Shown here: positions 1 through 64,000 of the stretch, one piece after another
Numbering within the stretch: the first letter of the stretch is position 1
Layout: each line of letters opens with the position of its first letter
Source: an uncultured Dehalococcoidia bacterium
GTDB lineage: Bacteria > Chloroflexota > Dehalococcoidia > Lucifugimonadales > UBA3495
NCBI GenBank assembly: GCA_951813535.1
Contig: OX638345.1
Coordinates: 3,774,608 to 3,838,607, forward strand
Direction: 5' to 3'
Length of the DNA stretch: 64,000 bases
Notes under the pieces: model-generated
The model's database searches: none
The model's input: the letters and a program-made list of their open reading frames with translations, nothing else
What the model was told of the DNA's origin: nothing
Translations under genes and position numbers: made by a program

Positions 1-65
1 CGCTCGCGGCAGTCGGTGCACTGCAACGTGATGACCTGCCGGGCGTCGGTGGACTTACGGGCCAT
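1..65 (-). CDS. rpmG: 50S ribosomal protein L33, N-terminal 21 codons (partial)
   Basis: The frame starts at an ATG on the minus strand and runs off the window edge. The visible peptide begins MARKSTDARQVITLQC and carries the C-x-x-C pair (CTDC) of the zinc-ribbon type of L33. It begins 4 bases after the tuf stop codon, and its Shine-Dalgarno GGAG lies inside the last codons of tuf, so the two are co-transcribed and probably translationally coupled. The tuf-rpmG order is widespread in bacteria. Only the N-terminus can be judged. Confidence 0.85.
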   Translation of the reverse strand, partial: MARKSTDARQVITLQCTDCRE

Positions 66-69
66 GGGA

Positions 70-1254
70 TCACTCCAGCAATCGGGTGAACACGCCGGCG
101 CCGACGGTGCGACCGCCTTCGCGGATGGCGAAGCGCAGTCCTTCCTCCACGGCGATCGGCGTGATCAGGTTTACGGTCATGGTGATGTTGTCACCGGGCA
201 TTACCATTTCCACACCGTCCGGCAGGGCGATCTCGCCGGTGATGTCGCTGGTGCGGATGTAGAACTGGGGCTTGTAGCCGGTGAAGAAGGGGGTATGGCG
301 ACCGCCTTCAGCCTGGCTCAGCACGTATACCTCGGCCTCGGCGCGTCGGTACGGACGCATGGAGCCTGGGGCAACCAGGACCTGGCCGCGTTCGACTTCG
401 TCGCGGTCCACGCCGCGCAGCAGCACGCCCACGGCGTCGCCGGCTTCGGTGGTGTCCAGCAACTTGTGGAACATCTCCAGGCCGGTGGCAACGGTCTTCC
501 GCACGTCTCCGGAACGGATGATTTCCACTTCCTGGCCGACGTTCAACTGACCGCGCTCGACGCGACCGGTGACCACGGTGCCGCGGCCCTTGATGCCAAA
601 CACGTCTTCAATGGGCATCAGGAACGGCTGATCAGTGACGCGGGACGGCTGCGGGATGTAGTCATCCATGGTCTCGACCAGTTCCCGAACCTGCTGCATG
701 GCATCGGCGTCGCCTTCCAGCGCCTTCAGACCGCTGACACGCACGATGGGCGTGTCGTCACCGGGGAAGTCGTAAGTGCTGAGCAGTTCCCGCACTTCCA
801 ACTCCACCAGTTCCAGGAGCTCCTCGTCGTCCATCATGTCGACCTTGTTGAGGGCGACCACGATGGACGGAACTTCCACCTGGCGGGCCAGCAGGATGTG
901 CTCCCGGGTCTGCGGCATGGGGCCGTCGGGAGCCGACACGACCAGGACCGCGCCGTCCATCTGGGCGGCTCCGGTGATCATGTTCTTGATGTAGTCGGCG
1001 TGACCGGGGCAGTCAACGTGGGCGTAGTGCCGATTCTCGGTCTCGTATTCGACGTGGGCGATAGCGATGGTGATGCCGCGAGCCCGTTCTTCCGGCGCGT
1101 TGTCGATGCTGTCGAAACTGCGGAAGTTGGCGTTGTTCTCCTGAGACAGCACGCTGGTGATGGCGGCGGTCAGGGTGGTCTTGCCGTGGTCAACGTGACC
1201 GATAGTTCCCACGTTGACGTGGGGCTTGGAACGGTCGAAGACTTGCTTAGCCAT
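70..1254 (-). CDS. tuf: Elongation factor Tu
   Basis: EF-Tu is the GTPase that delivers aminoacyl-tRNA to the ribosomal A site. The frame gives 394 residues, the normal family length. All G motifs are visible: G1 HVDHGKTT near residue 20, G3 DCPGHADY near 80, G4 NKVD near 135 and G5 SGLKALEG near 173, followed by the two beta-barrel domains. A longer frame reaches an ATG at 1308, but the family start [14 protein letters not shown] is the ATG at 1254, which has AAGGAG about 10 bases upstream. The gene lies downstream of three tRNA genes and upstream of rpmG, the classic thrU-tyrU-(gly)-thrT-tufB-rpmG arrangement. It is intact, unlike most accessory genes in this window. Confidence 0.97.
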
Positions 1255-1330
1255 GGTAGGGAAGTTACTCCTTGCTCCTGGATGATTTTCGTTCCGCCCG
1301 CGGCCCATCCCGGCGGGTTGTTGACGCCTG

Positions 1331-1405
1331 TGGAGCCCAAGGGCGGAATCGAACCGCCGACCCCGTTCTTACCAAGAACGTGCTCTACCTCTGAGCTACT
1401 TGGGC
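1331..1405 (-). tRNA. tRNA-Thr (anticodon GGT)
   Basis: The reverse complement folds as a cloverleaf: acceptor GCCCAAG pairing with CTTGGGC, anticodon stem CGTTC/GAACG around the loop TTGGTAA, T-loop GTTCGATTC, and an encoded 3' CCA. Anticodon GGT reads ACC. It lies 76 bases upstream of the tuf start and is probably processed from the same transcript. Confidence 0.95.
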
Positions 1406-1435
1406 GCGTGGGTTGGTTGTATCAGAAATTTGGTG

Positions 1436-1523
1436 TGGTGGAGGGGGCAGGATTCGAACCTGCGAAGCCCGTCAGGGCGCCAGATTTACAGTCTGGTGGC
1501 TTTAACCACTCACCCACCCCTCC
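1436..1523 (-). tRNA. tRNA-Tyr (anticodon GTA)
   Basis: The reverse complement has acceptor GGAGGGG/CCCCTCC, anticodon stem CCAGA/TCTGG with loop CTGTAAA, a long variable arm (class II tRNA) and a T-loop GGTTCGAATCC. An encoded CCA follows discriminator A. At 88 nt it is the expected length for bacterial tRNA-Tyr. It is the second tRNA of the tuf-linked cluster. Confidence 0.95.
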
Positions 1524-1569
1524 ATGTGCTAACTCCCGGACAGATGATCCAGTTTCGACGATTTCGATT

Positions 1570-1645
1570 TGGAGCCCCAGAGGGGACTCGAACCCCTAAC
1601 CTGCCGATTACAAATCGGCTGCGCTGCCAATTGCGCCACCGGGGC
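1570..1645 (-). tRNA. tRNA-Thr (anticodon TGT)
   Basis: The reverse complement has acceptor GCCCCGG/CTGGGGC, anticodon stem GCCGA/TCGGC around TTTGTAA, T-loop GTTCGAGTC and an encoded CCA. Anticodon TGT reads ACA. It is the first gene of the tRNA-tuf operon. Confidence 0.95.
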
Positions 1646-1693
1646 GCGGGGTTGGCTCCGCTGAACCCGACCGGCCAAACCGCGCAATACGCT

Positions 1694-1719
1694 AAAAAAG
1701 CCCCGGCAACTTCCGGGGC
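1694..1719 (-). terminator. Rho-independent terminator-like hairpin upstream of the tRNA-tuf operon
   Basis: On the minus strand a 7-bp GC stem (1713-1719 with 1700-1706) around a 6-base loop is followed directly by six Ts (1699-1694). It points towards the tRNA genes and lies between them and the best promoter-like motif. It could stop upstream minus-strand transcription or act as a leader attenuator. The sequence does not tell which. Confidence 0.6.
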
Positions 1720-1740
1720 CTTCCGGTTTTAGCCAATCGC

Positions 1741-1774
1741 ATAATAGGTTACGCAAAACCGTTAAAGTTGTCAA
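1741..1774 (-). promoter_or_regulatory. Candidate promoter of the tRNA-tuf operon
   Basis: The minus strand carries a perfect -35 TTGACA at 1774-1769. A weak -10 (TAACCT, 1751-1746) sits 17 bases downstream, and a better-looking TATTAT (1746-1741) sits at a too-long 22-base spacing. An inverted repeat CGGTTTT/AAAACCG (1724-1730 and 1755-1761) brackets the -10 region. Confidence 0.35.
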
Positions 1775-1878
1775 CGGTTGTCGGCGATTCTAAACGGCAA
1801 ACAGCGGTTTCAGCACGGGTCGCGTTGGGGCGTTGCGCTGGCCGGTCAAGGGACGGCGGTGTCCTCCCGAGAGTGGGG

Positions 1879-1884
1879 TATAAT
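1879..1884 (+). promoter_or_regulatory. -10 box for tRNA-Gly
   Basis: A perfect TATAAT lies 12 bases before the first base of tRNA-Gly, so transcription should start a few bases upstream of the mature 5' end. No good -35 is visible at 17 bases; 1856-1861 reads GCGGTG. Confidence 0.5.
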
Positions 1885-1895
1885 GATGGTGTTGA

Positions 1896-1969
1896 GCGGG
1901 CGTAGCTTAGTGGTAAAGCCCCAGCCTTCCAAGCTGGCTACGTGGGTTCGATTCCCATCGCCCGCTCCA
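1896..1969 (+). tRNA. tRNA-Gly (anticodon TCC)
   Basis: A cloverleaf is directly readable: acceptor GCGGGCG/CGCCCGC, anticodon stem CCAGC/GCTGG around CTTCCAA, T-loop GGTTCGATTCC and an encoded CCA. Anticodon TCC reads GGA. In many bacteria tRNA-Gly(TCC) sits between tRNA-Tyr and tRNA-Thr(GGT) in the tuf operon. Here it is on the opposite strand about 250 bases away. Confidence 0.95.
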
Positions 1970-3933
1970 TAGTTCCGCATTTCGGGAGTTTCAAGCACGG
2001 ATCCGTTTCGCGCGGTTCAGGGCCGAACCTGCCTCCCCCATTCCGTCGTCCCGCCTAGGTTCCGGTCGTTTCCGGCCCAGCGGAGTTGGATCCCACCCAA
2101 TTGGACGCGACCTGGCGCCGGAATAATCATAGCCGTAGCGGAACAAGCGCCAACGCCCTGGCGAACGGGGGCAACGGAATAACTGAACGAAGTGTTGCTC
2201 AGGCTGCTGGAGTTGAATTCAGGCGCCCCATCCACGTCGGCCACCGTGACCGTTACGTCCAGAGTGCCGGTGCATTGCCCGTCCGATGCCCTGACCTGCA
2301 CGAGGTACTCGTTGTCGCCGTTGGAATCGGCCGGCCGCTCGTGGTCCGGCGTGTTCCGGAAGGTCAGTTCCCCGGTGTTTCTGTTGATGGTGAAGTCGCC
2401 GCCATCGGTGCCTGATACGCTCCAGGTGAACGTGGAAGTTGCGCCCTCCGGGTCCGAGGTGAAGCAGAAACGCGAGAATGCGCTTTTATTCTCATCCACG
2501 ATGGGAGCCGGGTGGCCGGACACCTTGGGCGGCTCGTTCACGTCGGTGACGGTGACCTTTACGTCCAGGGTACCGGTCTCGACTGGCTCTCCGTCGTCGG
2601 TGGCAACCACGCTCAGATCATAAGTGTTGCTCCGGCCGGCCTCGAAGTCGGGTGGGTCATTGAAGGTCAGGTAGCCCTGGCCATCGATGGAGAGAAAGCT
2701 GGCGTCCGTGCCGCTCAACGACCATTCGACGGCATCCCGTTCCGGGTCGGCAGCGGTGTAGCGGACGATGTTTCCGGTGCGGTTCTCCCGCCATTCCACC
2801 CCGTCGCTTCCGCCGATGACAGGCGGCTCGTTCACGTTGGCGATCTCGATCTGAACCTGAATGGTGTCGGACAGCCCGTCCGGGTCTTCGACCTTGAGGT
2901 TCACCCGTTGCGTGGTCCTCCGCTCGTAGTCGAGGGTGGCGCCGTTTCCCACGCGGATCTGGCCGTTGTATTGTCAACGGTATAGGGGCCGCCCTGCTGA
3001 GAGTTGATCGAATAGGTCAGCGTGTCATCGTTCAGGTCGGTGGCCTCCACCGGATCACCGGCTGCCGTTCCCGACGCGGAGTTTTCAGCTATCGACCGCG
3101 TGGCGCTCTGGCCGTCCTCGAATTCAGAGGCCACGTTGTCGTCAACGACGCTGATGGTGACTGTGACGGTTACGGTGGCGCTGCCGCCCTGCAGGTGCGG
3201 CGGCAACGGAACGGAGCCCACGTAGGCCAGTGTCGCCGTGAATGTCTCGTTGTCCTCGCTGCCGTCGCCGCCGGCGATGTTCACCGTGAATTCCCTGGTC
3301 GCCTGGTAGCTTTGCCCAATGTCGGTGAAATCGGACCGGCTGAAAATTTGGCGTTGGGTCTGGCCGGCGCAGTCGCTGGAATCTGCGGTGCCGTCGGCAA
3401 AGGTGACTTCGGCAACGAAAGAGAAGCCGCTCTCCGGCTGCTTGTCCTTTGTGGTGGTGCCACGCCCTTCAGCGTAACCCGACCCGCGCCCTCGGCCATG
3501 GTGACCGGATCAACGGCCCAACTCAGAATAACCGGCACGTGGTCGTTGTCGAGCGCCGTGGCCGTGTCAGAGGTATCAGTTCCCAGCGCGTAGCCCGAAC
3601 CGGACCGCAGGGCAACCGTTACCGTGCTGCTGTCCTCGTCCTCGGTGTCGTCGTTCAGGGCGATGTCCAGGGTGGCTGTGCTTGAACCGGCGCGGGATGT
3701 CTCCGTCGTGGGCTGTCCGGACCCCAGCATCCGCCTGGGTTTCGGACACGCGCGCGTTGACCGTCAGAGCATCGTCCGGGAGCCCAACCCGCGTGAGCCT
3801 GAACTCCAGGGTGTCGTCTTCCTCGGCGCTGGTATCGATTGCCGCGATGGATACCTTCGGCAGGTGGTTGTCCCGGATGGTCACTGCGGCCGCCGCCGCT
3901 CCGCCCTGCAGGTGTAACGAGTTGGGGTCAACA

Positions 3934-5136
3934 TAGTACTCAGTCAACGTTGGAAGGGCAGGGGTAGAAGCGATGGAGTTTGATCCTGGCGTCGTCGGTT
4001 CCGAAGCGCCAGTTGATCGGGATGCGCGCGGCGTTGCGTCGGGTCTCGTAGGCGGTGATGGCGCGTTGCAGGGCGTCGGCGTCAGGGTTTCTCCCTTTGA
4101 GACAGGCGCGGCTCAACGCGCTGAACTCAGTCTCCGCCATGTTCAGCCAGCTGGCGTGCTTGGGGGTGTGGTGAAACTCGAGACGTTTCACGATGCGCCT
4201 GGCTTCGGCGGCAGGGAAGGTCTCGTACAGGGAAGCCATGCGGTGAGTGTTCAAGTTGTCCAGGACCACGCGGATCGCGGTGGCTGGTGGATCTGGCCTG
4301 ATTGGTCAAGAGCCGCACGCGCCAACCAGCCAGAGGCTCGCAGAACAGGAAGAGGTTGCGGGTGCCGCCGCGGCGGTACTCATAGTCCTGACGTCGGGGT
4401 CGTCCCGGCTGGGCGGGTAACGGCCCCCGTACGTTGGCCAGCAGTTGCGTGGAGGTCTCGTCGAAGCACACCACCGGTCGGTCGGGGTCGTAGGGCTCGG
4501 CATACAGGTCCAGCACGTCCTCCATCGCCGCCACGAACTCCCCGTTCATCCGGGAGATGCACCACTGTCGCTTTTGCCAGGGCTTGAGAGTGTTTTTTTC
4601 AGCCGGAGCCTGACCGTCTCATACGACAGGCTCTCCACCACGCCCAACTCAACCACCTTGTTGGCCAATAGGCGCAGGGTCCAGTGGTCGTGGCCTTCGG
4701 GAGCGTCGCTGCACACCAGGGCGATCAGAGCCTGCCCCGTACTGGATACGGGGTGGGCTTCCCCACGATCATCCAGCTTGCGATACCGGTTGGCCTGGGG
4801 ATGGTCGTGGAGCACGCCGTCCAATCCCTCCTCGGCGTACCGCCGCTTGGTGCGGAACACCGTGCGCTGCGACGTGGCCAGAGCCGCCGCCACCTGGGAC
4901 GCACTCCAGCCTGCATCGGTCTTGAGCAGGATGCGCGCCCGATTGATGACCCGGGCCGAGCGCTGGCCCCGACGGATCAATCCTTCCAGTTGGGCCCGAT
5001 CTTCCTGCGACAGCCGTACCGCAAATTTCTCCTGAGCCATGGCTGTCGCACCTCCCGCACCGCAGTTTGCCACTCACGATAGCGACCATGGACGATTCTT
5101 TCTTATCTATGACGGTACAAGTTTGACCGAATACTA
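3934..5136 (-). mobile_element. IS630-family element
   Basis: The boundaries come from imperfect terminal inverted repeats: the left end reads TAGTACTCAGTCAACGTTGG, and the reverse complement of the right end reads TAGTATTCGGTCAAACTTGT. Each begins with the TA target duplication typical of IS630/Tc1 elements. The length of about 1.2 kb fits the family. It interrupts the Calx-beta/cadherin gene. Confidence 0.85.
3940..5040 (-). pseudogene. IS630-family transposase, frameshifted and internally deleted
   Basis: The first part (5040-4546) carries the helix-turn-helix region (WSASQVAAALATSQRTVFR). The second (from about 4597 to 4290) carries the first catalytic Asp in VCFDETST. The third (4269-3940) carries the second Asp in VLDNLNTH and the Glu in SWLNMAETEFS. 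Parts one and two are linked by a -1 shift at seven As (minus strand, 4599-4593), which looks like a programmed frameshift site. Between parts two and three, roughly 20 family residues are missing and the frame changes, so the enzyme is probably dead. The stop codon lies inside the left terminal repeat. Confidence 0.8.
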
Positions 5137-5343
5137 GGCTCCAGGGGGATCTGGCAGCGATACGGCGAGAGGAGGACTTATTGTTTGGCAGCCCGGGCGG
5201 AGGCCAGAGCCGCCTGGTCATGCGACTGTCAATAGCAAGTCAGATCTGACCCAGGTGTAGCAAGTTGGATGTGACCCACCTGTGTGATCGACATTGCGTA
5301 ACAAGTTAAAACTGACCCACCTGGATAGTGCTCAGCGATTCTG

Positions 5344-6151
<808 letters not shown>

Positions 6152-6155
<4 letters not shown>

Positions 6156-7392
6156 GCCGCGCCTCCCGCCACCAGTTCGTACACGTCCAGGGAGCGGCGC
6201 TCCACCTCACCCACGGGGATCTGCACCGCGACCGCTTCCTTGCGAGGCCGGTTGTCTCCCCTGGGCAGGCCCGACCATTGACCGGGAAGAGTGAAACGCT
6301 GTTTGGGCTGCTGCGCCCGAGGATGTACGGCCATGCGCTCATCACCGGCCCAGACTTCCACCGTCCCCTGGCGCTCGCCCACCTGCACCGTGGCGTCCAC
6401 CCACTTCCAGTGGACGCCGTAGTGAGAGCCTTCCCAGCTGACGAAGCCGTCTTTGGACACCTTCCGGTCCGTCCGCAAGTACGGGGCCAGCGTGGCACGA
6501 TCCGGCACCTTGCCCAGGTGTGGTCGCTCCTCGGCCAGCGCCTCCCACGGCACCCGGTTGGTGGTCCCGTGGATCCGGGCGTTGGCCACCACGTCGCACC
6601 ACTCCAGCGCCTGGCCGTTCAGGTCCGCGTCGTCGGTGAAGCGGATGCTGGGCCACATGTTGCGCCTGACGTACTTCACGCCGCTTTCCACCTTGCCCTT
6701 GGTCTGCGCTCGGTATTCCGGACACAGCCGGGCCTCGAAGCCCACCCGCATGGCGAAGTCCAGCATCCGCTGGTTCCAAATCGGCCGCTTCGCCTCGTCC
6801 TTGCCCAGCGTGATCACCTTGGCATTGTCGTAGAGGCAGCGCCTGGGCACGCCGCCCAGGTACTCGAAGGCATTGACGTGGCACTGGATGAAAGCCGCGG
6901 TGTCGGCCCGCCGCACCAGTTCCACGTAGGAGACCCTGGACCATCCCATGGTCATCACGAACACCCAGACCCTCCGCTTGATCCCGCCCTCGCCGATATA
7001 CGACAGGCTCCCCCAGTCCACCTGCGCCTGCTCTCCCAGAGCCGTCTCAAAACGCATCGTCGCCTCCGGCTGCCGCCATTGCCGCTTCGGCCTCACGTAC
7101 TGCACCACCGTCGAGTAACAACCCCGGTAGCCCCGAGCTTTGATCTCCCGGTGCAGCACCACGCAGTTTTCCAACCCCTCCGACATTCTGTGGTCAATGT
7201 ACTCGGTGTACGGGTCCAGCTTGGACCCCCGCGGCGGCCGTGGCTTGGGTCGCATCGCCCCCGGCGACTTCAGAGCCTGCCCCTGCGGAAGCAGTGGTAC
7301 CGACGCACCGTGTTGCGGGATATGTCCAGCTCCCGGGCTATGTCCCGAATCGAGCGTCCCGCGCCTTTCATCTCGTAGATCTCTTTCATCAT
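6152..7392 (-). pseudogene. istA: IstA transposase of IS21, frameshifted near the N-terminus
   Basis: IstA is the DDE recombinase of IS21. The N-terminal helix-turn-helix reads from the ATG at 7392 (MMKEIYEMKG, then RSIRDIARELDISRNTVRR). It ends at a TGA near 7290, while the remaining ~380 residues continue in a second frame from KSPGAMRPKPRPP. The catalytic residues are still present in the second frame: Asp in QVDWG, Asp in LYDNAK and Glu in KGKVESG. The N-terminal break alone would abolish function. The open frame extending to 7720 is only read-through of the wrong frame. Confidence 0.8.
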
Positions 7393-7507
7393 TCCCACCG
7401 TTAGCAAGGTCGCTGCGGCACCTCCACGAAAAGCCCGCAGATGATGCCATTGCCACCCGGTGGGTCAGTTCCACTTTGCTACTTTTGCACATTTTAAAGT
7501 TGCTAGT

Positions 7508-7816
7508 GACACGACTGGCGGCACCGGCTGGTCCGGCCACAGTGGCATTGGGCGAAACTCTGACAGTTCCCGGGGCGACCGGCGGGTGGAAGAAGGAGCG
7601 CGTTACCTGGGGTATGGGGTAATGCAGGCCGGTCAGCGCGCGCGGGCCTGCCTGACCGCTCCTTTTGAATTCGACGTAGTCATGCGGCTGCGTGAGCAGG
7701 GTCTGAGCCAAGAGCAACAACAGTCGGTGCGGGACGCGCTGATTGCGCTGGGCAGCATGGGCAGCAATTGCCGCAAGGGATACGGCTCATTGAACCTGAT
7801 CTGGACTATGGACTAA
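7508..7816 (+). pseudogene. Remnant of a CRISPR type III-B RAMP protein, Cmr1-like C-terminal part
   Basis: This plus-strand stretch lies trapped between the IS21 right end and the IS110 element. One frame reads GARYLGYGVM, then RACLTAPFEFDV, then a glycine-rich loop IALGSMGSNCRKGYGSLNL. In Cmr1 proteins a RYLGYG motif, a TSPFxFxV strand and a final GGLGSRSRRGFGSL loop occur in the same order and spacing. The loop here is degenerate but recognisable. No other cas gene or repeat array is in the window, so this would be a dead scrap of a former type III module. The assignment is by remembered motif similarity only. Confidence 0.55.
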
Positions 7817-9335
7817 CTGAAACTATCAAGCTGCCGCAGCCTCTGATCCGTGGTGCAGGCCCGAAGCTGGAGCATCGGGGAGAGGAACCAGCTGATAGCC
7901 CAGTTGCGCCGCCCGGCGCTTGGCCGCGCGCAGCGCCCGGTCCTGATACTGCTTCTCGTAGTACTCCGCGCCGGCATCCACGTACTCCTGGCCGTCGCGC
8001 AGCATGGTGTAGATGAGCCTGGCCAGCTTGTGGGCGGTGGCGGTGATGGCCTTGGACGCACCCCGCTGAGCTTGCTTCCGATGCAGAAAGGCGCCCAGGG
8101 CGCTGTCGGAGCGGTGCAGCGCGTTGGCCGCCAGCCGTAGTGCCGCCGCCGCGCGGCTGGCACTGGGCTTGGTCTTTGAGCTCATGACCCGGCGGCTGGT
8201 GATGCGGTTGTTGGGGCTCAAGCCCAGCCAGGATGCGAAGTGCTTGGCGCTGGGCCATTTAGTCATGTCCGTGCCGATCTCGCTGATCACTTTCAGGGCC
8301 GTGAAGCCGTCCACGCCGTCGATGCGGGTCAGGTCCACTCCGGTCATCCGGTACAGGTGCGTCCTGACGTCGCAGCGGGGCGCGTTTCCTTTGCTGCGTC
8401 TCCGGCCGGACTTCGCCGCTGGAGGATCACCATGGCTGTGATCCTCGAAACGCTCCAACTGGGCTTCACTCTCCCGGTCGCACTCGGCAATCTTATCCTG
8501 ATAGAACCGGTACAGCTCCAGGGCCTGGGCCAGTTCGAAGATGTGCTCCTCCCTCCAGTGGCCCTGTAACGACTTGGCGATGGTCTTCTCGTCGGCCTTG
8601 ATCCTGGGGTCGCGCAGTCGCGCCAGCTTTCGGGCGTCCCGCTCGCCGCCCACGATGGCCTCCATGATGTCCATGCCGGTCTTGCCGGTGATGTCCCTGA
8701 TCACGTGGTGGAGCTTCACGTTCATCTGGGTCAGGGCCTTCTGCATGTGCTGGACGTGGTGGGACGCGTACTCCACCAGCATGGCCCGCTGCCGCCGGTA
8801 GCTGCGCAGGCGCCGCACCTCCCCGTCGGGTCGGAAGGCTCCGGAGAGCAGGCCGTAGGTGTGCAACTGCTGCAGCCACTGGCAATCCCGCACGTCGGTC
8901 TTGCGACCGGGCACGTTCTTGATACGCCGTGGGTCCACCAGCATCACCTCAAACCCCCGCTCTTCCAGCACTCCGAACAGGGGTATCCAGTACACGCCGG
9001 TGGACTCCATGACCACGGTCTCCACGCTACACTCCTCCAGCCAGTCCGCCAGACGGTACAGGTCCGCCGTGAAGGCCCTTCCGGTTTCTTGCCGCTGCTC
9101 ATCATCGCCTCCGCGCCTGCAAGGTGGAGGTGTCGCCGGAGGGAGATGCTAATATCGAACAATCTATGGAACGGGATCGCTCCGCTTGGAGCGTCACCAA
9201 TGATGCAGTCGCAAGTCTCCCGGACCATGCTCTCAAACGGGCAATAAGCGCCAATGCCAGGTCGGTCTTGATCCGGACGGCACCCCTTACCATCAGCATA
9301 CATCCTTGGGGCGGACTCACCAGTTAGTCACCTCT
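7817..9335 (-). mobile_element. IS110-family element, probably 5'-defective
   Basis: It is defined by the DEDD-type transposase and its flanks. The left boundary follows the Cmr1-like frame end near 7816. The right boundary is placed before the IS1380 fragment at about 9368. IS110 elements lack terminal inverted repeats, so both ends are approximate. The roughly 230 bases upstream of the transposase frame (about 9110-9335) hold no convincing gene; in intact IS110 elements this non-coding end encodes the bridge RNA. Confidence 0.5.
7826..9100 (-). pseudogene. IS110-family (DEDD) transposase lacking its N-terminus
   Basis: The C-terminal ~400 residues are intact. The continuous family sequence starts near GRAFTADLYRLADWL and passes through VMESTGVYW and VDPRRIKNVPGRKTD. 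The transposase_20 region follows, with IDGVDGFTALKVISEIG, then FASWLGLSPNNRITS and the serine-bearing SSKTKPSASRAAAALRLAAN. The RuvC-like N-terminal segment with the first catalytic Asp (usually G-x-D-V-H/S-K) is not found upstream; that frame degenerates into unrelated codons before about 9105. A GTG at 9025 could start translation but would give a truncated enzyme. It is most likely inactive. Confidence 0.75.
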
Positions 9336-9367
9336 GCACGGCCCGCACACGGGCATAATGTTGCTCA

Positions 9368-10062
9368 CAACTGGCGCTGTTTGCCGACTACAGCTATCAC
9401 GCCTTCATCACTGATCGGGACGGGGACACCCTGTACCTGGAGGCCGACCATCGCCGCCACGCCGAGATCGAGAACGCCATCCGCGACCCCGCATCAAGTG
9501 CGGCGCAGGCTCTGAAATACGGCGTGGGTCTCAACCATCTCCCTTCGGGCCGTTTCGCCGCCAACGCCGCCTGGCTGGCCGTCCAAGTGATGGCCCACAA
9601 TCTGGCCCGCTGGACGACACGCATCGGTCTGCGCGAGCCGGTGTCCACCACCAAAACCCTGCGGCGACGTTTCTTCTCCCTCCCCGGACGCATCACCCGC
9701 AAGGCACGCCGTCTCACCCTGCATCTTCCCCAGGACTGGCCTTGGCAGAACCAGTTCAGCAACGCCCTGGCACGATTGCGCGCCCTGCCGCTACCCTCCT
9801 GATCGCCCAACGGTGTCTGACCCGTCCACTGGACTACCTCGCGAATCAGCGCCAGGCCGACCCCGCGTGTCTCCCGTTGCAATCTGTCCACCGGTCTCGC
9901 CCGTCGCCGACGCTGGGGCCCGTCAAAATTCCCTTCGCGTCGCCGACACGCTCAGCACCCGTCCCAATCCGTCGGGACCAACACCCTGCCAGCCCTTCCC
10001 TTCACCTTTCATACCTCGTCTGATCACCCCTACCGCATCCCTTCGGTGGATTCGGGTTTAGG
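9368..10062 (+). mobile_element. IS1380-family fragment: C-terminal transposase and right terminal repeat
   Basis: The frame reads from 9368 (LALFADYSYHAFITDRDGD) to the stop at 9802 and matches the C-terminal ~140 residues of the IS1380-type transposase at 48640-49401. Relative to that copy it has an in-frame insertion of about 24 bases (residues PASSAAQA after AIRD). The right terminal repeat CCCTTCGGTGGATTCGGG lies at 10039-10056. The 5' two thirds of the element are missing, so it cannot transpose on its own. Confidence 0.8.
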
Positions 10063-10440
10063 TAGCCAAATGGGGCGCGGCAATGTGATCAGGGTTGGGA
10101 GAGTTGATAATCCTGCGACAAGGTTGGTGTGGGTTGTAAGGTTCGGGTTTCGGAAAGGGTCGGTTGCAGCGGCGAGTAAGGCGAGCATGGCGATCGATGA
10201 GCACCATAGAGTGGCGTCGGGCCGGGAACTGGGTTGTCGGAAGAAGATTATGATCGCTGCTTGGACAGCGATCAGGGTCAGGAGTTCGAAGCGGATTGGC
10301 AGTACGATGGCGTGGATCCAAGGGTGGTGGGGTAGGTAGGGAGTCGAGAAGGCGTAAACGAGTTCTGCGGTGAGGAGAGTAAGAGCGATGATGGCGCGGA
10401 TCCGGTCGGAGGTTGAGGCGGCTGGGGTTGCGGTGCTCAT
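10030..10440 (-). CDS. Small multi-pass membrane protein, C-terminus cut by an IS end
   Basis: The 136-residue frame starts at ATG 10440 with AGGA about 11 bases upstream. Three hydrophobic stretches are clear (ALTLLTAELVYAF, AIVLPIRFELLTLIAVQAAIIIFF, SSIAMLALLAAA), with a possible fourth near residue 105. The family is not recognised. The last ten residues (KPESTEGMR) are encoded by the terminal repeat of the IS1380 fragment, so the native C-terminus was lost. It follows the recombinase gene by 40 bases on the same strand. Confidence 0.5.
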   Translation of the reverse strand: MSTATPAASTSDRIRAIIALTLLTAELVYAFSTPYLPHHPWIHAIVLPIRFELLTLIAVQAAIIIFFRQPSSRPDATLWCSSIAMLALLAAATDPFRNPNLTTHTNLVAGLSTLPTLITLPRPIWLPKPESTEGMR

Positions 10441-10480
10441 AGCGATGTCCTGCCCGGAGTTGCGTCGGTGGCGGGTAGTG

Positions 10481-11458
10481 TCACAGCCACTTCCCGGCGG
10501 CGCCGGCCTCGATGGCGCGGATATAGCGGGCGACCATGGTCGGCGATTGCCAGCGTCCCTGGCGCATGACGTCGGCGGAGGGCGCGCCGTGGTTAGCCAT
10601 GCGCACGGCCATGCCCACGCGGCCGCTGTGTCCGGCGAACTGGCCGGTGAGGCCGGCGTGCGTGGCGGCGGACTGGATGCGGCGGGAAATTTGCGCCGGG
10701 CTGAGTCCGCCGAACACGGCGCCCTGGACCAGGGCTTGGGTGGGCCGGATGGCATTGAGCGCGGCCATGGCGCGCGGTGTGGCGTAGACGGTGCTTCCGG
10801 AACCGGTTTGGTCGGTCTTGGAGCGTCGGACGTTGATCCGACCTGAGCCGTCGGGCCAGTTGGTGACGTCGGACCAGTCCAGGGCGGCCGCCTCGGAGCG
10901 GCGGAGGCCGGTATCGGAGAGGAGGAGCGCGAGGGCGATGTCGACGGCGCCGCGGGCGGCGGCGTGTTCGGCAGTTTCGAAGGAGCCGCCCCGGCCTCGG
11001 CGCGGTCGTTTGGCGGCGGCGACGATGGCGTCGAGGGCGGCTGTGTCCAGGGGCGCAGCCTGGCGTGGTTGGCGGTGATCGGCGCGGTTGAGGCCGGCGA
11101 TGGTAAGGCGGACGGTCTCGCTGGCGGTGGGAGGCTCGTGCCCGGCGGCGAGGTGCGTCTGGGAGATTGCGGAGGCGGAGCTCCGGACGGTGGCGATGCT
11201 GGCGCCGGCGCGGTGTCGGGCGATCAGGTAGCGGGCCACGGTTTCGGGAAGCGCGGGCAGCGGTTGAAGCTGGTGTTCCCGGGCCCAGTGCTGGAATAGT
11301 CGCCACTGGGCCCGGTAGGCGCGCCGGGTGCTCTCGGAGCGCGCGTCCAGCATGGTGTCCCTGACGGTCTGGTCCGACGGCATTGGGAGGTTGCTGGCGG
11401 CGCCCTGGCCGTGGGGGATGATGGTTGCGGGCCGGGTGTCGCGGCGTTCGCTGGACAT
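10481..11458 (-). CDS. Tyrosine recombinase/integrase
   Basis: This 325-residue protein is of the XerC/D-phage integrase type. The N-terminal SAM-like core-binding domain includes ARSESTRRAYRAQWRLFQHW. The catalytic residues are all visible: Arg in DTGLRRSEAAALDW, Lys in RRSKTDQTG, the H-x-x-R box in GHSGRVGMA, Trp in RQGRWQS and the nucleophile Tyr in MVARYIR. The ATG at 11458 was chosen because it has GGAG about 9 bases upstream and because the frame further upstream is a frameshifted subtilase tail, not integrase. It is the last enzyme of the minus-strand surface-protein cluster. No attachment sites or invertible repeats were recognised beside it, so its substrate is unknown. Confidence 0.88.
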   Translation of the reverse strand: MSSERRDTRPATIIPHGQGAASNLPMPSDQTVRDTMLDARSESTRRAYRAQWRLFQHWAREHQLQPLPALPETVARYLIARHRAGASIATVRSSASAISQTHLAAGHEPPTASETVRLTIAGLNRADHRQPRQAAPLDTAALDAIVAAAKRPRRGRGGSFETAEHAAARGAVDIALALLLSDTGLRRSEAAALDWSDVTNWPDGSGRINVRRSKTDQTGSGSTVYATPRAMAALNAIRPTQALVQGAVFGGLSPAQISRRIQSAATHAGLTGQFAGHSGRVGMAVRMANHGAPSADVMRQGRWQSPTMVARYIRAIEAGAAGKWL

Positions 11459-11513
11459 GTGGTTGGCTCCGTTATGGTGGGCTGGAAGATCCGGGAAAGC
11501 GGACCGCCGCGGG

Positions 11514-13729
11514 TCAGCGGGAGGAGCACACCGGGCAGGCTCCGCCGCGGTCGGTGGTCGTGATGTACTGCCAGTAGGGCGGATTGGGCCAGGTGGGTTT
11601 GCCGTAGCGGCTGCCGTTGCTGAGGACGGTGCAGGCGTGGTATGTGCCTTGTTGCAGGCCGCGGACGACGTAGGTGGGCGTGGCGGCGTCGACGTTCTGG
11701 GCGTCGATGTCGAAGTAGCGGAATGCTTCGCGCCAATTGCCGGTGTTGGACGCCTTGGCGCGGGGTAGTCGCGGACCATGTTGACGCAGCCGATGCGGTA
11801 GTGGGTGGCGCCGGGAGCGGGAGTCCAGGAAAGGATTGCTTCGCCGGCGATGGTGCCGTTTACCAGCTTGATGTCGGAAGGCGGTCCGGCTTCGATGGGA
11901 GCTGCGGTAGCGTTTGGGTCGGGCAGCGCGGCGAAGCCCCAGCCCCAGGTGTTGTCCGGCCCGGTTGCGCCGCGTTCAGCGGCGTGTTGGTTGAAGTAAT
12001 GGGTGACGAAATTTGGCGCGTAAGCGGGAAAACTGTCTCTGACGAGGGCGGCAAGGCCAGTGACGTGGGGAACGGAGGCGCTGGTCCCGCGGGATCCGCA
12101 GGCGAGCCCGTCGGATGGTTCGGCGGGGTACGAGACGCTGCGGGTGCAGGCGGCGGCCGCGATTTCGGGCTTGGCGCGTCCGTCGAGCGTGGGGCCGCGG
12201 GAGCTGTAATCGGCGATGGCGTTGGAGTCGGACCAGTGGGTTGCGCCGACGGCGAGCGCGCCGGAGTTCCGCGTGTCGGCCGGGTTGGTGATCTGGTGAT
12301 GGGGGGTGTTGTACTGGAACCCGCCGGTCTGGCCGGATGTGATCTGGATCCAGGCCGGGGGCGTGGGACAGTCAACACGGTGCAGCGCGATGAAATAAAT
12401 CCCGGCCTCGGTGGCGGGAAGCGGTTCCAGGTTCCCGACGGTGGCGTAGGGAACGGAACGTTTGGAGCCGTTCTGTCGGGTGAGGTCCTGGCGATAGGGG
12501 ATGTAGCGTCCCTGGGCGTCTTGGCGCGTGGAGAAAACGTAGAGGTCGAGGTCGCAGTCGGCCTCGGGCCAGGAGTCCTCCCATAGTACGTCGATGTACC
12601 AGGTCTGGCCGGCCTCGAGGGCGAACGCGTTGCCGGCGTCGGCGGTGGAGAAGTGGTGCCAGCGGGTGTTGTCGCCGGGGTTGAATCTGCCGTACCAGGT
12701 GGAAAGTCCGGTGTTGCCGGCGGAGCTGATCCAGGTGATGCCGCGACGGACGGCGAGGTCGATGGCGGTGAGCGGGCTGTTGGAATAGATGGTGGTGCCG
12801 TCGCCGGGGCCCTCGGGAGGCCACGCGAGGAACTGGTTCATAACGGTGACGCCTTGGTTCGCCATCCAGGTGACGGCGTCGTGCAGGTCGCCGGCGGTGA
12901 CGGGGTTGGCGACGTAGAGTTCGGCGTTGGGCGCGAGGTCGTGGATGATTTCGGCTACCGCGGCGCCGTGGACGTCGTTCTGGTCGCAGTCGGCGAGGGC
13001 ATTGCTGGGCACGGCGCTGGTGGCAAAGTAACAGCGGGCATTGGTCTTGGAAGGAAGCTCAGAGCCTCGGAGGCGTTGGATGCCGAGGAAGCCGGCGTCG
13101 ATTATGCCGACCTTGACGGCGTCGCCGCGGTAACCGGCATTGTGCCAATCGTCGGCGCCGTGGGAGCTGACGCCCTGGGTGGCGACGTTGGCGCGGGCCT
13201 GGGGCCGCGTCGGAGGTCGGACGTGGGATATGGAATCCACGCCGGGCTGTTGGGACGCGTCGACGATCTGTCCCGGGGTCAGGTGGGCTTCGATATAGTC
13301 GTGGCCGGCGTGGCGGATGGGAACGCCCCGGTTCTCCAGGTAAGCGCGGAGGGCGTCGAGATTGCCGGGCTGGAAACGGATGGTGACCAGGACGGGGTCG
13401 GCGGCGGTGGCCGGAGTGGAGCCCGGGGTTTGAGCGCGGGCCTTTCGGACCAGGTCGTTGAGTTGGGCGTCGACGTTGGCCAAGCCGGGCGATGCGGGCT
13501 CTATGGGAGGCAGGTTGGCCTCCAGTACCGGGAGTCACTCGTCGTCGGTGACCTGTGCGGGCGCGTTGGCGCCGGGGTCGCGAATCGCGGGATCGGTGGT
13601 TGGCGCGGGCGCGGGACTGGCGGTGGCCAGGCCGATGAAGAAGGCGGCACCGATCACGGTGACGATGAGCAGGATTACGGGGAATAGAGTGGCTATGTGT
13701 AACATAGTCCTGGAACTGATCTGTGGCAT
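11514..13729 (-). pseudogene. Secreted subtilisin-like serine protease (S8), one nonsense codon and one frameshift
   Basis: The start is ATG 13729 with GGAG seven bases upstream. The N-terminus is a signal/anchor (TLFPVILLIVTVIGAAFFIGLA). An in-frame TGA at 13537-13535 follows VTDDE, and the same frame then continues LPVLEANLPPIEP into the protease. The catalytic triad is present: Asp in VGIIDAGFLG, His in DVHGAAVAEII and Ser in GTSASVPHVTG. After YRIGCVNMVRDY a one-base loss in a C-run (11762-11765) shifts the frame. The natural tail then reads RAKASNTGNWREAFRYF and ends CPVCSSR at the TGA 11516-11514. If functional it would be an exported protease acting on surface proteins, but as written it is interrupted twice. 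It precedes the recombinase by 55 bases. Confidence 0.8.
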
Positions 13730-13921
13730 GGCGGTACTCCGAGTGCAGCGTGTCGGGACCGTTGAGCGGGGGTGTGTCGTCGGGGTGACGATGGCTGGCG
13801 ATGGGGGGCGAATGTGCAAGTCTGGAGTCCCTGGACGGGAAGTTGCGGTTGGGTTTGCGGCGGGTCTGAAGACCCGCCGCGTGTTCTGATGCCGGCGTTG
13901 GATTTGGCATCGGGTGGGCCG

Positions 13922-15826
13922 TTACTCCGGTGTCGACGCTGTGGCGGGGTGCCGGGCGTAGGCGGTGTTGCCGACGTTGGCCGGCGCGCCGGTGGCAGCG
14001 CTGGTGATGACGGCGTTGTTGTGGAGGAGGGCGTTGGCCGGTATGGCCACCGCGTCGTGGGCGTAGGTCAGGGGCGAGAGGGACCTTTCGAAGGTCATGG
14101 TCGCTCCGGAAGTCTCGCCGGCGTAGGGGTAGTAGCCCTGGTGACGGAAAACGCCGTCGGCGTATTCGTGGACGATAAGCTCGGGGATGTTCAGCGATGC
14201 GTCGACGGTGATGTTCTCGGAGAACGTGACGTCGACGTTGATGGTGTCGCCGGCGTCCCATTGGCCGTCTCCGGTGTGGGCGTGGGCGGCGATGCTGGTG
14301 ATCGTGGGCCCGGTGGTACCGTGAAGCGACGTGCTGCGGCTGTACTCGGGGTGCTGTCGGTAGAAGGTGTCATTGCCGGTGCCGGTTAGGAAGATGGTGC
14401 TGGCCTCGACCAGAACCCTGGTGGCGGGGGCGTTGTCGATGATGCACCGGAAGACGATGGTGTCGGTGCCGGAGCCGCTGTGGTAATCGGCGATGGCTCC
14501 GGTGGAGTTCTTGTGGAGGCAGTTGACGCCGTCAGCGTTGGTCGACGAGCGTGTTCCGTAGATCGCGGACTCGGGGCCGACGGTCGTCGGGTTGGACAGC
14601 GAGACCGTGATGTCCAGGAACTCGCCGTCGGTGTAGAGGTTGTCGCCGCCGGGGTCGGAAAACGTGACGCTTTCGATGCGGACGGTGTGGGTCTCGTGGG
14701 TGATGGTTCCCGAGGCCGGGTAAGCGGCGCTGGTCACGGTCTCGTAGAAACCGTCGAGATCCTGGTAGAAGACGAATACGCGGACCTTGGCTCCGACGTC
14801 GTCAGCGGTTAGGGTGTAGGTGCTCGAGGTTGCTCCCCTGATCGGTCCGATGTTGTTTTGTTTGATTCTGGACCCGGAATATCCGACTACGGCGGGGATG
14901 CCGTTAGGGTCGGATAGACCGGTGACGTCTGCGTGGAGAGTTTGGCTTTGGCGGGCCTGGCCGCTGATGGCGGGTTTACCGGTGAGTGGCTCGTTAGGTG
15001 GCGCGGTCAGGATCTTGACCGGGACGGTCTCGCCGGGGCTCCAGGAGAGTCCGGTCTTCGCAAAGAAGAATTGGTTGCCAATTCGGGTAGAGATGGAAAA
15101 GGGGAAGCTGTGCTGGCCGACCTGGAGTTGGTCGAATGGTCCGAAGTTGGGTGGTGGTGTGATGTTGATGGCCATCGTGCCGTCGGGGGCGACGTAGAGC
15201 GCCTCGACCGTGTGGACGTCGGAGTTGAAAGTGAAATCGGTGTCGGTGATGGCTCCGACCTGGCCGGTGGAGTTGGTGGCGCTGATGTAGCCGTATCTGG
15301 AACCGGTGGAGCCGATGGTTACGATCGGACACCAGTTCTCGTGGGCTCTGGCGCGGTCGCATTCCTTGGCAACGAAGTTCTGGTAGGGGAACAATTCGCT
15401 GACCCGGGTTTCGGAGTTGCCGGCGGCGTCGCCGAAGGTGTAGGTGACCTTGAGCTGGCGGCCGAGGTCGGCGTCGGTGAGCGTGTGGATGGACCGGGTG
15501 GCGCCGTCGATGTAGGTGATGGTGTCGCCGGCGACGCGGTACCACTGGTATCCGAATACGGAGTGTTCGGGGATGCCCTGTGCGTCGCTGCTCCCGTTGC
15601 CGTCGGAGGCCAATGTGTGGCCGACGCGGGCGGTGCCGGTGATGACCGGGAGGCCGGAGACCTCCTGGGCGTCGGCAGGATTGTTGAAAAACGCGAAGAC
15701 CATGGCGGCGGGAACGAGGCTGGCGATGATGATGGACAGCGGGGCGATGGATAGGCGTCGGCCTCGTGGCAATGGGATCCGCGGAGCGGGGCGGTGGGTT
15801 TGGTCAGTTTTGTGAGGGGTGAGCAA
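13922..15826 (-). CDS. Large secreted Ig/cadherin-like repeat protein
   Basis: This 634-residue frame appears undamaged. The start is a TTG at 15826 with GGAG six bases upstream. The signal peptide is PLSIIIASLVPAAMVFAFF, with probable cleavage after ADA. Two Ig-like repeats follow the pattern G-x-x-TLxxD...DxxGIP...GYxW...GATxSxYTLTxAD. A beta-rich central part resembles the neighbouring giant proteins, and FSENITVDASLNI and ITSAATGAPANVGNT motifs occur near the end. The same module set recurs in the gene upstream (16074-21222). It lacks the C-terminal SYKTLHQHAFTV module of the other two. Probable cell-surface or secreted structural protein, function unknown. Confidence 0.7.
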   Translation of the reverse strand: MLTPHKTDQTHRPAPRIPLPRGRRLSIAPLSIIIASLVPAAMVFAFFNNPADAQEVSGLPVITGTARVGHTLASDGNGSSDAQGIPEHSVFGYQWYRVAGDTITYIDGATRSIHTLTDADLGRQLKVTYTFGDAAGNSETRVSELFPYQNFVAKECDRARAHENWCPIVTIGSTGSRYGYISATNSTGQVGAITDTDFTFNSDVHTVEALYVAPDGTMAINITPPPNFGPFDQLQVGQHSFPFSISTRIGNQFFFAKTGLSWSPGETVPVKILTAPPNEPLTGKPAISGQARQSQTLHADVTGLSDPNGIPAVVGYSGSRIKQNNIGPIRGATSSTYTLTADDVGAKVRVFVFYQDLDGFYETVTSAAYPASGTITHETHTVRIESVTFSDPGGDNLYTDGEFLDITVSLSNPTTVGPESAIYGTRSSTNADGVNCLHKNSTGAIADYHSGSGTDTIVFRCIIDNAPATRVLVEASTIFLTGTGNDTFYRQHPEYSRSTSLHGTTGPTITSIAAHAHTGDGQWDAGDTINVDVTFSENITVDASLNIPELIVHEYADGVFRHQGYYPYAGETSGATMTFERSLSPLTYAHDAVAIPANALLHNNAVITSAATGAPANVGNTAYARHPATASTPE

Positions 15827-16073
15827 GATGTGCTCCGGGTGTCATTCATGGATGGAGTAATCTGTGAAGGCTCGGGTGGTTCTGACTGTAGGCCGTGTGG
15901 CCGTTGACCGGTAAGAACGGGGCGTCGGAGGCGCCGCAAGTACTGGGATGGGGTCGGACCGGGCCCGTTGGAGCAACCGGCGCACCCGCCGGTTGCGGAA
16001 GTGGGGGCGCGGTGAGTGACGCATAGGCAGGAAGGTGGGTGTTCAGTGGCATTGGCGTGGGTGACGGGACCGT

Positions 16074-19000
16074 TCAGGAACCGGGTCCGTCGTCGGTGAG
16101 AGTCAACGGGCCGGTGAACCGGCGTCCGTCGTCGCTGCAGATGGCGCCCTGGTCGTCGCAATTCGCGGTGGACGGCAGGGTGACGGTAACGGCGGCGTTG
16201 CCGGCGGGCGTGACCGTGATCTCCCAGCGGACGTTGCCCGGGGGCTCGAGGCGGCGCGCCTTGCTGACCGTGCCGTTGGTCACGGTGAAGGCGTGCTGGT
16301 GCAGGGTTTTGTAGCTGAAATCGGCGACAGGCGCTTCGCTGAGAGTGAGGTGGAAGGTGAAGCGGGCGGATCCGTCGTGGTTGGTGTGAGCGTTGGAAAT
16401 CGTTGCAGTCAAGGGCGGCGTAACGGCCAATACGGAGACGGTCACGTCGTCGGTTGAAAAGAGGTCGCCTCGGTCGGTGACGGTGAGCCGGAAGGTGAGG
16501 CTCAGGGCTTCGGTCGAGGTCGGAGCGGTAAAGGTCGGGTCGGCGATGGTGTTGGAGGAAAGAGCGATGTCCGGTCCCGACGTTTGGGTCCAGGTGTAGG
16601 TCAGAGTGTCGTTCTCGTCGGGGTCGCTTCCGGCTCCGTTGAGGTTGACGGCGGACCCTGCGGTGACGTCGCTCTGGTCAACGCCTGCGTTTGCGGTTGG
16701 AGCTTCGTTGACGTTGGTGAGGATTACGACCAGGTCAATTGAGTCGTTCAGGTTGCCGTCAGAAACATTGACGGTGACTTCGTAGCTGCGGTTGGCGTGG
16801 CTGTCGCCGGGGTTCTCGAAATCCTGGGCTGCAACGAATGAAAGGGAGCCGCCGGTGGTGATGGAGAAGAGGTTTCGGTCGGCCCCGCCGGTGATGGACC
16901 ATGTCAAGTCCGTTTGGGCGGTGTCCTGATCGGTGGCGGTCATCTGGTAGGCGGCGGTGGAGTTCTCCGGCTGGGAGATGACGGTATCTGTGATGATGTC
17001 GGGCGGGGAGGCTTTGACCGGCGGGTTTGGCGCGGGTTCGGTATTGATGGAGCGCCCGGTGCCGCCGGAGATCGTTCCGTCGACCTTGTGGCCGGAGCAG
17101 GTTCTGCCGAGGCTGAAGTTCAGGACGGCGTCAACGGCGGCGGCGTTCTGGATGGTGTCGTCCGAATCGACGATGAAGGAAGTATTGGCTCCGCCGTGTC
17201 GGCCAAGCCAGATGCCGTTGGCGTCGGAATCGGTGCCGACGACGGTGTATTCGAAGACGACGGTGTCGCCGGAACTGGCGGCGGCGTTGTAGGCGGCGTC
17301 TCGGTCGCCCGAAACGCTGAAACGGAACTCCGGGTCGCCGGCGACGGTGACGTCCTGGTTGAAGGTGGCCGTGATCTGGATGACGTCGTCGGCGCCGTAG
17401 GTGTCGGAGTTGGTTCCGCGTTGTGGGTCCGATGTTATGGCGACGGACGCGATACGGGCCAGCGGGCTGACGCGGTGATTTGGCTGGACCCCCTGGCCTC
17501 CGATACGTCCGTGGGTGATGGTGGCGTTTATGTTCGTTCCGGCGTCGCGGTAGGAGTCCTGGATCGCGTCGTCGGAGTGGAGCCGGATGCGATCGTTGCC
17601 GATCCAGACGCCGTCAGGGTCGTTGTCCGTGGTCTGGAACGTGTAGGTGAAGGCCATCGTGTCGGCGTCGCTGAGGGCGGCGTCGTAGTTCATAAAACGG
17701 TCGCCGGAGACGCTGATCTGGAAGGTGGGGTCACCGGTGACTGAGATTGGTTGGGAGAAGTCCACGTTGATCTGGAAGGTGTCGCCGGTGGTGTACCACG
17801 GCGGGGATGAGGGCCGGGAGACGATGTGGACGCGGGTGATGTAGGGGACGGCGTTGACGGTCTGGGTGAGCGATGCTGGTATGTTGCGGTTGGTGAGGAT
17901 GGCGGGCACGTTGCCGGAAATGCCGTCACGACCGACTCGGAAACCGCGGTTGTCCTGATCGGTGTCGGTGACGGTGTATTCAAAAGTGGCCGTGTCCGAG
18001 TTGTCGGCCATGGCGGTGAGAGTCGGAGAACCGGTGCCGATGATGATGGGCAGGCTGAGTTCGCCGGCGACGGGTTCGCTGAATTGGGCGGTGAAGGAAA
18101 TCGTGTCGCCGGTTTCGTAGCTGTAGCCGTTGGGCGGTGTGGAGCTGAGGGTGAGGCTTTCGAGGTAGGGCAGGTCGAGATTGACGGGGCGGCCGTAGAG
18201 GGCCAGGGTGCAACGGGCGTCGGGTATTCGGTGTGTGCGTCCGGAGGCGAAACCGTTGCCGTAAATACTGATCTCGCCGTGCATGGCCCAGCCGGGTAGG
18301 GAGTCGGAGTCGATGTGGGGCGTGTCTACGGTGCCGCAGCTCCAGTGGCCGGGAGACGTTTCGCTGAAAGCGATCACGTACCGGGAGTTGTCGAGGAGGA
18401 AGGTGTCAAAGGGCGCGTTGAAAGTCTGGTGAGCTCCGCGTCTGGCGTCGCCGGGGTTGTGGAATACGGCCTGGATGGTGCGTGGGTCGTAGTTGCCGCC
18501 GGCGGCGGTGCGGAGGTCGATCTGGTATTCGTCGGCCGGGATGCGGTCGGACATGCCGGCGCCGGGAAAGCGGACGGTGAGGCGGTCAACGAGCCAGGCG
18601 GTGTCCGCGGCGCGCGGGGTCCGGAAACTCTGGGCGTGGTTGGGGTCGCCGCTTGGCCGTCCCGCGTGGACGGCGCTTTGGACGGTGCCGATCAGCTTGG
18701 TTTCGGGAGCGGCGATGTATGAGGTTTGCCTGCTGGATCGGGAGTCGGTTTGACCGTCTGCGGTCGTGAACCGGGTGATCACGCGGATGCGGTGATTGAG
18801 ATCGGCATCGGTGAGCAGGTAGCTGGAAGCGGTGGCTCCCGGGATGTCGGTGCGGTCCCTCTGCCATTGGTAGATGATCGTGGGTGTGTTCAAGCCGCTG
18901 GAGTCGATTATGTCGTCGGTGACGGCGACGAGGCGGTGGTTGGTGAAGCCGGGGCCCCGGATTCGGAGGAGACCGGATCCCAGGGGGTGTCGGTGTCGAC

Positions 19001-21222
19001 CAACCGGACGATGGTGGAGTTATCGGCCGTCCAGAGCGGGGCGGCGGCGTTGGGCCAGGTGTAGCCGTTGGCGCTGCGGGTGGCGTCCTTGATGTTGTAT
19101 TCGCTTGGTCCGATGCGGAGGACCAGTGTGTCGGCGTCGCCGAGTGGGTTGGGGTTGGTGAGCGCCAGACGAGGCCAGTGCTCGGGGCATGGCGGATGCG
19201 GGTGGTGGCGTATACGATGCCGTCCTGGTTGAAGAGGGGCAGGGGCAGGGAGCCGTGGACGCTGTTGTCGAAGCCGGTGGCGCTCCCGGACGTTGCGGGG
19301 GTGATCGAGCTGCACCAGATCTCGGCGGGGTTTGTCCCGCCGCAGGGCGGGAGCAGGGCCGCGGCGTTCTGGTGACCGGTGTGGGAGAGGTCGGCGGGAG
19401 CGCCGGTGGCGGCGCTGGTGATGACGGCGCGGTTGGAATGGAGCGTATTTGGGAAAAACGCGACGGCGTGGCGTGGGCGCGTGTCGCCGTTGATGTGCTG
19501 GAGCGTGATCGAGTTGGCGGTGTGTTCGCCCTGGTAGGTGTACTCGTTCTGGTGGATCAGGGCGCCGATGGAATACTCCTGGGCGACGATGGAAGGCGCG
19601 TGGCGGCTGGCGTCGATGACGATGTTTTCCGAGAAGGTGAATGTGTTCTTAATGGGTTCTCGGTGAGCCCAGTAGTGGCCGGCCAAGGGGGGTTGGAGGG
19701 CGGCGCTGGTGATGGTGGGGCCGGCGACGCCGTGGAGTGACGTCTGTCTTTGGTAAGCGGGATGTCCGCGGTAGTAGCGGTCGTTGCCGTGGCCCACGAT
19801 GTGGACGGAATCGGCGGCGGCGACGGACTGGGTGGTGGCCTCGTCGGCGACGCCGCAGCGGAAGATGATGGTATCGGTGCCGGAGCCGCTGTGGTAGGGA
19901 GCGATGGCGTCGTCGCCGTGGGGAGAGGCGCATTTGAAGCCGGCGGTGTTGTCCTCGGACTGGGTGCCGAACAGCGATGACGTGGGCAGAACCGTGGTGG
20001 GATTGCTCAGGGTCACGGTGTAGTCGACGGTTTCGCCGTCGGTGTAGAGGTTGTCGGTTCCAGGGTCGGAAATGCCGATGTTGGTGACTCTGACAAAATG
20101 GCTGGTGTTGGTGACGTTGCCGGAACTGGGATAGTCGGCGCTGGTGCTGGTCTCGGCGTTCCCGGCCAGGTCGGTGAAGGACACCTGGATCCTGACTTTG
20201 CGGCCGGCCCTCGTCGAGGTGAGTTGATAGGTGCTGTCGTTGGCGCCGATGATGTCTGTATAGGCATTGTTGCGTTTTTCTTGCCACCGGTAGTCGAAGG
20301 TCTGGGGCAGACCGTCGAGGTCGACGAGTCCGGAGAGGTCGGTGTGGAGGGTTTGGCTGACGCGGGGCGCGCCGCCGATGGATATGGAACCGGCGACTGG
20401 CCTGTTGGGTCGGACGGTGAGGATTTTGACGGGAACGGTGTCGCCGTCGGCCCAGGTGATCCCGGGGTTGGTCCAGGAGTAGACATTGTTGGAGGTGCCG
20501 GCGTCGGCAAAATCGAGTAGGCGGTGGCCAAACTGGAGGCGCTGGCTGGTCCCAAGGAGGACGGCGGGCTCGAATGTGAAGATGAGGATGCCGGAGGGGT
20601 TGATGATGAATTGGGTGAGGGAACGGCTGGCGGAGGAGTATTGGAAAGTCTTGGGATCGAGTTCGCCGGTGTCGGTGGTGGCGTCGATCCAGCCGGTGTT
20701 GCTGGCGCTGGTTTCGCTGCCAACGGTGAGGACGGCGCACCAGTGTTCGTTGGAGTCGGTGGAGTCGCAGGCGTCGGTTACGTAGTTGTCGACGGGAAAT
20801 GCGACGCTGGTCCGCGTTTCGTAGTTATTGGCGTTGTCGCCGAAGATGTATTTGACTTTGAGCCGGTGTCCGACGTCGGCGGCGGTGGGTGTGTACGTGG
20901 AGTCGGTGGCGTCGTGGATCGGTGTTTCGGAGTCTTGGGCGACGCGGATCCATTGGTAACCGTAGACCACGTCGTCGGGTATGCCGTCGGCGTCGGTGAT
21001 GGCGGAGGCGTCGGAGGTGAGGGACTGACCAACCTGGGCGGTGCCGGTGATGGTTGGGAGGCCGGAGGCGTCCTGGGCGTGGGAAAGCGGAGCGCGGGTG
21101 GTAATGGTTATGACGGCGGTGAGGGCGGTAATCAGGGAAATGCACGCGAGAGTGAACAGGAAGTGAGCCAAGGCGGGGTTTTTGGTGAGGGGGTTAGGTT
21201 GGTCGAGCACGACGTTGTCCAC
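16074..21222 (-). pseudogene. Giant secreted repeat protein (Ig-like, cadherin, PKD), two frameshifts
   Basis: Three frames join into about 1,700 residues. It begins at a GTG at 21222 with signal peptide LFTLACISLITALTAVITI. Ig-like GATxSTYxLT repeats follow, then a frame change near 19175 (segment LALTNPNPLGDADTLVLRIG) and another near 18955. The last frame carries repeated FSEPVAGELSLPI/FSQPISVTGDPTF/FNQDVTVAGDPEF units, a cadherin-like domain (LTWSITGGAD, then VTVNVSDGN, then TNVNEAPTANAG), a PKD-like domain (GSDPDENDTLTYTWTQTSG) and the C-terminal SYKTLHQHAFTV module. It resembles the proteins on either side. Likely an adhesin; whether the frameshifts are real or assembly error cannot be settled here. 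Confidence 0.65.
16079..16360 (-). repeat. Shared C-terminal module, copy 1
   Basis: About 280 bases encoding a module with SYKTLHQHAFTV, VSKARRLEPPGNVRWEITV and DDQGAICSDDGRRFTGPL. Aligned by eye, it is about 90% identical at DNA level to 21359-21640, the end of the neighbouring surface-protein gene. That is much more similar than the rest of the two genes. Confidence 0.8.
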
Positions 21223-21353
21223 GGGTTAATCACGGGTACGGTAAGGGTCGGGGTTGGGTTGTCGTGACCGCGGGTTAAGTGGGCGGTAAGGCGTGGCGCG
21301 AGGCGCCGGTGATGGCTGTGGCTGGTACTGTTGGGAGGCTCCGGGGCGGGGGA

Positions 21354-24300
21354 TCAGGAACCGGGTCCGTCGACGGTGAGAGTCAACGGGCCGGTGAAAC
21401 GGCGTCCGTCGTCGGTGCAGATGGCGCCCTGGTCGTCGCAACTGGTTGTTGAAGGCAGGGTGACCGTGACGGTGGCGTCGCCGGCGGGTGTCACCGTGAT
21501 CTCCCAGCGGACGTTGCCTGGGGGCTCGAGGCGGCGCGCCTTGCTGACCGTGCCATTGGGCACGGTGAAGGCGTGCTGGTGGAGCGTCTTGTAGCTGAAA
21601 TCGGCCTCGGGCGTCTCGCTGAATTCCAGGTGGAAGGTGAAGCCGGCTGATCCGTCGTGGGCTGCGGGGACGTTGCTGTACGTGGCCGTCAGCGGGACTG
21701 GAGCGGTGTCCTGGGCAGGGGCGCTTGGCGGGTCCCCGGTCGGCTGCGGCTCCTGACTGGGTTCGGGCTCCGGCTGAGCGGGCGCGTCGTCGGTGTGGGG
21801 CGTGTTCGAAATGGTGCCGGTGGCGGTGCCGTCGACGATGACGGCGCCGCCGGCGTTGGACAGGGTGAGGGTCAGCGTCTCGGCGGCTTCGTCGACGGTG
21901 TCCTGGAGGACGGTGACGGAAACCGTCTTGGAGGTCTCGTTGGCGGCGAAGGTGAGGGTTCCCGAGGTGGCGGTGTAGTCGTCGCCGGCGGTGGCGGTAC
22001 CGGTGCCGTCGGAGGTGGCGTAGGAAACGGTGACGGCGCTGGCGCTGGCGCGGCTAAGGGTGACGGGGAAATTCAGGGTGGCGTTGGCGCCCTCGGCGGT
22101 CGCGGCGTTGCCGATGTTGATCAGGGGTGGGCCGGGGATTGTGATTTGGGTCGATGCGAGCATTCGACCGCTTGAGTCGCAGACGGCGTGGTCCTGAGAA
22201 CAGTTGGCTGTGGCGTTTACCGTGGCGGCGATGTCGTCGGTGGATGCGGGGCGGATCTGGATGCCCCAGAGCTGGTCGTTGCCGCTCGTCCGTCGCCAAA
22301 CGCGGTCGATGGTCGCGCCTGAAAGGTCCAGGAGGTGGTCTTCTATGGTGACGTAGCTGAATCCGGCGGCCGGAGCGTGGTCGAAATCGAGGTGGAGGTC
22401 GAATGAATCGGATCCGTCGTGGTTCGTGGGGACGTTCGTGAAACTGGCGGTGATCGGCCCCAGGACGGTTGAGGACAGTGGGGTGTTGAGGGGTTCGTTG
22501 TTGACGCAGATGTTTGCATCGTCGTCGCAGGAACCGGTGGGAACCGTGACGGTGACGTCTTCGGTCCCGTTGGGCGAAACCGTGACTTTCCAGGCGGTTG
22601 GATCGTTGTCGTCGGTCTGCTGGGTCTTGGTCACCGCGCCGTTGGTGACGGTGATGGTGGACCCAGGTTGGTTGTTCTTGGGTGCGATGCCGGAGGGCGT
22701 TCCGTTGAAGATGAGGTCCAGGTTGAAGCTGTCGCTCACGCTGTGGTGTTTGGGAGCGCCCATGAACGCCGAGGTTGGGTTTACGCTGCGGATGAAGAAA
22801 CCGTGTACGGTTGCGCCGTCGTGTTCGAGATTGGCGTCGGCCTGGGTTGTGGTGCTGCGGATCGCGCCGCTGTTGACGGTGAGGCTGTTGGCTTTGACCT
22901 TGATTATGTTCTGGTCGCCATCGGTCCGCTGAACCAGGTAGGTGAAACGCAGCGTGTCGGGTGCGGGTCGGCTGTTGTACCCGGCGGTGCGTTCGTTGGC
23001 GCTGGTGGCGGAGTTGTTGATTTAGAGGGCAATGCCGAAGTCGGAGCCGGTGACGCTGACGTTCTCGCTGAATTTCACGTCGATTCGGATGGCGTTGGGG
23101 TTGTAGGAATACCACCAGCCGTGGTGGTCTCCGGAAACGCGGACCCGTTTGACGTGGGGCTTGGGGATCTTGACCAGTCGGACGGTGGACTGGTCGTTGG
23201 TGTCCCAGATGGCGTCGACGGATGACCAGGTGTAGAGGAGGCCGGAATGAACGGCGTTCCGGAAATCGAATTGCCTGGCGCCGATCAGGTGGCGGACTTC
23301 GTCAGGGTCGAAGGCCGGCGTGGTTGTGGCGGCGAAAGCGATCTCAAGGTTGGATTGGTTGTGGGTGATCTCGGTGATAGTGTGTGGGTTGCTGCCTTGG
23401 TCGAAATCATCCTCCGACAGGGTGCCGGCGACGTTCTGTTCGTAGCCGCGGGCGGTTCCGGTGGCGCCGGCGGTGAGTTGGCCGCACCAGATCTTGTCGT
23501 CTTTGGGTGTGCCGCAACCTGGCACCAGGGTGAGGGCGTTGTTGCGGGCGGTGTGGGAGAGGTCGGCCATTGCTTTGTCGTCCTGGGCGACGATGTAACC
23601 GGATCCGTGGAAGAAGAAGTTGGGCAGGAGCCGGATGTAATCGACGGGGTGGGCGTTCGACGGCAGTGTGCGGGAGAAGGTGAGGGTGGCCGTGCCGGAG
23701 GCGTAGTTGTAGTTGTGGGCCTGGCTGCCGTTGGGAACGTTCTCGATGGCGGTCAGGTAGGGGCGACCGCCGCTGGAGTTGACGGTTACGTTTTCGCTGA
23801 AGGTGGCCTTGATCTGAACAGTGTTGCCGGCTTGCCAAAGCCGGTCTTCGGGAGCGGCGTTGGTGGTGAAACCGGTGACAGTGGGGCCGGCCAGGCCGTG
23901 GGTCTGGGAGTCGCGCATGTACCTGGGGTGAATGTTGACGTAACGGTTGGTGTTGTTGATGCCTTTCAGGGTCATGCTGTTGGCGGCGACCAGGACACGG
24001 GTCCTGGCGGGACTGTTGAGCTGGCAGCCGAAAACCAGGGTGGTGGAGCTGCTGACGTTCTGTTTGAGGGTGGCATAGTTCACTGAGTGGCCGCCTCTCG
24101 AACAACGGAAGCCGTCCTTGAGCTCGTCGTCCCAGGTGCCGATGATGGATCCGGTGTTGGCGTTGGTGGCGTGGTTGAGGGTGACGGTGATGTCGATGTT
24201 CGTGCCTTGCCTCCAGACGTGGTCGGCGTTGGGCGCGGAGAAGGTGATGTTCTCGACCCGGAGCCAGGTGAGCGCATTGACTCTGGGGTCGGCGGGCTGG

Positions 24301-24515
24301 CCGGGGTCGGCGGTAGGCGGCGCTGGCGACGGGGTCCGGTCGTCGTTTGGCGCGGGTGCGGAAACGACGCGCGGGTGCGCGCCGTCGGCTCGGTTAGGGT
24401 TCTGGCTGAAAGAAGCCAGAAGCGCAATTGTGATGATGGTCAGGATCAGTGCGGCTCGGACGAGGAGCGCGCGCGTTGGGAACGAACTGAACCTGGGGCG
24501 GATCGGGGATAGCAT
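21354..24515 (-). pseudogene. Giant secreted repeat protein with Calx-beta domain, one internal stop
   Basis: The start is ATG 24515 with GGGAG seven bases upstream; an ATG at 24605 is also open but lacks a ribosome site. The signal/anchor is LVRAALILTIITIALLASF. The frame runs to an in-frame TAA at 23024-23022 (FGIAL, stop, INNSATSANERT) and then continues unbroken to 21354, about 1,050 codons in all. Visible parts are repeated FSENVTVNSSGG and FSENVSVTG units, then two SFNLDLIF/SFDLHLDF modules. A Calx-beta domain (ATAGDDYTATSGTLTFAANETSKTVSVTV) follows, then a Pro/Glu-rich linker and the SYKTLHQHAFTV C-terminal module. Probable calcium-binding surface protein. The TAA most simply replaces GAA. 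Confidence 0.7.
21359..21640 (-). repeat. Shared C-terminal module, copy 2
   Basis: Near-identical partner of 16079-16360, encoding the same SYKTLHQHAFTV to GRRFTGPLTLT module. It points to gene conversion or recent duplication between the two giant surface-protein genes. Confidence 0.8.
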
Positions 24516-24605
24516 AGCGAGGCTCCCGTGGGGTTTAGCCGTGGGTGAGTGTCCGTTGGCGTCCAGGGCTGTCTGCGTAGCGTCGAAGCGAAAAAGGGCG
24601 CGCAT

Positions 24606-24889
24606 GGCCGATCGCTGAGCATAATGCCGACGTGCCGATGGCTTGATATAAATATGCTATGTACTACAACAATAATAGGCGAGTTGCAAGACCGAGAGAG
24701 TAGCGATTAGACATCATTGGGTCAGTGCAGGATGACACGTATGGGTTAGCGGGAGCCGGTTGCGATTTGGCTTGGAAGTGGCAGGTTGGTCTGCAATCCG
24801 GGCCGAGCGCAGCCCCGAGGAGGGCTCTCCGGATTGGAAGGGTTGGTGGCGGCCGGCGCGGTCCGCGGGGGCGTACCCGGGAGGGACGA
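24606..24889. promoter_or_regulatory. Divergent intergenic region between surface-protein and regulator gene sets
   Basis: This 284-base gap separates the minus-strand surface-protein cluster from the plus-strand genes beginning at 24890. An AT-rich stretch at about 24645-24685 (GATATAAATATGCTATG) stands out in the otherwise GC-rich surroundings and is the likely site of both promoters. A weak minus-strand pair TTGCAA/TAGTAC with 17-base spacing is present. No gene is seen. Confidence 0.4.
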
Positions 24890-25817
24890 ATGAACGTCGA
24901 CACGGGTGCGCTCATGGCGCGGGTGAAACCGCTGGTGGACTGGACGGCGGCCAACAAATGGCTGGCGATCGCCATTGGCGTCGGCGGTTTCATTGGGGTG
25001 TATCTGCTGGTGGGCGTGATCGTGGAGGCGGTGAATGCGACGCTGGTGGCGCGGGTGTTAGCCGAAAATCCGTGCGTGCTGGTAGGAGGTGTGATGGGTG
25101 GCGGCGTGGAGCCGCTGCCGGGATCGGATGCGGCGCTGGCGTTGGCTGCGGCGGAGTCGGAGGAACCGACCTGGACTCCGGAACCGACCCGGACGCCGGT
25201 GCCGACGTTGCTGCCGTCGCCGACGCCGGTGCTCTGGGTCAATGGGCAGCAGCCGACGTATACCCCGCAGCCGACCTATACCCCGGCGCCGACGTATACG
25301 CCGACGCCGTATCCGACTTTCACGCCCTACCCGACCAGTACGCCCTATGGGTGGGTGCCGACGCCGACGGCGATGCTGATTCCCACGGCGACGCCTATAG
25401 CGACGGCGACGCCAATACCGACCATTACGCCGATTGCGACGGCGACGGTGGCGCCGACTTGGACGCCGGTGCCGACGGCTACTCCGACGCCAACGCCGAC
25501 ACCTGCGCCGCCAACGGCCACGCCGCGTCCGACCACGCCGCCGCGGGCGATATTGCGGGTGAGTCCGAGCCGGGTGGCGGCGGGCTCGACGGTGGACGTG
25601 TAGTTTGAAAACCCGCCCCGGAATATCGATCTCGACCGGGTGGAGGTTTTTTGACGGCGCAAGGCTGCCGCGGTCGGCGTGTGACGTCGGGTTGTGCGGA
25701 ACTCGAGGCGTGATGGAGATCCCGGATCCGGGGCGCGAGGGCGGCGCGATCCTGGAGGTGCGGGTCGGGTCGCGAGTGTGGGCGGCTCGGATTGATGTTT
25801 ACTATCCGACAAACTGA
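24890..25817 (+). pseudogene. Membrane-anchored Thr-Pro-repeat protein, disrupted C-terminal domain
   Basis: The start is ATG 24890 with GGGAGG just upstream. One transmembrane segment (AIAIGVGGFIGVYLLVGVIV) is followed by about 120 residues of Thr/Pro repeats (TPQPTYTPAPTYTPTPYP and similar), a wall-spanning linker type common in Chloroflexota. The domain after it starts ILRVSPSRVAAGSTVDV and meets TAG at 25601-25603, most simply a mutated CAG. The same frame goes on FENPPRNIDLDRVEV, then a one-base gain in a T-run (around 25649) shifts the frame. The remainder reads LPRSACDVGLCGTRGVMEI to VYYPTN at 25817. The protein therefore ends in a truncated extracellular domain, or the gene is dead. 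Confidence 0.65.
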
Positions 25818-25960
25818 TATATCTGAGGCGTCCGGGAGGTAACCTTTGGGCGCGGCATGTGATATAAATGTGTCGGTTTGGCGGGATGTGATCCCAAAAG
25901 GCCTTCGAGATTGGCTGTTTGCAGTCGGCATGTTGTGGTGTTGGGTGAGGGTGGAATGCC

Positions 25961-26725
25961 ATGTTGACTGCGATCGTCGATGAAAATCGTGGGGCGAATC
26001 TGGAAGACCGGGGAAGGTTTCTGCTTGCCAGGTACAAGAGCGCAACGCGGGATTTACGGGAATTGAATTCGGAAAGTCTTTTCACACTTTTGGCGTTTGC
26101 CCAGTGCGGCGTGTTCGCGGTGACTGTGGACCAGAATATTGTGTTTTGGAACGCGGTGGCTGAGCGCATGCTGGGCTATTCAGCGCAAGAGGTTATCGGA
26201 CGCAGGTGTGACTTGATTGAGTCGGATGACGGTCAGATGGGGTTGACGGAGCAGTGTGAGGGAGTTTGTGCGGGACTGCGGGCGGTTCGCGCCGGCGTGG
26301 TGCCGTCGACGGTTCGGGTGCGGATGCTGTGCCGGGAGGGCGGCCGCAAGACGGTGACGGTGAACCCCATGGTGGTTTCGGGAGTGATTGACGGCGCTGC
26401 GCTGCTGGTGCACCTCTTTGAGGAACCCGGAGGCGGTGAGGCGGCTGTTGAAGAGGAGGGTTTGATCGGAGGCCTGCGCGCGGGTCAGGGAGGACGCCTG
26501 GGGAGCCAGGAAGCGGCGAACCGGGTGGGTCTCACGGATCGGGAGCTGGAGGTGTTGCGGATGCTGGCGGCTGGCGCTGATAACGATGTGATCGGCGAAA
26601 AGCTGGAAATCAGTCTGTATACCGTGCGTAACCACGTCCGGAACTTGCGTCAGAAATTGGGAGCGGGCACCAAGCTGGAGGCGGTGGTGGCCGCGGTTCG
26701 TTTGGGCATCGTGTACTTCAAATAG
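25961..26725 (+). CDS. PAS-domain LuxR-family transcription regulator
   Basis: 254 residues, intact. The N-terminal PAS domain (about residues 45-150: FAVTVDQNIVFWNAVAERMLGYSAQEVIG) would sense a ligand or redox signal. The C-terminal LuxR-type helix-turn-helix (about 190-250) is complete: LTDRELEVLRMLAAGADNDVIGEKL, then SLYTVRNHVRNLRQKLG. There is no receiver domain, so activity would be set by the PAS signal. It lies 10-16 bases upstream of the GAF-sensor gene and close to the divergent surface-protein cluster, which is a candidate target by position only. GGTGGA lies six bases before the ATG. Confidence 0.85.
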   Translation: MLTAIVDENRGANLEDRGRFLLARYKSATRDLRELNSESLFTLLAFAQCGVFAVTVDQNIVFWNAVAERMLGYSAQEVIGRRCDLIESDDGQMGLTEQCEGVCAGLRAVRAGVVPSTVRVRMLCREGGRKTVTVNPMVVSGVIDGAALLVHLFEEPGGGEAAVEEEGLIGGLRAGQGGRLGSQEAANRVGLTDRELEVLRMLAAGADNDVIGEKLEISLYTVRNHVRNLRQKLGAGTKLEAVVAAVRLGIVYFK

Positions 26726-26741
26726 GCTGGAGCGTGTGGAT

Positions 26742-28240
26742 ATGGCGGCTTCTCGCGATGGCGACGGACTACCGGTGGCTGGACTTCTCCAGAAGGCCAG
26801 CCGGGTGTGGCATAGGATGTCGCGGATGCTGGACGTCCAGGAGCTCCTGGAGGTTGCGGCCGGTGGAGCTCTGGAGTTGACCGGAGCGAGAGGCGTCGCG
26901 GTGCAGGTTGAAGGCGATGGAGGGGTGATTTGGGCGGTGGGGTTTGCCGGGATGCGGTCGGCGTTCACGGACGGGGGCCCGGCGGTCGGCCGGGTATACC
27001 CGGGATATGCGGGCGGCGGGGTGTCGGTGATCGACCTGGAGGTCAGCGGGAAGCAGATCGGGAGGGTCCACATAGTCCGGGAACCTTCGGAACCCGGTGT
27101 GGAGGGTTCGGAACTGTTGTTGTCGGTGTTTGCCGAGCATGTGGCGGCGGTGGTCAACAACGCGATCATCTACGGTGGCATGGTGGAAGAATCTGAACGA
27201 AGGGGGAGGGTTGAAGGCATGAGCCGGGTTGGCGGGGTGGTGTTTGAGGGCGAAACGGGCGCGCTGCATACGGTTTCGGACGGCGCGGCGGCGCTTTTGA
27301 GCCGGTTTCTGAAACCGGGCATGGCGTGGGATGAGGCGGCGCAGGGGATTGTGTACCGGCGTGCCGACGGGACGATGGTATCGGGTCGGTCCGAGGATTT
27401 TTCCGGGATCTGTATACCGGGGAGGAAATAATCGCGGAGGAAATGCGGTTGAGCGTGGGTTCGGCGGTGGACCTGCCGGTTGTCGTCAGCTCGACGCCGG
27501 TGCGCGACGGCAACGGTCGGGTGAGGATGGTGGTGGTGGCGGTTTGGGCCCGAGTTTCGGAACTGGGGTCGGCGCCGGCGAACGATGTGGTGGGGATGAT
27601 CGGCGGGGACCTGAATGCGCCGCTGACGGCGATACGGGGCACGGCCGCCTACGCCCTGGCCGCGGGCGATGGGCTGGATCCGCGTCAGGCCGGCGAGCTC
27701 TTTCGGGTGATCGACGATCAGGCGCTGTCGGCAGGTAACTACCTGAACGACTTGGCGCGACTGTCCGGTTTGGAGCGGGGGGTGGACGAATTGTCGTTTG
27801 CTCCGTTGCCGGTCAGCGTGGTTGTCGAGCGGCTGCGCCAGCTCGGGATCGCGGACGCGCGGGCCGGCAGCGTTGACGAGGTCGACGGGGAGGTGGCGCA
27901 GCGGGTGAATGTGCACCTGGACCTGGTGGTCCATTGCCTGATGAGCATGGCGCGGGAGATGTCGAGGAGGGGTTCGGGACGTTTGGGGCTGCGGCTGTCG
28001 GTGGCGCGGTGTGAGGAAGGGGTGGTGTTCGCGGTGACGACCTCCGCGGACCGGTCCGTATTCGAGGAGGCGGTGGCGGCTGAGGGAGGTATGGACATGG
28101 TCGGGAACGTGGATGGGAGGGCCCGGATGTCAATGGCCTTCTGGCGCGAGGTGGCGCGGCTGCACGGCGGGCGCTGTGTGGTGGATGTGAGGCGGGAGGA
28201 TAGCTATGTGATGTGCCTGGTGTTGCCGGTGGTACCGTGA
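26742..28240 (+). pseudogene. GAF-domain sensor histidine kinase-like protein, frameshifted, degenerate kinase motifs
   Basis: The first part (26742-27431) has a GAF domain (MLDVQELLEVAAGGALELTG, then ELLLSVFAEHVAAVVNNAI) and a PAS-like region. It then runs into a stop after a frameshift near the T-run at about 27400. The second part (to 28240) continues from LYTGEEIIAEEMRLSVG into a HisKA-HATPase-like region. The expected phospho-acceptor (H-E/D-L-R-x-P-L) reads GGDLNAPLTAIRG, with Gly in place of His. The N-box Asn is not evident in LDLVVHCLMSMAREMS. Even if the frameshift were corrected, it would be a pseudokinase-like sensor. It follows the PAS-LuxR gene and probably shares its transcript. 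Confidence 0.7.
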
Positions 28241-28265
28241 CGGGGCGGGCAAAGGAGTTGCGGCG

Positions 28266-28621
28266 ATGGAATTCCTGATTTGGCGCGGCCGGGTGCGGCG
28301 CAAGCCCTTCTGGCTTGGAATGGCAGCACGGAAGACCTGGGTGTGGGCGTGACGTTGCTGGCGCTGGTAGTGGTGCTGGCCTATGGGATGGTCGCGCTGG
28401 GTGCAGCCAGGTGCTGGGACGCAGGGCACGGGTCGTGGAAAGCGTTGACGTTGCTGGTGCCGCTCCTGGGGCTGATCATGCTGTTCGTTATCGGTTGCGA
28501 GGAATCCCGGGATCGGGTGTCGGCGGAGGCGGCGGCGGGCGACGCCGGGTCAGCCGAGGCGTCGACCGACGAGGCCGGTGATGCCCTGGACGAAGGTGTG
28601 GCCGATCGAGTACAGCAATAG
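28266..28621 (+). pseudogene. DUF805-like small membrane protein, frameshifted
   Basis: Translation from ATG 28266 gives MEFLIWRGRVRRKPFWLGMAARK, the N-terminal motif (RGRxxRKxFW) of DUF805 proteins, but stops within about 30 codons. A second frame continues with the family's transmembrane helices (VTLLALVVVLAYGMVAL, then LTLLVPLLGLIMLFVIGC) and the ARCWDAGHGSWKAL loop. The frameshift lies near 28320. The last ~70 bases overlap, convergently, the 3' end of the next gene, so the natural end is uncertain. Confidence 0.55.
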
Positions 28622-29011
28622 CAGCATGGTGATGATGGGCGCGAGCTTGGCCAGGGTGACGATGAACTCGGTGACCGGGTCGACGTCCTGGAGGATGGCG
28701 TAGTTGAGGGTGACCATGTGCATGATCGAGCGCATGATGGCAGGAGCCAGGGCGAGCATCTGACCGAAGGTGAGTCCGCCTTCGGATGGCACTGCCGCGT
28801 GGGCTGCGGATAGGGGTGTGCTCTGGAGCCAACTGGCGGTGGAACAGAGCCGCTGGTGCATGGCGGCGTACATCTCGTGAGCGCAGGAGGTGTCTCCGAC
28901 GGTGAAGTTGGGGTCGATGCTGCTGTCGACGGCCCAGCTGACCAGGAGTAGGCAGGCGTGGACGACGATGAAGGTGAAGAGCAGTCCGATCCCGATGGAA
29001 TTTACGTTCAT
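28550..29011 (-). CDS. Hypothetical membrane protein
   Basis: 153 residues from ATG 29011. There is an N-terminal hydrophobic segment (IGIGLLFTFIVVHACLLLVSWAV), a roughly 70-residue outer loop with two cysteines (GDTSCAHEM and HQRLCSTAS), and two further hydrophobic segments (MLALAPAIMRSIMHMV and LAKLAPIITMLLLLYSIG). The family is not recognised. It follows another C-terminally membrane-anchored gene on the same strand by 127 bases, and the two may be co-transcribed. Confidence 0.6.
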   Translation of the reverse strand: MNVNSIGIGLLFTFIVVHACLLLVSWAVDSSIDPNFTVGDTSCAHEMYAAMHQRLCSTASWLQSTPLSAAHAAVPSEGGLTFGQMLALAPAIMRSIMHMVTLNYAILQDVDPVTEFIVTLAKLAPIITMLLLLYSIGHTFVQGITGLVGRRLG

Positions 29012-29138
29012 GGCGGGGCCTCCCGGGTGAGGGACCGCTGGAGGTGCAGCGCCGCCGTGGCGGGAGTGGCGAGGTCCGGTGCGGCGGTGGCCCGTGGGGG
29101 CTCTGGAATGGGTAGCTGCTTTGGCGTTAGGGCCTGGT

Positions 29139-30573
29139 TTACGCCTTTAGGGTGTTCCAGGCCTTGGTGATGACGATGAACAGGATGCCGACGGCGGGGA
29201 GGAATGCGGTGCCACCCTGGAGGTCGAATAGGACGTAGCCGAGGGCGGACCACATGAAGAAAAGGACGACAGTGGCCATTGCCGCGCCGGCTGGTGAAAG
29301 CGGGCTTTCGCTGTTGGACAGTTTCCAGGCGCGGTGGTAGGCCCAGCCGGCGGTGCCGAGGCAGGCGATGGCCCAAACGACGATGGCGAGGTCGCGTTCG
29401 CGGCCGGTTTCGAGCCCAAGGAGGGAGCCGACGAGACCGCCAATTTCGATGTTGACCTTGCCCTGGTAGCGGCCGCGCTGTTTGGAGGTCGATGGTGGTC
29501 CCCTGGACGGGCGGAGGGACTTCGAGCAGGCTGAGCGCGGCGAAATACTTGGCGGACCATCGGGAGTAATGTTTTTCGCCGCCGGCGACGGTGTAGATGA
29601 AATCGTCCGTGTCAACCCGGCAGGATTCGGGCCCGGAGCAGGATAGCGCGCCGCGGTAGCGGATCTCGATCTGGCCTTCGGTGGCCAGGGTGTCGAAGTT
29701 GTGCTCAAGCCCGACGGGGTTGTTGACCGGGTGGATGGTGGTGAGTGGCTCGCCGGTGCCCGAGGGCTGGGCGATCTGGATCTCGTAGCGGTTGGCGCAG
29801 ACGATGGGGTGCATCCGGATGTCGATGTTGTAGGTTCCGTCGTCGTTGCGGCGGTTGACGGTAACGTAGTCGATGACCGGTTCTTCGTTGGTGAAATAGG
29901 TCTCGCCGCGGTACTCGGGTGGCGTTGGGGTGAAGGGAGGGAGTGGGTCCAGGTTTTGGATCTCGCACCTGTCGGGACGGTCGTTGACGTTGATGTTCTG
30001 GCCGTTCCCGGTCTCGGTTTCGGGCGTGTCAGGCTTGGAGGTGAGGGCGCCGGTGACATAGCTGATGGAGCCGGTGACTTCGGCAAAGCGTCCGCCGGGG
30101 TTGACGGTGACCGTGATTGTGCTGGCTTCAGCGGGATTGGTGGGGACGATGCTGATGGTATAGACGGTGTCGCTGACCTTGGTGAAATCGGTGTAGACGT
30201 CGCCGGTGACGGTGATCTGTCCGACGGAGTCGACGAAACTTGCCATGGCTTCGGAGAGCGTGATGGTTACGGTGAAAGGATTGGAATTGGTCTCCGTGGG
30301 GGTGATGGTGATGGCGGTGCCGGAGTAAACGACGGTACGGGAGGTTTCGGCGTTGGCGATGCCGGCGTCGTTGGTGGCGGCGTCGACGGTGTAATAGTAG
30401 GTCCGGAGGCTTTGCCAGCTGGAGGTTGTTCTCCACCCGCCGATTGGCGCGATGTCGCATGCGACGCCGAGACAGCAATGGCCCTCCTGGGATCGAAGTA
30501 AGGCGGTGGTCTGGCTATAGCCGCCGTGGCGGAGCTCGTCGACCCACGCCTGTTGTTGAGGAGTGAGGGACAT
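29139..30573 (-). pseudogene. Surface protein with C-terminal membrane helices, fused to a CCLGVACD-type N-terminus and frameshifted
   Basis: From ATG 30573 the first ~47 residues (WVDELRHGGYSQTTALLRS, then CCLGVACD) match the start of the small protein encoded just upstream at 30578-31008. The frame then changes character to an extracellular beta-rich sequence (SGTAITITPTETNSNPFTVTITLSEAMASFV; DDGTYNIDIRMHPIVCANRYEIQI). Near 29495 the frame breaks. The true continuation, in the frame ending at 29139, holds three hydrophobic helices (LAIVVWAIACLGTAGWAY, ATVVLFFMWSALGYVLF, FLPAVGILFIVIT). It looks like a chimera made by recombination with the upstream gene, later frameshifted. Confidence 0.55.
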
Positions 30574-30577
30574 GGCG

Positions 30578-31008
30578 TTACCCCATGAACAGGCCGCGAG
30601 GTTCGGCTTCGATGATCGCTGCGATCTGTTCGAAACTGAACCCGTGGTCGTTGAGGTACATTAGCGTGAGCGGGGCGCGGTCAAAGTCCCGGTCGGCCTG
30701 GGCGCGGTCGATGGCGGCGGCGAGATCCGGGCCGATGCGATCGCGGAAATCGTCGGTGTCGGCGAATTCGGCGTCGTTGGTGTGGAGCCGGAGGAACTGC
30801 ATCACCGGGAATGGCGGCCGGGTGTTCTGGCCGAGGTACGATTGGGGGCGTTACCCTCGGGGGCCTCCCGGTCGGATATCCCGGAGACGTCGCAGGCGAC
30901 GCCGAGGCAGCAATAGGTGTCCTGGTGTCGGAGGTGACCTTTGGCCTGGCGATAATCGCCGGAGCGGAGGGCCTCGAGCCATGAGCGTTGCTCAGGAGAG
31001 AGTGGCAT
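30578..31008 (-). pseudogene. Small CCLGVACD-motif protein of unknown function, frameshifted
   Basis: The first part starts at ATG 31008: LSPEQRSWLEALRSGDYRQAKGHLR, then YCCLGVACDVSG. After a frameshift in a C-run near 30850 the rest reads QSYLGQNTRPPF, VMQFLRLHTNDAEF and finally LTLMYLNDHGFSFEQIAAIIE. I recall hypothetical phage- and plasmid-borne proteins with the same order (W-x-x-ALRSG-x-Y, CCLGV-x-CD, LND-x-G-x-SF-x-x-IA-x-x-IE), function unknown. The gene lies directly beside the IS at 31049. Confidence 0.5.
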
Positions 31009-31048
31009 TGGTGAGCTCCTTGTCGCTGGAGAACGCCGGGGCGAAGCT

Positions 31049-32526
31049 GGGCTTTACGCAATTCAAGCGGCGTAAGCTAGGGAATCCACCATTCGGTGGT
31101 ACAAGTCGGCGGGGAGTTCCTGAATGTCGGTGCTGACTGCGGACAGTGAAAAACCCTCTGACGCCAGCCACAAGTGGCGACGCACCAAGGCGATGGCGTC
31201 CACGAAGGTCGGCGACGGTTTGTCGTACCAGGCGGCGGTGCGCTGGGTGATGGGATGTTGTTTTTGCAAGGCGTGAGCGGCCAGGGCGGTCCAGGAGAAA
31301 AGACCCAGCAGGATGGGCGTGGTGCGGGCGATGGCCAGGTCGGACCACTGGCGCTGGGTCTCCACGCCCCGGTGGGTCCGCACCTCCTGAAAGGTGACTT
31401 CGAGTTGCCAGCGCAGCACAAACCACTCCCGGATTTGGACCGGGGATCTGGGTTGGGTCCGCCGACGGATCGGTGCAGAGCAGGGCCTGAGGATCGAAGG
31501 CACCTTCGGGGTCCCGGACCAATACCCAGCGGATGGTCACCGCCGGTTTGCTCGAGCGGTACCAGATGGCGGTCTGGGAGGTGGGTTCCACGGTACGGGT
31601 GGCGCCGTCGTACCAAGACACCGCGGCGACGGTCCACGGCACGTCGGCCTGGTCCAGGAGGGTTTTCAGCGATGGTCGTCGCGGGCCTTTCAGGGCGGGC
31701 CGACCAGTTTGGCCCGGCGGCCGCGGTGGTGCTGGCGCGTAGAGTGCGGCGTCCAGGCGCAGTCTGGCAATGAGAGTAACGGGTTCACGGAGGGACTGGC
31801 AGCAGTGCAGCAGGTCCAGTAGGCGTAGCCGTTGTCCCCCACCAGCACCAGGGGCCGATGGGGCAGCCAGCGACGCAGGAGCATGACCATCTGCCGAGCC
31901 CAGTCGGTGATCTTCTTGTGCCGGCGTCCCTCTTGCTGGTGGTAGCGGGAGGAGGGCGCCAACACGGTTAGCACCGGCAGCGCCCAATGTCGTCCGGACC
32001 ACGGGATGTGGCCCAGCCACATCAGGGAAATCCAGCGCAATCCACTGGCCTTGACCAACTGGTGGCGACTGGACCGCACCGCGTTCCGGTAGATGCCGCG
32101 GGCCCTGATCTTGGCGCCACGACGCCGTTCCAGAGTTTCCCGATTGGTCGATGATCGCACGCCGAAGATCAAGGGACCATCGCCGCGATCCAAGTAGTGG
32201 ATCAGCAGCAAGAGCAGGATGCGTGCCGCCTCACGGGGCGACCACACCGCCCGATTGAGCACCTCGTGGTAGCGAGCGTAGTCGCGCTGGTCGCTGCGGC
32301 CCATGACGCGCAAGGCCGCGGCCACAGTGCGCTGACCCGTGGCCAGGACCGCGCCGACCAGCAAGAGCTGGGCCTTCTGCCAGGTCGGGTTGGTGAACAG
32401 CGTTGCGAAGGGGGCGAGTATCGGTACAATGGCTTCCGGCAGGGTGAGCATGGCTGGGCCTTTGTGAGATTTGGGTCAGGCCAGATTACCCTGTCTTTAT
32501 ACTTTTTCTAAATGTTGCGTAAGGCC
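31049..32526 (-). mobile_element. DDE-type IS element (IS4/IS701-like), decayed
   Basis: Imperfect inverted ends (left GGGCTTTACGCAATT at 31049, right reverse complement GGCCTTACGCAACATT ending near 32526) enclose a single frameshifted transposase. The length of about 1.48 kb fits the family. No target duplication is obvious. Confidence 0.6.
31063..32451 (-). pseudogene. DDE superfamily transposase (IS4/IS701-like), two frameshifts
   Basis: Three consecutive frames make one transposase. The first, 32451 to about 31820, reads ERRRGAKIRARGIYRNAVRSS, SGLRWISLMWLGHIPWSG and VLVGDNGYA. The second, to about 31440, reads REPVTLIARLRLDAALYAPA and VTIRWVLVRDPEGAFDPQALL. The third, to 31063, reads REWFVLRWQLEVTFQEVRTH, then GVETQRQWSDLAIARTTP. 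The second Asp (GDNGYA) and the Glu (QEVRTH) survive. The first catalytic Asp region (family FGVDET) reads FGVRSSTNRETLER, so it is lost. The element is dead. Confidence 0.7.
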
Positions 32527-32589
32527 TAGCTAAGCGCTTACCGCTTTAGCAGACGGGTTTGCCCCGGAGGAACTGGGGGAGCCTGAGGG

Positions 32590-33080
32590 CGGAGACCTTG
32601 GGGAAAAAGCGGGTGTAATCGAAAGGCGGCGGATTTGGGCTGATGGCCTGCTGGCCGACAATATCCGGGATGATTTCGGATTTCCGGGAGCGCGGCAAGG
32701 GGCCATGGCAGAGGAGGAGATGGTGGCTATAGCCACTGGGGAGGTGAGGGGGAGCGCTGGTATCTGCCGACCAGCCTGAGTTCGCGCCAGTGCGGCCCCA
32801 AGAGATGCTCCGGCTCTTCCGCGACCACTGGAGCACTGATAACAGCCAACATCACGTGAAGGACCGCAGCTGGAATGAGGACGTGCAGACGCCGCGCTGT
32901 TCGGGTTTGGGGGAGATATTCGCCGCCCTGGTCAACACCGGGCTGAACGCCCTGCGCCCGGAGGGATGGTTCCCTCCCCGGATGTCTATGCCCTTGCGAG
33001 CCAAAACTTGCGCCCCGCCCAACACCGACCATCGACCGCCTCTTCGGTCGAGCCTCCTGACTTTGCAATCGTTCGGTTGA
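32590..33080 (+). pseudogene. ISAs1-family transposase remnant
   Basis: Plus-strand scraps in shifting frames. One near 32620-32720 reads VIERRRIWADGLLADNIRDDFGFPGARQ. One from about 32800 reads MLRLFRDHWSTDNSQHHVKDRSWNEDV, then GEIFAALVNTGLNALR. The second is the conserved C-terminal stretch of ISAs1/H-repeat transposases (RxHWxIENxLHxxxDVxxxED). No start, no complete catalytic core and several frame changes, so it is non-functional. Confidence 0.65.
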
Positions 33081-33301
33081 CAGACGGGATGCTTTAGTTT
33101 ACGGTGAGCCACCAAACGACGAAAACACGACGCACACGCTCGTTTTCAATACGGGAAATGATAAAGCAGGTCTTATACCATTGAGCGTTTCGTTATGGCA
33201 CCTCTCAGCAGTACGAGTAAGTCGTCGCACCACAGCCCGGGAACACCTAACCCCCTGGCACGACTATCGGTTTCCAATCCCGAACGTCTGGAGGTCGAAA
33301 G
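33081..33301 (+). promoter_or_regulatory. Intergenic region upstream of the ABC importer
   Basis: This gap between the ISAs1 remnant and the binding-protein gene is relatively AT-rich at 33110-33180. A TTATAC-like -10 lies near 33172-33177, without a clear -35. A strong Shine-Dalgarno GGAGG at 33290-33294 lies seven bases before the ATG at 33302. No gene is seen. Confidence 0.35.
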
Positions 33302-35077
33302 ATGACACACGGATTGTCACGGATACTCAAGAACATTGTGTTTGCCCCGTTGATTCCGATATTGCTGATGACGATCGCCTGCGGGTCTGCCGCCAACCCA
33401 ACACCTGAAGCCATGGCGCCTGCTTCTGCCGGAGAGCAAACTCCGGAGGTTCGAATCCGAGAGATCGCCGTGGCCACGGAGATTCCAACTGCGATACCCA
33501 CACCGGTGGCCGCTGCGGGAGACGCCAGATCGGTTTCTCTCCTCGATCCCAACGCGAAGCAAGGCGGGACGCTCAGGGTAGCTACGGTTGCGGATACGGC
33601 GCACTACGACATGCTGCAATCGGCTACAGCCTATACCGCTGAACCCATGAGCCAGCAATATAACGGGGTGCTACGGTACAACCCTCTGGACGGGGGCAAC
33701 ACGATCATCCCGGACCTGGCTGAGGACTGGACAGTTTCGGAAGATAACCTAACCTGGACTTTCCCGCTCCGCGAAGGGGTCAAGTTTCATGACGGGAGCG
33801 TCATGACCTCCGAGGACGTGCTCGCCAGTTGGAATCGCATTCTGGATCCTCCTGAAGGCGTTACCAGCTTGCGGCAGGACTTGTTGGCGCCACTCGTAGA
33901 AAGAATTGAGGCCCCTGACTCATCGACATTTCAAGTGCAACTCAAGCGACCGAGCGGCTTCTTCCTGGGTGCATTCGCGGTCGAGTGGAATGTAATTCAC
34001 CCGAAAAAAACCCTGGAGGAGAACACGTTTGACCTCAGACAACTCAAAGGCGGCGGCCCTGGGACCGGGGCCTTCAAGTTCGTGGACTTCACCCAAGGAG
34101 AGAAGTGGGAAACCGAACGGCATACCGAATACTTTGTAGAAGGTTTGCCCTACCTTGATGGTGTGACCATCTTTTCTGTGCAAACGGCTCAACGGGATGC
34201 CCTCTGTATCGCGAACCAGGTAGATTTCTGTTGGAACATCAGCCCTGAAGCCGTCGCCGAGGTGAATAATATCCCCGGTACAACAGCGCATATTTGGCAA
34301 GGCGCCGCCGCCAACGCCATGTGGTTCAACATCGAGAAAGGAGCGCCGTGGGACGACCCTAGAGTGCGCCGGGCCATTCACCTGATCACGGACCGGTGGG
34401 CGATCATGGAAGCCACGGAAGGACTCTTCGGCAAGGTCGTGGTTGACTGGTCCCCTCCGAATATGGCCTTCTCCCCTACCGACGAGCTGTTGCTGACGAA
34501 ACCGGGCTTTACGCTCGACAAAGATGCGGACATCGCGGAGGCCAAGGCCTTGATGGCTGAAGCTGGCTACGCCGAAGGCATCAAGGACGTGGACTTCTCG
34601 GTGCGTGGAGGATGGGCTCCTCGCGAGGATGTGATGGCGCCGATCGTCCAAGAGATGCTGAGGGTCCATCTGAACATCGAGTCCAATCTAAGGGCGCCGC
34701 AAGGGGGACAGTGGCAGGAAGACATGCGCACCGGGATTTTCGACATCGGCCTGGGTTCCATCGGCACCAACCTGATGGACCCTTCGGACTACGGCACCAA
34801 CTTCTACAAGACCGGGGGCGCTCAAAACCTCTCTCGTTGGTCTAACCCCGAGTTTGACGCCCTGATGGACCAGATCGACGTCGAGTTGGACCAAGACAAG
34901 CGCATCGCTTTGTGGCAGCAGGCAACTGTAATTCTGGACCGAGAAGTGCCAATGGCTCCGCATCACTGGCGCATAATCTTTAACGCCTGGTACGACTACG
35001 TCGGCGGTGCAGTGCGGAAGTCCGGCTGCGGCATCTATAACTGCAACCGGTACGATACGATGTGGCTCGACCGGTAG
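33302..35077 (+). CDS. ABC transporter substrate-binding lipoprotein (SBP family 5: peptides/nickel)
   Basis: 591 residues. The lipoprotein signal is PLIPILLMTIACG, with the lipidated Cys at about residue 27, then a Ser/Pro-rich tether and the SBP_bac_5 fold. Characteristic pieces are EPMSQQYNGVLRYN, AEDWTVSEDNLTWTFPLREGVKFHDGS near residue 150, WFNIEKGAPWDDPRVRRAI near 345, and a C-terminal WYDYVGG. It captures a substrate outside the membrane for the two permeases downstream. Family-5 proteins bind peptides, nickel-chelates, sugars or other solutes, and the sequence does not settle which. The gene is intact and has a good ribosome site. Confidence 0.9.
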   Translation: MTHGLSRILKNIVFAPLIPILLMTIACGSAANPTPEAMAPASAGEQTPEVRIREIAVATEIPTAIPTPVAAAGDARSVSLLDPNAKQGGTLRVATVADTAHYDMLQSATAYTAEPMSQQYNGVLRYNPLDGGNTIIPDLAEDWTVSEDNLTWTFPLREGVKFHDGSVMTSEDVLASWNRILDPPEGVTSLRQDLLAPLVERIEAPDSSTFQVQLKRPSGFFLGAFAVEWNVIHPKKTLEENTFDLRQLKGGGPGTGAFKFVDFTQGEKWETERHTEYFVEGLPYLDGVTIFSVQTAQRDALCIANQVDFCWNISPEAVAEVNNIPGTTAHIWQGAAANAMWFNIEKGAPWDDPRVRRAIHLITDRWAIMEATEGLFGKVVVDWSPPNMAFSPTDELLLTKPGFTLDKDADIAEAKALMAEAGYAEGIKDVDFSVRGGWAPREDVMAPIVQEMLRVHLNIESNLRAPQGGQWQEDMRTGIFDIGLGSIGTNLMDPSDYGTNFYKTGGAQNLSRWSNPEFDALMDQIDVELDQDKRIALWQQATVILDREVPMAPHHWRIIFNAWYDYVGGAVRKSGCGIYNCNRYDTMWLDR

Positions 35078-35163
35078 GAGGACTCCCGAGCCTTGAGATG
35101 CTCCATGCTGATGCGCTAACACTTGCCCCAGCCCGGCTCATCCCACTCGACTAAGGTAGGAAG

Positions 35164-36123
35164 ATGCAAACCTATATCCTGCGTAGGCTCATACTTGCGG
35201 TGCCGGCCATTTTCGTGATCACCGTTATCATCTTCGCCGCAATGCGTATCTTGCCCGGAGACGTCCTGGCGGTCATGTTCAGCGATGAAGACGGGTTTCG
35301 AATGCTCCGTGAAGCGGACCGGGAAAGGCTTCTTGAAAGCCTGGGCCTGAACGACCCTCTCTGGAAGCAGTACGTCAATTGGATGAAGGACGTGTTCACC
35401 CTGAAGCTGGGAGAGTCCTTCTGGCGGGGCGACACGGTCATGGAAACCATAACGCACCGGGGCCCGTTGACCGCGGAGATCGCGTTCCTGGCGATCGTCC
35501 TTGCTTGGATCATCGGCCTGCCTGTTGGAATCCTGGCTGCGGTCAAACAAAATAGCTTCAGCGATTACGTCGCCCGATTCTTCAGCATATTATTCCTGGC
35601 AATCCCCAATTTTTGGCTGGGGACGCTGATCGTACTCGCGCTATTGCTGGGGTGGCACTATAAGGCGCCTTTTGGAGTCATCCACATTTGGGAAGACCCG
35701 TGGGCTAACTTACAAATCGTGTGGGGCCCGGCTCTGGTGTTGGCCCTCAGTCAGGCAGCTTACGTAGCGCGCATGGCCCGTTCGACTCTCCTGGAGGTGC
35801 TGCGAGATGACTATATCCGCACTGCCAGGGCCAAGGGGCTGGCGGAGCGTTGGGTGATCTTGCGTCACGCCCTGCGTAACGCGATCCTACCGGTAATCAC
35901 CCTGTCGGGAGTGCTCCTGGGATTTCTCCTTGGCGGGTCGGTCGTCGTGGAAAAAGCCTTCGGAGTACCGGGGCTGGGATCTACGCTGGTGGTTGCGTTT
36001 GTGGAACGGGATTACACCGTGATCCAGAATCTGGTCCTGCTATATGGCCTGATCTTCGTGGTGCTGAATCTTCTGGTGGACATTTCCTATGCCTTCTTCG
36101 ACCCCAGGATTCGGTACTCCTAG
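35164..36123 (+). CDS. ABC transporter permease, DppB/NikB type
   Basis: 319 residues with six predicted membrane helices. The N-terminal RRLILAVPAIFVITVIIFAAMRILPGD is typical of DppB-like permeases. The EAA loop (about 215-240: DYIRTARAKGLAERWVILRHALRN) contacts the ATPase. Helices such as ILPVITLSGVLLGFLLGGSVV follow, and the end LVDISYAFFDPRIRYS is diagnostic of the family. The ribosome site GGTAGGAAG directly precedes the ATG. It follows the binding protein by 86 bases. Confidence 0.92.
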   Translation: MQTYILRRLILAVPAIFVITVIIFAAMRILPGDVLAVMFSDEDGFRMLREADRERLLESLGLNDPLWKQYVNWMKDVFTLKLGESFWRGDTVMETITHRGPLTAEIAFLAIVLAWIIGLPVGILAAVKQNSFSDYVARFFSILFLAIPNFWLGTLIVLALLLGWHYKAPFGVIHIWEDPWANLQIVWGPALVLALSQAAYVARMARSTLLEVLRDDYIRTARAKGLAERWVILRHALRNAILPVITLSGVLLGFLLGGSVVVEKAFGVPGLGSTLVVAFVERDYTVIQNLVLLYGLIFVVLNLLVDISYAFFDPRIRYS

Positions 36124-36410
36124 TACGTAACCACGTGACCCCGGTTGGAACAGCGGATCGGCTGCGCACTCAGTGGTTCACTGTGGCCGTCCATTCGGAC
36201 GGCCCCGCTTACCAGATGGGTCTGGACCTAACTCTACTCAGAATGAACTGGGCCTGGCTGTTCGTGGCGGACCCCTAAGACCTTCCAGCCCCTCCAGGCC
36301 GCGTCCTCCTATTCGGCGCGGGGCGGGAATTCAACTGGACAGGGGCCGCTACACGAGCCGACCACCGGAGCATTCAGACACAGCCGGCTTGAGCCCCAGG
36401 GAGTTGATAG

Positions 36411-37325
36411 ATGGCAGAGAATCCGAGTGTCCTTGTAACCGCACCTGAGACGGTTACTACCGTCAAGGGGTATACCGTGGGGGTACTGCGGGGGCTTCGC
36501 AGATTTGCTGGAAGGCAGCCAGTGGGAACTGCCAGTGGGGTAGTCCTGGCGGTCATAATATTGCTTGCGGTCGCTTCACCCTTGATAGCCCCCTACAACC
36601 CGATCGAGGGCCACTTTACAAACATCAATGACCCTCCCGATTCGGAGTACCTCCTGGGTACCGACCGGGTCGGCAGAGACGTGCTCAGCCGGGTCATTTA
36701 TGGAGCGCGCATATCCCTGTTGGTAGCCTTCGTCGCTGTCTTAGTTGGGGACGCACTCGGCGCGATGTGGGGCATAGCCAGCGGTTACCTGGGCGGAAAG
36801 TTCGATATTTACAGCCAGCGACTCGTTGAGCTGCTCTTGTCCTTCCCCACGCTCATTCTGGCTATGGTGCTGTTGTTGGGCTTGGGAGCGGGAGTGTTCA
36901 CGGTTATAGTGGCCATCTCCATTACCCGCATTCCGTTATCGGTTCGGGTGATTCGCTCGGTGTCCCTTTCCGTTAAGGAGAACTCGTACGTAGAAGCCGC
37001 CAGGGCCATTGGGTGCTCCGACGTGAGAGTCATGGCGTTGCACATAGCGCCCCAGTGCTTGGCCCCCTGGTTGGTGTTGGTGACCGCCCAGCTGGGAGGG
37101 GTCATCGTGCTGGAAGCGTCCTTAGGCTTTTTGGGTGTCGGAGTGCCCGCTCCCACCGCCACCTGGGGCAACATGCTGGGTGGTGCGGTGGCAGCCACTC
37201 TCAAACCGGAATGGTGGCTGGTTATCTTCCCTGGCGTTGCCATTACCATCACCGTGCTAGCTTTCAACCTGTTCGGTGACTCGATACGGGACGCATTGGA
37301 CCCCAAACTGCGTGGCAATACCTAA
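36411..37325 (+). CDS. ABC transporter permease, DppC/NikC type
   Basis: 304 residues. The N-terminal cytoplasmic tail is followed by TASGVVLAVIILLAVASPLIAPYNP and YLLGTDRVGRDVLSRVIYGAR, hallmarks of DppC-type permeases. The EAA loop SYVEAARAIGCSDVRVMALHIAPQ lies near 180-205, and the end is NLFGDSIRDALDPKLRG. It pairs with the DppB-type permease 288 bases upstream. No DppD/DppF ATPase follows, so the importer must borrow its ATPases from elsewhere in the genome. Confidence 0.92.
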   Translation: MAENPSVLVTAPETVTTVKGYTVGVLRGLRRFAGRQPVGTASGVVLAVIILLAVASPLIAPYNPIEGHFTNINDPPDSEYLLGTDRVGRDVLSRVIYGARISLLVAFVAVLVGDALGAMWGIASGYLGGKFDIYSQRLVELLLSFPTLILAMVLLLGLGAGVFTVIVAISITRIPLSVRVIRSVSLSVKENSYVEAARAIGCSDVRVMALHIAPQCLAPWLVLVTAQLGGVIVLEASLGFLGVGVPAPTATWGNMLGGAVAATLKPEWWLVIFPGVAITITVLAFNLFGDSIRDALDPKLRGNT

Positions 37326-37625
37326 ACCGATGCCAAGGTGAAATGCGCATTTGGGGGAGCCTAAGCGCAGGGGCAGGAATGTGCCCTCCCGGTACGGTGG
37401 AGGGCATGGGTGGGTCGCGCAAATTGATCTGCATCGTCCCCAAATGTGGATTCCGCATTGGCGTTAGTTTGGTAGTCTTTACCAGGCGACTTGGCGATTG
37501 TGGACGAGCAAAAATTCCGCCGCCCCCAACGAAGCGAGAGGTTCTTCGAAACGAAAGTTGGCGCCTTCCGGCTACGGACACCTCACCCTCATGATGCACG
37601 CGACCGCGTCAACCGGCGCGCTTAG
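37326..37625. other. 300-base intergenic stretch
   Basis: No gene is seen. A hairpin GCCCTC/GAGGGC at about 37382-37407 lies shortly after the permease stop, but no T-run follows it on either side, so it is not a classical terminator. Confidence 0.4.
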
Positions 37626-38957
37626 ATGACGACTCGCATCCCAATGTCGGCCGACGAGAGGCCGCATCTATGGCGCCGCATCTGGGATTTCGTGCGCCGT
37701 CGCCCCTGGACTATCGGCATTGTCCTAGTTTTTGGGTTGATTCTCTGGTGGGTCACGATCAGTTTCAATTTGATCGCCTTGATTTTCCCCGCTCCCGAGG
37801 CCACCACCAGGATCAGCGCGTATACCGGCTCCGAGACCTGGGCCCAGCTTCGACGGACGGCCCAGAACAGCGCATCCACTCCGGACCCAGGTCCCCAGAC
37901 GCCGGTAGCAGTGCGGTGGACTTACAACACGGCCCGCCCCATTCTTGCTGCACCGACGGTCGTGGCCGGCCGGATCTATCTTACTACCGGGGATGGTCGG
38001 GCCTTGGCTCTGGAAAGAGATACCGGCCAGCCGGTATGGGAATTCGCTACTGTCGTCCCTTCCGACACCTCTCCGGCCATCGCCGGTGACCTGCTGTTCT
38101 TTGGTCTACGAAACAAACGCTTTGTCGCTCTGGACCGGGAAACCGGCGAGCTACGGTGGGAAAAGGACCTCGGGAACCCGGTGCTGGCCTCGCCTATCGT
38201 GGCTGATGGGACGGTTTATATTGGCTCCACCAACAGGCAGCTATATGCCCTCGACGCCGCCACCGGCCAAGAACGCTGGACCCTTACCCTTGGGGGATGG
38301 ATTGTCGCTCCGGCGGCCTACCGTGATGACAGGGTGGCCGTGGCTGCTCAGGATGGCTTGCTCCACATCGTGGAAGCGAAAACCGGTCGCACCCGTTTCG
38401 TCTACGATGCGGGCTGGCCCATAATGGGAGCCCCTGCGATACACGAAGACCAAGTCCTGATCGTATCTCATCGCGGGACCGTATGGTCGCTGGATTGGAA
38501 TAGCAGCACCTATCCTCTGGAACGTGCCTGGTGGGCCACCCGGGTCAATCTGTTTGTGTGGGGCCTGCTGCCTGGTGTCCCGAGTCAACAGGGGGCGATC
38601 TGGGCCTCCAGCATCGGTGACAGCGTGGCGCTCAGTCCTGCCATTGCCCACAACGCGGTCTATGTAGCCAGCTCCGGGGGTAAGGTCGTCTCCCTCGACA
38701 TCGGGACCGGCTCGGAGCGGTGGGCAACCAAACTGGACCAGAAGATCACGGCTGGTCCAATCGTGACCGGAAACACGTTGCTGGTGGGCTCCGAGGATGG
38801 CATTCTCTACGCCTTGGACTCCTTTACGGGCAAAGAGGAATGGAGTTTCAAGACGGGCGGAAAGATCTCAGCCAGCCCAGTAGTGGTAGGAGACATGCTA
38901 TACGTGGCGTCCCATGATGGTAATCTTTATGCACTCTCTTCTTCTAAAAGACGTTGA
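37626..38957 (+). CDS. Membrane-anchored PQQ-type beta-propeller protein
   Basis: 443 residues. One N-terminal transmembrane helix (TIGIVLVFGLILWWVTISFNLIALIF) anchors an extracytoplasmic propeller. At least seven repeats of the PQQ/quinoprotein type are readable: GRIYLTTGDGRALALERDTGQPVW, ELRWEKDLGNPVLASPIV, GTVYIGSTNRQLYALDAATGQERW, DGILYALDSFTGKEEWSF and NLYALSS. This is the BamB/WD-like fold, used for protein-protein contact or as an enzyme scaffold. No catalytic assignment is possible. It sits 300 bases after the permease gene on the same strand. The shared direction hints at a link to the importer but does not prove one. Confidence 0.75.
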   Translation: MTTRIPMSADERPHLWRRIWDFVRRRPWTIGIVLVFGLILWWVTISFNLIALIFPAPEATTRISAYTGSETWAQLRRTAQNSASTPDPGPQTPVAVRWTYNTARPILAAPTVVAGRIYLTTGDGRALALERDTGQPVWEFATVVPSDTSPAIAGDLLFFGLRNKRFVALDRETGELRWEKDLGNPVLASPIVADGTVYIGSTNRQLYALDAATGQERWTLTLGGWIVAPAAYRDDRVAVAAQDGLLHIVEAKTGRTRFVYDAGWPIMGAPAIHEDQVLIVSHRGTVWSLDWNSSTYPLERAWWATRVNLFVWGLLPGVPSQQGAIWASSIGDSVALSPAIAHNAVYVASSGGKVVSLDIGTGSERWATKLDQKITAGPIVTGNTLLVGSEDGILYALDSFTGKEEWSFKTGGKISASPVVVGDMLYVASHDGNLYALSSSKRR

Positions 38958-39072
38958 GAAATCGATTGTGCAGGGTCATTAGATTGGAGGGTTGCGTGAG
39001 AGAGTCGCGCTCATAACATAGTCAAAGGAAGAGCGCTACCGATTTCGAACCAGAACCTACGAACTCAAGCTA

Positions 39073-39125
39073 CAAGCCCCAATCCACCGAGAGGATGAGC
39101 GTGTCGGCGTGGTGATACGATGGTA
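39073..39125 (+). mobile_element. Solo left end of an IS1380-type element
   Basis: The stretch AGCCCCAATCCACCGAG, continuing AGGATGAGCGTGTCGGCGTG, matches the left terminal region of the IS1380 element at 44685 (AGCCCCCAATCCACCGAAGG, then GATGAGTTTGTCGGCATA). No transposase follows; hsdR begins 45 bases later. It is an excision scar, or the edge left after recombination between two copies. Confidence 0.65.
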
Positions 39126-39169
39126 GCCAAGCAATCTGACGATTGCGTTCCACGGTTGACCACGCAGCC

Positions 39170-41977
39170 ATGACCCCGGAACAGAAAGCCCGCACACACA
39201 TCGACGCTCTGCTCACGTCAGCCGGCTGGTCGGTGCAGGATGCCCACTCGCTCAACCTCTCCGCCGCGCGGGGCGTCGCGGTCCGTGAGTTCGGCCTGAA
39301 ACCCGGGCACGGCGCCGCCGACTACCTGCTGTACGTCGATCAAAAGGCGGCGGGCGTCATCGAGGCCAAGCCGGCCGGCTACACCCTCACGGGTGTGGAA
39401 GCCCAGTCGGGCAAATACAGCGAAGGTCTGCTGGACACGCTGCCCGCGCATCGCAAACCCCTGCCTTTCCTCTACGAGACGACCGGGTCGGAAACGCGCT
39501 TCACCAACCTGATCGATCCGGAACCTCGCAGCCGCGGCGTTTTCGCCTTTCATACGCCAGACGCGTTGGCGGATTGGCTGGGCTCAAATGCGACGGTCGC
39601 GCTAACTGGTCCCGCCGGCGTGGCGGAGTCAAGCGCCGCGTACTCGGTCGCGCACAACCTGCGCCAGAGGCTCACCGAAATGCCGGCATTGGATGCCGGG
39701 GCGCTATGGCCGGTGCAGGGCCGGGCCATCCTGAATCTGGAGGAATCGCTGGCGCTGGCGAAGCCGAGGGCGTTGATCCAGATGGCCACCGGCAGCGGCA
39801 AGACCTTCACCGCGTGCAACCTGGTGTACCGCCTCATCAAGCACGCCGGCGCCAGGCGGGTGCTGTTCCTGGTGGACCGCAACAATTTGGGACGCCAGAC
39901 TTTGCGTGAGTTCCAAGGTTTCACGACGCCTGAGGAAAACCGGAAGTTCACCGAGCTGTACAACGTTCAGCTCTTGCAATCCGGCCATATTGATCCGGTG
40001 AGTCGGGTGTGCATCTCGACTATCCAGCGGGTGTACTCCATGCTGCGGGGCGAAGAGCTCGAACCGGAGAAGGAGGAACTGTCCGGCTTCGACTTTGCCC
40101 GGGTCAACCCGCAGCCGGGCGCCGTGGAATACAACCCCAACATTCCCATCGACACCTTCGACTTCATCATCACCGACGAGTGCCACCGCTCCATCTACAA
40201 CCTGTGGCGGCAGGTGCTGGAGTACTTCGACGCCTTTCTCATCGGTCTCACCGCGACCCCTTCGGCCCAGACCTTCGGGTTCTTCCAGCAGAACCTGGTG
40301 ATGGAGTACACCCACGAGGAGGCGGTCGCCGATCGCGTAAACGTCGATTCGGATATCTACCGCATTCGCACGCAGATCACTGAGGAAGGTTCCACCGTAG
40401 AGGCGGGGCAATACGTTGACCGCATGGATCGCAAGACGCGCAAGGTGCGCTGGGAACAACTGGACGAGGACCTGACGCACACCGGCAGTCAACTGGATCG
40501 GGATGTGGTGGCCGAGGACCAGATCCGCACCGTGATCCGCACGTTCCGGGACAAGTTGTTCACCGAGATATTCCCCGGGCGTCGGGACGTGCCCAAGACC
40601 ATCATATTCGCCAAGGACGACAGCCACGCTGACAACATCGTGAAGGTAGTAAGACGGGAGTTCGATAAGGGCAACGAGTTCTGTGAGAAGATCACGTACC
40701 GCACCACTGGCGTGCCGCCGGAACAACTCATCGCCACGTTCCGCAACAGCTACCATCCGCGCATCGTGGTGACGGTGGACATGATCGCCACCGGGACGGA
40801 CATCAAGCCGGTCGAGATCGTGTTCTTCATGCGCAACGTGCAGAGCCGCAACTTTTTCGAGCAGATGAAGGGCCGAGGCGTCCGCGTGATCTCGCCCACG
40901 GAGTTCAACGCGGTCACGCCTGACGCGCCTAACAAAGACCGCTTCGTTATCATCGACGCAGTGGGCGTTACCGAGTCGGAACTGTCGGACTCCTACTCCC
41001 TGGAGCGCGAACCCACGAAGACCTTCGGGCAACTCCTGGACCTGATCGCCAAGGGCAGCCGCGAGTCGGACCATCTCTCGTCGCTGGCGAGCCGGCTGGC
41101 GCGGCTGTCTCACAAGATATCGCCGGCAGAACGGGAATCGATAGAAGCTGCGGCGGCAGGCGTCCCGCTGCAGAGCCTCATCACCAGCCTGGTGCGGGCC
41201 ACCGACCCCGACGCCGCGTTGGAAGCAGCCCGGGAGTCCACCGGATTGGAAGAACCACCGCCCGAAGCCATCGCCGAGGCGGAGAAGCAGCTGCGGGAGG
41301 CCGCTGCGGCGCCTTTGGCATACAACCCAGAGCTGCGGCAACGGTTGGAGACCATCCACCAGTCTCACGAGCAGACCATCGACACCGTGAGCAAGGACGT
41401 ATTGAAGGATGCCGGTTTCACCGAGGTCGCGGCCCAGGATGCCGTGCAGTCGTTCCGGCAGTTCATCGACCAGAACCGGGACGAGATCACGGCGTTGCAG
41501 GTGCTGTACGAGCGCCCCTACCGGCAGCGGCTGCGACTGGACGACATCCGCGCGCTGGCCGACGCCATGCAGGCGCCGCCCCGGTCGTGGACCACCGAGC
41601 GGCTGTGGCAGGCGTACCAGCGGCTGGACGAGTCCAGGGTGCGCGGGTCCGGCCAGCGGCAACTGGCGGACATCGTCGCGCTGGTGCACTACGCCACTGG
41701 CGAGGCCGACGAGCTGGCGCCCTTCGCCGACCATGTCAACCGCCGCTTCGAGGGTTGGCTGTCCTTGCAGGAAACGGTCGGACGGGAGTTCACCGACGAG
41801 CAACGCCGGTGGCTGGAGGCCATCCGCGACCGCATCGCCGGCAACGTGAGCGCGGAGATGCGAGACCTTCAGAACTCGCCGCTCGACCAACGAGGCGGGC
41901 TGATCGCGGCCTACGACCTGTTCGGCGACGATTTGCAGTCCATTATCGACGAGCTGAACCTGGAGTTGGTGCGGTAA
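39170..41977 (+). CDS. hsdR: Type I restriction enzyme, R (DNA translocase/endonuclease) subunit
   Basis: 935 residues. HsdR cuts unmodified DNA after ATP-driven translocation when assembled with HsdM and HsdS. The N-terminal PD-(D/E)xK nuclease is visible (GAADYLLYVDQKAAGVIEAK, residues ~48-67). Helicase motifs follow: Walker A ATGSGKT near 206, DECH box TDECHRS near 335, LTATP near 360, and GTDIKPVEIVFFM, then MKGRGVR near 545-575. The C-terminal half is of EcoEI-R type. The ATG at 39170 (MTPEQKARTHID) fits the family better than 39143. The gene is intact, but its partners are not: hsdM is a fragment at 49693 and no hsdS is in the window. Confidence 0.93.
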   Translation: MTPEQKARTHIDALLTSAGWSVQDAHSLNLSAARGVAVREFGLKPGHGAADYLLYVDQKAAGVIEAKPAGYTLTGVEAQSGKYSEGLLDTLPAHRKPLPFLYETTGSETRFTNLIDPEPRSRGVFAFHTPDALADWLGSNATVALTGPAGVAESSAAYSVAHNLRQRLTEMPALDAGALWPVQGRAILNLEESLALAKPRALIQMATGSGKTFTACNLVYRLIKHAGARRVLFLVDRNNLGRQTLREFQGFTTPEENRKFTELYNVQLLQSGHIDPVSRVCISTIQRVYSMLRGEELEPEKEELSGFDFARVNPQPGAVEYNPNIPIDTFDFIITDECHRSIYNLWRQVLEYFDAFLIGLTATPSAQTFGFFQQNLVMEYTHEEAVADRVNVDSDIYRIRTQITEEGSTVEAGQYVDRMDRKTRKVRWEQLDEDLTHTGSQLDRDVVAEDQIRTVIRTFRDKLFTEIFPGRRDVPKTIIFAKDDSHADNIVKVVRREFDKGNEFCEKITYRTTGVPPEQLIATFRNSYHPRIVVTVDMIATGTDIKPVEIVFFMRNVQSRNFFEQMKGRGVRVISPTEFNAVTPDAPNKDRFVIIDAVGVTESELSDSYSLEREPTKTFGQLLDLIAKGSRESDHLSSLASRLARLSHKISPAERESIEAAAAGVPLQSLITSLVRATDPDAALEAARESTGLEEPPPEAIAEAEKQLREAAAAPLAYNPELRQRLETIHQSHEQTIDTVSKDVLKDAGFTEVAAQDAVQSFRQFIDQNRDEITALQVLYERPYRQRLRLDDIRALADAMQAPPRSWTTERLWQAYQRLDESRVRGSGQRQLADIVALVHYATGEADELAPFADHVNRRFEGWLSLQETVGREFTDEQRRWLEAIRDRIAGNVSAEMRDLQNSPLDQRGGLIAAYDLFGDDLQSIIDELNLELVR

Positions 41978-42045
41978 GCGGGCAGCCTTGACCCGCTGAT
42001 GGGTTGCCCACACAATAGAATTGAGACGATTTTGGAGAAAGCCGG

Positions 42046-42276
42046 ATGGTCAGCACTACGAAGGAACAATTCACTGGGCGTGCTGCGCCCGAATTACTGG
42101 CGGAGATGCGAAAAATGGCCGAAGCAGAGGGCCGCGAATTCGAGGCCACTTTGGAAGACGCCATTCGCCTGTACGTTGAGTGCGGCACAGAAGAGCGGGC
42201 GCACGAGGAAGCGATGGCGCATTACCGGGCCAGCGTGGAGAAGAACCGCCGGTTGGCCGAACTATTGGCCCAATGA
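42046..42276 (+). CDS. Small antitoxin-like protein partnered with Fic/Doc
   Basis: 76 residues, probably helical. It has a ribbon-helix-helix-like centre (APELLAEMRKMAEAEGREFEATLEDAIRLYVE) and a charged C-terminal helix (HYRASVEKNRRLAELLAQ) that could occupy the toxin active site. GGAG lies eight bases before the ATG. Its stop overlaps the start of the Fic gene (ATGA), a typical antitoxin-toxin arrangement. A dead homologue of the same length is at 57952-58179, also followed by a Fic start. It does not resemble Phd by sequence; the role is inferred from context. Confidence 0.7.
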   Translation: MVSTTKEQFTGRAAPELLAEMRKMAEAEGREFEATLEDAIRLYVECGTEERAHEEAMAHYRASVEKNRRLAELLAQ

Positions 42277-42659
42277 ACCGTCGATATCCCACCATCAGGA
42301 TGGCGATTGAAATCCACGACGACCAGATCACCCAGTTCGGCGGAGAATCCGGTCTCCGTGACGTCGGCTCTCTCGAATCAGCGCTGATGCGCCCACAAAT
42401 TGGGTATTACGACGGAATTATTGAGGAAGCCGCGGCGCTGATGGAAAGCCTGGCCATCAACCATCCGTTCGTGGACGGGAACAAGCGGGTTTCCTTCTTC
42501 GCCACCGATATGTTCCTGCGTATGAACGGCCAATTCATAGATTGCGAAAGCATCGAAGCGTACGACCATTTCATGCACCTGTTCGATAGCAACTCCTTCC
42601 GATTCGCGGAGTTAGTCGCATGGCTATCTGGCAACGTCAAGCCACTGCCGTCGGCGTGA
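42273..42659 (+). CDS. Fic/Doc-family toxin (death-on-curing type)
   Basis: 128 residues. Doc-type Fic proteins inactivate translation, classically by phosphorylating EF-Tu. The N-terminus AIEIHDDQITQFGG and the segment GLRDVGSLESALMRPQ are typical of Doc. The catalytic Fic box INHPFVDGNKR (residues ~62-72) keeps the His, acidic, Asn and Arg residues. The start ATG overlaps the antitoxin stop by one base pair set (ATGA). The pair sits between hsdR and the OLD nuclease in a defence island. Confidence 0.9.
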   Translation: MNRRYPTIRMAIEIHDDQITQFGGESGLRDVGSLESALMRPQIGYYDGIIEEAAALMESLAINHPFVDGNKRVSFFATDMFLRMNGQFIDCESIEAYDHFMHLFDSNSFRFAELVAWLSGNVKPLPSA

Positions 42660-42709
42660 GCGTATCGTTCTGGTCTCTATGGGACTTGGATCAGATAATC
42701 GGAGAACCC

Positions 42710-44683
42710 ATGCAGATAAAAAATGTCCATGTGAAGAACTTTCGCTCCATCTTGGATGAATCGTTACCGTGCGACTCCCTCACAGCGTTAGTGGGGCGAA
42801 ACGGTTCCGGCAAGTCTTCTTTCTTGAGGGCTCTAGAATTTTTCTACAGCCCATCAGCCGCAGTGACTGTGGAGGATTTTTACGCCCAAGATGTAAGCAA
42901 TAACATTGAAATAGCGGTCACTTATGCTGATCTTGACGCTCAGGAATTCGACCTGTTTTCCGCTTATATGGAGGACGACAGTCTAACCGTGGTTCGTGTC
43001 TTCTCCGACCCCCAAGCGGGAAGGTCAGGCACTTACCACGGGACGCGGCTTCAAAACCCTGATTTCGTTGCAATCAGGAATGCAGGTGCCGCCACGGCTA
43101 TCAGGGAAAAATATGCCGAGACTCGGGCATTAGATAAGTACGATTCATTGCCGTCGGCCCCTTCTGCGGCGGCGGTGCGGCAAGCTTTAGATGAATGGGA
43201 AAATCAGAACCCCGAACATTCCATTTCGATGAGAGACGATGGCCAATTCTTCGGGTTTACGCAAGTCGCCCAAGGTTATCTTGGGCGACACAGCAAGTTC
43301 ATTTATATACCAGCCGTGAGGGACGCAGTGGAAGATGCGACTGAAGGACGAGGGTCATCAGTCACAGAGATCATGAATCTAGTAGTGCGAAACGCACTCG
43401 CAAATCGGAAGGATGTTACTGATTTCAAGCAACGTACGCAGGACCGATATAAAGAAATCATGAATCCCGCGAACCTAACGGAGCTAAATGACCTTGCGGC
43501 CAATTTATCCGAGACCCTTCAATCATTTGTGCCGGATGCCAGCGTTTTGTTGCAATGGTCTGAACTGTCCGATATCTCGATTCCTTTGCCTCAAGCAGAG
43601 GTCAAACTCACCGAGGACGAGTACGAGTCGAGAGTAGAAAGGACCGGACACGGTCTTCAACGAGCGTTCATAATCACGATGCTCCAGCATCTTGATGCGG
43701 TCCGCAATGTGGGGTCCGCACCCGAGCCAGTGGCTCAAGCAGAACCTGAAACAAAGGTGGAAGCCAGTGGTTCAATCGGTCACTTGCCGAACCTAGTGTT
43801 GGCAATAGAGGAACCTGAGCTGTATCAACACCCGAGCCGTCAACGGCATCTAGCTTCAGTGCTATTGAACCTAGCGACGGGCGCGATCCCCGGCGTGGCC
43901 GATAAAACCCAAGTCGTATATGCCACACATTCACCGCTATTCGTGGGGCTCGACCGTTTCGACCAGATCCGTGTCTTGCACAAAGTCCCCCAGAAAGACG
44001 ACGGTCCAAGAGCCACTCAACTCAAGCAGGCAGATATGGGAGCTGTTGCCGATGCGCTGTGGGATGCGAAAAATCAACGTGGTGAAAGGTTCACAGCTGA
44101 AACGCTGAGACCCCGCCTTCAAGCGCTAATGACTCCCTGGATGGGAGAGGGGTTCTTTGCTGACGTGGTTGTATTGGTGGAAGGAGAAGACGATCGCGCC
44201 GCGATCTTAGGGTTCGCAAAATCAAAGGACATTGATTTTGATGGTCTGGGCATTACCGTGATTCCCTGTTTTGGTAAATCAAACATCGATCGCCCTTTGG
44301 TCATTCTGAAGCAATTAGGCGTATCCGTTTATGTTGTATGGGACGGTGACTGCGGAGCCAACGACCCAAAGCCGGAGGATAACAGGTACCTCCTTCGGCT
44401 TCTCGGTCAGCCTGAGGAGGACTGGCCACACTTTGTCAGGGCTTCATCCGCGTGCTTCAAAACGAATTTGGAGAAGACATTGGAGGACGAAATAGGGAAG
44501 GAATCTTTCAACGAATTGCTATCAGAGGCTCAGCAAGAGTTGGGCATCGCTAAGAAGAAAGACGCCCTGAAAAACCCTGCCATCGTTGGAAATGTGGTTG
44601 CAAAAGCCTCTTCACATGGTAACCCTAGCACGTCGCTGGAAAGCATCGTCGAGAGAATTGTCGCCCTCAAATCTCAGTCCTAA
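42710..44683 (+). CDS. OLD-family ATP-dependent nuclease (AAA ATPase plus TOPRIM)
   Basis: 657 residues. The N-terminal ABC/SMC-like ATPase has Walker A LVGRNGSGKSSFL near residue 27, and its C-terminal half AIEEPELYQHPSRQ (Walker B/D-loop) near 360 and ATHSPLF near 400. The C-terminal TOPRIM nuclease has VVLVEGEDDRAAIL near 485 and VWDGDCG near 545. The OLD family includes P2 Old and the GajA subunit of Gabija; no UvrD-like GajB follows, so this is either a stand-alone Old or an orphan. GGAG lies six bases before the ATG. It follows the Fic toxin by 50 bases and may be in one operon with hsdR and the toxin pair. Confidence 0.88.
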   Translation: MQIKNVHVKNFRSILDESLPCDSLTALVGRNGSGKSSFLRALEFFYSPSAAVTVEDFYAQDVSNNIEIAVTYADLDAQEFDLFSAYMEDDSLTVVRVFSDPQAGRSGTYHGTRLQNPDFVAIRNAGAATAIREKYAETRALDKYDSLPSAPSAAAVRQALDEWENQNPEHSISMRDDGQFFGFTQVAQGYLGRHSKFIYIPAVRDAVEDATEGRGSSVTEIMNLVVRNALANRKDVTDFKQRTQDRYKEIMNPANLTELNDLAANLSETLQSFVPDASVLLQWSELSDISIPLPQAEVKLTEDEYESRVERTGHGLQRAFIITMLQHLDAVRNVGSAPEPVAQAEPETKVEASGSIGHLPNLVLAIEEPELYQHPSRQRHLASVLLNLATGAIPGVADKTQVVYATHSPLFVGLDRFDQIRVLHKVPQKDDGPRATQLKQADMGAVADALWDAKNQRGERFTAETLRPRLQALMTPWMGEGFFADVVVLVEGEDDRAAILGFAKSKDIDFDGLGITVIPCFGKSNIDRPLVILKQLGVSVYVVWDGDCGANDPKPEDNRYLLRLLGQPEEDWPHFVRASSACFKTNLEKTLEDEIGKESFNELLSEAQQELGIAKKKDALKNPAIVGNVVAKASSHGNPSTSLESIVERIVALKSQS

Positions 44684-44805
44684 GCCCCCAATCCACCGAA
44701 GGGATGAGTTTGTCGGCATAGATAGGCGATAAGAAAGTGCTCCCTGCTGCGAGGATAATGGTTTTTGACAACGAAAACCAGCCCGAAACGAGGAGCACCC
44801 ATCGG

Positions 44806-45290
44806 ATGCTACCATGCAACGACCCCGACCGCATCCACGTCGCCTTTGATGACCACCGTCTGGTGGCCGATGCTGGGCTGATCCTGCCGGTCACCCTGGC
44901 CCTGCATCTGGGACTGGGCGAGTTGGTGGACAACCATGTTGACCTGGGAGATGCGCCGGGTCGAGCCAATGCTGGAGACAAACTGCTGACCCTGGCGGCG
45001 TCGGCGCTGGCCGGTGGCGACTGCATCGACGATGCCGACGCGCTGCGGCCTGGCGGGACCGAGCAGGCGCTGGGTTGTGTCGTGAAAGCGCCATCCACGC
45101 TGCGAACCTTCCTGCGGAGTTTCCGGTGGGGCCACGTGCGCCAGTTGGATCGGGTGAGCCGGGAGGCGCTGGCTCGGGCCTGGACCGCTGGGGCCGGACC
45201 GGGCGATGATCCGTTGACCATCGACCTGGACTCCACCGTCTGCGAGACCTACGGGCTGGGCAAGGAGGGCGCGCAGCGCCACAACTTGTA
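44806..45290 (+). pseudogene. IS1380-type transposase, N-terminal part
   Basis: The frame from ATG 44806 reads DRIHVAFDDHRLVADAGL, then LHLGLGELVDNHVDLGDAPG. It continues past AGDKLLTLAASALAGGDCIDDAD to DDPLTIDLDSTVCETYGLGKEGAQRHN, which includes the first catalytic Asp region (IDLDST). Family similarity ends abruptly at about 45290, where the nested insertion begins. Confidence 0.8.
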
Positions 45291-45455
45291 TCTTGATAGT
45301 GGCGTGGGACAATCCTTGCGCCGGAGTGATCCGGGTGCGGCAGACCGACCACAACTTGGTCATAAAATACCGCAGCGTAGCAAAGGTCGCCGCACTCATG
45401 CCTGAAGAGAGCCCGAACGGTTGCCGGGTTGATAGACGACAATAAGGAATGCCTC
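45291..45455. other. Unassigned junction between IS1380 and the IS21 repeats
   Basis: About 165 bases between the last IS1380 codon and the first clear IS21 terminal repeat. Minus-strand frames read, for example, FGLSSGMSAATFATLRYFMTK, but I do not recognise the family. It may be the outer end of the IS21 element or a scrap of another one. Confidence 0.3.
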
Positions 45456-45517
45456 TTGCGCTGACTATTCTTGCCGGTTGGGATGGTGTAAATCGTCCGG
45501 CACGGAGGTGCCGGATT

Positions 45518-47020
45518 TTGATCAAGGACCGACAAGTCAGACTATTGAGGCAGAGACTTATGGAAGGAAAAACCCAGGAGACGGCGGCCGCGATGGCCGG
45601 GATGTGCGTGCGGTCAGCGCACAAGTGGCAGAGTGGTCGGTTGCCGTCGGAGACGAAGGAGGAGCGCTGGTGGCGGACCCGGGCCGATCCCTTCGGCGGG
45701 GTGTGGGAGGAGGAGATTGAGCCCCTGCTGCAAGGCGATCCCAGCGGCAAGCTGAAGGCAACGACAATTATCGAGTGGTTGGAGGAGCAGCATACCGGGC
45801 GGTCCAGCGCGTCCCAGCTCAGGACGCTGCAACGACGATTACAGGACTGGCGAGCACTCAATGGTCCCGATCAGGAGGTGTACTTCCCCCAGGAGCATCC
45901 ACCGGGTCGGGAAGCCCAGTTCGACTTCACCCATGGCAGCGCCCTGGGGGTGACCGTCGCCGGACAGCCCTATCCTCACTTGCTGTTCCAGCTGATCCTC
46001 AGCCACTCGGGCTGGCGCTACGCCGAGGTCACCGCCGGCGAGACCTTCCTGGCCCTCAAGCAGGGAATGCAGAATGCGCTGTGGACCCGGCGCGGCGTAC
46101 CGGAGGTGGTGCGTTCCGACAATACCTCCGCCGCCACCCACGAGATGAAACGCAGCCGCGGCCGGGCGCTTAACGCCAATTACGCCGCCCTGCTGGAGCA
46201 CTATGGGCTGCGCTCCACCCGCATCAATCCTGGCAAGAGCCACGAAAACGGCGTCGCCGAGCACGCTCACTACCGTTTGAAGGATGCCGTGGACCAGGCC
46301 CTCATCATGCGGGGCAGCCGCGATTTCCACACCGACGAAGACTACGCCGGTTTCGTACGGGAGATGGTGGAGAAGCGCAATCGCCTGGTGCAGGGGAAGC
46401 TGGAGCAGGAAATGGCTTGCCTACGGCCCCTGCCGCCAGCTCCCATGCCGGAATACGCCAACTACCAGTCCAGGGTGCGCCGGTGGAGCACCATCCAGGT
46501 GGCGGGACGCAGCTACAGCGTACCCTCTCGCCTCATCGGCAGGGAGGTACAGATCCGCCTCTATTCCGATCACGTGGAAGTGTACTACAAGGGTCACTTT
46601 GTGGAACGCATGGAGCGAGTGCGCGGTGATGGAGAAGTAAACGTCAATTACCGCCACGTGATCAATTCCCTGGTGCGCAAGCCGGGCGCCTTTGCCCGGT
46701 ACCGCTTCCGGGAGCAGCTGTTTCCCACCCTGCGCTTCCGCTTGGCATATGACGCCCTCAGGCAGTGGCGTGGTGAGCGCGCCGACGTGGAGTACGTGCG
46801 CATCCTGCACCTGGCGTCGACCACCATGGAGGCCAATGTGGACAGCGCGTTGTCGCTGCTGCTGGAGACCGGGCAGCCCTTCGACTACGCCGAGGTGCGG
46901 GAACTGGCCGAGCCCAAGGTGCCCCAGGCTCCGGTGCTGGTCCTCTCTGGCAAGCCGGACCTGAAGATCTACGACCGCCTGCTCACCGTCAGCCTGGCCG
47001 GATCGGGGGTGTGCGCATGA
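45518..47020 (+). CDS. istA: IS21 transposase IstA
   Basis: 500 residues, intact. An N-terminal helix-turn-helix (TQETAAAMAGMCVRSAHKWQ) precedes the RNase H-like core with Asp in AQFDFTHG, Asp in VVRSDNTSAA and Glu in GVAEHAHYR. A C-terminal beta domain follows (RSYSVPSRLIGREVQIRLY). I prefer the TTG at 45518, which has GGAGG nine bases upstream, over the ATG at 45449, which lies outside the terminal repeat. Its stop overlaps the istB start (ATGA), so the two are translationally coupled. Confidence 0.9.
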   Translation: MIKDRQVRLLRQRLMEGKTQETAAAMAGMCVRSAHKWQSGRLPSETKEERWWRTRADPFGGVWEEEIEPLLQGDPSGKLKATTIIEWLEEQHTGRSSASQLRTLQRRLQDWRALNGPDQEVYFPQEHPPGREAQFDFTHGSALGVTVAGQPYPHLLFQLILSHSGWRYAEVTAGETFLALKQGMQNALWTRRGVPEVVRSDNTSAATHEMKRSRGRALNANYAALLEHYGLRSTRINPGKSHENGVAEHAHYRLKDAVDQALIMRGSRDFHTDEDYAGFVREMVEKRNRLVQGKLEQEMACLRPLPPAPMPEYANYQSRVRRWSTIQVAGRSYSVPSRLIGREVQIRLYSDHVEVYYKGHFVERMERVRGDGEVNVNYRHVINSLVRKPGAFARYRFREQLFPTLRFRLAYDALRQWRGERADVEYVRILHLASTTMEANVDSALSLLLETGQPFDYAEVRELAEPKVPQAPVLVLSGKPDLKIYDRLLTVSLAGSGVCA

Positions 47021-47808
47021 TGGACACCAACACCAGGGTCATCCAGGAGCGCATCGGCGAGCTCTGCCGCGAATTCAAGCTGCCCACCATGGGCGCCCAG
47101 TCGGTGGCCCGTTTCACCGAGGCTGGCCACGGCGACGCCCTGTCCACCTTCCTGGAGGTGCTGGAGCAGGAGGCCGAGGATCGTCGCCACCGGCGCATCA
47201 ACCGGCTGCGTCAGGCGTCCCGGCTGCCCTCGGGCAAGACCTGGGAAACCTTCGAGCACCACCGGATGCCGCTCGCTCTCAGGCAGCAGCTGGACCAACT
47301 GGCCCAGGGCAGTTTCGTGGATCACGGCGTCAACGTGCTGGCCTTCGGGCTCCCCGGCACCGGCAAGACCCACGCGCTCTGCGCCCTGGGCCACCGCCTG
47401 GTGGAAACGGGCCACTCCGTCCTCTTCGCACCGGCCTACCGCCTGGTGCAGGAACTGCTCGCCGCCAAGCGCGACTTCGACCTGCCCCGACAACTGCGCA
47501 AGCTGGACAACTTCGACTTCCTGCTCCTGGACGATCTCGGCTACCTGCCCCAGGGCAACGAAGAGTCCGAGGTCCTCTTCACCCTCATCGCCGAACGCTA
47601 CGAACGCCGGTCCCTGGGCATCACATCCAACCTGGTCTTCTCTGAGTGGGAACGCATCTTCGCCAACCCCATGGCCACCGCCGCGGCAATCGACCGGGTC
47701 GTCCACCACGCCGTCATCCTGGAGTTTGACGTCCCCAGCTACCGGACTGATGCAGCACAGCAACGCGGCGAGACTGCCGCGGCCGAGGAGGTGAACCGGC
47801 AAAAATAG
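47017..47808 (+). CDS. istB: IS21 helper ATPase IstB
   Basis: 263 residues, intact AAA+ protein that loads the IstA transposase on target DNA. Walker A GLPGTGKTHAL lies near residue 110, Walker B FLLLDDLGYLPQG near 170, and sensor region LGITSNLVFSEW near 207. Unlike the IstB copy at 5344-6155, all ATPase motifs are kept. Confidence 0.92.
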   Translation: MMDTNTRVIQERIGELCREFKLPTMGAQSVARFTEAGHGDALSTFLEVLEQEAEDRRHRRINRLRQASRLPSGKTWETFEHHRMPLALRQQLDQLAQGSFVDHGVNVLAFGLPGTGKTHALCALGHRLVETGHSVLFAPAYRLVQELLAAKRDFDLPRQLRKLDNFDFLLLDDLGYLPQGNEESEVLFTLIAERYERRSLGITSNLVFSEWERIFANPMATAAAIDRVVHHAVILEFDVPSYRTDAAQQRGETAAAEEVNRQK

Positions 47809-47831
47809 TGGACGCATTTTCGGCAAGATTA

Positions 47832-48638
47832 GGCTCTGTTGACATTTGATTACAATGGCCGCATGTCAAACATCAGACTATCACCGGAACAGTGGGTCAG
47901 GATTCTCGATTTCTTGCGTGGCCGCACTGGCCTGTACGTCGGCCAGGAAGCGGATTGCCGACGGTTTGTCGAGGCCGTCTTATGGATCAACCGCTCTGGG
48001 GCGCAATGGCGACTGCTGCCTGCCGAGTACGGGAACTGGAACACCGTCTACAAACGGTTCGCCCGTTGGACTGACCAAGGCGTCTGGGAACAGATGCATC
48101 AATGTTTCTCCGACGACCCTGATCTGGAATACCTGATCATTGACAGCACGGTGGTACGGGCGCACCCTTGCGCGGCGGGAGCGCCCCCCAAAAAGGCGGT
48201 CAGGCCGCCCAGTCCCTGGGCCGGAGCCGAGGCGGGTTCAGCACGAAGGTTCACGTGAGCGTGGACGGCTTGGGCAACCCCTTGCGGTTCATCCTGACCG
48301 GAGGGCAACAGCACGACATCACCCAGGCGGAGGGGTTGATCGCGGGTTACGCTGGCGAGCACGTACTGGCCGACAAAGGATATGACGCTCGGGAGTTTCG
48401 CCAGCACATCCTGGAACTGGGCATGACCCCGGTCATTCCGCCTCGCTCGAACCGCAAGGAACCCGCTGATTATGACCGTCATCCGTACCGAGAACGTCAT
48501 CTGGTGGAATGCTTCATCGGCAAGATGAAACACTATCGCCGGATATTCTCCCGGTTTGAGAAACTGGACACCAGATACCTGGGCTTCCTGCATTTCACCG
48601 CCGCTCTCGTCTGGTTACGGTGAAATGTCAACAGAACC
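47832..48638 (+). mobile_element. IS5-family element (IS427 group), probably active
   Basis: The 807-bp element has 16-bp terminal inverted repeats GGCTCTGTTGACATTT and, at the right end, the complement of GGTTCTGTTGACATTT, differing at one base. The flanking TA on each side fits the IS427-group target. The two overlapping frames that make its transposase are undamaged. Confidence 0.88.
47863..48623 (+). CDS. IS5/IS427-type transposase in two overlapping frames (programmed frameshift)
   Basis: Frame 1 starts at ATG 47863 (MSNIRLSPEQWVRILDFL), includes WINRSGAQWRLLP and the first Asp in LEYLIIDSTVVRAH, and ends at 48258. Frame 2, in the -1 frame, continues QSLGRSRGGFSTKVHV, the second Asp in VLADKGYDAREFR and the Glu box YRERHLVECFIGKMK to 48623. 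The overlap contains CCCCCCAAAAAGG at 48184-48196, a likely -1 slippage site as used by many IS427-group elements. No other damage is visible. Confidence 0.85.
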
Positions 48639-48644
48639 TAGTTG

Positions 48645-49401
48645 ACGCGGGACACGGGGCGCCGCCCACTTCCTGCGGGAGACGGTGAGCCGTGCGCGCC
48701 ACGCCGGAGCCACGGGTCAACTCACCGTGCGGGCCGACCGCGGCTTCTACAACCACGCCATTGTCGCCGCCTGCCGCAAGCTGAAGGTCCGCTACTCCAT
48801 CACCGTCCGCCAGCACCAGAGCCTGCGCAGCATCATCGAAGCCATACCCGAGGCGGAATGGACCCCCATTCCCTACTGGATGGAGGGCGCCGCCGACGTG
48901 GCCGAGACCACGTATGTACCCTTCCAGAGTGAGCCCGATGCCGTCACGGTGCGTCTCATTGTACGAAGGGTGAAGCCCACGCCCGGCTCCCAACTGGCGC
49001 TGTTTGCCGACTACAGCTATCACGCCTTCATCACTGATCGTGAGGGCGACACCCTGGACTTGGAGGCCGACCATCGCCGCCACGCCGAGATCGAGAACGC
49101 CATTCGCGATCTCAAGTACGGCGTCGGGCTCAACCACCTGCCATCAGGCCGCTTCCCCGCCAACGCCGCCTGGCTGGCCGTGCAGGTCATGGCGCATAAC
49201 CTGGCTCGCTGGACCGCGCGCATCGGTCTGGGTGAGCCGGTGTCCAACACCAAGACCCTCAGGCGACGTTTCTTCTCCCTCCCCGGACGGCTCACTCGCA
49301 AGGCACGCTGCCTCATCCTGCATCTTCCCCAGGGCTGGCCCTGGCAAAACCAGTTCAGCAACGCCCTGGCACGATTGCGCGCCCTGCCACTCCCGTCCTG
49401 A
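48645..49401 (+). pseudogene. IS1380-type transposase, C-terminal part
   Basis: Family sequence resumes right after the IS5 as RGTRGAAHFLRETVSRARHAG. It continues through the second Asp region (LTVRADRGFYNHAIV) and YWMEGAADVAETTY, then the Glu region near EADHRRHAEIENAIRDLKYG, to the stop at 49401. No start codon of its own is credible; it is the 3' half of the gene beginning at 44806. Confidence 0.8.
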
Positions 49402-49668
49402 CCGCGCCCTCGGCGTTTGACCTGTCCACGACGATGCCCCACGCCTGGCCGATCAACCCCCAGGCCGGACCCTTGACGCTCTCCGCCTGCGGTCGGCACT
49501 GAAAATCGCTCCCAGCGCCGCTACCACAGGCCGTCAAAATCCCCCTGGCGTGGCAGCCGCGCTCCGCATCGTCCATTTCAGCGCCATCAGGTCCTCGCCA
49601 GCCTGTTTCCTGACACCTCATCCTCGTCTGACCGCCGCCACCGCAACCCTTCGGTGGATTCAGGCTAA

Positions 49669-53214
<3,546 letters not shown>

Positions 53215-53319
53215 ATTAGATCATCTCCACTGCTCCGCTTGCAGATTTTTCGGTACCAGCCCATCAAGGTTAGGCCATACCCAGTGTACACTGGTGTAAA
53301 GCCTTGCCCTCCGGGTTCC

Positions 53320-56300
53320 TCATATCCCCACCACCTCCGGCTCGCCCACACCTCGCTGCGCGGCAGCATCCACGAACCAGTCCACGATCTGCGGGTGGCA
53401 GGTGAAGACCAGCACCTGGTTGGTTTCCGATAGGTCGATGAATGAGGCGACGGCCCTGGTTCCACGGGTGGGGTCGAAGTTGACGAGGGCTTCGTCCACT
53501 ATGACCGGGAGGCGTTCCGAATGTTGGCCCATTTCGAGGATCAGGCCGAAGCGCAGGGCCAGGAACAGCTGCTCGCGGGTGCCTCGGCTCAGTTGGTTGG
53601 GCGTCCGGATGTTGCCGGCGGCGTCCCTGACGTTGATCTCGGAGCTGCCCAACGGGGAGTACACGCCCTGATACGCGCCGTCGGTGACGTCGAGGAAGAA
53701 CCGCTCGGCGTGGCGGATCACGTCCGGCTGGCGCTCCCGCTCGAACTTGCCCTGCGCCTGCCGGATCAGGCTCTCGGCGATGGTGCGCACCGCCCAGTCC
53801 CGCGCGTGCCCCTGCAGCTCTTCCGAAAGGCGATGCCGTTCCAGCCGCAGCCGCGATGAGTCCTCCTCTCCGGCGAGACCGTCCAGCGTCGTCCGGATGG
53901 ACCCGCGCTCGGTGTCCAGTTCGGACCGCTGTGCGTCGATTTCCTCCAGCTGCGCCTCGCATTGCCGCACTTCATCGCGGATAGTCTGCAAATCGGTCCT
54001 GGACAACGTGGTTCGAAGCGCCTCCAGCGCATCGCCCGGGCCGCTGATCCGCTGCATCTGCTCCAGGGCGATGGAGATTGTGGAGTTCAGGCCGGCCCGC
54101 TCCTGGAAAACCCGGTCGAGCCTGCGGAAGTCGTCGGCGTCCTCCGACTCTCCCGACTTCAGCAGCGCAGTGATCTGATCGGCAACCTCCTGCTGACCCT
54201 TCTGCCGCGTTTCAAGATCCTGCTCAGCCTCCTCCAGTTCCTTCTCGGCTTCGGCGCGAGTTCGTGCCGCCTCGGACACGTCACGATGCAGGTCGATGAT
54301 GTCGTCGGCAACACCGGCGACCCTGGGGTAGTCGCTCCACTCCGCCGCAAATCCGTGGGCTTCCGCCAGCGGCCGCGCCGATCCGATGAACTCATCGATG
54401 TCGGTCTGGATGGCGGCGATGCGATTTTCCATCTCCGCCACATCGCGGTGGTGGGTTCGCGCCAGATCCACCAGCGTGCGCAGCTCCTGGATACCATCGG
54501 GTGAGAAAGTGCCCAGCAGGCCGCGCTGATGGAGCCAGGCTTGCCACGCCTGCTGTTCCGCCTCCAGCGCCGCCCGGGCGTCCTGTAGGGACTGCCGCGC
54601 GTCGTCGCGCCGCTGCGTCTGACGCTCGGCGCGTTCGGTCGCCTGGGCCAGCGTGGTTTCCAGTTGACGCCCATCCCTGAGGTTAGCATCCGCCGCGTCC
54701 AGCGCATCCTCGGCTTCTAGCAGCGTGTCGGAGTTGAGCGCCGCGAGGCCCAACGTATCGGCGTCTGCCTGGAGACGCGAACGGATTCCCGCCAACTGCT
54801 CATCCGCCTCTCCGATTTGTCCCCTGACTCGTGCTGATGCTGGCGACGCCGTGGGTTGCCCGTTCGAGCGGCCGCGCATGAACCAGAAGACCGCCACCGT
54901 GGCCAGCACCGCGCCGATGGCAGCCAGGATCGCGCCGGCTCCAAAGGTGGTGGCCGCCGCCAGCCAGAGACCGGCCACCAGCAGGGCGACGCCCAACACG
55001 CCCAGCACGCCGGCCAACAGCCGGGACCGGCCGGCCGGCGGCCCTGGCGCGTCGGGTTCGGGTCCATCGCCGGTCAGCGCCCGCAGATCCCGGCTACGGT
55101 CTTCGATCCGCCCGAATTCATCCAGGGTGGTTCGGGACTGACGGATGCGCCGGCGGCGTTCGCGGATGCCGTTTTCGTCCAGATCGGGAGGTGTGGCCGC
55201 ATCGTGTTCTGACTGCGCCCGTTGCGTGGCCTCCACGGCGTCGGCCAACGTTCCCTCTTCCTGCGCCAGCGTGGTCTGCGACCTGGCGACGGCAGCCTGG
55301 GCGTTCTGGAGGCGCTCGCCGTGGTGGGCAACCTCCTCGCGGACCACCAGCGATAGGTCGAACTCGTCGAGGCGATCCGTGTCCCAGTCGGTTCCCAGGT
55401 TCGCCAGCGAGGTTTCCAGCTCGGATCGCTTGCTGGCGAGTTCGGCCCGCCGCTCGGGCAGGTCCTTCACCGACTGGTCGAATGCGCCGCGGCCGCGCTC
55501 CAGCGCACGCACCTCGCTGGACTTGTCCAGGATCGTCAGATGCGCGATTTCCTGGTCAACGCTCGCCCTGACGCGCTGCACCCGTTGATCCGCGGAGTGC
55601 AGTTCGTCGCGGGCATTTTCCGCCTGCGCTTCCAGCGTTTCCAGGCGGATGACACCATTCTCCGGGAACGACTCCACCGCCGGCAGTTCCGCAAGCCGTT
55701 GTTCAGCGCTAACCAACTCGTTCCAGTGATCCCACGCGCGCTCAAGGCTTTCGAGCCGGTCCTGTTCCGACGCGATCTGCAGGCGGCGAGCGCCCACATC
55801 GCCCAGTTCCCGCTCGATCTCGGTCAGACGATCCGACTGGCGGCGGTACTCGGTCGCATAGCCGGCGATTTCTCTCAGCTTCGTATCCGTGTTCTCGATA
55901 CCTTGGAGAACACTTGGGATGAGTTGGTTTCTCCCTTGCGGTCGAAAGATCTCGCTTTTTTGGCGATCCAAAGCCGCCAATGCGTCGGGCAGCTTCATCG
56001 CCCCGATGCCGGCGCTGTAGATCTGCAGGTTGACGCTGTCGTCGTTCAGCAGGGTTTCGTTGTTCAGCTCGTCCAGGGTGAAGGCAAAGATGTTCTGGAA
56101 CACGCTCCGCGAATGGTTCCCCAGCAGCCTCGGCAGGTCGCCGGCCGGAAGCGTCTCGCCGGTGTCGGTGGTGAGGGATGCGGGACCATCGCCCCGTCCT
56201 GGCGCTCGGTCGATGGCGATGACTTCTCCGGCGTCAGTGGCGATGGTAACCCGACCGCCGTGTCGCCCGCCGGCCAACGGGGGATACTCGTTGATCCCGC

Positions 56301-56466
56301 CGCGCCGGTTCGGGAACCCGAACAGGATCCGACGGATGAACTCCAGCAGCGTGCTCTTGCCCGCCTCGTTGGGCCCATAGAAGACCGTTACCGGACGCTC
56401 CAAAGGGCCGAAACTGCGTTCGGCGAACCGTCCGAAACCGTCGATGTGCAGGCCGGTTATTCTCAT
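53320..56466 (-). CDS. YhaN-like (SbcC/Rad50-type) ATPase
   Basis: 1,048 residues. Walker A FYGPNEAGKSTLLEF lies near residue 32. Two long coiled-coil arms follow (170-440 and 550-830). Between them are two adjacent hydrophobic helices (LLAGVLGVLGVALLVAGLWLAA and GAILAAIGAVLATVAVFWF, about 482-526) where Rad50 has a zinc hook. The signature is PNQLSRGTREQLFLALR near 958, Walker B LPVIVDEALVNFD near 985 and the switch His in FTCHPQ near 1020. Membrane helices at the hairpin tip are a feature of YhaN. Its start overlaps the stop of the nuclease gene by one base, so they form a two-gene operon for double-strand-break processing. Confidence 0.88.
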   Translation of the reverse strand: MRITGLHIDGFGRFAERSFGPLERPVTVFYGPNEAGKSTLLEFIRRILFGFPNRRGGINEYPPLAGGRHGGRVTIATDAGEVIAIDRAPGRGDGPASLTTDTGETLPAGDLPRLLGNHSRSVFQNIFAFTLDELNNETLLNDDSVNLQIYSAGIGAMKLPDALAALDRQKSEIFRPQGRNQLIPSVLQGIENTDTKLREIAGYATEYRRQSDRLTEIERELGDVGARRLQIASEQDRLESLERAWDHWNELVSAEQRLAELPAVESFPENGVIRLETLEAQAENARDELHSADQRVQRVRASVDQEIAHLTILDKSSEVRALERGRGAFDQSVKDLPERRAELASKRSELETSLANLGTDWDTDRLDEFDLSLVVREEVAHHGERLQNAQAAVARSQTTLAQEEGTLADAVEATQRAQSEHDAATPPDLDENGIRERRRRIRQSRTTLDEFGRIEDRSRDLRALTGDGPEPDAPGPPAGRSRLLAGVLGVLGVALLVAGLWLAAATTFGAGAILAAIGAVLATVAVFWFMRGRSNGQPTASPASARVRGQIGEADEQLAGIRSRLQADADTLGLAALNSDTLLEAEDALDAADANLRDGRQLETTLAQATERAERQTQRRDDARQSLQDARAALEAEQQAWQAWLHQRGLLGTFSPDGIQELRTLVDLARTHHRDVAEMENRIAAIQTDIDEFIGSARPLAEAHGFAAEWSDYPRVAGVADDIIDLHRDVSEAARTRAEAEKELEEAEQDLETRQKGQQEVADQITALLKSGESEDADDFRRLDRVFQERAGLNSTISIALEQMQRISGPGDALEALRTTLSRTDLQTIRDEVRQCEAQLEEIDAQRSELDTERGSIRTTLDGLAGEEDSSRLRLERHRLSEELQGHARDWAVRTIAESLIRQAQGKFERERQPDVIRHAERFFLDVTDGAYQGVYSPLGSSEINVRDAAGNIRTPNQLSRGTREQLFLALRFGLILEMGQHSERLPVIVDEALVNFDPTRGTRAVASFIDLSETNQVLVFTCHPQIVDWFVDAAAQRGVGEPEVVGI

Positions 56467-57719
56467 CAGCGGTCGTCCTCGGCAAGCAGGTTCACGGCCA
56501 ACGCTTCCGCCTCATTGAGCAGAGCCGTCATTTCCTCCTCGGTGAGATCGGCAAGATGCTGCCTGAATCGCCGGTGCTGGTAGAGATCGGCGAGTCCAGC
56601 GTGGAGCGCCGCGGGTTCTTCCCTGATTTGATCGGCGGTGCGCAGCACCTCGGCCATGAAGTCCTCGCCGGACCGCATGGCGTCGCGGTCGATTGCCGCC
56701 GCCGATTCGTCTTCGATGCGTTCGCACCACACGAAGGGCAGGCGCTCGGCCCACTGGTCGTTGACGCCGGCCAGGAGATCATCCGCCGTGCCAGACTGCC
56801 GGAGGAATCGGTTCACTTCACCCCGGCCGGTCAGGGTCATGCGGACCACCACCGATCTGCCCTCGGCGGCGTCCAGCAGGTTTTGCATCGCATCGTCGAT
56901 CTCGTTGAGCAGGTCCTGTTCGGTGTCCATTGCGGTGATGTCGATGCTCACCCGCTCCCACCGCACCGTGTCCGTGGGGCGAAAATCCAGGCGGATGTTG
57001 CCGGCGTCATCGACTTCCACCAGATAAACGCCACGCGCGCCGGTCTCGTTGGGATGGCGCCCCTGGGGATTGCCGGGGTACACCACCGTCGGAGCGCGCT
57101 CGCGCAGGACCTGGCGGGTGTGAACGTGGCCCAAGGCCCAATAATCGATGCCCGACTGCGCCAGATCATCCAGGGTGCAGGGGGCGTACAGCGCGTGGTC
57201 GGTGTTGCCGCCCACGTTGGCGTGCAGCAGGCCGATGGTGAACGCGCTCTCGTCTACCGGTCCGAGACGCGAGACCAGGTTGTCGTACACATCCCGAGTT
57301 GGATAGCTGATGCCGTAAACCAGTGCGCTCTCCGGTTCGTCCGGAAAGATCGGCACCGCCGCAAATTCGGGGCCAAACCGGTGGCAACCATCCGGATAGG
57401 ACAGCCGCGCCTCCCAGCCATCCAGCGGGTCGTGGTTTCCGTGGCACACGAACGACCGGATGCCGGCGGCGTCCAGCCTGCGCAGGCCGTCGATGAATGC
57501 ACGCTGGGCCCGCAGGCTGCGGTCCGCGCCGTCGTAAATGTCTCCGGCGACCAGCAGGGCGTCCACCCGTTCAGTGATGCAGAGGTCAATAATGTTTCGG
57601 TAGGAATCGAAAGTGGCGGAGTACAGAGCAGTTGCCACATTTTCCGGTGCGGCCGCCCTGATGCCCGTGAACGGACTGTCCAAGTGGAGATCAGCGGCGT
57701 GGATAAATCGGAAGGTCAT
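56466..57719 (-). CDS. YhaO-like (SbcD/Mre11-type) DNA repair exonuclease
   Basis: 417 residues. The calcineurin-like phosphoesterase motifs are complete: FIHAADLHLDSPF near 5, VAGDIYDG near 62, CHGNHDP near 96, GLLHANVGG near 165 and ALGHVHTRQV near 200. A YhaO-type C-terminal region that binds the ATPase follows. A GTG four codons upstream (57731) is open, but ATG 57719 matches the family start MTFRFIHAADLHLD. The YhaN partner follows with a one-base overlap. A strong promoter lies upstream (57779-57807). Confidence 0.9.
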   Translation of the reverse strand: MTFRFIHAADLHLDSPFTGIRAAAPENVATALYSATFDSYRNIIDLCITERVDALLVAGDIYDGADRSLRAQRAFIDGLRRLDAAGIRSFVCHGNHDPLDGWEARLSYPDGCHRFGPEFAAVPIFPDEPESALVYGISYPTRDVYDNLVSRLGPVDESAFTIGLLHANVGGNTDHALYAPCTLDDLAQSGIDYWALGHVHTRQVLRERAPTVVYPGNPQGRHPNETGARGVYLVEVDDAGNIRLDFRPTDTVRWERVSIDITAMDTEQDLLNEIDDAMQNLLDAAEGRSVVVRMTLTGRGEVNRFLRQSGTADDLLAGVNDQWAERLPFVWCERIEDESAAAIDRDAMRSGEDFMAEVLRTADQIREEPAALHAGLADLYQHRRFRQHLADLTEEEMTALLNEAEALAVNLLAEDDR

Positions 57720-57778
57720 ATTTGAACGCACGTCCCATTTTCATCGGGTTTTGCCACAGCGCCCGCGCGGGCCGACAC

Positions 57779-57807
57779 AATGTACGTTCGTCGAACTGAG
57801 AGGTCAA
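57779..57807 (-). promoter_or_regulatory. Sigma-70-type promoter of the yhaO-yhaN operon
   Basis: On the minus strand TTGACC (57807-57802) and TACATT (57784-57779) are separated by exactly 17 bases. They lie about 60 bases upstream of the ATG at 57719. It is the best promoter-like pair in the window. Confidence 0.6.
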
Positions 57808-57951
57808 CCGCAGAATTACACTCGTCGCCTCGCACCATCATTGATGTGCCTGCACTATGGGACGCCGTGTGCATCGCGCTGTTCAGCGAGCCTTGACCCG
57901 ACCTCGAGGTCGTCAGCAAAATGGAATTACGCTGATTCGGGAGCGAGCTTG

Positions 57952-58223
57952 ATGGTCATTGCAAAGGGGCGATTCACGGGGTAGGCATCTTCGGAATTGC
58001 TGGCTTCCTTGAGGGAAATAGCCCGTGCCGGAGGGCGGGACTTTGCGGCAGCGCTGGAAGATGAGGTGCGTCTGTACGTGGAATGCAAGACCGGCAGTGA
58101 GGCGCAGACCGACGCGATTGCACACTTTCGATCCAGTTTGGAGCGCAACCGGCGTCTCTACGAGTTGCTCATGCAATGACGCGACGGCTTCTTACCATAG
58201 ACACGGTTCTGGCGATACGCGGG
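57952..58223 (+). pseudogene. Dead second copy of the small antitoxin / Fic pair
   Basis: From ATG 57952 the frame reads MVIAKGRFTG, then TAG (57982-57984), then ASSELLASLREIARAGG, LYVECKTGSEAQTDAIAHF and NRRLYELLMQ. This is residue-for-residue comparable with the intact antitoxin at 42046 (MVSTTKEQFTGRAAPELL, LYVECGTEERAHEEAMAHY, NRRLAELLAQ) and the same length. Its stop overlaps an ATG (58176) that begins MTRRLLTIDTVLAI, like the Fic start MNRRYPTIRMAIEI, but similarity ends after about 15 codons where the VapC gene lies. One nonsense mutation and a truncated toxin make the pair inactive. Confidence 0.8.
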
Positions 58224-58240
58224 ATTTTACAGGGCGGTAC

Positions 58241-58639
58241 TCATCTTGCAGCATTTACGCATCGCAGGCCACCGGACCAGTCCAGGATGCGGCGGTCTGC
58301 GGTCACCAACTGGTGGCCGTTCATGGCCGTGGCGACGATGATGCGGTCGGCCGGGTCGGCGTGGAAATCGGGAAGTTCGTTGGCGCGTATGCCGATCTCG
58401 CCGTCCACGGGGATCTCGATCAGGCCCTGGCCCAACTGCTCCAGCCGCCATCGGCTCACGTCGTCGGGGTACTCGATGCGTCCCTTCTCCCGAAGCATCG
58501 CCATCTCCCAGAAGGACATCGCTGACACCGCGACTTCTTCGGCCTGCCAGGCTCGCTCAATCTCGGCGCGAGCCACCGGGCCCAGCCTGGCATCGCCGGC
58601 CCTCAGCCACAGGGCGGCGTGGGTGTCCAGCAGGATCAC
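58241..58639 (-). CDS. vapC: PIN-domain toxin (VapC family)
   Basis: 132 residues. VapC toxins are Mg-dependent RNases that cut tRNA or rRNA. The PIN acidic residues are visible: Asp in MILLDTHAALW, Glu in SAMSFWEMAML, Asp in ADPADRIIVATA and Asp in LVTADRRIL. The start is GTG 58639, overlapping the antitoxin stop (GTGA), a normal coupling in VapBC pairs. Intact. Confidence 0.9.
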   Translation of the reverse strand: MILLDTHAALWLRAGDARLGPVARAEIERAWQAEEVAVSAMSFWEMAMLREKGRIEYPDDVSRWRLEQLGQGLIEIPVDGEIGIRANELPDFHADPADRIIVATAMNGHQLVTADRRILDWSGGLRCVNAAR

Positions 58640-58917
58640 GGGTTGAGCACTCGGTCAGGGTCAGACTGGGCTTCCCACTCAACGTCGATGGGCGAGATGA
58701 TGTCGCCCGTGATTTTCAGGCGCCCCTTGTCGATGCCGAATAGGGACTTGGGGCGCTCGTGGTAGGCGGTCAGCTTGGCCACGGGCTTGCCGTTCTTGGT
58801 GATGACGATCTCGCCGCCGTGCTCGGCCACCTCGTCCATCAGCCCCAGGCACTTGGCCTTGAACTCGGATGCCTTCATCGTCCGGCTCTGGCCGGTGTCC
58901 CCGCCGTGAGTGGTCAT
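58636..58917 (-). CDS. Phd/YefM-type antitoxin partnered with VapC
   Basis: 93 residues from ATG 58917; an ATG at 58878 (MKASEFKAKCL) is the more usual family start and is equally possible. The DNA-binding region MKASEFKAKCLGLMDEVAEHGGEIVITKNGKPVAKL is typical of Phd/YefM, followed by a variable C-terminal toxin-binding tail. It overlaps the VapC start. It should repress its own operon. Confidence 0.88.
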   Translation of the reverse strand: MTTHGGDTGQSRTMKASEFKAKCLGLMDEVAEHGGEIVITKNGKPVAKLTAYHERPKSLFGIDKGRLKITGDIISPIDVEWEAQSDPDRVLNP

Positions 58918-59158
58918 GGTCAATGCTCCAATGGGTCGGGTGTGGCTGTCCTGGGCCAATTATACAGCGGTCATGACCATGGTCACCAATGCGGGACCCG
59001 AATCGGATTGCCAACGTGACCCGACCGCCACGATCGATGCAGGAGCTATGCTGGTATCCGCGGAGCAGATTAGTTATTGCACTCATTGTCCGGCGTCAAT
59101 AAAATTTGCCGACTTGTGGGCCATGCGCACAATACAAATGATGACCAAGGTTGTCCCT

Positions 59159-60028
59159 ATGAATCATCCGATGCAAGGAAAAATCTGTCTCATAACCGGC
59201 GGCAGCGATGGCATCGGCTACGCGGCCTCCCGCGAACTGGCCCGTATGGGCGCCAGGGTCATCATCGCAGGCCGCAACTCCGCCAAGACCGAGGCCGCAG
59301 TGCAGCAGATCATCGCCGATACGGGCAATCCGGCAGTTGAGTACCTGTTGGCCGACCTTTCGTCCCAACGTGAGGTGCGTCGCGTCGCCGCCGAGGCGAT
59401 AGAACTGGCGCCCCATCTGGACGTGCTGCTGAACAATGCCGGGGCCATCTTCCTGTCCGACAGGCGCAGCGCTGAGGGTATGGAGATGACCTTCGCACTG
59501 AACCACCTGAGCTACTTCCTGCTGACGAGCCTGCTGCTGGAACATCTGCGGAAAGCGCCACGGGCCCGGATCATCAACGTATCCTCGTGTGCGCACGAAT
59601 CGCCGGGCAAGTTCCGGCTGGAAGACCTGGCTGAGCCTTCAGGCAATGGGGGATATCCGGCCTACAAACGCTCCAAGCTCTGCAACATCCTGTTCACCTA
59701 TGAGCTCGCGCGGCGTCTGGAAGGCGAGAATATCACGGCAAATGCCCTGCATCCCGGTCTGGTGCGGACCAATATCGCCCGCAACAATGGATTGCTGGGT
59801 CGTGTGGTCAATTTCTTCATTGGAGTTCGCGGCATTACCGCGGACAAAGGAGCGGAGACGCCGGTGTACCTGGCCGCATCGCCCGAAGTGGAGAGTGTGA
59901 CCGGCAAGTATTTCGTGGACTGCCGCCCGGTGCCGTCTTCCAGCATGAGCTACGATGCGGAGTTGGCCGCCAGGCTGTGGGATATCAGCGCGTCCCTGAC
60001 TGCCGATGGCGATCCACCAGCCCGCTGA
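59159..60028 (+). CDS. Short-chain dehydrogenase (retinol-dehydrogenase/WWOX-like SDR)
   Basis: 289 residues, Rossmann-fold NAD(P)-dependent oxidoreductase. Motifs: TGGSDGIG near 14 (cofactor), LADLSS near 63, NNAGAI near 92, catalytic Ser in INVSSCAHES near 142, catalytic YxxxK in PAYKRSKLCN near 170, and HPGLVRTNI near 202. The substrate cannot be told. The frame is open back to 58910, but MNHPMQGKICLITGG is the natural start. Confidence 0.88.
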   Translation: MNHPMQGKICLITGGSDGIGYAASRELARMGARVIIAGRNSAKTEAAVQQIIADTGNPAVEYLLADLSSQREVRRVAAEAIELAPHLDVLLNNAGAIFLSDRRSAEGMEMTFALNHLSYFLLTSLLLEHLRKAPRARIINVSSCAHESPGKFRLEDLAEPSGNGGYPAYKRSKLCNILFTYELARRLEGENITANALHPGLVRTNIARNNGLLGRVVNFFIGVRGITADKGAETPVYLAASPEVESVTGKYFVDCRPVPSSSMSYDAELAARLWDISASLTADGDPPAR

Positions 60029-60138
60029 AAGTTCAGGTCAGGCTGCGAACCCGCTTACAACGGTCCGCATGACCTGCCCACACCATGTCGCCCTTACCGC
60101 CGCTTGCGGCACCCCACGTCAACGCCCGGATCGGGACC

Positions 60139-60906
60139 TCAGGAAATTTGGATGCCGACGGGGCAGTGATCGGATCCCGTCACATCGGGCAGTATGAAGG
60201 CATCGGTCAGGTTGGAGGCGAAATCGCTGTCGGTGAAGAAGTAGTCGATGCGCCAGCCCACGTTCCGTTCCCGCGCGCGCGTCATCTGGTCCCACCAACT
60301 GTAGTTGCCCGGTTCCTGGTTGAACCGGCGAAAGGTGTCAACGTAGCCGTGGTCAAGGAAGGCGTCCATCCAGGCCCGTTCCTCAGGGAGGAAGCCGGAA
60401 ATCTTCTCATTTGCTTTGGGCCGGGCGAGATCGATCTCCTTGTGGGCGGTATTTACGTCGCCGCACACAACCACACTGCGGCCTTCCCGTCGCAGCCTGT
60501 CCACGTGATCCAGGAAGGCGTCGTAGAAATCCATCTTGTAACGCAGGCGTTCGGCGGACCGCTTGCCGTTGGGGAAATAGATGCCCAGGAACACGAAGTC
60601 ATCGAAGTCGGCGACGATGGTGCGCCCCTCACTGTCGAACCGCTCGACGCCCAGGCCGAAGCTGACGCTGCGGGGTTCATGTCCTTCGCGGGTGTAGAGG
60701 CCCACGCCGCTGTAACCCTTTCGCTCCGGAGTGGTGAACCAGCTGGAATAACCCTCGACCTGCTTCAGGGCGGTGGGCAACTGGGACTCGTGGGCCTTGG
60801 TTTCCTGGAGGCACAGCACGTCGGGCTGCTCTTCCTGAAACCACTCCAGGAATCCCTTCTTGTGAACCGCCCGAATGCCGTTGACGTTCCATGAAATCAG
60901 TTTCAT
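60139..60906 (-). CDS. xth: Exonuclease III (AP endonuclease)
   Basis: 255 residues of the ExoIII/ExoA family, acting in base-excision repair at abasic sites. Motifs in order: [10 protein letters not shown] at the N-terminus, [12 protein letters not shown] near 34 (metal-binding Glu), YSGVGLYTR near 65, [14 protein letters not shown] near 149 and the C-terminal SDHCPVGI with catalytic Asp-His. Length and order are normal and the gene is intact. Confidence 0.95.
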
Positions 60907-61049
60907 GCCTCATGCCCCCAGCCACACCCTCCCCGCACGGAGATGGTGGAGTTGCCGTTTCCGCCCGATTCTAGCACGGACAGCGGGCGCCGCATTTCGA
61001 TTCTGATGTCGGGCCAACTCGGTCCGATGTTGACAGGCCGGAATTGCGG

Positions 61050-61074
61050 TGATAGTATTCGAGACTAAGTATCA
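61050..61074 (+). promoter_or_regulatory. Possible operator upstream of the Zur-type gene
   Basis: TGATA (61050-61054) and TATCA (61070-61074) form an inverted repeat across a 15-base spacer ending just before the ATG at 61077. Zur/Fur boxes are often AT-rich dyads, and autoregulation would fit the position. This is a weak, visual assignment. Confidence 0.25.
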
Positions 61075-61076
61075 TT

Positions 61077-61543
61077 ATGATCGTAGCCGCCAACAAGCAT
61101 TCCAGCCACCAACACCCCCGGCCCCGCTCGGCCGCCGTGGTGAACGACATCGTATCGCAACTGAGAGGCCTGGGTTACCGGGACACCGAACCCCGCCGCC
61201 TCGTCATCAGCGCCATCGCCGCCCAGAGTCGGCCATTCACCGCAGCGGAACGCTGCGCGTCGCTGCCCTGCGTGGGCCGGGCCACCGTGTACCGGAGTTT
61301 GCGCCTGTTGGTGGAACCGGTCAGGCGTGTCGGGCTCTGCTGAAAGATCACGAACTGTGCTACCAGGTCAGCCAACAGGGGCGCCACCACCACCTGCTGT
61401 GCGCGGTATGCGGAGCGTCGGCGGACCCGGAGGGATGGCACGCAGAGGACATGCTCCGGGAAGCCGCTGCCGCCGCGGGCTTCCGAATGAGCGGCCATGG
61501 GCTGGAAGTGCACGGCCAATGCGGCGAATGCGTCGAGGACTGA
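61077..61543 (+). pseudogene. zur: Fur-family regulator, probably zinc-responsive (Zur), one-base frameshift
   Basis: The N-terminal winged helix reads from ATG 61077 (VSQLRGLGYRDTEPRRLVISA, then RATVYRSLRLLVE). At 61313-61316 the sequence GTGGAACCGG lacks one A relative to the expected VETGQ. The second frame then continues QACRALLKDHELCYQVSQ, GRHHHLLCAVCG (metal-sensing His cluster and first Cys pair) and GQCGECVED (second Cys pair) to 61543. With one base restored it would be a ~155-residue Fur protein. It lies 176 bases upstream of a zinc-binding lipoprotein gene on the same strand, hence Zur. The one-base loss could be a sequencing error. Confidence 0.7.
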
Positions 61544-61574
61544 TGGCTGGCGCATTTTATTTTTGCTCCCATAA

Positions 61575-61680
61575 TTGATACTTGATATCACTTGTCATCC
61601 ACGATTGAAGCCAAAGCCATGGTCGGAAAATAATCGATACAGCATATCAATACAAATGCTCATTGTTATGCCATGTCGAT
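61575..61680 (+). promoter_or_regulatory. AT-rich upstream region of the zinc lipoprotein gene with a candidate Zur site
   Basis: This is one of the few AT-rich stretches in the window. TTGATATCA (61582-61590) contains the perfect palindrome TGATATCA, preceded by TTGATA at 61575-61580. Further dyad-like TCGATA/TATCAA occurs at about 61632-61650. Plausible promoter and zinc-regulated operator; unproven. Confidence 0.35.
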
Positions 61681-61719
61681 CAAACCGGCAAATGACACCG
61701 AAAGCAACGGAGAAAAACG

Positions 61720-64000
61720 ATGAACCCGCCTGTGCAACGACCCCTGCCCTATTCCAGAACCCTTCCGCTGCGGCCGGCCCTGGCGCTCCTCGCTGCGCTG
61801 GCGGCAATTGCGCTGCTGCTGACGGCCTGCGGGGGCGAAGAACCGGACCTCCCTCCGTCTGGTGATTCGCCCACCGCAGGTTCCGCGCCCCAAGTCGCGG
61901 CCGCGTCTTCCCCGCCGACTGCGGCTCCCGCGACTGCTGCCGTCCCCGCCGCTCCGACGGCCGGGTCGCCCCCGGCGTCTTCGGCAAACGAACCCGTGCA
62001 GACCGATCCCGTGAACGTAATAACCAGCAACGCCGTCCTCGCGGACCTCACGCGACAGGTGGGTGGCAATTTGGTGCAGGTGCACGCGCTGGTCTCAGCG
62101 GGCGTTGACGTCCACACGTGGCAGAGTACCCCCTCAGACAGTGTGCGCATAGCGGAGGCGGACCTAGTGGTCAGCAACGGGGCGGGCCTCGCCGTCCACA
62201 TCGAAGACCTGCTCGACAACAACGCGTCCGCCGACGCCATTCGAGTGGTCGCGTCGGAAGGACTGGAGCCTCTGGAGTTGGTCGAATTGCCCTTCCCTGA
62301 AGGCGACGACCACGCCATGGAACACGGGGACGAGCACGGGGCAGAACTCGCCGGCCGCTTGCTTGTCGGCGACGGCGAAACCGGCACCCTGTCCGTGATC
62401 GATCTGGAAACCGGCCACGTCCACCAGGACGAGTTCGACCTGGGTTCCCGCGCCGGCCGTATCTACCCCACCAAGAGCGGACGCTTTGTCGTCGCCGTTT
62501 CCAGCGACGCCAACGCGGTCAACGTCATCGACGGCGGCATGTACCTCGAAGAGCACGGCGACCACTTCGATATGGTCGAACGGGACGTCAGCCTCCTGGG
62601 GATCGACCTCGCGGGCGACCGCCCCGTTCACATGTACGTCGGCGGCGAGTGGGCCACCGTGTACTACGACGGCTCCGGCGACTTTGTCCTCATCAACGAG
62701 CACGAACTGGAAGAAGAGGGCTCCTCCTATGTGCCCATCACCATGAACGCAGGAGCCCAGCACGGCGCCGTCATACCCCTGGAAGACGACCTGTTCGCCG
62801 TCTCCCTTCAACACCCCAACTATGCCGATAACCCCGAGGAATACCGCCTGCCCATCGGCGCCGAAATCTGGGACCTCGACGGCAACGTCTTCCATAGCGC
62901 CCAGGGTTGCCCCGATCTCCACGGCGACGCCGGCAACGGGCACATGGCCGTCTTCGGCTGCACCGGCGGAGTCCTGATGGTCGAAGCCCACGACGGACAT
63001 TACGAGGATGCTTTCATTCCGGCTCCGGCAGGATCACCCGACGACTTCCGCCTCACCTCCGTTTGGGGATACTACGGCCTCGACCACTTCTTCGCCCTGG
63101 GTTCCGCAGTTGGCCTGTACGTCGTGGAGCCCGAAGAAGGCTCAATGGAGCAGTTGATCCCCGCCAGCGACGATCTTCGACCCATCCAGGTGGCGCTGAG
63201 CCACGACGGCGAACTGCTGCTGGTGGTCATGAGCGACGGCGAACTGCGCATGTACGAAGCGCATGACCTGGACCTCCTGGCGTCAACGTCGGACGCGCTG
63301 ACCGGTGAGATCGATCCCGGCTTCTGGGCACGGCCCCACATTGCCACCGCTCCCGATCACATCTTCGTCACCAACTCCGGCGAAGGCGAAGTCATCGCGC
63401 TCGACGCCCACGACCTGGAAGAAGTCGGGCACTGGGAAATTTCCGGCGCCCCCACCAAGATCGCCTTCGTCGGAATCCTGGGCGAGGGTGACCACGATGA
63501 AGAGGGACACGATGACCACGGCCACGGCCACGGCGCCGGTGACCCGCACTTCTGGCAGGATCCGCGCCTGGTGGTCCACTACGTGCAACAGATCACCAAC
63601 GCGCTGATCGAGACGGACCCGGACAACGCGGCAAACTACTTGGACAACTCGGCGGCGTACATTGAGGAACTGGAGGCGCTGGACGCCTACATCGCCGATA
63701 CTTTGTCGTCGATACCCGCGGACCGCCGCGTGATGGTGACCTTCCACGACGCCTTCGGATATTTCGGTGCGCGCTATGACATGGAGGTGCAGGCTTTCGT
63801 CGGCGGCCACGGCGGGGATGTTTCTCCTGACGACATCACCAACGTCCTGGAACTGGTGGTGGACAAGGGCTTGCCCGCCGTCTTTGCGGAGACCCAATTC
63901 TCCGATGATGCCCTCGAACAGGTTGCCCGGGACGCCGGCATCCAAGTCGGCATAGTCCGTTCGTTGCCCGACGACGAATTTCCGGATTACGTCGGCATGA
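61720..64000 (+). CDS. Zinc-binding lipoprotein: ZnuA/AztC-type receptor with an inserted AztD-like beta-propeller (3' end beyond window)
   Basis: One uninterrupted frame of 760 codons, running off the window. The ATG at 61720 has GGAG seven bases upstream. The lipoprotein signal ALLLTACGG (Cys 37) and an Ala/Pro tether (40-90) come first. Lobe 1 of a cluster A-I (ZnuA/AztC) receptor then reads VNVITSNAVLADLTRQVGG, with ligand His132 in GVDVHTWQSTPSD. The family's His-rich loop begins EGDDHAMEHGDEHG at ~195. A ~375-residue beta-propeller (212-587) resembling the zinc chaperone AztD follows (GTLSVIDLETG, GCPDLHGDAGNGHMAVFGC, HIFVTNSGEGEVIALDAHD). The loop resumes DHDEEGHDDHGHGHG (591-605), then lobe 2 with DPHFWQDP (His610), FHDAFGYFG (His676) and AETQFS (Glu724). 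Likely captures zinc for an ABC importer encoded downstream. Confidence 0.85.
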   Translation, partial: MNPPVQRPLPYSRTLPLRPALALLAALAAIALLLTACGGEEPDLPPSGDSPTAGSAPQVAAASSPPTAAPATAAVPAAPTAGSPPASSANEPVQTDPVNVITSNAVLADLTRQVGGNLVQVHALVSAGVDVHTWQSTPSDSVRIAEADLVVSNGAGLAVHIEDLLDNNASADAIRVVASEGLEPLELVELPFPEGDDHAMEHGDEHGAELAGRLLVGDGETGTLSVIDLETGHVHQDEFDLGSRAGRIYPTKSGRFVVAVSSDANAVNVIDGGMYLEEHGDHFDMVERDVSLLGIDLAGDRPVHMYVGGEWATVYYDGSGDFVLINEHELEEEGSSYVPITMNAGAQHGAVIPLEDDLFAVSLQHPNYADNPEEYRLPIGAEIWDLDGNVFHSAQGCPDLHGDAGNGHMAVFGCTGGVLMVEAHDGHYEDAFIPAPAGSPDDFRLTSVWGYYGLDHFFALGSAVGLYVVEPEEGSMEQLIPASDDLRPIQVALSHDGELLLVVMSDGELRMYEAHDLDLLASTSDALTGEIDPGFWARPHIATAPDHIFVTNSGEGEVIALDAHDLEEVGHWEISGAPTKIAFVGILGEGDHDEEGHDDHGHGHGAGDPHFWQDPRLVVHYVQQITNALIETDPDNAANYLDNSAAYIEELEALDAYIADTLSSIPADRRVMVTFHDAFGYFGARYDMEVQAFVGGHGGDVSPDDITNVLELVVDKGLPAVFAETQFSDDALEQVARDAGIQVGIVRSLPDDEFPDYVGM

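Follow-up and report, generated by a model that had tools for sequence, protein, structure and literature searches.

Can a bacterial zinc receptor carry its own zinc chaperone inside the loop with which it captures the metal? The question is raised by a gene at the 3' end of the window, by which we mean the whole 64,000-nucleotide stretch of DNA analyzed, from an uncultured marine Dehalococcoidia bacterium. The earlier note had read this gene, from the letters alone, as one continuous frame in which a receptor of the ZnuA/AztC type and a propeller of the AztD type form a single lipoprotein. The window ends inside the gene, and the full 773-codon frame was taken from the host genome (locus L007), which is complete as one contig of 4,377,943 bases. 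The frame is indeed unbroken from the ATG at 61720 to the end of the window at 64000, and its stop lies 41 bases further on. The features of the locus, with the evidence for each, are as follows.

61077–61543, plus strand: Fur/Zur-family regulator gene directly 5' of the fused gene, with a 1-base deletion after about 61314 in comparison to four relatives
61574–61592, plus strand: operator-like inverted repeat ATTGATACTTGATATCACT (genome-wide motif search)
61633–61651, plus strand: second operator-like inverted repeat ATCGATACAGCATATCAAT (genome-wide motif search)
Just 5' of 61720, plus strand: likely ribosome-binding site CAACGGAG (sequence)
61720–64000, plus strand: fused gene, 773 aa; last 13 codons and stop outside the window
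61720–61830, plus strand: lipoprotein signal peptide with lipobox LTAC (Cys37), then a Pro/Ala/Ser/Thr-rich linker (sequence)
62011–62280, plus strand: receptor lobe 1 (ZnuA/AztC N-lobe), ligand His132 at 62113 (profile match, alignment)
62296–62352, plus strand: first half of the His/Asp-rich D-loop, residues 193–211 (sequence; pLDDT <50)
62353–63474, plus strand: AztD-type propeller insert, residues 212–585, about 374 residues (profile, PDB and fold matches)
62554, 62563 and 62569, plus strand: insert site 2, His279, His282 and Asp284 (alignment to AztD)
62629, 62761 and 62920, plus strand: insert site 1, His304, His348 and His401 (alignment to AztD)
Within the insert, plus strand: disulfide Cys397-Cys414 (alignment to AztD)
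63475–63540, plus strand: second half of the His-rich D-loop, residues 586–607, with invariant His602 and His604 (alignment)
63541–64000, plus strand: receptor lobe 2 (C-lobe) with His610 (63547, DPHFW), His676 (63745, FHDAFGYF) and conserved Glu724 (AETQFS) (alignment)

The linker after the lipoprotein signal is of low complexity and precedes receptor lobe 1, and the first half of the D-loop is acidic and His-rich. As had been claimed, the propeller sits inside the His-rich capture loop: the insertion point is the loop that ends immediately ahead of DPHFW, whose His610 aligns with His138 of AztC, a protein in which the D-loop comprises residues 117–133 (PMC7463823). The limits first proposed for the insert, residues 212–587, were correct to within two residues. 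We thus confirmed that the window gene encodes a metal receptor of the ZnuA/AztC type with a complete AztD propeller in its D-loop.

The identity of the insert was examined with the whole protein and with the insert alone as query. In the whole-protein search, residues 216–584 matched positions 1–354 of the 356 in the NCBIfam AztD model (NF038015; E 2.6e-36). When the insert was searched alone, AztD was the sole family matched over its full length (E 4.5e-37); Pfam WD40 matches remained below their curated cut-offs, and a generic WD40 propeller was rejected. The best PDB relatives of the insert were both solved AztD proteins, 6ck1 (E 8.4e-30) and 6cmk (E 3.4e-26). Though full-length, the match scored 127.6 bits, below the curated AztD cut-off of 400, and judged by that cut-off the insert is a remote homologue of AztD and not a member of the family. 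A CPDLHG motif had been taken to mark the AztD zinc region; its His does align with the site-1 ligand His218 and its Cys with the conserved disulfide, but the site competent for transfer is site 2 (HGDHxD).

The two flanks of the insert were matched by Pfam PF01297 (ZnuA) as two stretches of one protein (E 1.4e-74), with the AztD match between them, bearing out the claim of receptor and chaperone in one lipoprotein. With 251 bits over both lobes against a curated cut-off of 29, the fused protein belongs, on this profile score, to the ZnuA receptor family. Searching the protein without its insert likewise returned ZnuA and AztC. AztC was the best NCBIfam receptor model, scoring 192 bits against a curated cut-off of 350 (NF040870, an equivalog), and by the NCBIfam standard the receptor part counts as AztC-like, not as AztC.

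Structure prediction, for which the model was built from an alignment of 31 fused proteins (mean pLDDT 82.7, pTM 0.57), placed an AztD propeller where the insert had been claimed. The predicted propeller superimposed on AztD of Paracoccus denitrificans (PdAztD; 6ck1) along 363 residues, with Z 43.5. The predicted receptor halves, about 380 residues apart in the chain, aligned jointly to holo AztC (Z 31.4, 267 residues), and Foldseek ranked AztD first for the model, with AztC as the first receptor. Segments with pLDDT <50 were limited to the N-terminus (model residues 1–4) and the two linkers (95–118 and 499–516). Both domains are therefore well predicted, and with this pTM and such linkers their mutual placement is unresolved in the model.

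An assembly chimera could in principle produce such a gene. Nothing in its favor was found and we give it no weight: the same complete single-contig host genome holds a second fused gene (757 aa), 0.69 Mb away, the single-contig genomes G646, G664 and G676 have the same architecture, and so do dozens of relatives. Among genomes of the same genus, a full-length AztD match was present in 10 of 13, with a fragment at a contig end in one more, and 49 distinct fused proteins could be aligned in all; the fusion is hence found in related genomes, as expected if it is real. A class-level sample had an AztD match in 34 of its 294 genomes. These comprised 40 places, 28 of them in open frames of ≥740 aa and the rest mostly 418–583 aa long and mostly separate AztD; both receptor lobes were verified only in those long frames that were fetched. 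Those relatives that carry a name are SAR202/Dehalococcoidia metagenome genomes, and two genomes from another class of the phylum Chloroflexota also carry the fusion. Distribution outside Chloroflexota was barely covered. In a plasmid set AztD occurred in 131 records, and the three inspected had separate genes; a separate aztD adjoins a separate receptor gene on Thermus and Klebsiella plasmids. In the SAR202 bin87 genome we noticed a fused gene interrupted by a frameshift close to the first half of the loop (L044:3821-6332; also G640, L161). The claim that no example had been described held for the open-access papers searched, among which no AztC/AztD fusion was found; that collection misses most subscription journals.

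Are the metal sites of both partners kept in the fusion? Zinc ligands known from the literature were mapped by alignment onto the window protein, and conservation was counted over the 49 fused proteins, all from Chloroflexota. The three-His cleft site of the receptor (His132, His610 and His676) was present in 49/49 fused proteins and in 43/43 receptor rows, and the D-loop residues His602 and His604 in 49/49. AztD site 2 (PdAztD His99, His102 and Asp104) was nearly invariant (His279, 49/49; His282, 48/49; Asp284, 49/49). A candidate fourth site-2 ligand of the window protein, His592 (compare the C-terminal His408 of PdAztD), is His in only 25/49. Site 1 (PdAztD His124, His167 and His218) was retained slightly less often (His304, 48/49; His348, 47/49; His401, 46/49) and is partly or wholly lost in three proteins. 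The disulfide cysteines Cys397 and Cys414 (PdAztD Cys214-Cys231) were found in all 49. Zinc transfer by AztD uses site 2 only (PMC6689063), and loss of site 1 with retention of site 2 agrees with this. One protein without any of the three site-1 His (L144, from G488) and another without two of them (L107) are natural controls for site-1 function.

These counts bear on what the propeller does. It might act as a store or antenna for zinc, loading the receptor through solution alone, or as a buffer for other partners, with no direct hand-over. The sites of PdAztD are labile, AztD accumulates periplasmic zinc and site 1 cannot transfer, and the loops add many low-affinity His/Asp sites, all of which would suit a store. 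Against this reading, the transfer site is kept in 48–49 of the 49 proteins, the losses affect the storage-like site instead, and the insertion falls exactly in the loop required for transfer; we regard it as unlikely, while still the strongest of the competing readings. It is also conceivable that cleavage of the linkers in the exported chain releases AztC and AztD as separate proteins, the arrangement known from Paracoccus. In its favor, the linkers are long, disordered and variable, but two cuts would also split the receptor in two, and the insert has been kept inside the loop in 49 proteins. We consider this barely credible.

Direct hand-over within one chain, the reading we prefer, also has to fit the surroundings of the gene. 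A Fur/Zur-family gene stands immediately upstream of the fused gene in the host and in relatives. The corresponding gene upstream of the host's paralogous fusion is intact (L008:6692-7159); the 1-base deletion in the window copy may be a sequencing error or mark a decaying copy. Between fur and the fused gene, the host and near relatives have palindromes of the type TTGATAC-N3-RTATCA, and five loci also have a similar site ahead of the fur gene. In the host genome there are 9 occurrences of the pattern TYGATACNNNNTATC, of which 5 fall in the two intergenic regions upstream of the fusions; its reversed control gave 0. A sixth occurrence lies just upstream of a COG0523/CobW gene (L173, G000:C1:1121341), a gene type linked to zinc homeostasis (PMC6689063). 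The common operator suggests a small zinc regulon in SAR202. As far as sequence evidence can go, zinc-responsive control of the fused gene is supported and not proven, the metal specificity of the regulator being inferred. On the reverse strand at 58241-58959 of the window, a gene pair resembles, by eye, a PIN-domain toxin and its antitoxin (VapC/Phd-like).

A partner importer was sought in the adjoining genes. None of the genes next to either fused copy in the host genome encodes an ATPase or permease; both copies stand alone behind a Fur-family gene, and the only ABC-3 permeases of the host, at 2.28 and 2.33 Mb, each lie beside an ordinary receptor. In three relatives (G140, G157 and G288), the fused gene adjoins or overlaps a gene for an ABC ATPase, with a permease gene after it, so that the expectation of an importer next door failed for the host and was met elsewhere. 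Typing of these partners in G140 and G157 showed that both permeases best match AztB; the ATPase of G157 best matches AztA, and that of G140 best matches MntA, with AztA fourth. The absence of a linked permease from both host copies would suit an orphan zinc-binding surface lipoprotein (a sensor, scavenger or adhesion factor) without a role in uptake. Yet the same architecture sits directly beside ATPase and permease genes in relatives, and all three receptor His ligands are kept. Two receptors on one importer are also a known arrangement, since AdcA and AdcAII share AdcCB (PMC8416893); by the same token, with no permease near the fusions, we infer that the host's fused receptors must share one. 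The orphan reading is improbable.

The metal could be manganese or iron instead of zinc. The receptor part has MntC and YfeA among its best matches by structure and by profile, some of the profiles hit being those of manganese receptors, and the AztC ligand Asp279 is not conserved: the aligned column lacks Asp in the window protein and in most fused relatives, which makes the choice of metal less certain. Against manganese or iron stand the three-His site, the His-rich loop and the AztD insert, all zinc features, as well as the operator common to the fusions and a COG0523 gene and the best match of the partner permease to AztB, and we hold this alternative to be quite improbable. Glu724 was considered as a fourth metal ligand and rejected, as alignment to AztC puts it at a different conserved position.

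How might such a protein work? In Paracoccus, direct transfer from AztD to AztC requires the D-loop of AztC and site 2 of AztD, and the two proteins associate slowly, in what is the rate-limiting step. In a docking model of that pair, the D-loop threads the propeller pore and site 2 enters the receptor cleft, where it lies about 10 Å from the destination. Optimal import in vivo requires both AztD and the D-loop (PMC7731109), and site 2 of PdAztD lies on an extension formed by the N- and C-terminal strands of the propeller and a hairpin. In the fusion, the ends of the propeller join the two halves of the D-loop, which should keep site 2 close to the entrance of the cleft. We observed the domains, their order, the insertion point, the conservation of both sites, the operon context in relatives and the common operator. 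Building on these, we think it likely that the protein is a single-chain receptor for zinc capture and hand-over, lipid-anchored, with the chaperone in its capture loop, transfer in cis, docking to an ABC importer and control by zinc shortage; zinc as the metal, the cis transfer and the choice of importer are inferred, and there are no biochemical data. The propeller would bind zinc outside the membrane, and zinc at site 2, beside the two linkers, would move to the receptor's three-His site without leaving the molecule. The loaded receptor would then dock on an ABC importer of the AztB/AztA type. The tether would replace the slow encounter of two proteins by a fast intramolecular step, and threading of the pore by a free loop would be either unneeded or done by the linkers. 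Zinc shortage would switch the gene on via the adjacent Fur/Zur-type repressor.

In comparison to AztABCD of P. denitrificans, the fusion has the same two folds, both AztD zinc sites and the D-loop as meeting point, together with control of the Zur type, which is inferred here, and, in relatives of the host, AztA/AztB-type partners. It differs in that AztC and AztD are separate periplasmic proteins in Paracoccus, whereas here AztD lies inside the loop of one lipid-anchored chain, in that it scores below the curated cut-offs for both AztC and AztD, and in the missing Asp279. The nearest precedent is AdcA of Streptococcus, a ZnuA domain with a C-terminal ZinT, which also combines a zinc receptor and a zinc-recruiting domain in one lipoprotein (PMC7858048, PMC6689063); its chaperone, however, has the unrelated ZinT fold and is attached end-to-end at the C-terminus via an 11-aa linker, not in a loop. 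The enterobacterial ZnuA/ZinT pair resembles the fusion in that the chaperone touches the His-rich loop of the receptor, but the two are separate proteins, the chaperone fold is another one, and transfer has not been demonstrated (PMC6689063). ZnuA-type receptors of Poseidoniales archaea (L050:5943-8588, L065:5787-8702, L067:992-3979) likewise have a big insert in the same His-rich loop, although these inserts are not AztD; they comprise about 580–680 His/Asp-rich residues with EF-hand matches (L050, L065) and represent another solution for that position. An Acidimicrobiia receptor (L066:6834-8570) has about 225 residues in the same loop, without a Pfam match and again not AztD.

Direct metal hand-over from one protein to another is hard to study: complexes like that of AztC and AztD are transient, and for their structure there is only a docking model. 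In a natural covalent fusion both partners are fixed at the disputed contact, the D-loop. The fusion also has a bearing on the docking model, in which a free loop threads the pore, whereas the loop halves of the fusion end at the termini of the propeller, next to site 2. With a stable single-chain complex, crystallization or imaging could become possible, transfer could be made first-order, and the fusion could be used for testing the passage of zinc between protein sites. That the disordered loop of a receptor accepts whole domains repeatedly offers a route to new uptake devices.

Did the insert descend together with its receptor? In a tree of the receptor lobes only, fused and unfused receptors were intermixed, and well-supported branches forced at least 8 gains or losses of the insert (6 without long-branch rows). 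That the fusion arose only once and was inherited vertically was rejected, as one fused receptor-lobe clade failed the AU test (p 5e-91; within the f3 genus, p 4e-4). In the genus g11, three inserts formed one clade (support 100/100; 82–86% identical), but the receptor lobes around them are of two paralog types, and both types are also found without an insert. G432 and G488 have window-type inserts (100/100) in receptor lobes closest to those of G140 and G066; the insert of G140 is of another AztD lineage, and the receptor of G066, in the same lobe group, has no insert. One AztD lineage per receptor lineage was rejected for G432 and G488 (AU p 4e-4 and 2e-5), although these test groups were named after the trees had been seen and the p values serve as guides. 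Insert and receptor lobes have, on these trees, different histories. Since the AztDs in sister receptors differ in lineage or are missing altogether, the cassette appears to have been exchanged or inserted more than once. The best account of these histories is exchange or repeated insertion via the repetitive loop sequence; direction and number of events are unsettled, and loss of the insert is not excluded. We lean, by no great measure, towards AztD being a portable zinc-transfer cassette that was repeatedly placed, by insertion or by paralog exchange across the His/Asp-coding loop, into the capture loops of different cluster A-I receptors in Chloroflexota, each of which would pass zinc in cis from site 2 to its own cleft. 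Separate AztD frames in two genomes (L032 and L086; G064 and G261) nest in the fused AztD clade and were possibly released by loss of the receptor lobes.
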